Below, piece after piece: positions 1-49,894 of a stretch of DNA of 49,894 bases. Numbering within the stretch: the stretch's first letter is position 1; each line of letters opens with the position of its first letter. This stretch comes from Bacillota bacterium (GTDB lineage: Bacteria; Bacillota; Clostridia; Oscillospirales; Oscillospiraceae): positions 1 through 49,894 of the forward strand of contig JAUNCL010000018.1 of NCBI GenBank assembly GCA_030535235.1, in the 5' to 3' direction. A program made the position numbers and the translations under genes. The notes beneath the pieces are model-generated. The model searched no databases. It had not been told where the DNA came from and saw only the letters and a list, made by a program, of their open reading frames with translations.

Positions 1-2
1 CC

Positions 3-52
3 AAGTCTGCTATTTTTCTTTAATTTCCTATTGACTTTTTATTTGCAGACTT
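3..52. repeat. 8-bp inverted repeat flanking an A/T-rich segment
   Basis: AAGTCTGC at 3-10 is repeated exactly in inverse orientation as GCAGACTT at 45-52, around 34 bases rich in A and T. The remainder of 1-184 shows no convincing gene. It may be part of the 3' region of whatever lies to the left of the window, or chance. Confidence 0.3.
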
Positions 53-184
53 TCGTGGTCAGAACTGTCTTTCAGGATATCACATCTTAGACCAAACCCG
101 CCGGAAAGACAAGAGGGAAAGGACACAGAAAACCCTGTCCCCTTCCAGCCTTTTTCATACAAATTCGCACAGCCCATCCCGACA

Positions 185-213
185 TTGACCTTTTCGGCAA
201 AATACGATAGAAT
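185..213 (+). promoter_or_regulatory. sigma-A-type promoter for the DUF975 gene
   Basis: TTGACC (185-190), a 17-base spacer, then TAGAAT (208-213). It lies 32 bases before the start codon, and a strong AAGGAGG ribosome site follows at 232-238. Confidence 0.75.
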
Positions 214-245
214 AGTCCTACTCAAGGAAAGAAGGAGGGATTTCC

Positions 246-1016
246 ATGTGGGATCGAATCACCTTTAAGGCCACCGGCAAGGCCAACTTCAAGGCCAACT
301 ACTGGCCCTTTGTGGCGGTGTCCGTGCTGTACGCACTGCTCTTCGGGAATCTGTTCGCCCTGAATTTCAACAGAAGCAGCAGCGATCTCAGCGACCTGAT
401 CTACCTGTGCGACACCTACGGCATCCAGACCGGCGCAGACCTGCTCTACCTGATGCAGTACACCATTTCCCTGCTGGCCCCCTTTGCCATCACCGGGTTT
501 GCCCTGAGCTTTGCCGTCAGCCTCCTGGTTGCCAACCCCTACGAGGTGGGCGCCAGCCGGTTCTATCTGGAAAACACCACCTTCCACGCCGCCCCCTTCT
601 CCCGGGTGTCCGTGGGCTTCAGCGCCAACTTTGGCAACGTGGTCCTCACCCAGTTCCTGCGGGGGCTGTACGTCTTCCTGTGGTCTCTCCTCTTCATTAT
701 TCCCGGAATCGTCCGGGCCTATGGCTATTTTGCCGTCCCCTATATCCTGGCGGAGAACCCCCACATGGACCACAAGCGGGCTCTGGAGCTGAGCCGGGCC
801 ATGACCATGGGCTATAAGGGCGAGCTCTTCGTCACCGACCTGTCCTTCATAGGCTGGCAGTTCCTGAACGGTCTCACCCTGGGCATCCTGGGTGTCTTCT
901 ATGTGAACCCCTACATCTACGCCACCCGGGCCGAGCTCTACCGCTTCCTCCGGGCCAAGGCCATGGAGCAGGGGATCACCAACTCCGCCGAGCTCCCCGG
1001 CATGGGCAGTCTGTGA
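246..1016 (+). CDS. DUF975 family integral membrane protein
   Basis: This 256-residue polytopic membrane protein has hydrophobic segments near residues 19-38, 74-95, 136-157 and 199-220. The stretch LWSLLFIIPGIVRAYGYF (about 145-162), followed by VPYILAENP, is the pattern I associate with the DUF975 family, common in Firmicutes and of unknown function. A preceding RFYLENTT motif (105-112) also fits. The start is fixed by AAGGAGG eight bases upstream and by the promoter at 185-213. The gene is monocistronic: it ends before a hairpin element and a rho-independent terminator. The family assignment rests on motif recognition only, and I infer no biochemical role. Confidence 0.8.
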   Translation: MWDRITFKATGKANFKANYWPFVAVSVLYALLFGNLFALNFNRSSSDLSDLIYLCDTYGIQTGADLLYLMQYTISLLAPFAITGFALSFAVSLLVANPYEVGASRFYLENTTFHAAPFSRVSVGFSANFGNVVLTQFLRGLYVFLWSLLFIIPGIVRAYGYFAVPYILAENPHMDHKRALELSRAMTMGYKGELFVTDLSFIGWQFLNGLTLGILGVFYVNPYIYATRAELYRFLRAKAMEQGITNSAELPGMGSL

Positions 1017-1025
1017 GCCAACGTC

Positions 1026-1047
1026 GGGCCGATGTGGTCATCGGCCC
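1026..1047. repeat. hairpin element, possibly a dispersed intergenic repeat
   Basis: GGGCCGATG (1026-1034) and CATCGGCCC (1039-1047) form a perfect 9-bp stem with a 4-base loop, followed by CCTACAGGGCGGTAG. It sits after the stop codon but lacks a T-run, and a true terminator follows 40 bases later. Its form resembles palindromic units often scattered between genes in gut Clostridia. Only one copy is in this window, so repetitiveness is inferred. Confidence 0.45.
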
Positions 1048-1087
1048 CTACAGGGCGGTAGTGCCAACTCCTGCCATACCCATCTCA

Positions 1088-1114
1088 CCCCCGCTGGTTT
1101 TCAGCGGGGGTTTT
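1088..1114 (+). terminator. rho-independent terminator after the DUF975 gene
   Basis: CCCCCGCTG (1088-1096) pairs with CAGCGGGGG (1102-1110) around a GTTTT loop and is followed directly by TTTT. Confidence 0.9.
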
Positions 1115-1116
1115 GC

Positions 1117-1145
1117 TTGTCTTTTGTTATCGACCATGGTATGAT
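1117..1145 (+). promoter_or_regulatory. promoter for the tandem lipoprotein genes
   Basis: TTGTCT (1117-1122), a 17-base spacer, then TATGAT (1140-1145). It begins immediately after the preceding terminator and lies 40 bases before the first lipoprotein start. Confidence 0.65.
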
Positions 1146-1184
1146 AGAAAAAACATCGTTTGCATCCCGGAAAGGAGGTCCCTG

Positions 1185-2033
1185 ATGAAACCCATCACTT
1201 CCCTTTTGATCGCCCTGCTCCTGGCCGTGACTCTGACCGCCTGCGGCGGCGGGGAGGCCGCCCCAGAGAAATCCGTCCCCGCCCCGGAGCCCCCCACGGC
1301 AGATCAGGTCCAGGCAGACCCCTTCCACGCCTACTTCGACCTGAGCGGCCTGAGCAACGAGGCCCTGAACCGGGCCTTGCAGACCATCGACCGGGAGAGC
1401 ACCCGGGACGGGGTCACGGTGCGGGTCAGCCAGACGTTGGGGGATGGCCGAAGCCTCTATGTGGCCTTTGATGTGGTCTATCCCGAACAGGCGGACCCCA
1501 CGGCGTTTCCTACGGTCCGGCTGGCAAAGGGCGCCGTGGATGACCCCATCCAGGCGGAGGAGCTGCCCGGTCTGATCAACAGCGGGATCAACGGCGCCCA
1601 GACCCAGGAAAACACCATGTCCTATCTGGCAGAATTCGATTTCCGGGAGCCCTGTCTCACCGGGCAGGAGGTCTCTCTGCTGGTGGAGGACCCCGCCACA
1701 GGCGGTGTCTATGCGTTCACCTGGACGGCAGAAAACGAAGGGTTTTTCACGCAGGCCGACCTGATGGACCAGACGGGGCGCACCGTCGGCAGCGCCGCCC
1801 TCTCCTCCTTCCTCCTGACCCTGGAGCTTCCCCGGACGAACGATTGGACCCATAACCAGTGGACTGCCTTGGCGGAGACTCTTCAACTCCTGGACGCCGA
1901 CGGCAATCCTCTCCAGGGATTCATGGGCTGGCAGGGGGGCAATGGCGTCTTTTACGCCCAGTTCTACTCCCCCATTGGCCCCGGCGCAGTGCAAACCATC
2001 CAAGCCGAAAACTTCACCGGAACCTTTCAGTGA
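1185..2033 (+). CDS. Putative secreted lipoprotein, first of a tandem pair
   Basis: The 282-residue protein has a lipoprotein signal: hydrophobic residues 5-17 followed by the lipobox LTAC with Cys20 as the lipidation site, then a Gly/Glu/Pro-rich linker to about residue 43. The mature part has no family I recognise. It shares with the next gene the motif ALQTID followed by V-VSQTLGD-SLYVAF (around residues 64-94) and a later FTWT-ENEG block, so the two are paralogues from a tandem duplication. The start is the ATG after AAAGGAGG (1171-1178); an in-frame upstream extension has no ribosome site. It is probably anchored to the outer face of the membrane. A sensory or envelope role, given the two-component system just downstream, is inference. 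Confidence 0.75.
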   Translation: MKPITSLLIALLLAVTLTACGGGEAAPEKSVPAPEPPTADQVQADPFHAYFDLSGLSNEALNRALQTIDRESTRDGVTVRVSQTLGDGRSLYVAFDVVYPEQADPTAFPTVRLAKGAVDDPIQAEELPGLINSGINGAQTQENTMSYLAEFDFREPCLTGQEVSLLVEDPATGGVYAFTWTAENEGFFTQADLMDQTGRTVGSAALSSFLLTLELPRTNDWTHNQWTALAETLQLLDADGNPLQGFMGWQGGNGVFYAQFYSPIGPGAVQTIQAENFTGTFQ

Positions 2034-2051
2034 CCGAGAAAGGAGCATTCT

Positions 2052-2870
2052 ATGAACCGCTTTCGACTTCTCCTTCCCCTGCTGGGTCTTCTTCTGGCCC
2101 TCACCGGCTGTACCGATACCTCTTCCGCCCCTCAGCCCGATGAGATTTTGACCGATCACGCCGGGCTGAACCTAAAAAGCCTCTCCCCGGAGACCCTGGC
2201 CGCCGCCCTCCAGACCATTGACCAGACCGCTTCGGACCAGGGTGTGGAGGTCCATGTGAGTCAGACCCTGGGGGACGCCATGACCCTCTATGTGGCCTAC
2301 ACTGCCACTTTCCCCGCCGGCACCGACCTGGAGGGCCTGGCCCCCGGGGATGTCACCCTCTCCGCCGATGGAAAGACTCTTCTCGCCTCCTCCCAGAGCA
2401 GCACCTGGGAGACCCTGGACGAGGACGAGACCACCCTGGTCTGCGTCAACAGCTTCGGCTTCGACAAGGAGGTCGTAACACCCGGCACGGAGGTCACCTT
2501 CACCATCGACGGATTCCAGCGGGACGGAACCCCCGTCTTTGACGCCACCCACACCTTCACCTGGACCGTCGAGAACGAGGGCACGGTAAAATATGTGGAT
2601 GTCAAGGACGACCAGGGCAGCATGAAGGGCACCTGTACCTTCTCGGCCTTCGCCATGACCGCCACCCTTTGGGACTGGCAGGATCACTACGATGCCCCCG
2701 CCGCCTTCCTCTCCTCCCTCCAGCTTCTGGACGAAACCGGCCAGCCCATCCAGACCAACGCCTCCGGCGGCGGCAGCACCAACGCCCGGAAGCAGTTCCG
2801 CATCCCTGTAAACCTGGCCGACGTAGCCGCCGTCCAGGTTGGCCCCTACGTCACCGAAGTGCCCAAATGA
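2052..2870 (+). CDS. Putative secreted lipoprotein, second of a tandem pair
   Basis: This 272-residue paralogue starts 18 bases after the previous stop with an AAAGGAG ribosome site. The signal peptide ends in the lipobox LTGC, again with Cys20 as the lipidated residue. The conserved ALQTID, VSQTLGD and FTWTVENEG blocks align with the first copy at equal spacing, while the rest has diverged strongly, so the duplication is not recent. A Gly/Ser-rich stretch near residues 235-242 may be a linker. Transcription presumably comes from the promoter at 1117-1145 and stops at the terminator at 2881. I do not recognise the family and assign no function. Confidence 0.75.
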   Translation: MNRFRLLLPLLGLLLALTGCTDTSSAPQPDEILTDHAGLNLKSLSPETLAAALQTIDQTASDQGVEVHVSQTLGDAMTLYVAYTATFPAGTDLEGLAPGDVTLSADGKTLLASSQSSTWETLDEDETTLVCVNSFGFDKEVVTPGTEVTFTIDGFQRDGTPVFDATHTFTWTVENEGTVKYVDVKDDQGSMKGTCTFSAFAMTATLWDWQDHYDAPAAFLSSLQLLDETGQPIQTNASGGGSTNARKQFRIPVNLADVAAVQVGPYVTEVPK

Positions 2871-2880
2871 CCGTTTTCCC

Positions 2881-2916
2881 CGCGCCGGAAGCTCCGTCTT
2901 CCGGCGCGTTTCTTTT
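2881..2916 (+). terminator. rho-independent terminator after the lipoprotein pair
   Basis: CGCGCCGGAAG (2881-2891) pairs perfectly with CTTCCGGCGCG (2898-2908), followed by TTTCTTTT. Confidence 0.9.
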
Positions 2917-2923
2917 CAAACGT

Positions 2924-2954
2924 TTGCCATTTTGATGCCAAGCTGGGGTATCAT
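2924..2954 (+). promoter_or_regulatory. possible promoter for the two-component operon
   Basis: TTGCCA (2924-2929) and TATCAT (2949-2954) are separated by 19 bases, longer than ideal. It lies between the terminator and the response regulator start at 2989, so a promoter is expected here, but the exact boxes are uncertain. Confidence 0.35.
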
Positions 2955-2988
2955 GACCATACGATTTCGACACAAAGGAGGGTTCCCC

Positions 2989-3648
2989 ATGGGAAAGATC
3001 CTCATTGCAGAAGACGAACAGCCCATCGCCGACCTGATCCGCATGAGCCTGAAGCCCGCAGGCTATCTCTGCGACTGGGCTCCCGACGGGGAGACCGCCG
3101 CCGACCTGCTGACCGACCCGGTCTATGACCTGGTCCTGCTGGACGTGATGCTCCCCAAGGTAGACGGCTTCACCCTTATGGAGTACATCCGCCCCCTGGA
3201 TATCCCCGTCATCTTCATCACCGCCAAGGCCGCCGTCAGCGACCGGGTGCGGGGCCTGCGGATGGGGGCCGACGACTATATCGTCAAGCCCTTTGACATC
3301 GCGGAGCTGCTGGCCCGGGTGGAGACCGTGCTGCGCCGCTGCCACAAAACCGGGGACACCCTCTCCCTGGCCGGCCTCGTGGCCGATCCCCGGGCGCGGC
3401 GGGTCTGGCGGGACGGGGAGGAAATCGCCCTCACCCCCAAGGAGTACGACCTGCTCCTCCTGTTCCTGCGGAACCCCAACGCCGCCCTCTACCGGGACAC
3501 CATCTATGAGCGGGTCTGGGGGGGCGAGCTGGCCTACGGCAGCAAGACCGTGGACCTGCACATCCAGCGTCTGCGAAGGAAGGTGGGCTGGGAGGGCGTC
3601 TTGGTGGCCGTAAACAAGGTGGGCTACCGCCTGGAGGTGAAGCCATGA
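2989..3648 (+). CDS. OmpR/PhoB-family response regulator
   Basis: This 219-residue transcriptional regulator has two domains. Residues 1-115 are a receiver domain with the acidic pair Glu8/Asp9, phospho-acceptor Asp52 in LVLLDVMLPKVDG, switch Thr78 and conserved Lys100 (the YIVKPF motif). Residues 125-219 are a winged-helix DNA-binding domain (LTPKEYDLLLLF, then SKTVDLHIQRLRRKVG). The ATG at 2989 is chosen because an AAAGGAGGG site lies just upstream, and an earlier in-frame codon would add an unrelated N-terminus. The stop overlaps the start of the sensor kinase by four bases (ATGA). The regulon is unknown; the downstream VanY-type peptidase is one plausible target. Confidence 0.93.
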   Translation: MGKILIAEDEQPIADLIRMSLKPAGYLCDWAPDGETAADLLTDPVYDLVLLDVMLPKVDGFTLMEYIRPLDIPVIFITAKAAVSDRVRGLRMGADDYIVKPFDIAELLARVETVLRRCHKTGDTLSLAGLVADPRARRVWRDGEEIALTPKEYDLLLLFLRNPNAALYRDTIYERVWGGELAYGSKTVDLHIQRLRRKVGWEGVLVAVNKVGYRLEVKP

Positions 3649-5045
3649 AATTCCGTCTGAAGGTGGTTCTGTGCATGGTCTGCCTGGTCTCCCTTCTCTT
3701 CGGCGGCGGCTCCTGCGCCCTGATTTCCCTTTCCTTCCAAAGCGCCCTGGAGCGGGAGCAGACCGCCGCCCGGGCTTCCTACGACCTGCTCCTGCGCACC
3801 CTGCAGCTGGTGGGCCAGGCGGAGGACTGGAAACGGCCCCAGGCCGTCTCCCGGGGACTGGAGCAGCTGGCCGGGCAGGACACCTTCACCTGGTCTGCCC
3901 TGCGCCTGAGCGCGGGAGACAGCCACCTGTACCAGAAGGGAGAGGCCGCTCAGTCCTTCCTGGAGCTGGAGGTGGCTGCGGATCAATACGCCATGACCGC
4001 CTTCCGCCACGGAGAACAGCACTACCTCCAGCTCACTGGCCAGGTGATGACGGTGGCGGGCCAGCGGCTGGTGCTCAGCGCCGCCTATGACATCACCTCC
4101 ATCTATCAGACCCGCCAGCAGCAGCTGTCGGCCTATGGGAAGATTTTTGCCGGCCTGCTGGTCATCTGCGCGGGGCTGTCCTACAGCGCCGCCTGGGTGC
4201 TCACCCGTCCCCTGGACAAACTCTCCAGGACCGCCCGGGCTCTGGCCGCCGGGGACCTGACCTGCCGGGCCAACATCCAGACCGGGGACGAGATCGGCCA
4301 ACTGGCCCAGGAGTTTGACGCCATGGCCGCCCGACAGGAGGCCCATGTGGCCGCCCTCACCGCCACCATGGAGGGCCAGGACCGGTTCATCCACAGCTTC
4401 ACCCACGAGCTGAAGACCCCCATGACCTCCATCCTGGGCTACGCGGACCTGCTGCGGCGGGGAACCCTCTCCCCGGAAGATCAGGCCAACGCCGCCAACT
4501 ACATTTTCTCCGAGGGGAAGCGGCTGGAACGGCTGTCCCTGAAGCTGATGGACCTGTTTTTCGTCCAGCGGCAGGAGGAGCTCCCCTTGGTTCCCGTCTC
4601 CCCCGCCGACCTGCTGCGGGAGCTGACCGCCCCCCTGGAACCGGCCCTGGCGGAGCAGAACATCCGGCTCATCCCTTCCCTGGAAGAGGGCCAGTGCCTG
4701 CTGGAGCCCGACCTGTTCCGCTCCCTGGCCCTGAATCTGCTGGACAACAGCCGCAAGGCCTTGGAGAACGGGGGCGAGATTACCCTAACCTGCGCCATGA
4801 TCGAAGGGGGCTGCGTCCTCTCCGTCCGGGACAACGGCCGGGGCATCCCGCCCGAAGCCCTGGCCCATCTCACCGAGGCCTTTTACCGGGTGGACAAGTC
4901 CAGGGCCCGGGCCCAGGGAGGGGCCGGACTGGGCCTGACTCTCTGCGACAGGATCGTTAAGGCCCACGGCGGCAGCCTGACCATTGAAAGCGCCCCCGGC
5001 CAGGGGACCCTGGTCACCGCCTGTCTGGAAGGAGGCCGGCCATGA
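3645..5045 (+). CDS. Membrane sensor histidine kinase
   Basis: The partner kinase of the preceding regulator is 466 residues long. It has a first membrane segment at about 7-29, an extracytoplasmic sensor region to about 165, a second membrane segment at about 166-187, a HAMP linker (TRPLDKLSRTARALAAGDL onward, 187-235) and a HisKA domain with phospho-acceptor His254 in FTHELKTPM. The HATPase domain shows N box NLLDNS (364-369), G1 box DNGRG (396-400) and G2 box GGAGLGLTL (425-433). All catalytic motifs are intact. The gene overlaps its neighbours by four bases on both sides, so the three are translationally coupled. The signal sensed cannot be read from the sequence. Confidence 0.92.
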   Translation: MKFRLKVVLCMVCLVSLLFGGGSCALISLSFQSALEREQTAARASYDLLLRTLQLVGQAEDWKRPQAVSRGLEQLAGQDTFTWSALRLSAGDSHLYQKGEAAQSFLELEVAADQYAMTAFRHGEQHYLQLTGQVMTVAGQRLVLSAAYDITSIYQTRQQQLSAYGKIFAGLLVICAGLSYSAAWVLTRPLDKLSRTARALAAGDLTCRANIQTGDEIGQLAQEFDAMAARQEAHVAALTATMEGQDRFIHSFTHELKTPMTSILGYADLLRRGTLSPEDQANAANYIFSEGKRLERLSLKLMDLFFVQRQEELPLVPVSPADLLRELTAPLEPALAEQNIRLIPSLEEGQCLLEPDLFRSLALNLLDNSRKALENGGEITLTCAMIEGGCVLSVRDNGRGIPPEALAHLTEAFYRVDKSRARAQGGAGLGLTLCDRIVKAHGGSLTIESAPGQGTLVTACLEGGRP

Positions 5046-5803
5046 GAAGATTTTCCCTTCTTGTTCTGTGTACCTGTGCCGCCATCGGGATCGGCCTGTC
5101 TCTGCCCTGGGTGATCACCGACCGATTGGACCGGGCTGCGGAGGAACAGGTTCTCTCCTTCGACGCGCCGGAAATCAGCCTGAATAGAGACGTCGATCTG
5201 TTCCGCCGTCTGGCGCTGGCGGCCGGCGACCCCTCCCTGGTGGTCCTGACCAACGGCATGTCCAACCACACCCCGGAGGAGATCCAAACCCTGGCGGCCG
5301 AAGCCCTGGACTTCCTGGCCGGCTGCGGACTCACCACATTTTCCCCCAATCGCTGGTCCTTCACCTCAGTCTGTCAACCCCTTCTGGCCACAGACACCGG
5401 ATACACCATGACCTATGACGGGGAGACTCAGACCTGGACCTCCGTGTCCAGCCGGGAGTCGGAGACCAGCGCCGCCATCTTTTGGCGGTGCGTTCTGACC
5501 ACCGGCGAAGGGGAACGGCTGACCCTCCTGATGGATGATGACCTGGGGCTGGTCCTCTCCTTTGTCTATGAGGCCGCGCCCGTCCAGGAGAAGGACACTA
5601 AGACCAGCGTGAGTTTGTCCGATGACATGGCCAATCTTGTGGCCGACTTCTGCCGGGAATACTATGGGCTGGAGGACCTGCAATCCTATTCCTCCAGCGA
5701 CGGTTCCTGGCTCCTCACCTTTTTCAACGCCGACAACGAAAAGTGCTGGGTCACTCTCTCCGCCACCCCCACTTCCCTCTTTTTCAACGCATCCGAACTC
5801 TGA
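5042..5803 (+). CDS. Membrane-anchored accessory protein of the two-component operon
   Basis: I do not recognise the family. The 253-residue product begins with an uncleaved-looking hydrophobic segment (residues 4-24), then a long hydrophilic part predicted to lie outside the cell. There is no lipobox. Its start overlaps the stop of the histidine kinase by four bases (ATGA), indicating translational coupling and a linked function. Extracytoplasmic proteins coupled to sensor kinases in Firmicutes are often signal modulators, so an accessory-sensor role is a reasonable inference with no direct support. Transcription may continue into the carboxypeptidase 79 bases further on, because no T-run terminator separates them. 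Confidence 0.65.
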   Translation: MRRFSLLVLCTCAAIGIGLSLPWVITDRLDRAAEEQVLSFDAPEISLNRDVDLFRRLALAAGDPSLVVLTNGMSNHTPEEIQTLAAEALDFLAGCGLTTFSPNRWSFTSVCQPLLATDTGYTMTYDGETQTWTSVSSRESETSAAIFWRCVLTTGEGERLTLLMDDDLGLVLSFVYEAAPVQEKDTKTSVSLSDDMANLVADFCREYYGLEDLQSYSSSDGSWLLTFFNADNEKCWVTLSATPTSLFFNASEL

Positions 5804-5882
5804 TGCCCCTTTGATGGCGAAGGGATGCCGTTTGGGGGACAGGCCATGGTAGACTCATCTCATCCAAAGTGAGGTGAGGACC

Positions 5883-6590
5883 ATGTTTCGTTCCCGTCTT
5901 CTCCCCTGCCTGCTGGTCCTGGCGGCCGTCTCCGCTACTCTGTACCTGCTGGGCTTCCAGGGGGAAGCATCCGTCCCCTCGGACCGTCCCCCGGATCAAA
6001 GTTTTGCCCCGGCCGCCGATGCTCCCCGGGAAACCGACTGGCAACTGGTGCTGGTCAACCCCTGGACTCCCATGGAGGAGGGCTATGTCCCCGAACTGAC
6101 CCGGCTCTCCAACGGCCTGTCTCTGGACAGTCGGTGCGCCCCCGCTCTGAACGACATGCTGGAGGCCTGTCAGGCCGCCGGGCTGTCCCCGGTGGTGTGT
6201 TCGGCCTACCGCACCTGGGAAAAGCAGGAGAGCCTGTTTTCCGCCCAGGTGAACAAATGCCTGGCCCGGGGATACGCCCAGGAGGACGCCCAGCGGGAAG
6301 CCGCCCGATCCGTGGCCGCCCCCGGCACCAGCGAGCATCAGCTGGGTCTGGCGGCGGACATCGTGGACCAGAGCTACCAGAGCCTGGACCAGCACCAGGC
6401 GGAGACCCCTGTCCAGCAGTGGCTCATGGCCCACAGCTGGGAGTACGGCTTCATCCTCCGCTACCCGCCGGAGAAAAGCGAAACCACCGGAGTCATCTAC
6501 GAGCCCTGGCACTACCGCTATGTGGGCCGGGAGGCCGCCGAAGCCATCACCCGCCAGGGGGTGTGTTTGGAAGAATACCTGGCCCAGTAA
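5883..6590 (+). CDS. VanY-type D-alanyl-D-alanine carboxypeptidase (peptidase M15B)
   Basis: The 235-residue zinc peptidase has an N-terminal signal anchor (residues 5-24) placing the catalytic domain outside the membrane. It is predicted to trim the terminal D-Ala from peptidoglycan stem peptides. The M15 zinc site is complete: His152 and Asp159 in SEHQLGLAAD, then Glu207 and His210 in EPWHYRY. SAYRTWEKQ (107-115) is the usual substrate-loop motif. The ATG at 5883 has a GAGGTGAGG ribosome site; a GTG nine bases earlier has none. An extended -10 (TGGTAGACT, 5847-5855) could give a private promoter, but the 79-base gap also allows co-transcription with the two-component genes, an arrangement like vanR-vanS-vanY. 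I see no vanHAX genes, so resistance is not implied. Confidence 0.85.
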   Translation: MFRSRLLPCLLVLAAVSATLYLLGFQGEASVPSDRPPDQSFAPAADAPRETDWQLVLVNPWTPMEEGYVPELTRLSNGLSLDSRCAPALNDMLEACQAAGLSPVVCSAYRTWEKQESLFSAQVNKCLARGYAQEDAQREAARSVAAPGTSEHQLGLAADIVDQSYQSLDQHQAETPVQQWLMAHSWEYGFILRYPPEKSETTGVIYEPWHYRYVGREAAEAITRQGVCLEEYLAQ

Positions 6591-6596
6591 TGTCAA

Positions 6597-6634
6597 AACC
6601 CCTGTCTGCCGTGGAAGCACAGCAGACAGGGGTT
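6597..6634. terminator. bidirectional terminator between convergent genes
   Basis: AACCCCTGTCTGC (6597-6609) pairs with GCAGACAGGGGTT (6622-6634). TTCTTCTCTT follows on the + strand; the A-rich left side gives a T-run on the - strand. It serves the carboxypeptidase (+) and the acyl-CoA ligase (-). Confidence 0.85.
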
Positions 6635-6649
6635 CTTCTCTTGGAATGA

Positions 6650-8533
6650 TTATGCCTTGGCGCCGGTTTTCTCGATCATGTCCTTCTTCAGCTCCAGCAT
6701 GTTGATCTTGCCGGTGGAGAAGGAGGGGAAGGCGTCATAGACCACGAAGTGGGCGGGGATCTTGTACTTTGCCAGACGGGGCTCCAGGAAGGCCCGCATC
6801 TCCTCTTCATTGAAATCCGCGCCGTTTTTGAGGAGGAGGGCCGCCCCCACGATCTCGCCGTAAAAGGCATCGGGCAGGCCCAGGACCTTCACGTCGGCAA
6901 TGGCCTCGTGCTCGGAGATGGCGGAGGCGATCTCGTTGGGGATGATGTTCTCGCCGCCCCGGATGATGATCTCCTTCTTCCGGCCCACCAGATGGATGTA
7001 GCCCTCCTCATCCATATAGCCCAGGTCGCCGGTACACAGCCAGCCCTCGTCGTTGAAGTCCTGGCGCTCCAGCTCCAGCTTGTAGTAGCAGACCATCATG
7101 TTAAAGCCCTTCAGCAGGATCTCGCCGGTCTCGGAGCCGTCCCGCTTGCACTCCCGGCCGGTGGCCATGTCCCGGATGGAGACCTGGATGTTGGCCAGGG
7201 GCTTGCCGATGGTGGTGGCCACGTGCTCTAAGGTGTCCTCGTAGTCGCTCTCGGTGGCGATGGCCAGCTCGGTCAGGCCGTAGGCCGCCATGAAGTGGTT
7301 GTTGGGGAAGTGCTTCCGCAGCAGGATCACCTGGGCCTCGGTGGCGGCGGCGCCCCCCAACAGGCTGCACCGGACGGAGGCCACCTTCTCGCTGGTGAAC
7401 TCCTTGCTGTGGACCAGGGCCAGCATCATGGTGGGGACCGAGTGGAGGATGGTGCACTGCTCCCGCTGGATAAGGGCGAGAATGGTCTCCGTCCGCATGT
7501 TTTTGGGGATGTGGATCTCCGCCCCGGCGATAGCGCAGGCAAAGAGACAGCCGGTGAAGCCGAAGATGTGGAAGAGGGGCAGGATTTGGCAGTTCCGGTC
7601 CCGGGCGGTCAGGTGAGTGTTCTCCGCCGTGGCGGCCGCCGCGTTGAGGACGTTGTAGGCCGACAGCAGGACCCCCTTGGGCTTGCCGGTGGTGCCCGAG
7701 CTAAAGATGACCACCGAGGCGTCGTCGGCCTCTGCCTTCTCCTGGAACTGGCCCACCAGGCCCTCGTACTCCCCATAGCGCTTGGAGAAGTCCACCTGGC
7801 TGCTCATGTCGTAGACCCAGCGGATGTGGGAGTTGGGTCCGGCCAGCTCGTCGGCAAAGGCCTCCCGCTGGCTGACGGCGGGCATGTCGCCCATGCAGAA
7901 GTGGGTGATGTCCCCGATCTGGGCCAGCTGGATGATCTCCTTGGCCTTCAGGTCGTAGTTGATGAGCATAGCCACCGCCCCCAGCTTCTGGATGGCGAAG
8001 AAGGTCATGATCCAGTTGGGGGAGTTGGCCCCGCACAGGGCCACATGGCTCCCCTTGTACACCCCCAGCCGCTGGAGGTCCTTGGCGATGATCTGGGCGG
8101 TCTGCTCGATGTCCCGCCAGGTGTAGCGCCGGTCGGCCACCAGGAAGGTGGCGTTGGGGCAGCGGTCCATCTTCTCCTGGAGAAGCTCGTGGAAGGACTG
8201 GTAGCGGTGCCGGGGCTGCTCGGTCTGGGGCAGGCGGGTCATGTCCAGCAGGTGGTCCAGGCCCGCCGACCGAACGGCCTGATAGACCGCCTCGCTGGCA
8301 TGGATGATTTTTACGATCTTCTCCGGCCCCATCCGCTTCCGGATGACCAGAAGCTCCCGCAGGCCGGCGGCGGACACATAGACCACATCCCGGAAGTCAA
8401 AAATCAGCTCCTGGATGGCGTCATAGTGTAACCCCTGGGTCCTCTCGTGAAGAATGGGACAGGTGTGGGGATCGATCCGCCCCTCGATGGTGATGACGCA
8501 CTGGCTCTCGTACTGCTGAATGTGAAGTATCAT
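6650..8533 (-). CDS. STAS-domain / AMP-forming acyl-CoA ligase fusion protein
   Basis: The 627-residue protein joins two domains. Residues 1-100 form a STAS fold (as in anti-sigma-factor antagonists), with VYVSAAGLREL (51-61) at the site of the usual DSxG loop. Residues 110-627 are an ANL-superfamily ligase: adenylate P-loop SSGTTGKPKG (278-287), MAAYGLTE near 425, CTGDLGYMDEEGYIHLVGRKK for the hinge, and catalytic Lys609 in STGKINML. It should activate a carboxylate with ATP and attach CoA; chain-length specificity is not readable. In the STAS part the phosphorylatable Ser of sigma antagonists is Ala55, so a classic phospho-switch looks unlikely. A 5' AAAGGGGG site supports this start. It is monocistronic, with a good promoter at 8588-8616. 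Confidence 0.88.
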   Translation of the reverse strand: MILHIQQYESQCVITIEGRIDPHTCPILHERTQGLHYDAIQELIFDFRDVVYVSAAGLRELLVIRKRMGPEKIVKIIHASEAVYQAVRSAGLDHLLDMTRLPQTEQPRHRYQSFHELLQEKMDRCPNATFLVADRRYTWRDIEQTAQIIAKDLQRLGVYKGSHVALCGANSPNWIMTFFAIQKLGAVAMLINYDLKAKEIIQLAQIGDITHFCMGDMPAVSQREAFADELAGPNSHIRWVYDMSSQVDFSKRYGEYEGLVGQFQEKAEADDASVVIFSSGTTGKPKGVLLSAYNVLNAAAATAENTHLTARDRNCQILPLFHIFGFTGCLFACAIAGAEIHIPKNMRTETILALIQREQCTILHSVPTMMLALVHSKEFTSEKVASVRCSLLGGAAATEAQVILLRKHFPNNHFMAAYGLTELAIATESDYEDTLEHVATTIGKPLANIQVSIRDMATGRECKRDGSETGEILLKGFNMMVCYYKLELERQDFNDEGWLCTGDLGYMDEEGYIHLVGRKKEIIIRGGENIIPNEIASAISEHEAIADVKVLGLPDAFYGEIVGAALLLKNGADFNEEEMRAFLEPRLAKYKIPAHFVVYDAFPSFSTGKINMLELKKDMIEKTGAKA

Positions 8534-8587
8534 GGTTTGCCCCCTTTATGTACAGAAGTTTCTTTAATGTTTTATCTTACGAACAAT

Positions 8588-8616
8588 ATGATACAATGTG
8601 AATAGAAAATTGTAAA
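8588..8616 (-). promoter_or_regulatory. promoter for the STAS-acyl-CoA ligase gene
   Basis: Read on the - strand: TTTACA (8616-8611), a 17-base spacer, TATCAT (8593-8588). It lies 54 bases before the start codon. Confidence 0.7.
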
Positions 8617-8631
8617 GACACTTGTTCGCCC

Positions 8632-8669
8632 GGAAAGAAGAAAATCCCTCTTCTTTCCCCCGCTTTTTT
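8632..8669 (+). terminator. + strand terminator-like hairpin without an evident gene
   Basis: GGAAAGAAGA (8632-8641) pairs with TCTTCTTTCC (8649-8658), then CCCGC and six T. No + strand gene precedes it, so it may end an undescribed short transcript or be incidental. Confidence 0.45.
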
Positions 8670-8692
8670 GGTGCTTTTCTAACCTTTCCATC

Positions 8693-8724
8693 AAAAAAAG
8701 ACGCGCCGCAGCGCGTCTTTTTTT
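8693..8724 (-). terminator. terminator after the TauE/SafE permease gene
   Basis: GACGCGC (8700-8706) pairs with GCGCGTC (8711-8717), with A7 on the left and T7 on the right, so it can work in both directions. On the - strand it follows the permease stop at 8771. Confidence 0.85.
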
Positions 8725-8770
8725 GTCTGTTGAAATAGTTTCGTAAGATTGCAATTTGCAGGAACCGTCC

Positions 8771-9532
8771 TCAAATCAGTTGGGTCAGGACCTTGATGAA
8801 AAAGATGGTCAGCACCGCCAGGATGACGGGCTTAACAAACTTCACGCCGCCCCGGATGAAGAAGCGGGTACCCAAATAGTTGCCCAGAATGCCGAAGCAG
8901 CCGGCCACCAGCCCCAGGGGGAGCAGGACCTTGCCCCCCAGGAGGAAGACCGCCAGGGCGGAGAGGTTGGTGGTCAGGTTGATGGCCTTGGTGACGCCGT
9001 TGGCCTGAGTCAGGGGCATCCGGGCCGGGCCGGTGAGGGCCAGCAGCAGGAAGGTCCCGGTGCCGGGGCCGTAAAAGCCGTCGTAGCCCCCGATGAGCAG
9101 GGCGGCCAGGGCGCTGATGAGCAGGGTTTTCCGGGGGGCGCAGGGAGGCCGTTCTCCCTGGCCCAGGGATTTTCCACGGAGGACATAGACTGCCACCAGG
9201 GGGAGGATCCCCAGCATCAGCAGGGTAAAAATTTCCGCGTCGATCCGCAGGGCCAGCTTGGCCCCCAGGGAGGAGCCGACGAAAGCGAAGACCACGCAGA
9301 GGGCGGCCTGCCGCCAGGGGATGAACCCCTTCCGGGCAAAGCGCACGGTGGTGAGGGTGGTCCCCATGGCCGAGCTGAGCTTGTTGGTGGCGATGGCGTT
9401 GTGGGGCGGGATCCCGGCGATCAGGTAGGCGGGCAGAGAAATCAACCCTCCTCCCCCTGCCACCGCGTCCACAAACCCGCCCAGAAAGACCAGCGGGCAC
9501 ACGATCACAAAGGGAAGGAGGGGCAGTGTCAT
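8771..9532 (-). CDS. TauE/SafE (TSUP) family membrane permease
   Basis: This 253-residue polytopic protein has about eight hydrophobic helices. Members of the TSUP family export or import small sulfur-containing anions such as sulfite, sulfoacetate or thiosulfate. The N-terminal FLGGFVDAVAGGGGLISLP (16-34) followed by an ATNKLSSAMGT segment (48-58), and the repeat-like GGYDGFYGPGTGTFL with QANGVTKAINLTTN in the second half, are the duplicated hallmark of the family. The substrate cannot be deduced. The gene begins 13 bases after the rpoD stop on the same strand, so it may be read through from the dgt-dnaG-rpoD transcript, and it ends at the terminator at 8693-8724. Confidence 0.88.
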   Translation of the reverse strand: MTLPLLPFVIVCPLVFLGGFVDAVAGGGGLISLPAYLIAGIPPHNAIATNKLSSAMGTTLTTVRFARKGFIPWRQAALCVVFAFVGSSLGAKLALRIDAEIFTLLMLGILPLVAVYVLRGKSLGQGERPPCAPRKTLLISALAALLIGGYDGFYGPGTGTFLLLALTGPARMPLTQANGVTKAINLTTNLSALAVFLLGGKVLLPLGLVAGCFGILGNYLGTRFFIRGGVKFVKPVILAVLTIFFIKVLTQLI

Positions 9533-9545
9533 ACTCGGTTCTCTC

Positions 9546-10853
<1,308 letters not shown>

Positions 10854-10865
10854 GGCATCCATCTC

Positions 10866-12605
10866 CTATATGGTTTTCTTTTGCAGTAAACGATCGCGCA
10901 CAGCCAGAAGGTCCGAGTCCTCCCGGAGGTCCTTCCACTGGGCGCCCTCTAAAATGGCCCGATAATCGGCCATGGCTTTTTTTCCGTTTTCCAGGGACTC
11001 CGGCTCGGCCATGAGTCTGGTCAGAAGCTCCACCTCTTCCCGGCTCAGCTCGCCCTCCAGCATTCCCACCTGCAGGGGCTGGCCCTCCAGGAGCCGCCGC
11101 CGCAGGACCTCATAGATCCTCCCCAGGTGCGGGGAGGTAAACTGCCCGGGCTCCAGGCCCTGGACCTCTTTCCACAACGAGCTGTCCAGCATCAGCAGAC
11201 GGAGGATGCCCTCCTCTGCCCGGGCGGCCCGTGGGTTTTCATAGCGCATGTCCCGGGCCTTTGGCTGCACCTGCATCACAGGGGTCATGGCCTTGCGGGA
11301 CTCCTTTTTCCTGGCGGTGCGCATCCGCTGGTTTCTCGACTGCCTGGTCTCCCGGAGGAGGGCGTCCTTCCCGATGCCGGTGAGCTCGGCGATCTGCCCG
11401 GCGTAGATCTCCTGCTCCACCGGGCTGTTCAGCTTGGCCAGCAGCTCCGACGCCTCTTTGGCGAAGGCCACCTTCTGGTCCAGGTCCTTCAGGTCGTACT
11501 TATTTTGGAGCTGCCCCAAGCTGTACTCCACATGGTTCTCCGACTGGTCCAGCAGCCGGGCAAAGGCATCCGGGCCGTATTTGCGAAGAAACTCGTCGGG
11601 GTCCTTGGCCCCGCTGACCCGCAGGACCCGGACCTTCAGGCCGGTTTTCTCCAGCATGGGGATGGCCCGGTTGGCGGCCTGGACCCCGGCGTTGTCGGCG
11701 TCGTAGCAGATGACCACTTCCTTGGTGAACCGGGACAGGAGCTTGGCGTGGTCGGCGGTGAGGGAGGTGCCCAGGCTGGCCACGGCGCAGTCGAACCCCG
11801 CCTGATAGAGAGAGATGGTGTCCATGTACCCCTCGGTGAGGACGATGCGGCCCAGCTTGGTGGTCTTGGCCAGGTTCAGGGCAAAGAGGTTGCGGCTCTT
11901 GTTGAACACCGGGGTGTCCGGGGAGTTCAGGTATTTGGGGGTGCCGTCCCCCAGGACCCGGCCACCGAAGCCGATGACCTCTCCCCGCAGGTCTATGATG
12001 GGGAACATCACCCGGTTGCGGAACCGGTCATACACCCCGCCCTTCTTGCCGCTGACGGCCAGACCGGCCTCCAGCAGCTCCCCCTTCGTAAACCCCTTGG
12101 CGGTCATGGCCTTGGTGAGACTGTCCCAGCTCTCCGGGGCGAACCCCAAACCGAAGCGGGTCATGATGCCCTTGGACAGCCCCCGGCCCCGGAGGTATTC
12201 CAGGCCCTCCCGGCCCGCCGGGGCGTGGAGCTGGCTGTGGAAGTACCGGGCGGCCTCCTTGTTCAGCGCCAGCAGGCGGGCCCGGCGGCGGCGGCCGGAG
12301 TCGTCCAGGTTCCCCTCGGGAAACTCCATCCCCGCCCGCTTGGCCAGCATCCGCAGGGCATCCGGATAGGGCAGGTTTTCCAGCTCCATGACAAAGGAGA
12401 CCACCCCGCCCCCCTTGCCGCAGCCGAAGCAGTGGTAGAGCTGCCGGTCGGGCAGCACATGGAAGGAGGCAGTCTTCTCCCCGTGGAAAGGACACAGCCC
12501 CCAGTAGCTCCCCCCCTTGGGGGAGAGGCTCACATAGTCCGAAACCACATCCACGATGTCGCTCCGGGCCACCAGCTCGTCGATGAACTCAGATGGGATG
12601 GCCAT
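10866..12605 (-). CDS. dnaG: DNA primase DnaG
   Basis: DnaG makes RNA primers for lagging-strand synthesis at the replication fork. The 579-residue protein has the N-terminal CHC2 zinc finger (Cys38, His41, Cys59, Cys62), the RNA polymerase core, and a Toprim domain recognisable by VLTEGYMDTISL and later YDADNAG. The C-terminal third is the variable helicase-interaction region. The length is normal for the family. It sits between dgt and rpoD on the same strand, the standard macromolecular-synthesis arrangement in Firmicutes, so priming and sigma-A supply are co-transcribed. Confidence 0.97.
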   Translation of the reverse strand: MAIPSEFIDELVARSDIVDVVSDYVSLSPKGGSYWGLCPFHGEKTASFHVLPDRQLYHCFGCGKGGGVVSFVMELENLPYPDALRMLAKRAGMEFPEGNLDDSGRRRRARLLALNKEAARYFHSQLHAPAGREGLEYLRGRGLSKGIMTRFGLGFAPESWDSLTKAMTAKGFTKGELLEAGLAVSGKKGGVYDRFRNRVMFPIIDLRGEVIGFGGRVLGDGTPKYLNSPDTPVFNKSRNLFALNLAKTTKLGRIVLTEGYMDTISLYQAGFDCAVASLGTSLTADHAKLLSRFTKEVVICYDADNAGVQAANRAIPMLEKTGLKVRVLRVSGAKDPDEFLRKYGPDAFARLLDQSENHVEYSLGQLQNKYDLKDLDQKVAFAKEASELLAKLNSPVEQEIYAGQIAELTGIGKDALLRETRQSRNQRMRTARKKESRKAMTPVMQVQPKARDMRYENPRAARAEEGILRLLMLDSSLWKEVQGLEPGQFTSPHLGRIYEVLRRRLLEGQPLQVGMLEGELSREEVELLTRLMAEPESLENGKKAMADYRAILEGAQWKDLREDSDLLAVRDRLLQKKTI

Positions 12606-12638
12606 GTCCTCTCCCTCCTTTCCGGGGTGGTTTTGAAA

Positions 12639-13649
12639 TCATTTTACCGACCAGGCCATGGGGACGTAGGCCTCGCAGTATTTTTCCACGGCGTACTTGT
12701 CGGTCATACCGGCGATGTAGTCGCAGACGGCCCGGTCCACTCCCTCCCGCATGCGGATATCCTGATAATCCGGAGGGAGCTTGTCCGGGTCCTTTTGATA
12801 GTACTCAAAGAGCCGGGCGATCATGTCCTGGGCTTTGGACTCCTCGCCCTTGGCGATGGGGTTGTGGTACACGGCCTCGAACATGAAGGCCCGCAGGCGG
12901 GCCATGGCGCTGCCGCAGGCCTCGGACTGGCAGATCTTGTCCTTCCCCTGGCTGGCCCGGATCACGTCTCCCACCAGGGTGTTGATCCGCCCGCTGTGGT
13001 CGAAGCCCAGCACCTGGGAGATATCCAGGGGGATGTCCAGGGGGTAGATGATCCCCCCGCGCATGGCGTCGTCGATGTCGTGGTTGATGTAGGCGATCTT
13101 GTCGGACAGCCGGACCACCTGACCCTCCAGGGTCTCGGCTCGGTCCGGCCCGGTGTGGCACAGAATGCCCCGGCGGACCTCATAGCAGAGGTTCAGGCCG
13201 TCGCCGCCGTTTTCCAGCCGGTCCACCACCCGCAGGGACTGCTCGTTGTGACGGAAGCCCCCGGACAGGATCTCGTTCAGCACCCGCTCCCCGGCGTGGC
13301 CGAAGGGGGTGTGGCCCAGGTCATGGCCCAGGGCGATGGCCTCGGTCAGGTCCTCGTTGAGCCGCAGGCCCCGGGCAATGGTCCGGGCGATGCGGGCCAC
13401 CTCCAGGGTGTGGGTCATGCGGGTGCGGTAGTGGTCTCCCTCCGGCTGGAGAAAGACCTGGGTCTTGTGCATGAGCCGGCGGAAGGATTTGGAGTGGACG
13501 ATCCGGTCAATGTCCCGCTGGTAGCAGGTGCGGATGGCGCAGGGGGGAATCGGCCGCAGGCGGCCTTTGGTCGCCGTGGCCAGGGCGGCATAGGGCGACA
13601 GGGTCTGCTGTTCCAGTTCTTCCGTGCTCTCTCGCAGGGTCATGGCCAT
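12639..13649 (-). CDS. dgt: dGTP triphosphohydrolase-family protein (HD domain)
   Basis: The 336-residue HD-domain protein is predicted to hydrolyse deoxynucleoside triphosphates, typically dGTP, to the nucleoside and tripolyphosphate. The metal site is visible as RMTHTLEVARIA (first His), GHDLGHTPFGHAGE (the HD pair and following His), and LSDKIAYINHDIDDA (second Asp region). The length matches the shorter Gram-positive subfamily rather than E. coli Dgt. It is first in the dgt-dnaG-rpoD transcript; 33 bases separate it from dnaG. Upstream 13650-13741 is A/T-rich, and although a promoter is likely there, I cannot name convincing boxes. Substrate preference within this subfamily can be broader than dGTP. 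Confidence 0.92.
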   Translation of the reverse strand: MAMTLRESTEELEQQTLSPYAALATATKGRLRPIPPCAIRTCYQRDIDRIVHSKSFRRLMHKTQVFLQPEGDHYRTRMTHTLEVARIARTIARGLRLNEDLTEAIALGHDLGHTPFGHAGERVLNEILSGGFRHNEQSLRVVDRLENGGDGLNLCYEVRRGILCHTGPDRAETLEGQVVRLSDKIAYINHDIDDAMRGGIIYPLDIPLDISQVLGFDHSGRINTLVGDVIRASQGKDKICQSEACGSAMARLRAFMFEAVYHNPIAKGEESKAQDMIARLFEYYQKDPDKLPPDYQDIRMREGVDRAVCDYIAGMTDKYAVEKYCEAYVPMAWSVK

Positions 13650-13741
13650 CCCTCCCCTCTTCCCAAAAAGGGAAAACTTCTCGGTTTCTATTGCTATATA
13701 CGAAAAACAGTTCTAAATTCCTGCTGAAACAAAAAAATATT

Positions 13742-14377
13742 TTATTTTTCCACCGGAGCCGCCCGGAAGACCTCCCCCAGCTTTTCCGCCGCGATCTGAC
13801 CGGCGGTGAGCTCGGTGACCCGGGCCTCGTAGGCCGCCCAGTTCTCCGCCGGGAGGAGGGCATGGATGCGCACGTCGGCTCCATACTCGATCTCCCCCAA
13901 AATGCCCTGGACTGCGGCCACCTCTAGCTTCATCCGCTCGAAGAGGCTGTAGGGGCAGTTTACCGCCGTCTCGGCCCACTGGCGGACCACGGAGACCCCG
14001 GCTTCCTCCAGGGTGTCCTTGGCGGACTTGGTATAGGCCCGGACCAGGCCGCCGGTGCCCAGGAGGATGCCGCCGAAGTAGCGGGTGACCACGCAGCAGA
14101 CGTTCTCCACGCCCTCCCGCTTAAAGACCTCCAGCATGGGCTGGCCGGCGGTACCCTGGGGCTCGCCGTCGTCGGAGTAGCGGGTGACGTTCCCCTCCCG
14201 GAGGATGTAGCACCAGCAGTTGTGCCGGGCGTCGTAGTATTTGGATTTCATTTCCGCGATCTTCTCCCGGGCCTCCTCCTCGGTCTCCACCCGCCAGACA
14301 TGGCCGATGAACCGGGAGCGCTTTTCGGTGAACTCGGTCTCGCAGAAGTCCCGTCCGGGAACATAATACTCTGCCAT
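13742..14377 (-). CDS. yigZ: YigZ/IMPACT family protein
   Basis: This 211-residue member of the UPF0029/IMPACT family has the N-terminal signature EKRSRFIGHVWRV (about 18-30) and DDGEPQGTAGQPML (about 69-82), followed by VVTRYFGGILLGTGGLVRAY. The C-terminal 70 residues are a DUF1949-type alpha-beta domain. The eukaryotic relative modulates Gcn2 through ribosome-linked regulation; the bacterial role is not established. A GAGGAGG site precedes the ATG. The 168 bases upstream (14378-14545) hold only a weak hairpin after hflX (TCCGC-CGA-GCGGA, 14493-14505) and no gene I would support. Confidence 0.9.
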   Translation of the reverse strand: MAEYYVPGRDFCETEFTEKRSRFIGHVWRVETEEEAREKIAEMKSKYYDARHNCWCYILREGNVTRYSDDGEPQGTAGQPMLEVFKREGVENVCCVVTRYFGGILLGTGGLVRAYTKSAKDTLEEAGVSVVRQWAETAVNCPYSLFERMKLEVAAVQGILGEIEYGADVRIHALLPAENWAAYEARVTELTAGQIAAEKLGEVFRAAPVEK

Positions 14378-14545
14378 AGATTGGCCTCCTCTATCTTTAT
14401 CCAGTCTTCGTTACCGGGCAAAAAACGATAGACTACAGCAATGGTTGGAAGCGAAATTAAAGTTCTTTTTGGTGACTTTTCACTCATTGAAATCCGCTCG
14501 GCGGAGATAAATGTTTAGTGGACTACGGCCTCTTTCAAGAAAAAG

Positions 14546-15850
<1,305 letters not shown>

Positions 15851-15872
15851 AGAAACCTCCAAACAGGTATTT

Positions 15873-16373
15873 TTAAGCCTTCACCAAAACCTTGGTGATC
15901 TCTGCGATATACATGCGGTGGTAGTCATGCTTCTGATAGTGCTGCAAAGCGGTCTCGTCCATGTGGGCGGGGTCCAGGTCGTTCCAGTAGAGCTTCCGGC
16001 ACACCAGGACCAGGTTGGCCTCCCGGATATAGGGGGCGGTCTCCCCTGCCATGTCCACGTGGAAGCCGCAGTGGGCGAACTTATCCTCCTCCCGGCCGCT
16101 GACCCGGCCGCAGTAGGCCAAGGCCTTCCGCCACTCCTCCCCGAAGAAGGAGAGGGTGAATTCCGGAAATTCCTCCAGGAATTCAAAGGTATACCGCTGG
16201 GGGCGCACATAGATGGTGGCCACGTTTTTGTGCCACAGGACCCCCAGGCCGCCCCAGCTGGCGGTCATGGTGTTGCAGCGGTCCCGGGTCCCGGCGGTGA
16301 TGAGGGTCCACCGGTCGTCAAAGAGAGAAAAGACATTCTCTGTAAGCTGTTTGGGCTGAAGTTCCTGAAACAT
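15873..16373 (-). CDS. Flavin reductase-like FMN-binding protein
   Basis: The 166-residue single-domain protein belongs to the flavin reductase-like split-barrel family. MTASWGGLGVLW (36-47) followed by VATIYVRPQRYT is the usual FMN-phosphate and isoalloxazine-contact region, and FTLSFFGEEWRKAL with YCGRVSGREEDKF matches related clostridial proteins. It should bind FMN and may transfer electrons to a partner, but the partner is not identifiable from context. A GGAGGAG site precedes the ATG. No clear -35/-10 pair is visible between it and the rpmE terminator, although TAGAAT occurs 25 bases upstream of the start. Confidence 0.82.
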   Translation of the reverse strand: MFQELQPKQLTENVFSLFDDRWTLITAGTRDRCNTMTASWGGLGVLWHKNVATIYVRPQRYTFEFLEEFPEFTLSFFGEEWRKALAYCGRVSGREEDKFAHCGFHVDMAGETAPYIREANLVLVCRKLYWNDLDPAHMDETALQHYQKHDYHRMYIAEITKVLVKA

Positions 16374-16492
16374 GGTTCTCCTCCTTTTTCTCTCATTCTA
16401 TGCGGATGGAGCCTGGGAAACCCTGCTGAGCAAGGGAAGACCCACGGCCTTTTTTCAAAGGACCCGGAGCCTTCCCTATCGTTCCCCTTGTA

Positions 16493-16525
16493 CACGGAAA
16501 AACCCGTGCCGAGAGCGGCACGGGT
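16493..16525 (-). terminator. terminator after rpmE
   Basis: ACCCGTGCCG (16502-16511) pairs with CGGCACGGGT (16516-16525) around AGAG, with a TTTT run on the - strand just beyond (A-run at 16498-16502). Confidence 0.85.
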
Positions 16526-16541
16526 CCGAAGCCAGAAATTA

Positions 16542-16745
16542 TCAGTTTTCCAAACCGAACTTCTTGTTGAAGCGGCTGACGCGACCGCCAGTATCCACCA
16601 TCTTCTGCTTACCGGTGAAGAAGGGGTGACACTTAGAGCAAACTTCTACGCGGATATCGCCCTTGGTAGATCTTGTCTCGATAACGTTACCGCAAGCACA
16701 ACGGATCGTAGCCTGCTCGTACTTGGGATGGATGCCTTCCTTCAT
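16542..16745 (-). CDS. rpmE: 50S ribosomal protein L31
   Basis: The 67-residue L31 is of the zinc-binding type, with cysteine ligands Cys16 and Cys18 (CAC) and Cys36 and Cys39 (CSKC). In Firmicutes this form is replaced by a cysteine-free paralogue under zinc limitation; no paralogue or Zur box is evident here. It is monocistronic, with a near-consensus promoter at 16801-16829 and a strong terminator. The 5' leader contains a small GCGTT-TTGAG-AACGC hairpin and a GAGGTG ribosome site. Confidence 0.97.
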
Positions 16746-16800
16746 GAGTGTTCACCTCTTTCTGCATATCAAAAATACGCGTTCTCAAAACGCATGTCAT

Positions 16801-16829
16801 ATAATAACACTTTTATCCTGAAATTGCAA
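16801..16829 (-). promoter_or_regulatory. strong promoter for rpmE
   Basis: Read on the - strand: TTGCAA (16829-16824), a 17-base spacer, TATTAT (16806-16801). It lies between the addA stop and rpmE, so rpmE is transcribed independently. Confidence 0.85.
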
Positions 16830-16858
16830 CTCTTTTTTTCGGAAATATTTCGATTTTT

Positions 16859-19800
16859 TTACAATGTAACCCCAAGATTGGGCCGGAGAAACCACAGGAT
16901 CCGGCGGGTGACCTTCTGGCCGGTGAGCTGCTCCAGAGCGTAGGCATAGACGGCCAGCTGTCCCCGGTAGGTCTCCGCCCGGGATGGGGCTTCGTCGGCG
17001 GTGACCCGGTCGGTCTTGAAGTCCACCAGGGTGATGCCGTCCAGCCGCTGGAACCAGCAGTCGATGACCCCCTGGAGAAGGATCTCCTCCCCCTCTCCTG
17101 CCTGGGGGTAGAACTGTTCGGCGGGAGCCAGGAGGGAAAAGGGGTACTCCCGCCGGAGGGTGGCACTCTCCCGCATCTCCCGGCCCAGGTCCGTGGCGAA
17201 GAACCGGGCCACGGCGGCGGGACTGACCACCTCGGCCTGCTGGCCGGTGAGGTACTCCCCGGCCACCAGCCGGGCCAGCTCCTCCCGGACGGCCTCCGTG
17301 GACCCGGTGCGGTCCAGGCGGATGCACTGCATGACTCGGTGGAGGGCGCTGCCCCGCTGGGCGGGGGTCAGGCCCAGGGTCTCCTGGGCGAACTGGGGCC
17401 GGTAGAAGGGCTTCGGTTCCGTGTCCTCCCCCTGACGGAGGAGGAACACCCCGGGCTCCTCTGCCCCGTCCCTCTCTACCTGAGTAGCGGTGACCTTGGC
17501 CGGGGTGGCGGCGGCAGCGGCGTGGGGGTACTGCCAGCGGAGCTGGGCCAGAAGTTCCCCGGCCGTGAGGTTGCTCCCGGTCTCCTCTGCCTGTAGTGTC
17601 TCCCGGCGGATGACCTCCTCAGAGACCGCCCCGGCGTGGTACCGGACCTTCCAGGCCGGCCCGAAGGTCACGCCGGGGACCGGCGCGTCCTCCACCTCTG
17701 CCGCCTGCCGCAGGGGGGAACCCTCAGGCCGGGCCAGAGCGGTGAGGATGAGCCACTGGCCCACGCTGGAGCAGGCCCCCAGCACCCGGGGATCCGCCGG
17801 GCAGGAGATACTCTCCGCCAGAGTTTTCAGGTCGGTGAGCCCGTAGGCCAGGGTGTGGGTCATGATGAGCTTTTCCTTGGCCCGGGTCATGGCCACATAT
17901 AATAACCGCATCTCCTCGGCCAGCATCTCTTTTTTCAGGGCCAGGGCCACCCCGGTCCGGGCCAGGGTGGAGAACTCCACCATGGTCTCGCTGTCCAGGC
18001 CCTTGGGGCCCAGACCCAGCCTGGGGTGGAAGAGGACGGGCTTCTGCATGTCCCCGTAGTTGAACCGCCGCCCCAGGCCGCAGAGGAAGACCACCGGGTA
18101 TTCCAGGCCCTTGGAGCGGTGGATGCTGACGATCTTCACCCCCGCCTTCTCCTTGGCCGGGGCCGAGGCCGACCGGAGACCGCCGCTCTCCTGAACACGA
18201 TTTAAATGTAAGAGGAACCCGAAGAGGCCCTTGTGGCCGGTGCCCTCAAAGCGGCGGGCCAGCTCGTAAAAGGCCAGTAAATTCTCCCGCCGCTTCTCCC
18301 CGCCGGGCATGGCGGCGAAAATTTCCAGCAGGTCCGTGCGGCGGTACAGCTCCCACAGCAGCTGGTGGCTGCTCTGCTCCCCGGACTGGAACCGCAGGGC
18401 CTCCAGGTCCGCCAGGAAGGCCCGGCAGTCCTCCATCCCCTGGTCGGCGGCGGCACAGAGGGCGGTATAAACGTCCCCCTCCGATGCGGCGCGGATCTCC
18501 GCCAGCCGGTCTCCGGTGAAGCCGCAGACCGGGGACCGCAGCACGGCCAGCAGGGGGATGTCCTGCCGGGGGTTGTCGATGATCTGGAGCCAGGACAGGG
18601 CCACGGAGATCTCCGTGGTCTGGAAGAAGTCGCTCCCCTCCTCCGCCGACCAGCCCACCCCCTGCTCCTCCAGGGCCAGGGTATAGAAGTGGCGCACCGG
18701 GCCGGGGGAGCGGAGCAGAATGGCGATATCGTCGGGCTCCAGGGGCCGCTGTCCCCCCGCCCCGTCGGAGACCGGGAAGCCGGAGCGCAGAAGCGCTGAA
18801 ATCTCCCTTGCCACAAACCGGGCCTCCAGAAAGCTCTTGTTCTGCTTGTCCTCGGTGAGGGCCGGGTCGTCGTTGAAGTTCAGCACATGGAGCTCGGTCT
18901 CGTACCCCTCCCCCGCCGGGAAGGTCCCGCCGGGGTAGAGAGCCTCGGCGTCTGTGTAGTCCATCTCCCCCAGGTCCCGGGACATGATGTTCCGAAACAG
19001 GTCGTTGGCGGCCTCCAGCACCTCTGGCCGGGAGCGGAAGTTTTTGGACATGGTGATCTTCCGGTCCTCCCCCTCCCGGGCTTTCGTCCAGTCGGCAAAG
19101 GTCCGGTATTTCTCCAGGAAAATGGTGGGGTCGGCCAGCCGAAAGCGGTAGATGGACTGCTTCACATCCCCCACCATGAAGAGGTTTTTCCCCTCATCAG
19201 AGAGGGCTTTGAAAATGGTGTTCTGGACCTGGTTGGTGTCCTGGTACTCGTCCACCATGATCTCGGCGTACCGGCTCCCCCACTGGCGGGCCAGCTCGGT
19301 GGGCTGCCCCGCCGGATCCACCAGGAGCCGGACGGCGCAGTGCTCCAGATCCCCGAAGTCCAGCAGGGACTTCCGCAGCTTTTCCCGGGTGTAGGCCTGG
19401 GAGAAGTCCTCCACCAGGGAGATCAGGCCGTGCATGGCCGGGCGAACCAGAGCCATGTCGGCCAGCAGGCTCTCGCTGGTGCTGCCGAACTGCTTCATCA
19501 GCTCCCCCGCCGCCTTTTTGCAGCGTTCCCGGAGGGCCTTGATCTGCTCCTGGGCGGCCGGGTTCTCCACCCCCTTGGCACTTTTCAGCCGGGGGAAGTC
19601 CACGGTGCACCGGGCAGCCTGGTCCCAGCTTTGCTGGGCGGCCCGGGCCAGGGTCTCCAGATCCTGACGGGTGGCTTCCAGACTGTCGCCGTAGGCCTTT
19701 TCCAGGACCTCGTCCTCCTGGGCCAGACGGCAGGCCCGGTCCATCTGCCCCGCCCAGTAGTGGGCGGTCTGGGCGGCTTCGTCCAGAAGAAGTCTGCCCC

Positions 19801-20434
19801 AGGGGGTCTGGCCCACGTCGGTGATCCCGGTCAGGTCCAGGGTGGCCCGCTGTTCCTCCAGCCAGGCCACCGGGTCGGGGTAGCTCTGGATCTTTCCATA
19901 GACGTCCAGGGTGATCTCCATCAGGCGGCTGTCATCCCGGCCGGCGGAGAGGACGTCCAGGAGCTTGGCAAAGTCCCCCTCCGGGTCGATGGTCTCGTAC
20001 CGCTCCTCCAGCACCTGGTTCAAGGTGTTCACCATGAGGACCTGGGCCTCCTCGTCCTCACAGAGGGCGAAATCCGCCGGCAGGTCCAGCAGGTGGCCCC
20101 ACTGGCGCAGGAGGACGGTGCAGAAGGCGTGGATGGTGGAGATCTGGGCCTGATAGAGCAGGGCGGTCTGCCGGCGGAGGTGGCCGTTCTCTGGCTGGGC
20201 CGCCAGGGCCTCGGAAAGCTCCCTGGCGATCCTGGCCCGCAGCTCTTCGGCTGCCGCCCGGGTAAAGGTGATGATGAGGAACTGGTCCACGTTCTTCCCC
20301 TCGTTGCAGATGCGGTCCAGCAGCCGCTCCACCAGAACGCGGGTCTTGCCGGAGCCGGCAGCCGCCGACACCAGCAGGCCCCCGCCCCGGTTTTTCACCA
20401 CCGCCTCCTGCTCAGGGGTTCGCTTGACGGCCAT
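16859..20434 (-). CDS. addA: Helicase-exonuclease AddAB subunit AddA
   Basis: AddA is the UvrD-like helicase and RecB-type nuclease subunit that processes double-strand breaks for RecA. The 1191-residue protein has Walker A near residues 23-32 (SAAAGSGKTR), Walker B with MVDEYQDTN, the superfamily 1 motif MTRAKEKLI, and the C-terminal nuclease signature VIDCWFQR with VDFKTD and GQLAVYAYAL. The length is typical of the family. Its start overlaps the end of addB by 23 bases, so the two are translationally coupled. The stop is followed within 30 bases by the promoter of rpmE. Confidence 0.97.
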   Translation of the reverse strand: MAVKRTPEQEAVVKNRGGGLLVSAAAGSGKTRVLVERLLDRICNEGKNVDQFLIITFTRAAAEELRARIARELSEALAAQPENGHLRRQTALLYQAQISTIHAFCTVLLRQWGHLLDLPADFALCEDEEAQVLMVNTLNQVLEERYETIDPEGDFAKLLDVLSAGRDDSRLMEITLDVYGKIQSYPDPVAWLEEQRATLDLTGITDVGQTPWGRLLLDEAAQTAHYWAGQMDRACRLAQEDEVLEKAYGDSLEATRQDLETLARAAQQSWDQAARCTVDFPRLKSAKGVENPAAQEQIKALRERCKKAAGELMKQFGSTSESLLADMALVRPAMHGLISLVEDFSQAYTREKLRKSLLDFGDLEHCAVRLLVDPAGQPTELARQWGSRYAEIMVDEYQDTNQVQNTIFKALSDEGKNLFMVGDVKQSIYRFRLADPTIFLEKYRTFADWTKAREGEDRKITMSKNFRSRPEVLEAANDLFRNIMSRDLGEMDYTDAEALYPGGTFPAGEGYETELHVLNFNDDPALTEDKQNKSFLEARFVAREISALLRSGFPVSDGAGGQRPLEPDDIAILLRSPGPVRHFYTLALEEQGVGWSAEEGSDFFQTTEISVALSWLQIIDNPRQDIPLLAVLRSPVCGFTGDRLAEIRAASEGDVYTALCAAADQGMEDCRAFLADLEALRFQSGEQSSHQLLWELYRRTDLLEIFAAMPGGEKRRENLLAFYELARRFEGTGHKGLFGFLLHLNRVQESGGLRSASAPAKEKAGVKIVSIHRSKGLEYPVVFLCGLGRRFNYGDMQKPVLFHPRLGLGPKGLDSETMVEFSTLARTGVALALKKEMLAEEMRLLYVAMTRAKEKLIMTHTLAYGLTDLKTLAESISCPADPRVLGACSSVGQWLILTALARPEGSPLRQAAEVEDAPVPGVTFGPAWKVRYHAGAVSEEVIRRETLQAEETGSNLTAGELLAQLRWQYPHAAAAATPAKVTATQVERDGAEEPGVFLLRQGEDTEPKPFYRPQFAQETLGLTPAQRGSALHRVMQCIRLDRTGSTEAVREELARLVAGEYLTGQQAEVVSPAAVARFFATDLGREMRESATLRREYPFSLLAPAEQFYPQAGEGEEILLQGVIDCWFQRLDGITLVDFKTDRVTADEAPSRAETYRGQLAVYAYALEQLTGQKVTRRILWFLRPNLGVTL

Positions 20435-23400
20435 GGTCCTCCCCTCCTTCCTCCTTCTGGGCCAGCCAGGCCCAGAAATCGCTGTTCTTCACCGACGGGA
20501 TCCACCGCCGGTGGTCCTGTTTCTCCTCAAACTGGCAGGCCCGGAAATACGGGCAGTACAGGCAGGCGTTTTTGGCCGGCCCCCGCCAGAAGGGGTCCGC
20601 GTCGATGTTTCCGGCGGAAATTTCCCGGCAGATCTGCTTCAGAATGGCCTGGGTGTGGCCCTTGAGCCGCCCCAGCTTTTCCGCACTCACCAGGGCGTCG
20701 CCGGTGATCTTCCCGGTTTTGGCACTCACCCGCAGGGGCAGGAAGCGGAGGCCTCCCTCGGCGTGCTCCATGGCCTCCAGCACCTCCCCGTCGTCCAGGA
20801 CCAGCCCCCGACGGACCAGCTCCTTGTCCAGGCGCTTTTGCCGGGCGCTCTCCTCCATGTCCCGGCTGCCGGAGATCATGGCGTCCCGGGCGGGCAGATA
20901 GAGGACCCCCGCAGGGATCGGGTCGGCACCGAAGACCCTGCTCCCCTTTTCCTCCAACGTAAACAGGTACAGGAGCATCTGAAGCCCCAGCCCGTTCCAG
21001 ATCTCCGTGAGATCAAAGGATTTCCGGCCGGTCTTGTAGTCCACCACCCGCAGGTAGAGCCTGCCGTCCTTCACCCATCCGTCCACCCGGTCCACGAAGC
21101 CGGAGATCCGCAGGGTGACACCGCTGTCCCGCACCTCCACCGGGGGCAGGTCCTTGCCGGAGCCAAAGCCCAGCTCGAAGGCGATGGGCTGAAAGTCCGA
21201 GGCCCGCAGCTCGGCGATGACGTTGTCCACCACCGCCTGGACGCTCTTTCGGAGCCGGCGGAAGAGGTATCGGAACCGAGGGGTCTGGTGCTCCATCCCC
21301 CCCAGTTCGGTGAACACATAGTCCTGGACGGCGGCCTGGGTCAGGTCTTTGATCTCCTGGTCGGTGCATTCCGTGACGCCCCCCTTGTCCCGGACGGCCC
21401 GCAGGACCTGCTCCAGAACGAAATGGATAAAGGTGCCGTACTCCGGGGCGTGGAACCCCGCCGGCCGGCGCTCCCTGGCCCCCAGGCCGAACTGCAAAAA
21501 GTAGGCGAAGTGGCAGGATTTGTACCGGTCCATCCGGGAGGCCGACATGGCCACCTTTTCCCCATAGAGGGTCTTTACCGCCTGGGGAGACAGCCTGCCC
21601 CGCTCCCACTGAGATGCCCGGTCCAGCCGCTGAAAGCGGGCGGCGTAGCCGGGGTCATCGGCCAGGGCCGCCCGGACCTCCGGCATTCTGGCCGCCAGGG
21701 TCCGCAGCCGGTCGGGGGAGTCCGCCGGGGTGCAGGTCCCACCGGCCTCCGGGAAGAGGGTCAGCAGGGTTTCTATTAAATAGGAGGGACGCTTCTCCCC
21801 GCCGTTCTCCCCCCCGGCAGGCCAGGTGACGTACAGCCGTTCTGTGGGCTGGGTGCAGGCGGTGTAGACGATGGTCTGCTCCCGGTCCAGCCGCTCCTCC
21901 ATCCGGGGGGAGAGGGTCAGGCCGTAGTCCTCCAGCAGCTCCCGGTCCCGGTCGGTGAGCAGCCCCTGGCCGGGGGTGACCTGGGGGATGGAGCCGTCGT
22001 CGGCCCCCAGCAGGAAGAGGACCTTGCAGGCCCGGTTGGACAGCCGCTGGGCGTCCCCCGCCGTCACCCGGTCCAGGGAGGCCGGGATGGAGCCCACGGT
22101 ATACCGGGACAGCAGCAGGCGCAGCAGACGGGCGAACTCGGCAAAGTCCGTCTCCATCTCCCCCAGAAGAGAAACACACTGCTCCAGCCCCCCGCAAAAA
22201 ATCTCCCAGAGCTGGCTCACCTGCCGGGCCAGCTCCGGCTCCCCCTGCTCCAGCAGTCGGGCCGTGCGGGCCTCCAGGGCCTCGGGGGCGTGAATTTCCT
22301 CCAAAAAACTGTAAAGGGCTTCTACTTGACCCCTGATGGTATCCTTGGCTTTTTTCTTCAACCCCTCCAGGGGGGTGATGACCTGGAGCCGGAGGGCGTT
22401 CAGATCCTCCAGGGCCTGCCGGTCCTGCTCTGTGAAGGTCTGGTGGTAGCCGCCGGGGTGCATGGTCCAGGCCCTGGTCCACCGTCCCCCCCAGATATCC
22501 CAGGTGAGGACGTAGTTTTCCAGCCGGTCGCAGGCCGCCGGGGTGATCCCCGTCAGGCCGGTTTTCAGATAGCGGAACATGTCCTCATAGGCGTAGCCCC
22601 CGTTCACCGCGTCCATGGCGGCGGTGATGAGGGTGAAGATGGGCTTTTGGAGAATGTCGGTCATGTCCGACTGAAAGACCGGGATATCGTACTGGGCAAA
22701 AATGCCCTCGATGTGCTCCCAGTACCGGTCCATGGACCGGGCGGCAAGGGCGATCTCCCGGCAGCGGAGGTCCCCCCGTTGGAGCAGGGTGCGAATCTCT
22801 CCCGCCGCCCAGCGGACCTCCTCTCTGGGGGTGGGGCAGCACCCCACGAACACACTGCCGTCCCATTCCCCCTCATAGGGGACCGTGGGACGGGCAAAGA
22901 GGTGTTTCTCCAGCCAGTTCAGGGCCTTGGTCCGGACCCCCGGCCGGGGGGGCAGGGTCTCCTCCTCCACCGGGCAGTGGACCCGAGCCGCCAGGGCCTT
23001 CAGCCAGGCGATGGTCTTCTCCGCCGGGGCGAAGACTCCCTCCTCCCCTTCCCGGTCCCCCCAGGTGAGGGTGACCGTGACCGAGTGGGCTTGCCGGAGG
23101 ATCTGCTCCAGCACCAGCCCCTGCTGGGGGGTGAAGTCGGTAAAGCCGTCCAGGTAGACGTCCTGGTTCCGGAAGAAGGGATAGCCCTTGAGCTTGTCAG
23201 CCAGCCGGGTGAGTCGGTCCCTGGGGTCCAGACTGCCCCGGGCGGTCATGGCCTCGTAGGCCCCGAAGATGAGGCCCAGGTCCCGGAGCTTGTCCCCGTC
23301 CAGGCCCTCGGTCTCCTCCCCCACCTGGGCCAGCTGGGCCCCGGTGACGCAGCAGCTTTTAAGCTCGTCCATGGTGGTGATGAGGCTGGACAGGAACTCC

Positions 23401-23735
23401 GGCTTCCGGGAGGGCATGGCGTACACCGTCAGGCTGCCGCTGACCGATTTCAGGGCGGCGTACATGACCAACAGACGGCCCCCCTCGTCCAGCACTGGCC
23501 GGGCGCCGCCGCCGGCCAGGGAGAGCACCCGGTTTTCCAGCCGGGTGAAGGAGAGGACCTCTCCGTACCGCCCCGCCTGGTTGCCGTTTTCCCGGCAGAA
23601 CCGCTGTTCGGTCTCGAAGGAGGCCTGCTCCGGCACCAGCAGAAGCTGGCGGCGGGCCTTGCCCTCCTCCCTCATGCGGCCCAGGACGGTCCCCGTCTTG
23701 CCGCAGCCGGCCCGGCCGGTGACAATATGCAGCAT
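20412..23735 (-). CDS. addB: Helicase-exonuclease AddAB subunit AddB
   Basis: This 1107-residue partner of AddA has a degenerate helicase region and the second nuclease site. The N-terminus has Walker A (GRAGCGKT, Lys13). The C-terminal nuclease motif is VVDYKTGRKSF with GLQMLLYL. Four cysteines expected to hold the 4Fe-4S staple are present: one in DRYKSCHFAYF and three in ACLYCPYFRACQF. An AAAGGAGG site precedes the ATG. The order addB-addA and the overlap are standard. No promoter of its own is obvious in the 82 bases downstream of fba, so partial readthrough from fba is possible. Confidence 0.96.
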   Translation of the reverse strand: MLHIVTGRAGCGKTGTVLGRMREEGKARRQLLLVPEQASFETEQRFCRENGNQAGRYGEVLSFTRLENRVLSLAGGGARPVLDEGGRLLVMYAALKSVSGSLTVYAMPSRKPEFLSSLITTMDELKSCCVTGAQLAQVGEETEGLDGDKLRDLGLIFGAYEAMTARGSLDPRDRLTRLADKLKGYPFFRNQDVYLDGFTDFTPQQGLVLEQILRQAHSVTVTLTWGDREGEEGVFAPAEKTIAWLKALAARVHCPVEEETLPPRPGVRTKALNWLEKHLFARPTVPYEGEWDGSVFVGCCPTPREEVRWAAGEIRTLLQRGDLRCREIALAARSMDRYWEHIEGIFAQYDIPVFQSDMTDILQKPIFTLITAAMDAVNGGYAYEDMFRYLKTGLTGITPAACDRLENYVLTWDIWGGRWTRAWTMHPGGYHQTFTEQDRQALEDLNALRLQVITPLEGLKKKAKDTIRGQVEALYSFLEEIHAPEALEARTARLLEQGEPELARQVSQLWEIFCGGLEQCVSLLGEMETDFAEFARLLRLLLSRYTVGSIPASLDRVTAGDAQRLSNRACKVLFLLGADDGSIPQVTPGQGLLTDRDRELLEDYGLTLSPRMEERLDREQTIVYTACTQPTERLYVTWPAGGENGGEKRPSYLIETLLTLFPEAGGTCTPADSPDRLRTLAARMPEVRAALADDPGYAARFQRLDRASQWERGRLSPQAVKTLYGEKVAMSASRMDRYKSCHFAYFLQFGLGARERRPAGFHAPEYGTFIHFVLEQVLRAVRDKGGVTECTDQEIKDLTQAAVQDYVFTELGGMEHQTPRFRYLFRRLRKSVQAVVDNVIAELRASDFQPIAFELGFGSGKDLPPVEVRDSGVTLRISGFVDRVDGWVKDGRLYLRVVDYKTGRKSFDLTEIWNGLGLQMLLYLFTLEEKGSRVFGADPIPAGVLYLPARDAMISGSRDMEESARQKRLDKELVRRGLVLDDGEVLEAMEHAEGGLRFLPLRVSAKTGKITGDALVSAEKLGRLKGHTQAILKQICREISAGNIDADPFWRGPAKNACLYCPYFRACQFEEKQDHRRWIPSVKNSDFWAWLAQKEEGGEDHGRQANP

Positions 23736-23765
23736 AGCCGCGCCTCCTTTCTCATGCTGACAGCA

Positions 23766-23797
23766 CAGGCCTGCCGCGATGAATCACGGCAGGCCTG
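23766..23797 (-). terminator. strong hairpin between fba and addB
   Basis: CAGGCCTGCCG (23766-23776) pairs with CGGCAGGCCTG (23787-23797). The stem is long but lacks a T-run on the - strand, so it may act as a partial terminator or an RNA-stabilising 3' hairpin for fba rather than a full stop. Confidence 0.5.
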
Positions 23798-23817
23798 CTG
23801 GGTTCAAATGGTCTCAA

Positions 23818-24753
23818 TTACAGGGAATCGTTGGAGCCCAGGACGTTGATGATCTTGTCCTTCACCAGCTCCTTCACATACTGACGGCCCACCTTCAGGT
23901 AGCTTCTGGGGTCGAAGTTGGCGGGGTCTGCCATGAGCTGCTGGCGGACGCCGGCGGTCATGGCCAGGCGCAGGTCGGAGTCGATGTTGATCTTGCACAC
24001 GGCCATCTTGGCGGCCTGACGAAGCTGGTCCTCGGGCACGCCGATGGCGTCCTTCAGCTGGCCGCCGTTGGCGTTGATGATGTCCACATAGCTGGGGGTA
24101 ACGGAGGAGGCCCCGTGGAGGACGATGGGGAACCCGGGCAGGCGGCGGGAGATCTCCTCCAGGATGTCAAAGCGGAGCTGGGGGTTGGTGCCTGGCTTGA
24201 ACTTGAAGGCCCCGTGGCTGGTGCCGATGGCGATGGCCAGGCTGTCCACGCCGGTGGCCCGGACGAACTCCTCCACCTGGTTGGGGTCGGTGTAGGAGGA
24301 GTCGGCGGCGGAGACCTTCACGTCGTCCTCGATGCCGGCCAGACGGCCCAGCTCACCCTCCACCACAACGCCCCGGGCGTGGGCATAGTCCACCACCTTC
24401 TTGGTCAGGGCAATGTTGTCCTCGAAGGAGTGCTTGGACCCGTCGATCATGACGGAGGTGAAGCCGCCGTCGATGCAGGCCTTGCAGATCTCAAAGTCCT
24501 CCCCGTGGTCCAGGTGCAGGGCGATGGGCAGGTCAGTGTCGGCCACGGCGGCCTCCACCAGCTTCATCAGGTACGCGTGCTTGGCGTACTTCCGTGCGCC
24601 GGCAGAGACCTGGAGAATGACGGGGGAGTTGGCCTCCCGGGCCGCCTCGGTGATGCCCTGGACGATCTCCATATTGTTGACGTTGAAGGCGCCGATGGCG
24701 TAGCCGCCCTCGTAGGCCTTTTTGAACATTTCAGTGGTAGTAACTAACGGCAT
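23818..24753 (-). CDS. fba: Class II fructose-1,6-bisphosphate aldolase
   Basis: The zinc-dependent aldolase interconverts fructose 1,6-bisphosphate with dihydroxyacetone phosphate and glyceraldehyde 3-phosphate. The 311-residue protein has ALHLDHGEDFE (78-88) containing catalytic Asp82 and zinc ligand His83, plus GVVVEGELGRLAG, and HGASSV near the C-terminal zinc and phosphate site. The ATG at 24753 follows AAAGGAG by eight bases; a TTG 18 bases earlier overlaps that site and is rejected. It is divergent from the PPi-phosphofructokinase, the previous glycolytic step, and the two promoters share a -35 box. Confidence 0.96.
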   Translation of the reverse strand: MPLVTTTEMFKKAYEGGYAIGAFNVNNMEIVQGITEAAREANSPVILQVSAGARKYAKHAYLMKLVEAAVADTDLPIALHLDHGEDFEICKACIDGGFTSVMIDGSKHSFEDNIALTKKVVDYAHARGVVVEGELGRLAGIEDDVKVSAADSSYTDPNQVEEFVRATGVDSLAIAIGTSHGAFKFKPGTNPQLRFDILEEISRRLPGFPIVLHGASSVTPSYVDIINANGGQLKDAIGVPEDQLRQAAKMAVCKINIDSDLRLAMTAGVRQQLMADPANFDPRSYLKVGRQYVKELVKDKIINVLGSNDSL

Positions 24754-24798
24754 GATGACCGCTCCTTTCAAACAGATCAGATAAAATCCAGATAAATT

Positions 24799-24827
24799 AT
24801 TGTACCAACAATCATTGAGAATTGCAA
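24799..24827 (-). promoter_or_regulatory. fba promoter
   Basis: Read on the - strand: TTGCAA (24827-24822), a 17-base spacer, TACAAT (24804-24799). The -35 hexamer is its own reverse complement and is also used by the opposing pfp promoter. Confidence 0.85.
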
Positions 24828-24850
24828 GTGGGACCGGGATATGTTATGAT
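24822..24850 (+). promoter_or_regulatory. pfp promoter sharing its -35 with fba
   Basis: TTGCAA (24822-24827), a 17-base spacer, TATGAT (24845-24850) on the + strand. Both directions therefore have exact 17-base spacing from the same six bases. Confidence 0.8.
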
Positions 24851-24862
24851 ATTAGATATCAT
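24846..24862. promoter_or_regulatory. candidate operator overlapping the pfp -10
   Basis: ATGATAT (24846-24852) and ATATCAT (24856-24862) form a perfect 7-bp inverted repeat around TAG, covering the pfp -10 and transcription start region. A repressor binding here would be placed to block pfp; no cognate regulator is evident. Confidence 0.4.
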
Positions 24863-24914
24863 CTTCCCATTGAAAATCAACCATTCTTTTACAGTATAAA
24901 CGGAGGAACACGCT

Positions 24915-26162
24915 ATGGAAAACCTGAAAGGCGCCTGCATCATCGGCCAGTCCGGCGGCCCCACCTGCGTCATCAACGCCAGCGCCCAGGGGGTCATCCA
25001 GACCGCCCTGGCCAACGAAAACATCACCCGGGTCCTGGGCGCAGCCCACGGCATCAAGGGCGTGCTGGCCGACCAGCTCTACGACATGGGCCAGGAGGAC
25101 CCCGCCGAGCTGGATCTGCTGCAGTTCACCCCCTCGTCCGCCCTGGGCTCCTGCCGCTACAAGCTGGCTGACCCTGACGTGGACGACACCGACTACAAGC
25201 GCATTCTGGAGATCTTTCAGAAGTACGACGTCCGCTACTTCTTCTACAACGGCGGCAACGACTCCATGGACACCTGCAACAAGATCAGCAAGTACATGCA
25301 GAAGGTGGGCTACCCCTGCAACATCATGGGCGTGCCCAAGACCATCGACAACGACCTGAGCGGCACCGACCACTGCCCCGGCTACGCCAGCGCCGCCAAG
25401 TACATCGCCACCTCCTGCATGGAACTGTACCAGGACGCCCGGGTCTATGACACCGGCACCGTAGTGGTGGTGGAGATCATGGGCCGTCACGCAGGCTGGC
25501 TGGCCGGTGCGGCCGGGCTGGCCTCCTGGGCCGGTTCCGGTCCCGACCTGGTCTACCTGCCCGAGGTGGACTTCCACATGGACCAGTTCCTGGCCGACGT
25601 GAAGCGGGTCTACGAGGCCAACGGCACCTGCCTGGTGGCCGTGTCCGAGGGCATCCACTACGCCGACGGCACCTTCGTCTCCGAGGCCAAGACCTCCGCC
25701 ACCGACGGCTTCGGCCACGCCCAGCTGGGCGGTCTGGCGGTCATGCTGGCCGACGTCATCAAGGAGAAGATGGGGGTCAAGGTCCGGGGCATCGAGCTGT
25801 CTCTCCTCCAGCGCTGCGGTTCCCATCTGGCCTCCAAGACCGACGTGGAAGAGGCCTATCTGGTGGGCAAGGCCGCCGTGGAGGCAGCCGTCTCCGGCAT
25901 GACCGACCACATGGTGGGTCTGGACTGCGTCCGGGACGAGTCTGGCTACCACTGCCAGACCAAGCTGGTCCCCCTGACCGAGGCCGCCAACACCGAGCGC
26001 AAGGTCCCCCGGGCGTGGATCAACGCCCAGGGCAACGGCGTGGAGCAGGGCTTCATCGACTATGCCCTTCCCCTGATTCAGGGCGAGCCCCAGCGCCCCC
26101 TGGAGGGTTCCCTCCCCCGCTTCGCCAAGCTGAAAAAGGTCCTGACCACCGAGATGGACTGA
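24915..26162 (+). CDS. pfp: PPi-dependent 6-phosphofructokinase
   Basis: The enzyme phosphorylates fructose 6-phosphate using pyrophosphate, reversibly. The 415-residue sequence has the phosphofructokinase core with GQSGGPTCVINA (11-22), YNGGNDSMDT (111-120), VPKTIDND (140-147) and IMGRHAGWLAG. Asp116 (Gly in ATP enzymes) and Lys142 (Gly in ATP enzymes) are the two residues that distinguish the PPi-using type, so ATP dependence is unlikely. A GGAGG site precedes the ATG. The gene is divergent from fba and ends at a strong terminator. PPi use would save ATP in a fermenter, as is common among anaerobes. Confidence 0.93.
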   Translation: MENLKGACIIGQSGGPTCVINASAQGVIQTALANENITRVLGAAHGIKGVLADQLYDMGQEDPAELDLLQFTPSSALGSCRYKLADPDVDDTDYKRILEIFQKYDVRYFFYNGGNDSMDTCNKISKYMQKVGYPCNIMGVPKTIDNDLSGTDHCPGYASAAKYIATSCMELYQDARVYDTGTVVVVEIMGRHAGWLAGAAGLASWAGSGPDLVYLPEVDFHMDQFLADVKRVYEANGTCLVAVSEGIHYADGTFVSEAKTSATDGFGHAQLGGLAVMLADVIKEKMGVKVRGIELSLLQRCGSHLASKTDVEEAYLVGKAAVEAAVSGMTDHMVGLDCVRDESGYHCQTKLVPLTEAANTERKVPRAWINAQGNGVEQGFIDYALPLIQGEPQRPLEGSLPRFAKLKKVLTTEMD

Positions 26163-26180
26163 GTTTTGATTCCAGAGAAA

Positions 26181-26208
26181 AGCCGCCGCTTATTCCGGCG
26201 GCTTTTTT
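26181..26208 (+). terminator. terminator after pfp
   Basis: AGCCGCCG (26181-26188) pairs with CGGCGGCT (26196-26203) and is followed by T's. Confidence 0.9.
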
Positions 26209-26238
26209 CACATACTATGGAAAAAAGGAGGTCACGCT

Positions 26239-28179
26239 ATGCCTAATCATCTGCAGGGCCAGACCAGCCCTTACCTGCGCCAGCACGCAGACAATCCCGT
26301 GGACTGGTACCCCTGGTGCGAGGAGGCCTTCGAGAAGGCCCGCCGGGAGGACAAGCCCATCTTTCTCAGCATCGGCTACAGCACCTGCCACTGGTGCCAC
26401 GTGATGGCCCACGAGAGCTTCGAGGACCGGGAGGTGGCCGACCTGCTGAACCAGGGGTTCGTGTCCATCAAGGTGGACCGGGAGGAGCGGCCGGACATCG
26501 ACAGCCTCTACATGGCCGTCTGCCAGGCCTTCACCGGCAGCGGCGGCTGGCCCACCACCCTCTTCCTGACCCCCGACCAGAAGCCCTTCTTCGCCGGGAC
26601 CTACTTCCCCAAGGAGAGCCAGCGGGGCATGCCCGGGATGCTCCACCTGCTGCCCGCCGTCCTCCGGGCCTGGCGGGAGGACCGGGACCGGCTGCTGGCC
26701 CCGGCAGACCAGGTCATCGCCCTCCTCCGGGAGAGTGCCTCTGCCGCCTCCCAAATTCCCGACGAGGCCGTTCTCCAAAAGGCCCTCAGCCTCTGGCGGG
26801 CCTCCTACGACGCCGTGTGGGGCGGCTTCGGCTCGGCCCCCAAGTTCCCCATGGGCCACAACCTGTGGTGTCTGCTGACCTGCGGGGAAAAGCTCCACGA
26901 CCCCACCGCCCTGGCCATGGCAGAGAAGACCCTAACGCATCTCTACCAGGGCGGCATCTTCGACCACATCGGCGGGGGATTCTCCCGGTACTCCACCGAC
27001 CGGCAGTTCCTCATCCCCCACTTTGAAAAGATGCTCTACGACAACGCCCTGCTGATGCTGGCCTACTGCAAGGCCTACTCCCTCACCCAGCGGGAGCGGT
27101 ACAAAGAGGTGGCCCTGCAAACGGCCCACTATGTGCTGGAGGAGCTGACCCTTCCCTCCGGGGCCTTCGCCAGCGCCCAGGACGCCGACAGCCAGGGCCA
27201 GGAGGGCAGCTACTACGCCTTCCGGCCGGAGGAGATCCTTGACGTACTGGGGGCGTCCGACGGAACCCGGTTCAACCAGTGCTACCACATCTCTCCCCAG
27301 GGGAACTTTGAGGGGAAGAGCATCCCCACCCTGATCCCGGGGGACACCGCTCCGGAGACCTGCGCCGGTCTTCTGCCCAAGCTCCGGGCCTACCGGCGGC
27401 AGCGGTATCCCCTCCACCGGGACGACAAGGTCCTCACCGGCTGGAACGGGCTGATGATCGCCGCCATGGCCTGGCTGTACCGGGTCACCGGGCAGATCCT
27501 CTTTCTGAAAGCCGCCCAACGGGCCTGGCAGTATCTGGACCAGCACCACCGCCAGGGAGACGAGCTCTTCGCCTCCAGCCTGGAGGAACAGACCGGTCCC
27601 AAGGGCTTTTTAGAGGACTACGCCTTCCTCTCCCTGGGCCTTGTGACCCTCTACGAAGTCACCCTGGAGCCGGGCTATCTGGACCAGGCCCAGGCCTTCT
27701 GCCGCAAGGTCCAGGCCGACTTTGCCGACCGGGAGCGGGGCGGGTTTTACCTCACCGCCAAGGACAGCGACCCCCTCCTGATCCGCCCCAAGGAGACTGC
27801 CGACGGGGCCCTCCCCAGCGGTAACACCACCATGGCCTACGTCCTGGTGCGGCTGGCCCACCTGACCAGGGACGAGGCATGGGGCCAGGCCGCCCAGCAG
27901 CAGCTCTCCTTCCTGGCCGGGCAGGCATCGGCCTATCCCACCGCCTACCCCATGTACCTGCTGGCCCTGCTGGAGGACGCCTATCCCCCGGAGGAGATCA
28001 CCGTCACGGCCAAAAGCGCCAAGGACCTGCCCCAGCAGCCCTGGCCCTTCCCTCTGGACGCGGTGGTCACCTTCCACGACACCCCCTCCGATGCCCATCC
28101 CCTCCTCAACGACCAGACCACCTACGCAGTCTGCCGGAGAACCACCTGCCTGCCCCTCTCCAACCATTACCCGCAGTAA
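26239..28179 (+). CDS. YyaL/DUF255 thioredoxin-domain protein
   Basis: This 646-residue protein is of the YyaL / spermatogenesis-associated protein 20 type. The N-terminal 170 residues are a thioredoxin-like DUF255 domain with [14 protein letters not shown] (48-61), in which Cys50 and Cys53 form a CxxC pair, then [11 protein letters not shown] and [11 protein letters not shown]. The remainder is an alpha/alpha toroid resembling N-acylglucosamine epimerase-type enzymes ([29 protein letters not shown]). The function in bacteria is unknown. A strong AAAAGGAGG site lies seven bases before the ATG. It begins 31 bases after the pfp terminator. CATACTAT (26211-26218) sits just upstream and could be a -10, but no matching -35 is clear. 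Confidence 0.9.
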
Positions 28180-28181
28180 TC

Positions 28182-28222
28182 AAAAACGGAACCCTATCCC
28201 AAGCGGATAGGGTTCCGTTTTT
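28182..28222. terminator. terminator after the YyaL-like gene
   Basis: ACGGAACCCTATCC (28186-28199) pairs with GGATAGGGTTCCGT (28205-28218), followed by TTTT; the A-run at 28182-28186 would let it work on the - strand too. Confidence 0.9.
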
Positions 28223-28240
28223 TCACTGGGGGATACCCAC

Positions 28241-28345
28241 GCTCTTGCCTCCCCCTCTGGGGGAGGTGGCTTTGGGCCCGCAGGCCCAAAGCCGGAGAGG
28301 GCGATTCTGTATCGGCAGAGATTCACCCTCTCAGCAAGGGGAGCC
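28241..28345. repeat. Three-hairpin structured intergenic element
   Basis: Three successive perfect stems: CCTCCCCC/GGGGGAGG (28248-28255 with 28259-28266), GGCTTTGGGCC/GGCCCAAAGCC (28268-28278 with 28283-28293), and GAGAGGG/CCCTCTC (28295-28301 with 28326-28332). It lies between the YyaL terminator and the 3' end of the sipL-like gene. From general familiarity, similar CTCCCC...GGGGAG palindromic modules are dispersed in gut Clostridia genomes. There is one copy here, so repeat status is inferred. Confidence 0.55.
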
Positions 28346-28354
28346 CCCATTTTG

Positions 28355-29869
28355 TCAGCGTGGAATCAACAGCATCTGACCGGGGTAGAGCTCGCTGGAG
28401 GTCAGGCCGCTGGCCTCCAGGATCTCCTGGTCGGTGGAGAGGCAGGCCTTGGCCACGTCCCACAGGGTCTCCCCCTGCCGGACCGCCCGGAGGATCACCG
28501 AGGGACGCTGGCCCTCTTCCTCCCGCTTCTCCCCCAGGGCCACCCGGTCCACCAGGGATGCCTCCCGGCTCTCCAGGGCCATCCACCGGAAGCTTAGGGG
28601 GAGGGAGAACTCCACCCCCTCACCGGCGGGGGCCGCCGTGGGCATCCGCAGGATCTCTCCGGAAAAGACGCAGGGAGTCTCCCCCTGGCCGGACAGGCGA
28701 TGCTCCGCCGTCACCGTCTGGTGGAGGCTGGCAGGGCCCTCCTCCCCCTGGTAGAGGACTATCACATGGACCTCCTGGGTGAGGATGCGGTCCTCTCCCT
28801 CCTGCCGCTGTCCCCTCCGGCCCAGGCGGGCCTGGACCTCCAGGATCTCCACCGGCAGGCCCTGGGTCTCCATCACAGACCGGACGGTCTCCTGGTCCTC
28901 TCCCCGGCCCAGCAGGCGCTGAACCGTCACGGGGCTCTCCCCGGTCTCCAGGTCATACACCGTGCTGTACAGATCGGCCAGCACCGGGACCTCCACCTGC
29001 TTCCGCAGGACAGCCTGGGCCTGGAGGGCCAGCTCCGCCTGGAAGGCGTGGGGGTCCTCCCCGTCCAGGGTGCACTTCACGTCGGTAAAGAGCAGCTCCA
29101 GATCGCACAGGGCGTCCTCGCTGTCCTCCCCGGCGTCCATGATCTGGGAGTAGGGCAGACGGAACTCGTTCTGAAAGACCGAGCCATCCTCTCCCCGGCA
29201 CAGGACCCGCAGGGCGGCCTCTCCCTTGAAGACCAGCTTGGTGCCGATGACCCGGGCCTCCGAGCAGGTGCAGCCCACCCGGGTCCCCAGCAGGCGCTCC
29301 ACCGCCGGCCGTCCGGCGGGCAGCGTCAGGGTGTCACTGTAAGTAAAGCTCTTGTCCTGGGCGCTCACCGCCATCAGGCTGCGGAACACATCGGTCCGCT
29401 GACGGATGGCATAGGTCTCCCCCTCCTCCGCCAGGGTGGCCAGGGAGAGGGTCTGGGGGGCAAAGCCCTCCACCTCCATCTGCCAGTTGGCCCGCACCAG
29501 GACCTTGCGGGGGTTGAGCAGGTGGACATCCACCGACAGGACGCTGGGGATGACCCGGAGCATACACCGCCGGGTGACCTTTGGCAGGTCCGGGGAGGCG
29601 GCGATGGGCAGGGTCACCTCCATGGCCTCCAGAGCCCCCTCCCCTTCCGGCTGGTAGAGGATGGTGACCTTCAGCAGACCGGAGAACTCCGCCTTCCCCT
29701 CCTGGGGCTCCTTGCGCTGCAGCAGCAGCTTCCCCTCCCCGTCCAGCACCTGCCAGATGTCCGGGCAGGCGTCGGGGACGATCATTTCCGCGGTTTCTTC
29801 CTGTTCCAATGTGGTGCGGCAGACGGTCTCCCAGCACCGCACAGTTTCTCGCCGGAGTTCCAATTCCAT
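28355..29869 (-). CDS. sipL: SipL-like SPOCS (DUF3794) and LysM protein
   Basis: The 504-residue protein has three SPOCS/DUF3794-like segments (about 27-92, 195-245 and 335-400) and a C-terminal LysM domain (about 459-504, beginning AVRQGETLWDVA and ending YPGQMLLIPR). This architecture and size match C. difficile SipL, which binds the spore ATPase SpoIVA through LysM and is needed for coat localisation and cortex assembly around the forespore. The neighbouring spoVM supports this, because SpoVM anchors SpoIVA. A sigma-E-like promoter (29915-29943) suggests mother-cell expression. The AAAGGA site is about twelve bases from the ATG, rather far. Other DUF3794-LysM proteins exist, so the orthology call is moderate. 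Confidence 0.75.
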   Translation of the reverse strand: MELELRRETVRCWETVCRTTLEQEETAEMIVPDACPDIWQVLDGEGKLLLQRKEPQEGKAEFSGLLKVTILYQPEGEGALEAMEVTLPIAASPDLPKVTRRCMLRVIPSVLSVDVHLLNPRKVLVRANWQMEVEGFAPQTLSLATLAEEGETYAIRQRTDVFRSLMAVSAQDKSFTYSDTLTLPAGRPAVERLLGTRVGCTCSEARVIGTKLVFKGEAALRVLCRGEDGSVFQNEFRLPYSQIMDAGEDSEDALCDLELLFTDVKCTLDGEDPHAFQAELALQAQAVLRKQVEVPVLADLYSTVYDLETGESPVTVQRLLGRGEDQETVRSVMETQGLPVEILEVQARLGRRGQRQEGEDRILTQEVHVIVLYQGEEGPASLHQTVTAEHRLSGQGETPCVFSGEILRMPTAAPAGEGVEFSLPLSFRWMALESREASLVDRVALGEKREEEGQRPSVILRAVRQGETLWDVAKACLSTDQEILEASGLTSSELYPGQMLLIPR

Positions 29870-29914
29870 AGTGTGACCAGTCCTTTCCCTTCAGTACAAG
29901 GTAGTATCTGTCCC

Positions 29915-29943
29915 ATCCTATGTCCGGCCTCCGGCGGGTATGC
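29915..29943 (-). promoter_or_regulatory. candidate sigma-E-type promoter for sipL
   Basis: Read on the - strand: GCATACC (29943-29937), a 14-base spacer, CATAGGAT (29922-29915). This fits the mother-cell sigma-E pattern (ATA-containing -35, CATAnnnT -10). It overlaps the end of spoVM and lies 45 bases before sipL. Confidence 0.5.
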
Positions 29944-29947
29944 CGGT

Positions 29948-30016
29948 TCAGATGCGGAAAATCTTTTTCAATAACCCCGCCAGGGCCTTGGGCGCGCTCA
30001 GTACCACCATTTTCAT
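29948..30016 (-). CDS. spoVM: Stage V sporulation protein SpoVM (22 residues)
   Basis: This tiny gene begins MKMVVLSAPKALAG and ends in a basic, hydrophobic tail; ATG is at 30016 and TGA at 29950-29948. SpoVM is an amphipathic peptide that recognises the convex forespore membrane and tethers SpoIVA there. The B. subtilis peptide (26 residues) shares Met1, Lys2, Pro9, Lys10, Leu12 and Gly14 in register; Pro9 is the residue known to be critical. A GGGAGGGA ribosome site (30029-30022) lies five bases upstream. The position just after rsgA in a stp-pknB-rsgA cluster mirrors B. subtilis, where spoVM lies a little beyond rsgA. The next gene, a SipL-like SpoIVA partner, reinforces the call. Confidence 0.85.
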   Translation of the reverse strand: MKMVVLSAPKALAGLLKKIFRI

Positions 30017-30039
30017 GTGAGTCCCTCCCTTCCGATAAC

Positions 30040-30087
30040 ACACCACCCGGCTGTTCTCAGTCTATGCTGAAAACAGCCGGGTGGTGT
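30040..30087 (-). terminator. long hairpin between rsgA and spoVM
   Basis: ACACCACCCGGCTGTT (30040-30055) pairs perfectly with AACAGCCGGGTGGTGT (30072-30087), a 16-bp stem. A T-run is lacking on the - strand, so it may be an imperfect terminator of the rsgA transcript. CATAGACT in its loop (30066-30059) resembles a sporulation -10 box for spoVM, but no matching -35 is seen. Confidence 0.6.
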
Positions 30088-30091
30088 TCGT

Positions 30092-30991
30092 TTACCCCTT
30101 GGGATTTTCCCAGGGCTTGTTCTCCTTGGCCAGCTCGTAGAGCCGCACATAGCTGCGGTGGCGGCTGGGTTGGATCTTGCCCTCCTTCAGGGCCTCCAGG
30201 ACGGCGCAGCCCTTCTCCTTCACATGGGCGCAGCCGATGAAGCGGCACTGGTCCAGGTAGGGCCGGAACTCCCGGAAGGCGTGCTGAAGGGCCTCCTTCT
30301 CCCGGATCTCCCCCTTGTCGGTGTCAAAGGCGGAGAAGCCGGGGGTGTCGGCGATGAGCCCCCCGGAGACCGGGAAGAGCTCCACATGGCGGGTGGTGTG
30401 GCGGCCCCGGCCCAGCTTCTCGCTGATCTCCCCGGTGGCCAGACCGAAGTCGGGCTCCAGGGCGTTGAGGATGCTGGACTTGCCCACGCCGGAGTTGCCG
30501 GTGAAGGCCGAGATCTTCCCGGCCAGCAGAGAGCGAAGCTCCTCGATGCCCTGGCCGGTCTCGGCACTGACCCGGATGGTGTGGAACCCGGCGGCGTCAT
30601 AGATGCGGAAAAGCTCCTCCGCCTGGACCAGATCCCACTTGTTGATGCAGAGAATGGGCTCGCAGTCCTTGGTCTCTGCCAAGGCGGTGATCCGGTCCAC
30701 CAGAAAGGGGTCGGTCACCGGAATGGCCCCAGAGGCGATGATGACCATCTGGTCGATGTTGGCCACAGCAGGCCGCTGGAAGAAGTTCCTGCGGGGCAGG
30801 ATCTCATCCAGGGAGCCGGTGCCGTCGGCCTGGACGGTGATGGCCGCCCGGTCCCCCACCAGGGGGGTGATTTTCTTGTAACGGAATTTCCCTCTGGCCC
30901 GGCAGGTGACCAGCTCCCCGTCGGGGCACTGGACATAATAGAACCCGCTGAGGGCCTTGAGGATGATTCCCTCTTTCTTTTGTTCCCTCAT
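30092..30991 (-). CDS. rsgA: Small ribosomal subunit biogenesis GTPase RsgA
   Basis: RsgA is a circularly permuted GTPase that assists late 30S maturation. The 299-residue protein has an N-terminal OB fold, then G4 (NKWD, 117-120) ahead of G1 (GNSGVGKS, 165-172), the order diagnostic of permutation, then DTPGFS as G3. The C-terminal zinc site is CRFIGCAH with a following Cys in EKGCAV. The start lies six bases after the pknB stop and has only a weak ribosome site, implying translational coupling. Next to stp and pknB, it follows the B. subtilis prpC-prkC-rsgA order; the kinase is known to phosphorylate RsgA there. Confidence 0.96.
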   Translation of the reverse strand: MREQKKEGIILKALSGFYYVQCPDGELVTCRARGKFRYKKITPLVGDRAAITVQADGTGSLDEILPRRNFFQRPAVANIDQMVIIASGAIPVTDPFLVDRITALAETKDCEPILCINKWDLVQAEELFRIYDAAGFHTIRVSAETGQGIEELRSLLAGKISAFTGNSGVGKSSILNALEPDFGLATGEISEKLGRGRHTTRHVELFPVSGGLIADTPGFSAFDTDKGEIREKEALQHAFREFRPYLDQCRFIGCAHVKEKGCAVLEALKEGKIQPSRHRSYVRLYELAKENKPWENPKG

Positions 30992-30997
30992 AGTCGA

Positions 30998-32956
30998 TCA
31001 AAACTGCACTTCTTTGGTTTCTACCAGCTCGTCATCGATATAGATGCAGACCTGCTGGGTGCCGGTGCCCTCCACGGAGGTGGTCACGATGCCCACGGAG
31101 GTGTTCACCACCTGGTTGTAGGCCTCCTGGCCGTCCACGGTGATGCGGACGGTGACGCTCTCCCGGTCGCTGGGCAGGGTCACGGAGATGGGCTGGGAGC
31201 TGATGGGCTTGGATTCCGGTCCCTTGCTGTAGTGCAGGGTGACGGCAGTCCCCTCCTCCACCTCGGTGTTGGGGGCGATGCTCTGGTAGACCACGATGCC
31301 CTTGTCCTTCTCGCTGGCGATCTCCTCGGTACTGCCCACCTTGAGACCCAGGTTTTCCAGCATCCGCCGGGCCTGGTCAATGGACTGGCCGGTGACCGAG
31401 GGCACGATGACCGTCTGGCTCTTGGGCCCCTTGCTGATGACCAGATGGACCTGGTCGCCGGGGTAAAGCGCGGTGCCCTTGGCGGGGCTGTAGGAGATGA
31501 CGCGGTTCTCTTCCACATCGTCGGAGAACTCATAGTCCGGGGTATCGACCTTGAGGCCGATCTCCTGGAGGGCCTTGACGGCGTCCTCGTAGGTCATCTT
31601 CTTCACGTCGATCATCTTCACAGCCTCCTGGCCGCCGCTGATGGTCACGGTGATGGTGGAGCCCTCCTCCACCTCCTTGCCCGGCTTGGGGTTCTGGTCC
31701 ATGATCTGGTCCTTCTCAAACTGATCGCTGTATTCCACCGATCCCTGGACCACCTTGAACTTTTCTGAAAGCTCCGGGTCGCCGTAGACCTCCGACAAGG
31801 TCATGCCGGTCAGGTCCGGGACCTCCGCCGTGGGGGCCTTGTTGAAGATACCGCTGAAGAAGGTCAGCCACAGGATCAGGGCCGCCCCCACCAGGAAGAC
31901 GATGACCACGATGGGAATTACCTTGCTCTTGCTGTTCTCCTCCTCGTACTCCTCCGGCGGTTCCTCCCGGCGCCGGGGAGGCGGCGGGGGAGCGGGACGG
32001 GTCCGGACGGGGGGACGCTGGCGGCGGCTCTGGGCGCCGGTGCCGCCCTCCACCACCTGGGTGGGCTCGTCGGGCATGGGCTGGGCGCCGTGGAAGCTGG
32101 CCAGATTGTAGTGGAAAAGGATCTGAGGATTTTTGCGAAAATCCTCCAGGTCCCGGAGCATGGCCCCGGCGTTGAGATACCGCTGGTCGATCCGGGAGGC
32201 CATGGCCTTCATGGTGATCTCCTCCAGGCCCGGTGGGATCTCCGGGTTCAGTTCCCTGGGGGAGAGGGGGGTGGCGTTGATGTGCTGGATGGCCACAGAC
32301 ACCGCCGAGTCCCCGTCGAAGGGCAGGCGGCCGGTGAGCATCTCGTAGAGGACCACGCCGGCGGAGTAGATATCCGCCCGGGCGTCGATGTGGCTGCCCC
32401 GGGCCTGCTCGGGGGAGATATAGTGGACCGAACCCAGGGCCTCCTGGGTGAGGGTGGTCTGGGCGGCGGACATGACCCGGGCGATGCCGAAGTCGGCCAC
32501 CTTCACGCTGCCGTCCCGGAGGACCATGATGTTCTGGGGCTTGATGTCCCGGTGGATGATCCCCCTGCCGTGGGCGTGGCCCAGAGCCCGGACGATCTGG
32601 GTGATGAAGTAGAGAGATTCCCTCCAGTTGAGGCTGCCGTTCTTCTTCTGCATATATTGCTTGAGGGTGATCCCGTCAATGAGCTCCATGACGATATAGT
32701 CCAGATCATCCCCCCGGCTGACGTCGTAGACGGAAACGATGTTCGGGTGGGAGAGCATGGCCACCGCCTGGGCCTCCTCGTGGAAGCGGCGGCGGAACTC
32801 CGCATCGGAGGCCAGGTCCTTCTTCAGCACCTTGATGGCCACGAAGCGGTGGAGCCGGTGGCAGTAGGCTTTGTAGACCACCGCCATCCCCCCTACCCCG
32901 ATCACGTCGAGTATCTCATACCGGTTATCGAGCATTTTACCGATGTATTGATCCAT
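30998..32956 (-). CDS. pknB: PASTA-domain Ser/Thr protein kinase
   Basis: This 652-residue membrane kinase senses muropeptides or lipid II and controls growth and germination in related bacteria. Residues 13-280 are a Hanks kinase with Lys42, HRDIKPQN (135-142), DFG (155-157) and activation loop SVHYISPEQARG. A Pro/Arg-rich juxtamembrane segment (315-335) precedes one membrane helix (347-369). Outside the cell are three PASTA repeats (about 379-443, 449-512 and 518-584), then a 70-residue beta-rich tail that is not PASTA-like. All catalytic residues are present. It lies 16 bases behind its phosphatase Stp. Confidence 0.95.
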   Translation of the reverse strand: MDQYIGKMLDNRYEILDVIGVGGMAVVYKAYCHRLHRFVAIKVLKKDLASDAEFRRRFHEEAQAVAMLSHPNIVSVYDVSRGDDLDYIVMELIDGITLKQYMQKKNGSLNWRESLYFITQIVRALGHAHGRGIIHRDIKPQNIMVLRDGSVKVADFGIARVMSAAQTTLTQEALGSVHYISPEQARGSHIDARADIYSAGVVLYEMLTGRLPFDGDSAVSVAIQHINATPLSPRELNPEIPPGLEEITMKAMASRIDQRYLNAGAMLRDLEDFRKNPQILFHYNLASFHGAQPMPDEPTQVVEGGTGAQSRRQRPPVRTRPAPPPPPRRREEPPEEYEEENSKSKVIPIVVIVFLVGAALILWLTFFSGIFNKAPTAEVPDLTGMTLSEVYGDPELSEKFKVVQGSVEYSDQFEKDQIMDQNPKPGKEVEEGSTITVTISGGQEAVKMIDVKKMTYEDAVKALQEIGLKVDTPDYEFSDDVEENRVISYSPAKGTALYPGDQVHLVISKGPKSQTVIVPSVTGQSIDQARRMLENLGLKVGSTEEIASEKDKGIVVYQSIAPNTEVEEGTAVTLHYSKGPESKPISSQPISVTLPSDRESVTVRITVDGQEAYNQVVNTSVGIVTTSVEGTGTQQVCIYIDDELVETKEVQF

Positions 32957-32972
32957 GGCAACACACTCCTTT

Positions 32973-33704
32973 TCACAGTTGCAAGAGTACGATGGTCACG
33001 TTGTCCGGCGCGCCTTCTTCCAGCGTCCGGGCCAGGAGCCGCCGGCAGATCTCCTCCGGCGTTCCACCGGCCAGGATCTCCTTCCGGATCTCCTCGTCGG
33101 TGACCACATTGACCAATCCATCCGAGCACAGGAGGACGGCGTCCCCCTCCTCCACCTGCCGCTGGAACAGGTCCACCTGGACCTGTCTGGCGGTGCCAAG
33201 GGCCCGGGTGATCAGGTTTTTCTGGGGGTGGTGGCGGGCTTCCTCGGGGGTGATATCCCCCTTCCGCACCAGGTCCTCCACCACGGAATGATCCCGGGTG
33301 ATCCGCTGTATGACGCCCCGGGTGATGTGGTAGGCCCGGCTGTCCCCCACGTTGACCACCCAGAGGGTGTTCTCCCGCAGGAGGGCCCCCACCAGGGTGG
33401 TCCCCATCCCGGCATAGGCCCGGTTGGTGCCGGCCTTCAGATAGACCGCCCGGTTGGCCGCCTCGGTGGCCTGGACCAGCAGGGCGCCCTCCTCCTGGTA
33501 CTCCTCGGGCTCCTCCAGGCAGACCATGTGGTTCCGGAACCGGGAGACCGCCATGGCGCTGGCCAGGTCTCCGGCAGCCGCGCCCCCCATGCCGTCGCAT
33601 ACCACGGCCCAGGCGTAGGCGCCCTCCCTGAGCTCATAGGCGCAGGCGTCCTGATTGTCCCGACGAACCAATCCTCTGTCCGTCAGTCCCCATAGGGAAA
33701 CCAT
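32973..33704 (-). CDS. stp: PP2C-family Ser/Thr phosphatase Stp/PrpC
   Basis: The 243-residue metal-dependent phosphatase reverses the PASTA kinase. Metal-binding motifs are visible in order: VRRDNQDA, CDGMGGAAAG, VGDSRAY, LCSDGLVNVV and GAPDNVTIV. It is a single cytoplasmic domain of normal length. It sits 16 bases before pknB and 19 bases behind rlmN, as in most Firmicutes. Confidence 0.95.
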   Translation of the reverse strand: MVSLWGLTDRGLVRRDNQDACAYELREGAYAWAVVCDGMGGAAAGDLASAMAVSRFRNHMVCLEEPEEYQEEGALLVQATEAANRAVYLKAGTNRAYAGMGTTLVGALLRENTLWVVNVGDSRAYHITRGVIQRITRDHSVVEDLVRKGDITPEEARHHPQKNLITRALGTARQVQVDLFQRQVEEGDAVLLCSDGLVNVVTDEEIRKEILAGGTPEEICRRLLARTLEEGAPDNVTIVLLQL

Positions 33705-33723
33705 ACCGATCCACTCCTTTCCC

Positions 33724-34761
33724 TCAGCTGCGGTCCCCGCCGGCGGCCTTCATGGCCTTTCGGCGGAGCTGTCCGCAGGATGCGTCGATGTCGCTGCCCA
33801 GCCGCCGCCGGACCGTGGCGGTGATCCCCCGCTTTTCCAGCTGCTTCTGGAAGGCGGCCACCCGGGGGCTGGGCTGCAGGGGGCTCTCCTCCACGTGGTT
33901 CAGGGGGATGAGATTGACGTGGGCCACCGTCCCTTCCAGCCGGTCCCCCAGGAGGGCGGCGTGGCGGGGGCTGTCGTTGACCCCGTCGATCAGTGCGTAT
34001 TCATAGGAGATCCGCCGGCCGGTTTTTTGGAAGTAACGGCGGCAGGCGGCAAAGAGCTCCTCCACCCCGGCGGCCCGGTTCACGGGCATGATCCTGCTGC
34101 GGGTCTCGTCGTCGGGGGCGTGGAGGGAGACCGACAGGGTGAGCTGCAGGCCCTCCTCGGCCAGCCGGTCGATGCCCTTGATAAGGCCGCAGGTAGACAG
34201 GGAGATGTGGCGCATGCCGATGTTCACCCCGTCGGGGTGGTTCACCAGGGTGAGGAATTTCTTCACGTTGTCATAGTTATCCAGGGGCTCTCCGATCCCC
34301 ATCAGAACGATGTTGGAGATGGGACAGCCGGAGTCCTTTTGGGTAAAGATCACCTGATCCAGCAGCTCTGCCGCCGTCAGGTTGCGCACCCGTCCCCCCA
34401 GGGTGGAGGCGCAGAAGACGCAGCCCATGGCGCAGCCCACCTGGGAGGAGATGCAAACCGAGTTGCCGTGATGGTAGCGCATGAGAACGGTCTCGATGCA
34501 GTTGCCGTCGGCCAGTCTCCAGAGATATTTTATGGTGCCGTCCAGGTTTGATACCTGCTTCCGCTCCACCACCGGGGGAGTAAAGGGGCATTCCCGGGCG
34601 ATTTTCTCCCGAAGGGCCTTGGGCAGGTTGGTCATTTCCTCCACGGACTCCACGCCCCGGCTGAACCACTGGAAGATCTGCTTCCCCCGGAAGGCGGGCT
34701 GTCCCTGGTCCTTGCACCACTGGGTCAGCTCCTCCGGGGTCATGGATTTCAGGTCAGTCAT
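33724..34761 (-). CDS. rlmN: 23S rRNA / tRNA (adenine-C2)-methyltransferase RlmN
   Basis: This radical-SAM enzyme methylates A2503 of 23S rRNA and A37 of some tRNAs. The 345-residue protein has the CxxxCxxC cluster ligands Cys110, Cys114 and Cys117 (VGCAMGCVFC) and the catalytic C-terminal Cys near residue 329 (GSDIDASCGQLR). The ATG at 34761 has an AGGAGGAG site upstream. Much longer in-frame extensions would run antisense-like through rsmB and are rejected. The gene overlaps the end of rsmB by eight bases. Confidence 0.95.
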   Translation of the reverse strand: MTDLKSMTPEELTQWCKDQGQPAFRGKQIFQWFSRGVESVEEMTNLPKALREKIARECPFTPPVVERKQVSNLDGTIKYLWRLADGNCIETVLMRYHHGNSVCISSQVGCAMGCVFCASTLGGRVRNLTAAELLDQVIFTQKDSGCPISNIVLMGIGEPLDNYDNVKKFLTLVNHPDGVNIGMRHISLSTCGLIKGIDRLAEEGLQLTLSVSLHAPDDETRSRIMPVNRAAGVEELFAACRRYFQKTGRRISYEYALIDGVNDSPRHAALLGDRLEGTVAHVNLIPLNHVEESPLQPSPRVAAFQKQLEKRGITATVRRRLGSDIDASCGQLRRKAMKAAGGDRS

Positions 34762-36103
34762 GGGCCGTCTCCTCCTCTCCCGCTTTGCGGAACCTGGCGA
34801 TGAAGAAGCCGTCGGTCTCCATCCGCTGGGGCCAGAGGGTACACTGCCCCCCGGGCACCTCCCCGATGGGACCGGGCAGGGTGAAGCCCTCCGGGGCAAA
34901 CGCCGGGTGACTGGCCAGGAAGGCTCGGGCCACAGCCTCGTTCTCCTCCTCCCGCAGGGTGCAGGTGGAGTAGAGCAGGACCCCGCCGGGGCGGACGTAC
35001 CGGGCCACATTGTCCAGAATCTCCCCCTGGATCCGGGGCAGACCGGCCAGTTCCTCGGGGGCCTTGTAGCGGATCTCCGGCTTTTTGCGAATGACCCCCA
35101 GGCCGGAGCAGGGCACGTCGGCGATGACCGTATCGAAGGCCTCATCCCAGCCCTTTCTGGGCTTCTTGCCGTCGGCCACCTGGGCAGTGATGGAGGTCAG
35201 CCCCAGTCGGCTGGCCCCGGCCTCGATGAGCCCCTTCTTGTGGGCGTGGAGGTCGCAGGCCCGGATCTCCCCTTTGTCCCCCATGACCATGGCGGCGGCA
35301 AAGGACTTGCCGCCGGGGGCGGCGCAGGCGTCCAGGACCTTCTGGCCGGGGGTGAGCCCCGCCGCCAGCACAGCCAGTCTGGCCGCCGGGTCCTGGGCGT
35401 AGAGCAGGCCCTGGACATAGGCCCTCCGCTGGGCCAGGTCGCCGGTGGCCGACAGGATCAGGCAGTCCGGCAGCCAGGGGTGCTCCCGGACGGTGACCCC
35501 CTCCTCCTCCAGGGAGGCAATGACCTCCGCGGTGGTGGCCCGGCAGGTGTTCACCTGGACGGTGACGGGGGGCTCGCCGTTGTCCCACTGGAGGAGCTTT
35601 TCCGCCTCGCCCCCGGGAAGACGGCCCTCCCACTCCTCCACCAGCCACCGGGGGTGGCTGTAAAGGAGGGACAGGTAGGACAGTCGGTCGGTCCGGTCGA
35701 TGGTGGGCAGCTCGTCCAGGTGCCGGGCGATGTTGCGGAGGATGCCGTTGACCATTCCACCGGCCCGGGGGTTCCGGCAGTGTTTTTTGGTCAGCTCCAC
35801 CGCCTCGCTGACGGCGGCGTTGGCGGGTATTTTGGTCATAAAGAGCATCTGGTACAGCCCGATCCGCAGGGCTTCCCGGACCTTGCTCTCCATTTTTCCC
35901 AGCTTCATGGTGGAGTAGTGCTGGAGATAGTAGTCCAGCAGCATTCTGTTTTGCAGGACCCCGAAGCAGAGACGGGTGGCCAGGGCGGCGTCCCGGCGGT
36001 CCAGCCCGGCCTCCCGGATCACTTTTTTCAGGTGTCCGTTGGACCATGCCTTCTGCCGGTCCATGGCTGCTAAGGTCAGCAAAGCCGCTTCTCTGGCAGA
36101 CAT
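34754..36103 (-). CDS. rsmB: 16S rRNA (cytosine-967-C5)-methyltransferase RsmB
   Basis: The 449-residue protein has an N-terminal NusB-like RNA-binding domain (residues 1-140) and a SAM-dependent methyltransferase domain. DACAAPGGKSFAAA is the SAM motif I, DVPCSGLGVIRKKPEIR contains the PCSG motif with one catalytic Cys, and LLYSTCTLREEENE holds the second Cys (the STC motif). It methylates C967 in 16S rRNA. It follows fmt by 28 bases, the usual def-fmt-rsmB order. Confidence 0.95.
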   Translation of the reverse strand: MSAREAALLTLAAMDRQKAWSNGHLKKVIREAGLDRRDAALATRLCFGVLQNRMLLDYYLQHYSTMKLGKMESKVREALRIGLYQMLFMTKIPANAAVSEAVELTKKHCRNPRAGGMVNGILRNIARHLDELPTIDRTDRLSYLSLLYSHPRWLVEEWEGRLPGGEAEKLLQWDNGEPPVTVQVNTCRATTAEVIASLEEEGVTVREHPWLPDCLILSATGDLAQRRAYVQGLLYAQDPAARLAVLAAGLTPGQKVLDACAAPGGKSFAAAMVMGDKGEIRACDLHAHKKGLIEAGASRLGLTSITAQVADGKKPRKGWDEAFDTVIADVPCSGLGVIRKKPEIRYKAPEELAGLPRIQGEILDNVARYVRPGGVLLYSTCTLREEENEAVARAFLASHPAFAPEGFTLPGPIGEVPGGQCTLWPQRMETDGFFIARFRKAGEEETAHD

Positions 36104-36131
36104 GGTGACCCACTCCCTTCTCTCTCAAGGA

Positions 36132-37052
36132 TTATTCCACGGGGATGGGATGGCCCCGCAGGTAGTCAGCGGCCTTCAGGCGCTTTCCGCCGTCGGCCTG
36201 GAGTTCGTTGATCTGCAATACTGTGCCGCCGCCGCAGGCGATCTTCAGGCCCTTCTTGTCGGCGGCGATGACTGCGCCGGGGGCCTTGCCGGTGGTCTCC
36301 TCCAGAACAGAGGTGGAGAAGATCTTGCAGCGGGTGCCGTTGAGCTCGGTGACGGCAGCGGGCCAGGGGATGAGACCCCGGACCTGGTTGTGGAGCTCCC
36401 GGGCGGGCCGGTTCCAGTCCATGGGGGACAGGGCCCGGCTGAGCATGGGGGCCAGGGTCACCTTGTCCTCCTCCTGGGGGGTGCGGACGGCGCTGCCCTC
36501 CCCGATGGCCGTGACGGTCTCCACCAGCAGCTCCGCGCCCATCTGGGCCAGACGGTCATGGAGGTCCTCCACGGTCTCGTCGGGGTCGATGGGGGTGACG
36601 CTCTGGGCGATGATGTCCCCGGCGTCCAGGGCCAGGGCCATGTGCATGATGGTCACGCCGCTCTCCTGATCCCCATTGAGGATGGCCCAGTGAATGGGGG
36701 CGGAACCCCGATACTTGGGCAGGAGGGAGGAGTGGACGTTGATGCACCCCAACCTGGGACAGTCCAGAATCTCCTGGGGCAGGATGCGCCCGTAGGCCGC
36801 CACCACGATGAGCTCGGGGGCCAGGCCCTGAATGGTCTCCAGGGCGGTGCCGTCCCGGAGCTTGGTGGGCTGGAAAACGGGGATATCGTGTTCCAGAGCA
36901 CACACCTTCACCGGCGGGGGCTGGAGCTTCATGCCCCGGTTTTTCGGCTTGTCTGGCTGGGTGAAGACGCCGACGATCTCATGGCCGGCGTCCAGGAGGG
37001 CGTTGAGAGAGGGCACGGCGAAGTCCGGGGTGCCCATGAAGAGAATCCTCAT
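36132..37052 (-). CDS. fmt: Methionyl-tRNA formyltransferase
   Basis: Fmt adds the formyl group to initiator Met-tRNA. The 306-residue protein begins MRILFMGTPDFAVPSL, with the formyltransferase fold to about residue 205 containing VHSSLLPKYRGSAPIHWAI (catalytic Asn-His region and SLLP loop) and LDAGDII, then a C-terminal OB domain for tRNA. ATG overlaps the stop of def by four bases (ATGA); a 25-codon upstream extension lies within def and is rejected. Confidence 0.96.
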   Translation of the reverse strand: MRILFMGTPDFAVPSLNALLDAGHEIVGVFTQPDKPKNRGMKLQPPPVKVCALEHDIPVFQPTKLRDGTALETIQGLAPELIVVAAYGRILPQEILDCPRLGCINVHSSLLPKYRGSAPIHWAILNGDQESGVTIMHMALALDAGDIIAQSVTPIDPDETVEDLHDRLAQMGAELLVETVTAIGEGSAVRTPQEEDKVTLAPMLSRALSPMDWNRPARELHNQVRGLIPWPAAVTELNGTRCKIFSTSVLEETTGKAPGAVIAADKKGLKIACGGGTVLQINELQADGGKRLKAADYLRGHPIPVE

Positions 37053-37555
37053 GCTTCCTCGTCTTCCTCCAGCTCGCCCTTGGCCAGCATATCGTCGATC
37101 TCGGCCTCGCTGAACAGGCGGCCGCACTTCTCATAGTACATGTGGCCGTCCAGGTGCTCGATCTCATGGCAGAAGCACCGGGCGGTGATGCCCTCCCGCT
37201 CGTACTCCACGGGGTTGCCGTTGCGGTCCTGGGCCTTGATCTTGACCTTCATGGGGCGCTTGACGATGCCGTACATGCCGGTCAGGGACAGGCAGCCCTC
37301 AAAGCCCTCCTGCTCCCCCTCCTCGCTGACGATCTCGGGGTTGACCAGCTCCAGGTACTGCTCGTCGTCGTCCATGACGATGACCGCCCGGCGGAGGATA
37401 CCGATCTGGGGGGCGGCCAGACCCAGGCCGCCGGACTCCTTCAGGGTGTCGGTCAGGTCCTTCAGCAGGGTGTGGAGCTTGGCGTCGAAGTTGGTAACGG
37501 AATGGCAAACTTTGTGCAGGGCGGGGTCGTCCTTCTGCAGAATGGTCTTAATCAT
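37049..37555 (-). CDS. def: Peptide deformylase
   Basis: Def removes the formyl group from nascent proteins. The 168-residue metalloenzyme has motif 1 GLGLAAPQIG (43-52), motif 2 EGCLS with metal ligand Cys88, and motif 3 CHEIEHLDG with His130, Glu131 and His134. In motif 3, Glu takes the place of the more common Asp (HEIDHLDG), a conservative change. The tail is acidic. It is coupled to fmt by a four-base overlap. Confidence 0.96.
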   Translation of the reverse strand: MIKTILQKDDPALHKVCHSVTNFDAKLHTLLKDLTDTLKESGGLGLAAPQIGILRRAVIVMDDDEQYLELVNPEIVSEEGEQEGFEGCLSLTGMYGIVKRPMKVKIKAQDRNGNPVEYEREGITARCFCHEIEHLDGHMYYEKCGRLFSEAEIDDMLAKGELEEDEEA

Positions 37556-37586
37556 GATGGTCTTCCTTCCTCTTCTAAAAATTACT

Positions 37587-40052
37587 TTAATCCATAGGAT
37601 TCACGTCCATCAGGACGGAGAGTCCCCGGTTGACCTTGTCTTCCTGGGCCTCCCGGATGACTTGGGCGAGAATCGCCCGGGTATCTCTGTCGTTCCGGCT
37701 CTTGACGATGACGCAGTACCGGTAACGGTTGTTGACTTTCAAAACGCCGGCTGGGGCGGGACCCAGCACCTCGGTCTCCTGACCGCCTGCCCGACGCGCC
37801 CGCATCCAGGGCTCTAAGCTCCGCCGCAGGACGGCGCACAGCCGCAGGACCTGGTTTTCCTCCGGGCCGGTGACGGTGATCCGGAAGAGGTCGGTAAAGG
37901 GCGGGAACCGGAGCATCCGGCGCATCTCCCGCTCCCCCTCGTAGAAGGCGTCGTAATCCTGCCGGGCAGCCAGCCGGATCACGTCGTTGTCGGGGGTCCA
38001 GGTCTGGAGGATGGCCCGCCCGGGCTTGTCTCCCCGGCCTGCCCGGCCCACCACCTGGGTCAGCAGGGAAAAGGTCCGCTCGGCGGCCCGGTAGCTGTCC
38101 GCATAGAGGGACAGGTCGGCGTCCACCACCCCCACCAGGGTCACGTTGGGGAAGTCCAGCCCCTTGGCCACCATCTGGGTCCCCAGGAGAATGGGGACGC
38201 CCTTTTTCCGAAACCGGTCCAGCAGGACCTCGTGGGATTGGGTGGCGCTGATGGTGTCCGCGTCCATCCGCATGATCTCGGTGCCGGGATAGAGGGTCTC
38301 CAGCTCCTCCTGGAGCTTCTGGGTCCCCATCCCCACAAACCGCAGGCGGCCGTAGCACCTGGGACACAGGTCGGGCAGGGGCTGGGAGTGGCCGCAGTAG
38401 TGGCACATGAGCCGACCGTTGGCGCTGTGGTAGGTCAGGTGGACCGAGCAGCGGGGGCAGGTGGGGACCTCCCCGCAGTCTCCGCACACCGCCATGCGGC
38501 TGTTGCCCCGGCGGTTGAGAAAGAGGATGCTCTGCTCTCCCCGCCGGAGGGTTTCCTCCAGCGCCTCCCGCAGAGGCTGGGAGAGACCGGAGCCGTTGCC
38601 CCGGCGAAGCTCCTCCCGCATGTCTGCGATCTGCACCTGGGGCAGGGCTTTCTGGTTATACCGCTTGTCCAGGGTGAACAGGTGGTACTGGCCGGTCTCG
38701 GCGGCGTAGCGGCTGTCCACCCCCGGGGTGGCCGACCCCAGCAGGAGAAGGCTCCCGTGCTGGGTGCAGCGGAACTTGGCCACCTCCCGGGCATGGTAGC
38801 GCACCATGCTCTCCGACTGGTAGCTCCCCTCCTGCTCCTCGTCCAGGATGATAAGCCCCGGGTCGGGCAGGGGGGCGAACACGGCGGAGCGGGTGCCGAC
38901 GACCACCCTGGCCTTCCCCTCCCGCACCCGTTTCCACTCGTCATAGCGGGCGCCGGTGGACAGGCAGCTGTGGAGCACGGCCACCTGCCGGCCAAAGTGG
39001 GCCAGAAAGGTCTGCAATAAGCTGGGGGTCAGGGCGATCTCCGGCACCATGACGATGGCCCCTCTCCCCTGGTCCAGCACGGACCGGATGAGGTGGAGAT
39101 AGACCTGGGTCTTGCCGCTGCCGGTGACGCCGTAGAGAAGGGCCGCCGCAGGCTCTCCCTTCCGAAGGAGCCGGTCCAGCCCTTCAAAGGCCTCTCTCTG
39201 CTGGTCGTTGAGATTCGACAGGGGGCGGATGTCCCCGGTCTCCGGCAGCTCGTGGCGAAAGACCTCCTGCTCCTCCAGGGCCAGCACGCCGCTCTTGGCC
39301 AGACTCTTGACCGTCTGCATGGAGGCCCCGGTGAAGTAGCACAGCTCCTTAACGCTAACGCTGCCCAGGCTGCAGAGCAGCTCAGTGACGGCATACCGCA
39401 TGGGGGCGGCCTTTCGCTTGGGGGTCACCAGAGCCATGGCCCCGGCGGGGTCCATGGTCAGCCGGGCCACCTTTTCGGTCTTGTCCCCCACCTTTCGCCG
39501 GGCGGCGGCCTCCTTGACCACCAGCCCGGCCTTCTCCATCTCCCGCAAAACCCCACGGGGGTCCTTCAGGTCGGGGACGGTTTTCAGTTCCTCCAGGTCC
39601 AGGTGTCCCCCCTTGGCAAAGAGGATCTCCACCATCCGGCGGGCCTTGGGCCTGCCCTCCGCCCAGGCGAAGGCGGTCTCCCGGTCCACCCCTTCCACCA
39701 GGGTGTACCCGTCCTTGAGCACATACCAGAGCCCCGTGGGCAGCATGGTCAGGGCGGCGGCGTAAACCGTGCAGAAGAACCGCTCCCGCATCCAGAGGGC
39801 CAGACGGATGGCCTCCCGGCTCAGGACGGGGGTCTCGTCCAGCAGGGTGCGGATCTGCTTCAGCTTTCCGGGTTTCTCCTCTTCCCCCAGGGAGAGCACA
39901 AGTCCCTCACAGGGCCGGTTGCCCGCGCCGAAGGGGACCAGCACCCGCATCCCCGGCTCCAGCCGTTGGGTCAGCTCCGGGGGGACCCGGTAGGAGTAGG
40001 GCCGGTCGATGGCAAAGGTGGCGGCGGAAAGGGCGATCCTGGCGATGTTCAT
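37587..40052 (-). CDS. priA: Primosomal protein N' (replication restart helicase PriA)
   Basis: PriA reloads the replisome at collapsed forks. The 821-residue protein has an N-terminal 3' DNA-end-binding domain, a winged helix, superfamily 2 helicase motifs (GVTGSGKTQVYL; Walker B as LDEEQEGSY; VGTRSAVFAPL; QVVGRAGRG) and eight zinc-binding cysteines between (CGDCG, CPRC, CHYC, CPRC). DEEQ replaces the DEEH of proteobacterial PriA. It lies between rpoZ and def, as in many Firmicutes. Confidence 0.96.
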   Translation of the reverse strand: MNIARIALSAATFAIDRPYSYRVPPELTQRLEPGMRVLVPFGAGNRPCEGLVLSLGEEEKPGKLKQIRTLLDETPVLSREAIRLALWMRERFFCTVYAAALTMLPTGLWYVLKDGYTLVEGVDRETAFAWAEGRPKARRMVEILFAKGGHLDLEELKTVPDLKDPRGVLREMEKAGLVVKEAAARRKVGDKTEKVARLTMDPAGAMALVTPKRKAAPMRYAVTELLCSLGSVSVKELCYFTGASMQTVKSLAKSGVLALEEQEVFRHELPETGDIRPLSNLNDQQREAFEGLDRLLRKGEPAAALLYGVTGSGKTQVYLHLIRSVLDQGRGAIVMVPEIALTPSLLQTFLAHFGRQVAVLHSCLSTGARYDEWKRVREGKARVVVGTRSAVFAPLPDPGLIILDEEQEGSYQSESMVRYHAREVAKFRCTQHGSLLLLGSATPGVDSRYAAETGQYHLFTLDKRYNQKALPQVQIADMREELRRGNGSGLSQPLREALEETLRRGEQSILFLNRRGNSRMAVCGDCGEVPTCPRCSVHLTYHSANGRLMCHYCGHSQPLPDLCPRCYGRLRFVGMGTQKLQEELETLYPGTEIMRMDADTISATQSHEVLLDRFRKKGVPILLGTQMVAKGLDFPNVTLVGVVDADLSLYADSYRAAERTFSLLTQVVGRAGRGDKPGRAILQTWTPDNDVIRLAARQDYDAFYEGEREMRRMLRFPPFTDLFRITVTGPEENQVLRLCAVLRRSLEPWMRARRAGGQETEVLGPAPAGVLKVNNRYRYCVIVKSRNDRDTRAILAQVIREAQEDKVNRGLSVLMDVNPMD

Positions 40053-40086
40053 GAGCGTGCCCTCTCCTCCTTCTTCTCAGGGTGGG

Positions 40087-40347
40087 TTATTCCTCGTCCT
40101 CCGGGACGGGTTCTTCGATCTCAGCGACGGGGAGGATTTCTTCCTCCTCCACGGCCACGGGCTCCTGGGGGAGCTTGCCCTCGGCGATCTCCCGGACGGC
40201 CATGCTGACGGTCTTGTCCTCCAGCAGGAGCCCCTGCTCCTCGGCCTCGTTGGCGATCTGGCGGGCCCGGGCGGCCACCACGTTCACCAGCTTGTAGCGG
40301 CTGGGCACCTGGGCCAGCAGTTCATTCATGGCGGGATACAGCAACAT
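40087..40347 (-). CDS. rpoZ: RNA polymerase omega subunit
   Basis: This 86-residue omega subunit assists RNA polymerase assembly. The core YKLVNVVAARARQIANEA (18-35) is the conserved helix; the C-terminal 25 residues are strongly acidic (repeats of Glu and Pro), as in clostridial versions. It starts five bases after the gmk stop, so gmk and rpoZ are coupled. Confidence 0.93.
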   Translation of the reverse strand: MLLYPAMNELLAQVPSRYKLVNVVAARARQIANEAEEQGLLLEDKTVSMAVREIAEGKLPQEPVAVEEEEILPVAEIEEPVPEDEE

Positions 40348-40352
40348 AATGA

Positions 40353-40952
40353 TTACACTCCTTCAATCAAATGGATCCGTCGTTCCTTCCGGCAGCCCTC
40401 GGCGGTGAGGATGGCAAAAAACTCCTCCACGGCCTTTTCCACGGTGTCGTTGACGACGATGTACTCGTAATTCTTCACTTCCCTGGCCTCCTGCCGGGCG
40501 ATGGCCAGCCGCTTCCGGATGGTCTCCTCGTCGTCGGTTCCCCGAGCGTGGAGCCGCCTGGAGAGCTCGTCAAAGGAGGGGGGCACCAGAAAGACCGACA
40601 CGGCCTCGGGCATCTTGTCCATGACGGCGGCCGCGCCCTTCACTTCGATCTCCAGGAGCACGTCCACGCCCCGGTCCAGGTTCTCCCGGATGACCGCCAT
40701 GGAGGTGCCGTAGAAGTTCCCGTTGTACTCGGCGTACTCCAGGAACTCGCCCCTCCCGATGCGGGCCAGGAAGTCCTCCCGGGTGACGAAGTGGTAGTTC
40801 ACCCCGTCCACTTCTCCCTCCCGGGGGGACCGGGTGGTGAAGGAGACGGAGTAGTGGATGTCCGGCCGCTGGGCCAGGACCTGGGTGATGACGGTGTTTT
40901 TGCCCACGCCGGAAAAACCGGAGAGCACGATGAGGGTACCTTTCTGTTTCAT
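40353..40952 (-). CDS. gmk: Guanylate kinase
   Basis: Gmk phosphorylates GMP to GDP with ATP. The 199-residue protein shows the P-loop GFSGVGKNT (12-20), the GMP-binding block [34 protein letters not shown], and [18 protein letters not shown] in the lid. The P-loop reads Asn where Gly or Ser is usual (GKG/GKS), a mild variant. It overlaps remA by four bases (ATGA). Confidence 0.95.
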
Positions 40953-41212
40953 TCTTCTTCCTCTCCCGCTGCCTCTTCGCGGCCGTTGAGGCGTCCTGCC
41001 ACCGTTTCCGGCTGCAGCGCGGAGAGGATGATGTGGTCACTGTCTGTAATGAGGACCGCCCGGGTGCGGCGGCCGTAGGAGGCGTCGATGAGGCTGCCCC
41101 GTTCCCGGGCCTCCTGGATCATGCGCTTGATGGGGGCTGAGTCGGGACTCACCACGGCCACCAGCCGATTGGCAGAGATCATGCTGCCAAACCCGATGTT
41201 GATGAGCTTCAC
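40949..41212 (-). CDS. remA: RemA-family DNA-binding regulator (DUF370)
   Basis: The 87-residue protein starts [20 protein letters not shown], with the conserved RemA/DUF370 core to residue 75 and an acidic tail of Glu residues. In B. subtilis RemA forms ring-like oligomers and activates matrix and osmoprotection genes; in clostridia its targets are unknown. The place between yicC and gmk is conserved widely in Firmicutes, so the family call is secure even though the local role is not. Confidence 0.93.
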
Positions 41213-41227
41213 AAGGCTTCCTCCCGG

Positions 41228-42106
41228 TCACTCGATGTTCTGGACCTGCTCGCGGATCTTCTCGATCTCGCCCTTGATGTCCACCACCATCCGGGCCATC
41301 TCCACGTCGCTGCACTTGGAGCCGATGGTGTTGGCCTCCCGGTTGAACTCCTGGATCAGGAAGTCCAGCTTCCGGCCGATGGCCCCGCCCTGGTTCAGCA
41401 TGTCCTCCAGCTGGGACAGGTGGCTGCGCAGACGGACGGTCTCCTCGTCCACGGCCACCTTATCGGCGAAGATGGCCGCCTCGGTGAGGATGCGGCTCTC
41501 GTCGATCTGGGTGTTGGCCAGGACCTCCTCCATTCGCTGGCGGAGCTTTTCCCGGTACTCGGCCACGGTGGCGGGGGAGCGGGCCTCCACCTGGGTCAGA
41601 ATGGCGGTGATGTTGGCCGCCTTGGCCCGGACGTCCTCGGCCAGCTTGGCCCCTTCCCGCTCCCGCATGGCGTTGAAGTCCTCCAGGGCCATGGCCAGGA
41701 CCTGGGCGATGTCCCCGGCGATCACATCGGCGTCCCCCTGGTCCTTTTCCACCAGGAAGACATCGGGGAACCGGGACAGGAGGGAGACGGAGATATCGTC
41801 CCGCAGGCTGTAGGACTCCCGCATCTGGAGAAGGGCGTTGTAGTAGCCGTCGGCCACCGGCTTGTTCAGGGTGACGGCCACCTTGTCGGCGGCGGAGCTG
41901 TCGATGGTGACAAAAACGTCCAGCTTCCCCCGGCCCACGCTCTTCTGGACCTGGGACTTGATGGTCTCCTCGGCAAAGACGTACAGTCTGGGGATCTTCA
42001 CGGAGCAGTCCAGATACCGGTTGTTCACCGACCGGAGCTCCACGGTGATGGCACGGTCATGGAGGACGGCTTCGCCCCGGCCGTAGCCCGTCATACTTCG
42101 TATCAA
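41228..42106 (-). CDS. yicC: YicC family RNase-like protein
   Basis: YicC-family proteins are implicated in RNA turnover as endoribonucleases. The 292-residue product starts with the family signature IRSMTGYGRGE and has the N-terminal YicC domain (VELRSVNNRYLD, KSVGRGKLDVFVT) and the C-terminal DUF1732 block ending NTIGSKCSDVEMARMVVDIK. A TTG start at 42106 is chosen because GAGGTG lies six bases upstream and it gives the usual IRSMTGYG N-terminus; a GTG nine bases earlier falls inside the ribosome site. Confidence 0.93.
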   Translation of the reverse strand: MIRSMTGYGRGEAVLHDRAITVELRSVNNRYLDCSVKIPRLYVFAEETIKSQVQKSVGRGKLDVFVTIDSSAADKVAVTLNKPVADGYYNALLQMRESYSLRDDISVSLLSRFPDVFLVEKDQGDADVIAGDIAQVLAMALEDFNAMREREGAKLAEDVRAKAANITAILTQVEARSPATVAEYREKLRQRMEEVLANTQIDESRILTEAAIFADKVAVDEETVRLRSHLSQLEDMLNQGGAIGRKLDFLIQEFNREANTIGSKCSDVEMARMVVDIKGEIEKIREQVQNIE

Positions 42107-42150
42107 GAGAAACACCTCATTTATCGTTGTCGGTCAGACGGATAGAAAAA

Positions 42151-42744
42151 TCAGTTGCAGGAATCGCACAGGCAGTTCATGCAGTAGAGGGTGGTGCACA
42201 GGGTGCACAGGTCATTGCTGCCGTTGTTGTGGTAAGCGCCCCGGTTCATATTCATGTTCATGTTGTTCATGGCCTGTCGGTACTCCATGTTGTTGGGGTC
42301 CATGCTGCAGGCCGTCCAGAAGTTCTGGCGGGCATCGTCCAGCCAGCCCCGGCGGTAGGACACCATCCCCATGAGATAGTACCACTCGGCGGAGTTGTTC
42401 TGGGAAGCGCGCAGGATGCGCTCGGCCTCGGCCAGGTTATTTTGGTTGATGAGCTGGCGGACCTGGGCGAAGCTGCCGCCCTGGCTGTAACCGCCGCTCT
42501 GCTGGTAGCCCCCGCCGTAGCCGCTCCTGCCGGAGGACTGGTAGCCGCCGCCCTGGGTCCGCATCTTCACAATGGCGTCGTAGGCTTCGTTGACTTCCTT
42601 CATCTTGGCTTCGGCCAGGTCGGCCAGGGGGTTGTTGGCGTAGTTGTCGGGGTGGTATTTCTTCACAAGCTCCCGATAGGCTTTCTTGATCTCCTCATCG
42701 CTGGCGGAAGAGCTGACGCCCAACACGGCATAGGGGTCGTTCAT
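42151..42744 (-). CDS. J-domain protein with cysteine-rich tail
   Basis: This 197-residue co-chaperone-like protein has an N-terminal J domain (residues 2-63) with the HPD motif in VKKYHPDNY, which should stimulate DnaK. A Gly/Tyr/Ser-rich linker follows (about 66-90), then a short helical, TPR-like part (residues 93-155) and a cysteine-rich end with six Cys in the last 20 residues ([17 protein letters not shown]). It lacks the DnaJ zinc and substrate domains, so it is not canonical DnaJ. The tail may bind metal or palmitoyl-like groups; that is a guess. It overlaps the DUF5685 gene by four bases. Confidence 0.85.
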
Positions 42745-43631
42745 ACTGTAGTCTCCTTATGATTGGTTCGTTGGTTTCCTCTCTGTCTCTGCTTCCACTG
42801 TCCGGTAAAGACGGCCTCCTCCACGGCGGGGAGGCCCGTGTTCAGGATGTGGCCCAGCAGGCTCTCCCACTCCCCCCAGTCCAGGAGGGAGAAGGCGGTG
42901 TCCGCAATGCCCAGGGAGGCGTGGAGGGTGTCCCGCAGCTGGTCCTTCCTGTCCTGGGCCTCCTGGCCGTACCGGGCCAGAATGGGGTTGTAGCTGCCGG
43001 TTTTCCGGTCCTCCTCCAGGTCGTCCCAGGCGTCGGTCAGGTAGATCCACCGGCCTACATGGTAGAGGATCTGCCCGGCGGCGCTGGCCCGGGCGGCTGG
43101 TTCCATCTGGATGGCTGCCCCCTGGAGGATCCGGGCGAAGGTGTCCGCCGGCCGGTCCAGGGAGGGGGTGTTGGCCTCCTCCAGCTGGTGAAGCTCCTCC
43201 AGGCAGTCCCGCACCGTCCGGTCAAAGTCCGGCCGGAGGGCGGCCGCCTTCTCATAGTGGCTCCGGAGGGCCAGGCAGGCCGCCCGGCCCGCCGAGCGCT
43301 CCTTCCAGTCCCCGTCCCGGATGGCGTCCCGGAGCTTCCACCAGGTGAGGATCACGCTGGCGTCGGCGGCGGTCTCCAGGGCAGGGTTAGCCGTCCAGCA
43401 GTCCTTTTTCTTCCAGGGCTTGGCGGGACAGGGGTGGAGGGAGAATTCCCCCGCCTCCTCCGGCGGGGCCAGCAGAAGGGCCAGAAAGACAAAGTCATAG
43501 TTCAGGATCATCTGGGCCCGGCGGCCATAGCGCTCTCCCAGGGTCCGGCACAGGCCGCAGTAGATCCCTCGGTACCGCCGGGCGTCCTCGGGGCTGAGCT
43601 GGCTGGTGACAGCCCTCACGTACCCGAACAT
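42741..43631 (-). CDS. DUF5685 family protein
   Basis: The 296-residue protein begins [32 protein letters not shown], typical of the DUF5685 family found beside J-domain proteins in Firmicutes. Its function is unknown. It is helical, with YCGLC (24-28) and [18 protein letters not shown] (about 217-234), the latter an Asp-rich motif suggesting metal binding. It overlaps both neighbours (16 bases with rseC-like, four with the J-domain gene), implying coordinated translation. Confidence 0.82.
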
Positions 43632-44056
43632 GCCCGTTTGATCTCCACGATGTGGAAGCGCAGGCCGTTCTGTTTCTTCATGTGGCGGTCCCAGGCCACG
43701 GCGATCAGGATACCCACCGCAAGGCCCACAAAGGCCAGCAGGACCTGCAGGCCCTCCCCCACTGTCACGGCCACAGCCACAAAGTAAAAGACCATGGCCA
43801 AAATCAGGGGCAGGATATACACGATGGCGGCGGTCTTGAAGAAGGTGCTGTTCTCGCTGCGCACCTTGACCACATCCCCCTGGCCGGCCTCCACGTCGTT
43901 GAAGGCGGTCACAACGGTGTGGGTGTTGGTCATCATCTTCTCACAGCCGGCGCAGTCGGCGCAGCTGTGGGCCGCGCCGCAGGCGGTCTCCCGCTCCACG
44001 GCCACCTGGGCCATGCCGTTTTCCATCACTTTTTTCACCACTGCGATCTGTTCCAT
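43616..44056 (-). CDS. SoxR-reducing / RseC family membrane protein
   Basis: This 146-residue protein has a cytoplasmic N-terminal part with four cysteines (Cys26, Cys32, Cys35, Cys38; the CxxCxxC spacing of the RseC family) that could hold an iron-sulfur cluster, and two membrane helices (about 73-93 and 99-119). In proteobacteria RseC acts with the Rnf/Rsx complex to reset SoxR; in clostridia the partner may be Rnf or unknown. It lies 52 bases behind cdaR; the gap holds a GCCGCC/GGCGGC hairpin. Confidence 0.85.
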   Translation of the reverse strand: MEQIAVVKKVMENGMAQVAVERETACGAAHSCADCAGCEKMMTNTHTVVTAFNDVEAGQGDVVKVRSENSTFFKTAAIVYILPLILAMVFYFVAVAVTVGEGLQVLLAFVGLAVGILIAVAWDRHMKKQNGLRFHIVEIKRACSGT

Positions 44057-44108
44057 ATTAAAACCTCCATTCCGCCGCCCTTGGCGGCATAAAGGGATGA
44101 TCGTGTGT

Positions 44109-45356
44109 TTATGGGGACGGGGTCAGCCGCAGGGCCACGCTGTAGCGGTTCCCCACGATGCCCACGTTTTTCTCTCCCTCTCCCACCAGGGTGACCGTGG
44201 CGGGGAGCCTTTGCAGCTCGTCCCCCAGGCTTGCCCCGGAGAGGTCTACCTCCACCGTGATCTCATCGGCGGTTAGCTTGCTCACCTGGCTGGGGGTCCC
44301 CCGGACCCAGACATACAGCTTGGGGCTGGACAGGCTGGCCACGCAGCCCTCGGGGACATGGGTCAGCCTGATGTTCCCGGTGGCGATCTGCCGGCTCTCC
44401 AGCTTTTCCAGGGAGACCGACACCGACGCGCTGTCCGGCGCGCCCCAGGCCTTGATCCCACCTGGGATCTGGATGGGCAGGGTGAAGGTGGTGTCCCCGT
44501 AGACCTCGTTCAGGTCGATCTCCCCCAGGGAGATGGCATCGGGGAGGGCCGCCGCGTCCCCGGCCTCCACGGTGACGGAGTCGGGGGTGATCCGGTAGGT
44601 CACGTCCTCCGCGGAGGCGCCGCCGCCGTCCCGGAAGGAGACGGTCAAGGGGACCTTCACCACCCGGCGGACCGGCACGGTCACCTGGACCTGGGCAGCA
44701 CTGCTGGTGATGTTCTCCAGGTCCTCCACCGGCACCCCGTCGCCGTCCATAAAGACCACGGGGGCCTTTTCCGAGATGGTGTCGCTGACCGACTCGCCCC
44801 CCACCTGGACCAGGGCGTATTCGATCCGGTCCAGGCTGTCCTCCGGCCCGGTGAGCTCCAGCTCCGCCGGGTCGGTGGTCACGGCGCCGGCCATGCAGTC
44901 CTCCGCCTCGGTGCCCACGAACTCTCCCCGGACCGGGATGGTCTTGGTCCCCTTCTTCTCCACGGTGACCGTGACCGTTCTCTCGTTCCAGCTGGAGACC
45001 GAAACGCTGTCGGTGTTCACGTGGACGGGAAAGACCGTCTTGCAGCTCAGGTCATAGTCTCCCGCCTCGGTAATGGAGGATACATCCACCGCCAGGGAGA
45101 CGTTTTTCTTATCCAGCTTCATCAGGGTCTTTTTCTTTCCGGTGACCTTCAGGTTCATGGTCTCCTGGCTCAGGTCGGTCACCATGAGCCCCGCTTCGGC
45201 CAGCTCGGCCCGCCCCTGGACCTCCACCGGCAGGTCCCGCAGGGTGGCGGTGCCCGTGGGGTTCTCCACGTTGGTGACGTAGAACCACAGACCGAAGGCG
45301 ATGAGGACCGCCAGGGCCATGTTGACGATCCTGCGGTTTTTCTTACTGTTTTTCAC
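44109..45356 (-). CDS. cdaR: CdaA regulatory protein CdaR (YbbR domains)
   Basis: CdaR binds and modulates the membrane diadenylate cyclase CdaA. The 415-residue protein has one N-terminal membrane helix (about 12-28, LALAVLIAFGLWFYV-like) and a large extracellular part with repeated YbbR beta domains (about four, each some 80 residues). Its start overlaps cdaA by 14 bases. In most Firmicutes glmM follows, but here an RseC-like gene does. Confidence 0.92.
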   Translation of the reverse strand: MKNSKKNRRIVNMALAVLIAFGLWFYVTNVENPTGTATLRDLPVEVQGRAELAEAGLMVTDLSQETMNLKVTGKKKTLMKLDKKNVSLAVDVSSITEAGDYDLSCKTVFPVHVNTDSVSVSSWNERTVTVTVEKKGTKTIPVRGEFVGTEAEDCMAGAVTTDPAELELTGPEDSLDRIEYALVQVGGESVSDTISEKAPVVFMDGDGVPVEDLENITSSAAQVQVTVPVRRVVKVPLTVSFRDGGGASAEDVTYRITPDSVTVEAGDAAALPDAISLGEIDLNEVYGDTTFTLPIQIPGGIKAWGAPDSASVSVSLEKLESRQIATGNIRLTHVPEGCVASLSSPKLYVWVRGTPSQVSKLTADEITVEVDLSGASLGDELQRLPATVTLVGEGEKNVGIVGNRYSVALRLTPSP

Positions 45357-46215
45357 GGTTTGCCGACCTCCCTCGCCGGAAGAACCCGGTCCCCTTGCGG
45401 ATCTTATCGGAAACGACCTCTTCCTGGGTCAGCAGCTCGTTGCGCAGGACACGGCCCAGGGTCTCCGGGGACAGATGCCGGCGGAGGTTGCCGTGGACCA
45501 CCACCGAGATGGCGCCGGTCTCCTCGGAGACGATGGCCACCACCGCGTCGGACCGCTCGCTCATGCCCAGGCCGGCCCGGTGGCGCATCCCCAGCTCCTT
45601 GCTCAGGTTCATGCTCTCGGACATGGGGAGCATGCACCCGGCGGCCGCGATCTTGCCCTGGCGGACCACCACGGCCCCGTCGTGAAGGGGGGCCTTGGGG
45701 AAGAAGATATTTTTCAGCAGCTCACTGGTGACCGAGGACTGGAAGGCGGTACCCGAGGAGATCACGTTGGTCAGGTCGGTGTCCCGCTCGAAGACCATGA
45801 GGGCGCCCACCTTGTTCTTGGACATCTCCCCATAGGCCTCCACCGTCTCTTTGATGACGGTCTCCATATCGTTGGCGGGGGTGTTGCTGCGGAAGATGCG
45901 GTAGACGCTGTTGCTGCCGATCCGCTCCAGGAACCGCCGGATCTCCGGCTGGAAGATGATGACCAGGGCCAGCAGCCCCAGCTCCACCGCCTTGCTCAGG
46001 ACGAAGTTGATGGCGTTCAGGTTGAACTGATAGGACAGCCACATCACCACAAAGAGGAGCAGCAGGGCCTTGGCCACCTTGGCGGCGTTGGTCCGCTGGA
46101 GGATATTGATGCCCTTGTAGATGACATAGGACAGGATGGCGATGTCGATCATGTCAGAAATGGTGATCAGGCGCAGATATCCCACCGCCGTGGTGATGTA
46201 CTCAAAAATCGACAT
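45343..46215 (-). CDS. cdaA: Diadenylate cyclase CdaA (c-di-AMP synthase)
   Basis: CdaA makes c-di-AMP, an essential osmotic and cell-wall second messenger, from two ATP. The 290-residue protein has three N-terminal membrane helices (about 10-35, 42-62 and 72-90) and the DAC domain with DGA (179-181) and RHR (211-213), both needed for catalysis. The start at 46215 follows AGGAGGTG by eleven bases. A consensus promoter lies upstream. The extended N-terminus upstream of this ATG has no ribosome site. Confidence 0.96.
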   Translation of the reverse strand: MSIFEYITTAVGYLRLITISDMIDIAILSYVIYKGINILQRTNAAKVAKALLLLFVVMWLSYQFNLNAINFVLSKAVELGLLALVIIFQPEIRRFLERIGSNSVYRIFRSNTPANDMETVIKETVEAYGEMSKNKVGALMVFERDTDLTNVISSGTAFQSSVTSELLKNIFFPKAPLHDGAVVVRQGKIAAAGCMLPMSESMNLSKELGMRHRAGLGMSERSDAVVAIVSEETGAISVVVHGNLRRHLSPETLGRVLRNELLTQEEVVSDKIRKGTGFFRRGRSANREKQ

Positions 46216-46272
46216 AAGGCATCCTTCACCTCCTGTTCTGACACTGCCAAGGATTCGATGGTAATTCAAGTT

Positions 46273-46301
46273 ATTATACTGTATTTCCGTCCCATTTACA
46301 A
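46273..46301 (-). promoter_or_regulatory. consensus promoter for cdaA and the genes behind it
   Basis: Read on the - strand: TTGTAA (46301-46296), a 17-base spacer, TATAAT (46278-46273). It is the only near-consensus promoter I see for the gene run down to 30 kb. Confidence 0.88.
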
Positions 46302-46339
46302 CCCCGGCGGGCCAGGAATTTTCCGATTTTCCCCAGGAG

Positions 46340-46366
46340 AAAAGCGCCCCGGCAAGCCGAAGCGCT
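46340..46366 (-). terminator. terminator after the cysteine desulfurase gene
   Basis: AGCGCCCCGG (46343-46352) pairs with CCGAAGCGCT (46357-46366), with two G-U pairs on the RNA, followed by TTTT on the - strand. Confidence 0.7.
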
Positions 46367-46377
46367 CTCCCCTCTTC

Positions 46378-47490
46378 TCACGGCAGGCGGGCCAGGATCC
46401 CCAGGAACCGCTCCACCTCTTTGGGTGTGTTGAAGGCGGAAAAGCTCACCCGCAGGGTACCGGTCTCCAGGGTGCCGGCGCTCTCGTGGGCAGCCGGGGC
46501 GCAGTGGAGGCCCGTCCGCAGGGCCACCCCCCGCTGACTCAGCCAATCCCCCACCTGGCCGGGGTCCTTCCCCGGGATCCGGAAGGAGAGGACGCCGCTC
46601 TGGTGGCTCTGGCTGTGGAAGACCTGGACCCCGGGCAGACGGGCCAGCCCGTCTGCCGCCAGATTCTTCAGGCGGATCTCATGGCGGAGGAGCTCCTTCG
46701 GCGTTTTCCGCCGGACGAAGCGCAGGCCGGCCAGGAGGCCCGCCGCCCCGGGGACGTTGTGGGTCCCCGCCTCCAACCGGTCCGGGAGGAAGTCCGGCAT
46801 CTCCTGGCGGCGGGATTCGCTTCCCGTCCCCCCTGCCAGGATGGGATCACCGGTGGTCCCGCACAGGAGCAGGCCGGTGCCCTGGGGGCCGTACAGCCCC
46901 TTGTGCCCCGGCATAGCCACGAAAGCCGCCCCCCAGCCCTCCAGATCCACCGGCAGCAGCCCTGCCGACTGGGCGGCGTCCACGATGAGGGGGATCTCCC
47001 GCTGCCGGCACCGGTCGGCGATCTCCTTCACAGGCAGGAGATAGCCGAAGACGTTGGACACATGGGTGCAGATCATCACATCCACCTCCCGGTCCAGCTC
47101 CCGGTCCAGCTCCTCCAGAAAGCGGTCCGGCCGGAAGATCGGCGCCCGGATGGTCCGGAGCCGGACCTCCGGAATGGCCGCCAGGGGCCGGGTCACCGCG
47201 TTGTGCTCCCACCCGGTCAGAAGGACGGTGCAGCCCGGGCGGACCAGGGTTCGGATGGCGATGTTCAGCCCGTGGGTGGCGCTGGTGGTCAGAACCACCC
47301 GCTCCGGGTCCCCCACATGGAACAGGTCGGCCGCCTCCTCCCGGAGGGCCAGCAGGGTCTTGGAGGCCCGGGCCGAGGGGCCGTACTCCCCCCGGCCCGG
47401 GCTGGTCATGGAGGCCATGGCCTCGTTCATGGCCCGGACCACGGCAGGGGGCTTTTGAAAGGTCGTGGCGGCGCTGTCCAGATAGATCAC
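46378..47490 (-). CDS. Cysteine desulfurase-like class V aminotransferase
   Basis: The 370-residue PLP enzyme is of the TIGR01977-type cysteine desulfurase family, expected to release sulfur or selenium from cysteine or selenocysteine. The N-terminus IYLDSAATTFQKPPAVV, PLP-lysine region MPGHKGLYGPQGTG, and active-site Cys in TGLHCAPAAHESAGT are present. GTG at 47490 is the start, supported by GGGAGGTGG and by a four-base overlap (GTGA) with the DUF3343 gene. The pairing with DUF3343 is typical of S/Se transfer modules. Confidence 0.9.
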   Translation of the reverse strand: MIYLDSAATTFQKPPAVVRAMNEAMASMTSPGRGEYGPSARASKTLLALREEAADLFHVGDPERVVLTTSATHGLNIAIRTLVRPGCTVLLTGWEHNAVTRPLAAIPEVRLRTIRAPIFRPDRFLEELDRELDREVDVMICTHVSNVFGYLLPVKEIADRCRQREIPLIVDAAQSAGLLPVDLEGWGAAFVAMPGHKGLYGPQGTGLLLCGTTGDPILAGGTGSESRRQEMPDFLPDRLEAGTHNVPGAAGLLAGLRFVRRKTPKELLRHEIRLKNLAADGLARLPGVQVFHSQSHQSGVLSFRIPGKDPGQVGDWLSQRGVALRTGLHCAPAAHESAGTLETGTLRVSFSAFNTPKEVERFLGILARLP

Positions 47491-47735
47491 GCTTCCACCT
47501 CCCGGTAGCCCTCCGCCCCGCCCACATAGATCCCCAGGTGGGGCAGCCGAAGCCGGTTCAGGGTGGTCAGCGTCCGGGACAGGCTCTGGCCGGGGATCCG
47601 CACCGAGTGGCTGCATCCGCTGGGGGCGATGGCCGCCGGCGTGCGCAGGATCCGGGCGGGGATCCCGGCCCGTTCCAGTCCGTTGGCGACCCGCTGGGCA
47701 TGGGTCAGCGAGCGGCACATGATGAGATAATACAT
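47487..47735 (-). CDS. DUF3343 putative S/Se carrier protein
   Basis: The 82-residue protein begins MYYLIMCRSLTHAQRVANGL. It contains the DUF3343 pattern with a single invariant-looking Cys in IAPSGCSHSVRIP that could carry a persulfide or perselenide. It ends LGIYVGGAEGYREVEA. ATG at 47735 has GGAGG nine bases upstream; that site lies inside a stable hairpin. It is translationally coupled to the desulfurase. The carrier role is inferred from association, not demonstrated. Confidence 0.82.
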   Translation of the reverse strand: MYYLIMCRSLTHAQRVANGLERAGIPARILRTPAAIAPSGCSHSVRIPGQSLSRTLTTLNRLRLPHLGIYVGGAEGYREVEA

Positions 47736-47742
47736 AATAGAA

Positions 47743-47784
47743 AACCTCCGATGGGAGGTTCTTGGAGCCGGACCCTTCCGGCTC
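47743..47784 (-). promoter_or_regulatory. tandem-hairpin leader of the DUF3343-desulfurase pair
   Basis: On the - strand RNA two stems precede the DUF3343 start: GAGCCGGA/TCCGGCTC (47784-47777 with 47772-47765) and AACCTCC/GGAGGTT (47760-47754 with 47749-47743). The second contains the GGAGG ribosome site, so pairing would hide it. Confidence 0.5.
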
Positions 47785-47794
47785 ATTGGAAACA

Positions 47795-47837
47795 AAAACA
47801 TCCTCCCGCACCCATTCTATGTGCGGGAGGATGTTTT
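47795..47837 (-). terminator. terminator after ispF
   Basis: AAAACATCCTCCCGCAC (47795-47811) pairs with GTGCGGGAGGATGTTTT (47821-47837), a 17-bp stem with a T-rich end on the - strand. Confidence 0.85.
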
Positions 47838-47847
47838 GTGTCTGTTT

Positions 47848-48327
47848 TTACCGCGCCAGGGCCTCGATGAGGGCCACGGCGTGGGCGGCGATGCCCAGCT
47901 CCCCGCCGGTGAAGCCTAACCCCTCCTCGGTGGTGGCCTTCACGCTGATGGCGGTCACCGGCAGCCCCATGGCCCGGGAGAAGTTCTGCCGCATCTGGGG
48001 GATGTGGGGCATGAGCTTGGGCTTCTGGGCCAGGATGGTCACATCCACGTTCTCCACCCGCCAGCCCTCGCCGGCCAGCAGCTCCATGACCCGCCCCAGG
48101 AGAACCAGGCTGTCGCTGCCGGCATAGGCCGGGTCGCTGTCGGGGAAGTGCTGGCCGATGTCCCCCAGGGCGGCCGCCCCCAGCAGGGCGTCCATAAGGG
48201 CGTGGGCGGCCACGTCGGCGTCCGAGTGGCCCAGGAGCCCCAGGTGGTGGGGGATCTCCACCCCGCCCAGAATCAGCTTCCGGCCGGGAACCAGCCGGTG
48301 TACGTCGTATCCATGTCCGATCCGCAT
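47848..48327 (-). CDS. ispF: 2-C-methyl-D-erythritol 2,4-cyclodiphosphate synthase
   Basis: IspF cyclises CDP-ME 2-phosphate in the MEP isoprenoid pathway. The 159-residue enzyme has metal ligands Asp8, His10 (GYDVHRL) and His42 ([15 protein letters not shown]), HSDAD at 34-38, and a C-terminal [19 protein letters not shown]. Only one base separates it from ispD, so they are co-translated. The downstream terminator ends the transcript. Confidence 0.96.
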
Positions 48328-48328
48328 G

Positions 48329-49060
48329 TCACAGTCCCATCCTTTCCGCCAGAATGGCCTCCCCGTGGAGCAGGTCCCGGGGGGTGGTGATCTTGATGTT
48401 CTCCTCGCTGCCCCGGGTGAGCTTCACTGGGAACCCCAGTCGCTCCACCGCCGAGCAGTCGTCGGTGATGGGCGCCCCCTCCTGGACGGCCTTGGTCACG
48501 GCGGCCTTGATGAGGGAGGCCTCAAAGACCTGGGGGGTCTGCACGGCAAAGAGCTCCGACCGGTCGGGGGTCTCGGTGACGATCCCCTCCCTGGCCCGCT
48601 TGATGGTGTCCTTCACCGGGATGGCCGGGGCGGCAGCGGAGCTGCGGCGGGCCTCCCGGATGGTCTCCTCAATGATTTCCCGGGTAACGAAAGGCCGGGC
48701 CCCGTCATGGATGGCGATGAGACCGGCCTCGGGATCGGCCGCCCGAATCCCCGCCAGGACGGAGGCCTGCCGGGTGTCGCCGCCGTTGACCACCCTGCGG
48801 ACCTTGTCCATCCCCTTCTGGCTGCACAGATTGCCGATGGGCACCATCAGGTCCTCCCGGGCCACGATGACGATCTCATCCACCAGATCAGAGGCCTGAA
48901 AGGGCTCCAGGGCGTAGAGGATCAGCGGCTCCCCGCCCAGAGGGGTGAGAATTTTATCCACCCCTTCCATCCGGGTGGCCTTCCCCCCTGCCACCACCAC
49001 CGCTGTGCAGAAGGGCGTCGTCTTTTTGTGCTTTCCAAACAGTTTTTCCAGAAAACCCAT
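48329..49060 (-). CDS. ispD: 2-C-methyl-D-erythritol 4-phosphate cytidylyltransferase
   Basis: IspD adds CMP to MEP. The 243-residue protein has an N-terminal basic extension (about 16 residues) before the nucleotide-binding [18 protein letters not shown], then [17 protein letters not shown] and [16 protein letters not shown], and a C-terminal [14 protein letters not shown] at 49060 has AAAGGAGGAC upstream; in-frame extension further is through the carD terminator and rejected. No separate promoter is visible between that terminator and the ribosome site. Confidence 0.95.
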
Positions 49061-49083
49061 GGGGTGTCCTCCTTTTTCCGTCC

Positions 49084-49110
49084 AAAAAAGGAGCCAAAAC
49101 GGCTCCTTTT
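49084..49110 (-). terminator. terminator between carD and ispD
   Basis: AAAAGGAGCC (49086-49095) pairs with GGCTCCTTTT (49101-49110), followed by a T-run on the - strand (A-run 49084-49089). It ends only 24 bases before the ispD start. Confidence 0.8.
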
Positions 49111-49124
49111 CTCTTTCTCTGTAC

Positions 49125-49598
49125 TTATAGGGCCTGATTGATGCGGCGCTCGGCCTCCTCGTAGGAGATATCACAGGCCATGCCGATCTCGGAGATAAGG
49201 ATCTGCCGGGCTGAGTGGAGCATCTTCCGCTCCCCGGTGGACAGACCCCGGCGGCTGTCCCGCAGCAGGAGGCATTTGACCACCTTGGCCACCTCCAGCA
49301 GGTTGCCGCTTTTCAGCCGCAGCATGTTCTCCCGGTAGCGCTGGTTCCAGTTGGGCTCCAGCTCCACCTGGAGCTGGGTGATCTCCCCCAGCATCCGCTG
49401 GGCTTCCTCCGCCGTGAGGACTGCCCGGACGCCGATCTCCCCGCAGTTTTCCGTGGGGATCATCACCAGCATGCCGCCCACCGGCAGCCGGAGGCTGTAG
49501 TAGTCCCGAAGGACGCCATTCACCTTCCGTGTCACGATCTCGTCAACGATCCCAGCGCCGTGCATGGGATGGACGATCTTATCTCCCACCCGGAACAT
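49125..49598 (-). CDS. carD: CarD/CdnL-type RNA polymerase-binding regulator
   Basis: The 157-residue protein has an N-terminal Tudor-like RNAP-interaction domain (VGDKIVHPMHGAGIVDEI, DYYSLRLP, MLVMIPTEN) and a helical C-terminal DNA-contact domain (residues 60-157). Members stabilise open complexes, mainly at rRNA promoters. A GGGAGGTGGG site and a consensus promoter precede it. CarD next to ispD-ispF is frequent in Firmicutes and actinobacteria. Confidence 0.92.
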   Translation of the reverse strand: MFRVGDKIVHPMHGAGIVDEIVTRKVNGVLRDYYSLRLPVGGMLVMIPTENCGEIGVRAVLTAEEAQRMLGEITQLQVELEPNWNQRYRENMLRLKSGNLLEVAKVVKCLLLRDSRRGLSTGERKMLHSARQILISEIGMACDISYEEAERRINQAL

Positions 49599-49667
49599 CG
49601 ACCCACCTCCCGCGTGATCCGCGATCCAGCTGCTGCCTCCTGCTCTCCCGTGTATATGCTTAGTAAC

Positions 49668-49696
49668 ATTATACCGATATTTTCCTATCTATGCAA
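49668..49696 (-). promoter_or_regulatory. consensus promoter for carD
   Basis: Read on the - strand: TTGCAT (49696-49691), a 17-base spacer, TATAAT (49673-49668). It lies 70 bases upstream of the carD ATG. Confidence 0.85.
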
Positions 49697-49742
49697 GGGT
49701 TTTTCAATATATTTGTTAAAAAATTACCGTTCCCGCCTATAG

Positions 49743-49776
49743 AAAAGAGCGGTGTCAGATCTCTCTGACACCGCTC
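49743..49776 (-). terminator. terminator after the zinc-ribbon gene
   Basis: GAGCGGTGTCAGA (49747-49759) pairs perfectly with TCTGACACCGCTC (49764-49776); TTTT follows on the - strand (A-run 49743-49746). Confidence 0.9.
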
Positions 49777-49802
49777 CTCGATTCAGCATAATTTCCTGGA
49801 AA

Positions 49803-49894
49803 TCAAGCTTCTCTCATGCGGGCGAAGCACTCGCTGCAGTAGACGGGACGGTCAGACTTGGGCTCGAAGGGAACCTTGGCCTCGCCGCCGCAGG
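49803..49894 (-). CDS. Zinc-ribbon protein, C-terminal end (cut by window edge)
   Basis: The last 29 codons are visible and read CGGEAKVPFEPKSDRPVYCS followed by ECFARMREA and TGA (49805-49803). CGG together with YCSEC supplies half or more of a zinc knuckle, matching small zinc-ribbon proteins of the CxxC...DRPVYCSEC type common in Clostridia. The N-terminus lies to the right of the window, so length, start and remaining ligands are unknown. No function is known. Confidence 0.75.
   Translation of the reverse strand, partial: CGGEAKVPFEPKSDRPVYCSECFARMREA

Follow-up and report, generated by a model that had tools for sequence, protein, structure and literature searches.

The 22-codon open reading frame at positions 29948..30016 on the minus strand of the window (i.e. 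the whole stretch of DNA analysed, 49,894 nucleotides) is, with a probability of approximately 0.92, a genuine spoVM gene, identified through the match of its product, MKMVVLSAPKALAGLLKKIFRI, to the NCBIfam SpoVM_broad model and through its conservation in the taxonomic family of the window. The encoded SpoVM adds one more member to a protein family that is already known. A frame of this length with a ribosome-binding site is by itself nothing unusual, and it is lifted above chance by being the best match to the model in its own genome, by its constant place before sipL, by the conservation of Pro9, Leu16 and Phe20 in the family and by the pattern of synonymous and nonsynonymous differences. 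Besides the gene itself, the comparison of genomes adds a conserved spoVM-sipL arrangement, two candidate promoter types and a family of small membrane proteins.

The spoVM frame and its neighbours

The start codon (ATG, 30016-30014) is preceded, six bases ahead, by the ribosome-binding site AAGGGAGGG (30023..30031, minus strand), and the stop codon (TGA) occupies 29950-29948, so that the ATG-to-TGA frame of 22 codons described in the initial annotation is present, as are all of the residues singled out there, namely Met-Lys at positions 1-2, Pro9-Lys10, Leu12 and Gly14. The peptide also has the hydrophobic residues Leu6 and Leu15, alongside Lys2 and Pro9, and carries Ser and Ala at positions 7 and 8, where the majority of the family has Lys and Ser. 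NF033436 (SpoVM_broad) aligns over peptide residues 1-22 and profile positions 1-22 of 26 with an E value of 1.2e-4 and a score of 22 bits, below the curated NCBIfam cut-off of 31 bits, which is an annotation threshold and no biological feature. When the window genome (2.25 Mb, 97.7% complete) was scanned with the SpoVM model, spoVM gave the best match (E 0.0042), the only other one having an E value of 0.63.

Threshold-based annotation would leave the window gene unnamed, and the problem is a general one. A class-wide search with NF033436 gave matches at E ≤ 0.01 in 95 of the 291 genomes, only nine of which were above the cut-off of the model, whose threshold leaves out most of the clostridial SpoVM candidates. 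Galperin et al. (2012, PMC3533761) describe spoVM as rarely recognised in annotation and leave open whether distant versions are present in those clostridia in which it has not been found. The initial description of the gene as short and easily missed is correct insofar as the peptide is shorter than the 26-residue SpoVM of Bacillus subtilis (PMC5607322) and, besides being followed by sipL, scores under the cut-off; however, 22 residues is an ordinary length within the family, where 82 unique sequences drawn from 104 loci range from 21 to 38 residues with a mode of 23 (22 residues in seven sequences, 23 in 37 and 24 in 18).

The hydrophobic moment calculated for residues 10-22 is 0.72, a value reached by 1.2% of 5000 shuffles, and from this computation the product is predicted to be a short, strongly amphipathic helix. 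Searching solved structures with the peptide yielded no match; the two matches obtained with profile A1, built from 20 SpoVM peptides encoded ahead of sipL, were judged to be due to chance.

Upstream of spoVM, and like it on the minus strand, are rsgA (30092..30991; ribosome small subunit-dependent GTPase A, TIGR00157, E 3.7e-66), a gene for a PrkC-type PASTA Ser/Thr kinase (30998..32956; NF033483, E 1.2e-183) and one for a PrpC-type PP2C phosphatase (32973..33704; NF033484, E 6.2e-81). Downstream, again on the minus strand, is sipL (28355..29869), with 75 bases between the end of rsgA and spoVM and 78 between spoVM and the start of sipL. The 504-residue SipL matches PF12673 (SipL/SPOCS, E 6.8e-18) in two stretches and ends with a LysM domain (PF01476, E 1.6e-8, residues 463-503). 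Clostridioides difficile SipL (CD3567) is likewise described as consisting of DUF3794/SPOCS domains and a C-terminal LysM (PMC6436350), the SPOCS domains being three in the latter protein as opposed to the two stretches over threshold in the former. A DUF255/thioredoxin-like gene (PF03190, E 6.9e-78; 26239-28179, plus strand) is convergent to sipL. Elsewhere, the window genome contains a gene for SpoIVA (SpoIVA_ATPase, E 7.2e-115).

The order priA-def-fmt-rsmB-rlmN-prpC-prkC-rsgA-spoVM in the window, of which only prpC, prkC and rsgA were scanned, resembles the order in B. subtilis, where spoVM also lies downstream of rsgA (rsgA-rpe-thiN-spoVM-rpmB). This B. subtilis-like arrangement of the upstream genes suggests that spoVM is in its ancestral place and that sipL is the newcomer. 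In C. difficile, spoVM is found near rpmB and sipL is CD3567, unlike the window, where the two genes adjoin.

The window peptide shares the Met-Lys start, Pro9 and an amphipathic C-terminal half with B. subtilis SpoVM (NF033436). The SpoVM of B. subtilis embeds in the forespore membrane, senses positive curvature by virtue of a kink at Pro9 and recruits SpoIVA (PMC5607322, PMC7549369), roles having been described for K2, I6, P9 and I15 (PMC5607322). The key residues are kept in C. difficile SpoVM, as they are in the window, and Pro9 is given as the only completely conserved residue of SpoVM in the legend to figure 1 of Ribis et al. (2017, PMC5607322). By taking into account K2, P9, the hydrophobic residues at positions 6 and 15, the amphipathic stretch 10-22 and the presence of a SpoIVA gene, the likeliest role of the window peptide is the usual one of SpoVM. 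Thus, a short amphipathic helix with Pro9 would lie in the outer forespore membrane, on the side that faces the mother cell, where it would sense the convex curvature and help SpoIVA polymerise, and SipL would bind SpoIVA through its LysM domain, as it does in C. difficile (PMC6436350), so that the basement layer of the spore coat would be completed. It is by analogy with the work on B. subtilis and C. difficile that the peptide would insert into the membrane, bind SpoIVA and cooperate with SipL, and that both proteins are proposed to act on SpoIVA. The SpoVM of C. difficile also binds SpoIVA, but is reported to be largely dispensable, its loss causing an approximately 3-fold decrease of heat resistance (PMC5607322), so that the importance of SpoVM in the organism of the window cannot be assumed.

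Conservation of spoVM and its pairing with sipL

Of 200 genomes of the family, 169 were found to contain sipL and 88 gave a match to profile A1 at E ≤ 0.05 when searched in full. In all of the 83 genomes with a SpoVM match at E ≤ 0.003 the next gene on the same strand is sipL, at a distance of 63-301 bases (median, 82). The profile was built from peptides encoded beside sipL, but a search of whole genomes could have revealed matches elsewhere. Omitted from the count of 83 are five genomes with E values of 0.013-0.037 (G047, G141, G148, G123 and G097) as well as weak second places in other genomes; the match in G148, which adjoins one to the small membrane protein TM50 discussed below, may be real. 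Gene order is thus of help in finding SpoVM, at least in one large family where it is encoded directly before sipL.

Pro9 is present in all 82 unique family sequences, Phe20 in 80, Leu16 in 79, Gly14 in 71 and Lys2 in 65. The initial annotation had proposed to judge the frame by its conservation in relatives with the same rsgA-sipL neighbourhood and by the balance of synonymous and nonsynonymous changes. Neither test refutes it. Both the peptide and a ribosome-binding site are kept in such relatives (20 bases upstream compared in 82 loci), and when the window is compared with its five close relatives L004 and L182-L185, synonymous differences are far more frequent than nonsynonymous ones (pS 0.578, pN 0.067; pN/pS 0.116), whereas in the two other reading frames of the same six sequences pS is 0.13 and 0.09 and pN is 0.22 in each. 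These values show strong purifying selection on spoVM among close relatives. The nearest named records are, from the identity of SipL, Evtepia gabavorous (L182, 68%) and Candidatus Evtepia faecigallinarum (L183, 65%), and the window is accordingly likely to come from Evtepia. The alternative that the frame arose by chance between two genes and merely resembles spoVM could draw on the abundance of short frames with a purine-rich site and on the score under the curated cut-off, but it is hard to reconcile with a match upstream of sipL in 83 of 83 genomes, with an invariant Pro9 and with a pN/pS ratio that is reversed in the other frames, and we regard it as extremely improbable.

The best 30 class-wide SpoVM loci were inspected over approximately 1.5 kb on each side of spoVM, a few of them being cut by contig ends, and sipL was seen in only two (L137 and L138), both from one genus in another family of the order. 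The SipL profile, derived from family sequences, is considered sensitive enough because it recovered all of the eight class-wide SipL loci found by the domain search (L154-L161). With sipL in two of the best 30 class-wide loci as compared with 83 of 83 in the family, the spoVM-sipL pairing seems to be derived, being maintained in the family of the window and rare outside it. The initial proposal of spoVM beside sipL, downstream of rsgA, is thus supported, and the arrangement is kept across the family; it is limited to a lineage, though, and does not require a single transcription unit. Our literature search found no report joining spoVM with rsgA, or spoVM with Oscillospiraceae, reports outside that search being possible.

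TM50, a predicted small membrane protein near spoVM

Subtracting the 83 genomes with a SpoVM match at E ≤ 0.003 from the 169 with sipL leaves 86, of which 60 loci (L063-L122) were read. The gap between rsgA and sipL contains, in most cases, a frame of approximately 47-54 residues that has basic ends and two hydrophobic stretches flanking, as a rule, a central Leu-Pro; we name its product TM50 (a predicted membrane protein of approximately 50 residues). A profile built from 27 TM50 peptides of these same loci (profile A2) scores in 55 of the 60, a figure that is partly circular, the whole-genome searches being separate. No SpoVM-like frame was found in 46 of the 55 loci, the other nine encode a divergent SpoVM-like peptide and the remaining five of the 60 have neither gene. 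The nine divergent peptides, such as MKVCVIKLPAFLGNFISRFLKK of L091, have no match to profile A1 at E ≤ 0.003 and were recovered by position, between TM50 and sipL (L065, L074, L076, L081, L082, L091, L096, L106 and L109). Outside the family, a SpoVM-like peptide with Ser instead of Pro at residue 9, MKVVVVKGSKFWGFVLRKMFHIKKEQ, is encoded on the minus strand of L137, between sipL and a TM50 frame that ends 22 bases ahead of it.

Nine close pairs of TM50 sequences gave a pS of 0.39 versus a pN of 0.068, as opposed to pS of 0.13 and 0.06 versus pN of 0.15 and 0.19 in the other frames. At E ≤ 0.001 the profile matches 125 of the 200 family genomes, and 49 of the 200 carry both TM50 and SpoVM, a number that led us to reject the idea that the two are mutually exclusive. 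In 46 of these 49 genomes TM50 is directly upstream of spoVM, at 8-59 bases in 42 and at 116-241 in four, the non-adjacent cases being G025, G068 and G115. Across the class, a TM50 match was obtained in 84 of the 291 genomes, some of the weakest falling inside long frames and being probably due to chance; 24 of the 28 genomes with both genes have TM50 20-74 bases upstream of spoVM (exceptions, G435, G357, G459 and G328). No SpoVM-like frame was found after TM50 in five of the best 20 class-wide TM50 loci, L162-L181 (L169, L177, L178, L180 and L181). The converging gene at these five loci looks like rpmB by eye. Four genomes of the genus of the window were searched, that of the window included, and none gave a TM50 match.

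The 27 members of profile A2 show no consistent Pfam or NCBIfam family. At E ≤ 0.1, the NCBIfam scan returned 12 families, none with more than three members (best E value, 0.0034), and the Pfam scan at least 25, none of them, among the matches listed, with more than two (best E value, 2.8e-4, for one member). A protein that resembles TM50 in size and place is CD25622, 50 residues long and described by Ribis et al. (2017, PMC5607322), the only report that a full-text literature search for it returned, as being of unknown function, encoded directly upstream of C. difficile spoVM, cotranscribed with it and apparently unique to Peptostreptococcaceae. Comparison by description, and not by sequence, suggests that CD25622 and TM50 belong to the same family, which, if so, would be much wider than Peptostreptococcaceae; the window genome, with no TM50 match, differs in this respect from C. 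difficile. The phenotype of an insertion in CD25622, which was probably polar on spoVM, resembled that of the spoVM mutant, and the authors attribute little impact to CD25622 itself (PMC5607322), making it doubtful that the protein is essential in C. difficile.

From its distribution, immediately ahead of spoVM across Clostridia and by itself in the place of spoVM in many genomes, TM50 may be a companion of, or a substitute for, SpoVM, in which case it would help explain the onset of coat assembly in organisms that lack SpoVM or can dispense with it. The 46 of 60 family loci with TM50 and no SpoVM-like frame found indicate that a recognisable SpoVM is not indispensable in the family and, together with the mild loss of heat resistance of C. 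difficile spoVM mutants, are in line with the gene of the window being a true homologue that matters as little as its C. difficile counterpart. The strong purifying selection on spoVM among close relatives speaks against such a minor role, which we consider rather unlikely.

Candidate promoters and the hairpin ahead of spoVM

The -10 elements recognised by sigma-E and sigma-K are very similar, the -35 element being ATA for the former and AC for the latter (Saujet et al. 2013, PMC3789822). A candidate sigma-E-type promoter for sipL, CATA-N16-CATAGGAT, is found at 29915..29942 (minus strand), starting five bases past the spoVM stop codon, and may be compared, as a motif read from sequence, with the promoter of C. 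difficile sipL, which has been mapped and assigned to sigma-E (PMC3789822). In the gap between spoVM and sipL, extended by the final 45 bases of spoVM, 44 of 81 family loci have CATA-N15-17-CATAnnnT, as opposed to a mean of 0.04 in shuffles, with a 16-base spacer in 41 of the 44; counting the window, five of the six close relatives have it. The motif is also present within the 130 bases that precede sipL in 15 of the 55 TM50 loci (shuffle mean, 0.06), and was not seen in the 120 bases before spoVM in any of 39 loci without TM50 or of 42 with it.

Between rsgA and spoVM, a hairpin with the loop CATAGA and an uninterrupted stem of 21 pairs that includes one G-U (30040..30087, minus strand) is a probable rsgA terminator. 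A clear T-run follows it in L183, and no clear one does in the window. The same region contains ACCACCCGGCTGTTTTCAGCATAGACT (30059..30085, minus strand), a candidate sigma-K-type promoter for spoVM with the -10-like element CATAGACT at 30066-30059. This element begins in the hairpin loop, so that a transcript starting from there would lack the full stem; the same gap is alike in L182-L184. The pattern AC-N16-18-C[AG]TAn[AG]CT precedes spoVM in 17 of the 39 family loci that lack TM50, as opposed to a mean of 0.06 in shuffles, and in none of the 42 with TM50, and is found upstream of TM50 in seven of 55 loci (shuffle mean, 0.06). It is missing in 22 of the 39 loci without TM50, including L004 and L185: L004, the closest relative by RsgA (90%), has a hairpin and no sigma-K-like motif, and L185 has a variant. 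Four of the six close relatives, counting the window, carry the motif, with L182, L183 and L184 sharing both motif and hairpin. The -35 element would point to sigma-K, and the motif fits a promoter for sigma-K or a related mother-cell factor placed, in part of the family, before whichever small gene comes first.

On these grounds, spoVM and sipL look like neighbours with separate candidate promoters, sigma-K-like for spoVM and of the sigma-E type for sipL. Since sipL has a motif of its own in the gap, the two genes are not necessarily transcribed together, and with promoters of different types the levels and timing of SpoVM and SipL may differ. The position of the frame just upstream of sipL and the strong hairpin ahead of it might instead be taken to indicate control of sipL translation by a leader peptide or attenuator, with no working SpoVM. 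However, the hairpin is upstream of spoVM and looks like the terminator of rsgA, the sipL promoter motif comes after the spoVM stop codon, the amino acid sequence is conserved and not just the frame, and sipL was not seen within approximately 1.5 kb on either side in 28 of the best 30 class-wide SpoVM loci, making such a regulatory element very improbable. With the frame read as spoVM, a broader scenario can be drawn, possible but rather doubtful at present, in which TM50 would be an old partner of SpoVM in Clostridia, replacing it in some lineages as the forespore-membrane anchor of the SpoIVA/SipL layer. The ancestral order would have been rsgA-TM50-spoVM-sipL, of which the genus of the window would have kept only spoVM, others only TM50 and some both, and spoVM, or TM50 ahead of it, would be read from the sigma-K-like promoter later than sipL, making SpoVM, in this family, a late stabiliser of the coat and not the factor that first organises it.

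At the level of the window genome, the sigma-K-like motif is found in three places versus five for the reversed control. YabG, named in a genomic signature of endosporulation (PMC10681294), gave no match in any of 101 genomes of the family and was unusable as a sigma-K control. The sigma-E-type motif occurs in 15 places versus six for the reversed pattern, and several of the 15 look like chance; no CATAnnnT was found within 200 bases upstream of the chosen start of spoIVA. Besides sipL, the genes that follow this motif include yabP, which scores 77.3 bits with TIGR02892 as compared with a cut-off of 75.4, and one resembling D-Ala-D-Ala carboxypeptidase genes, whose best E value is 1.5e-56 but which is below the cut-offs of the models.
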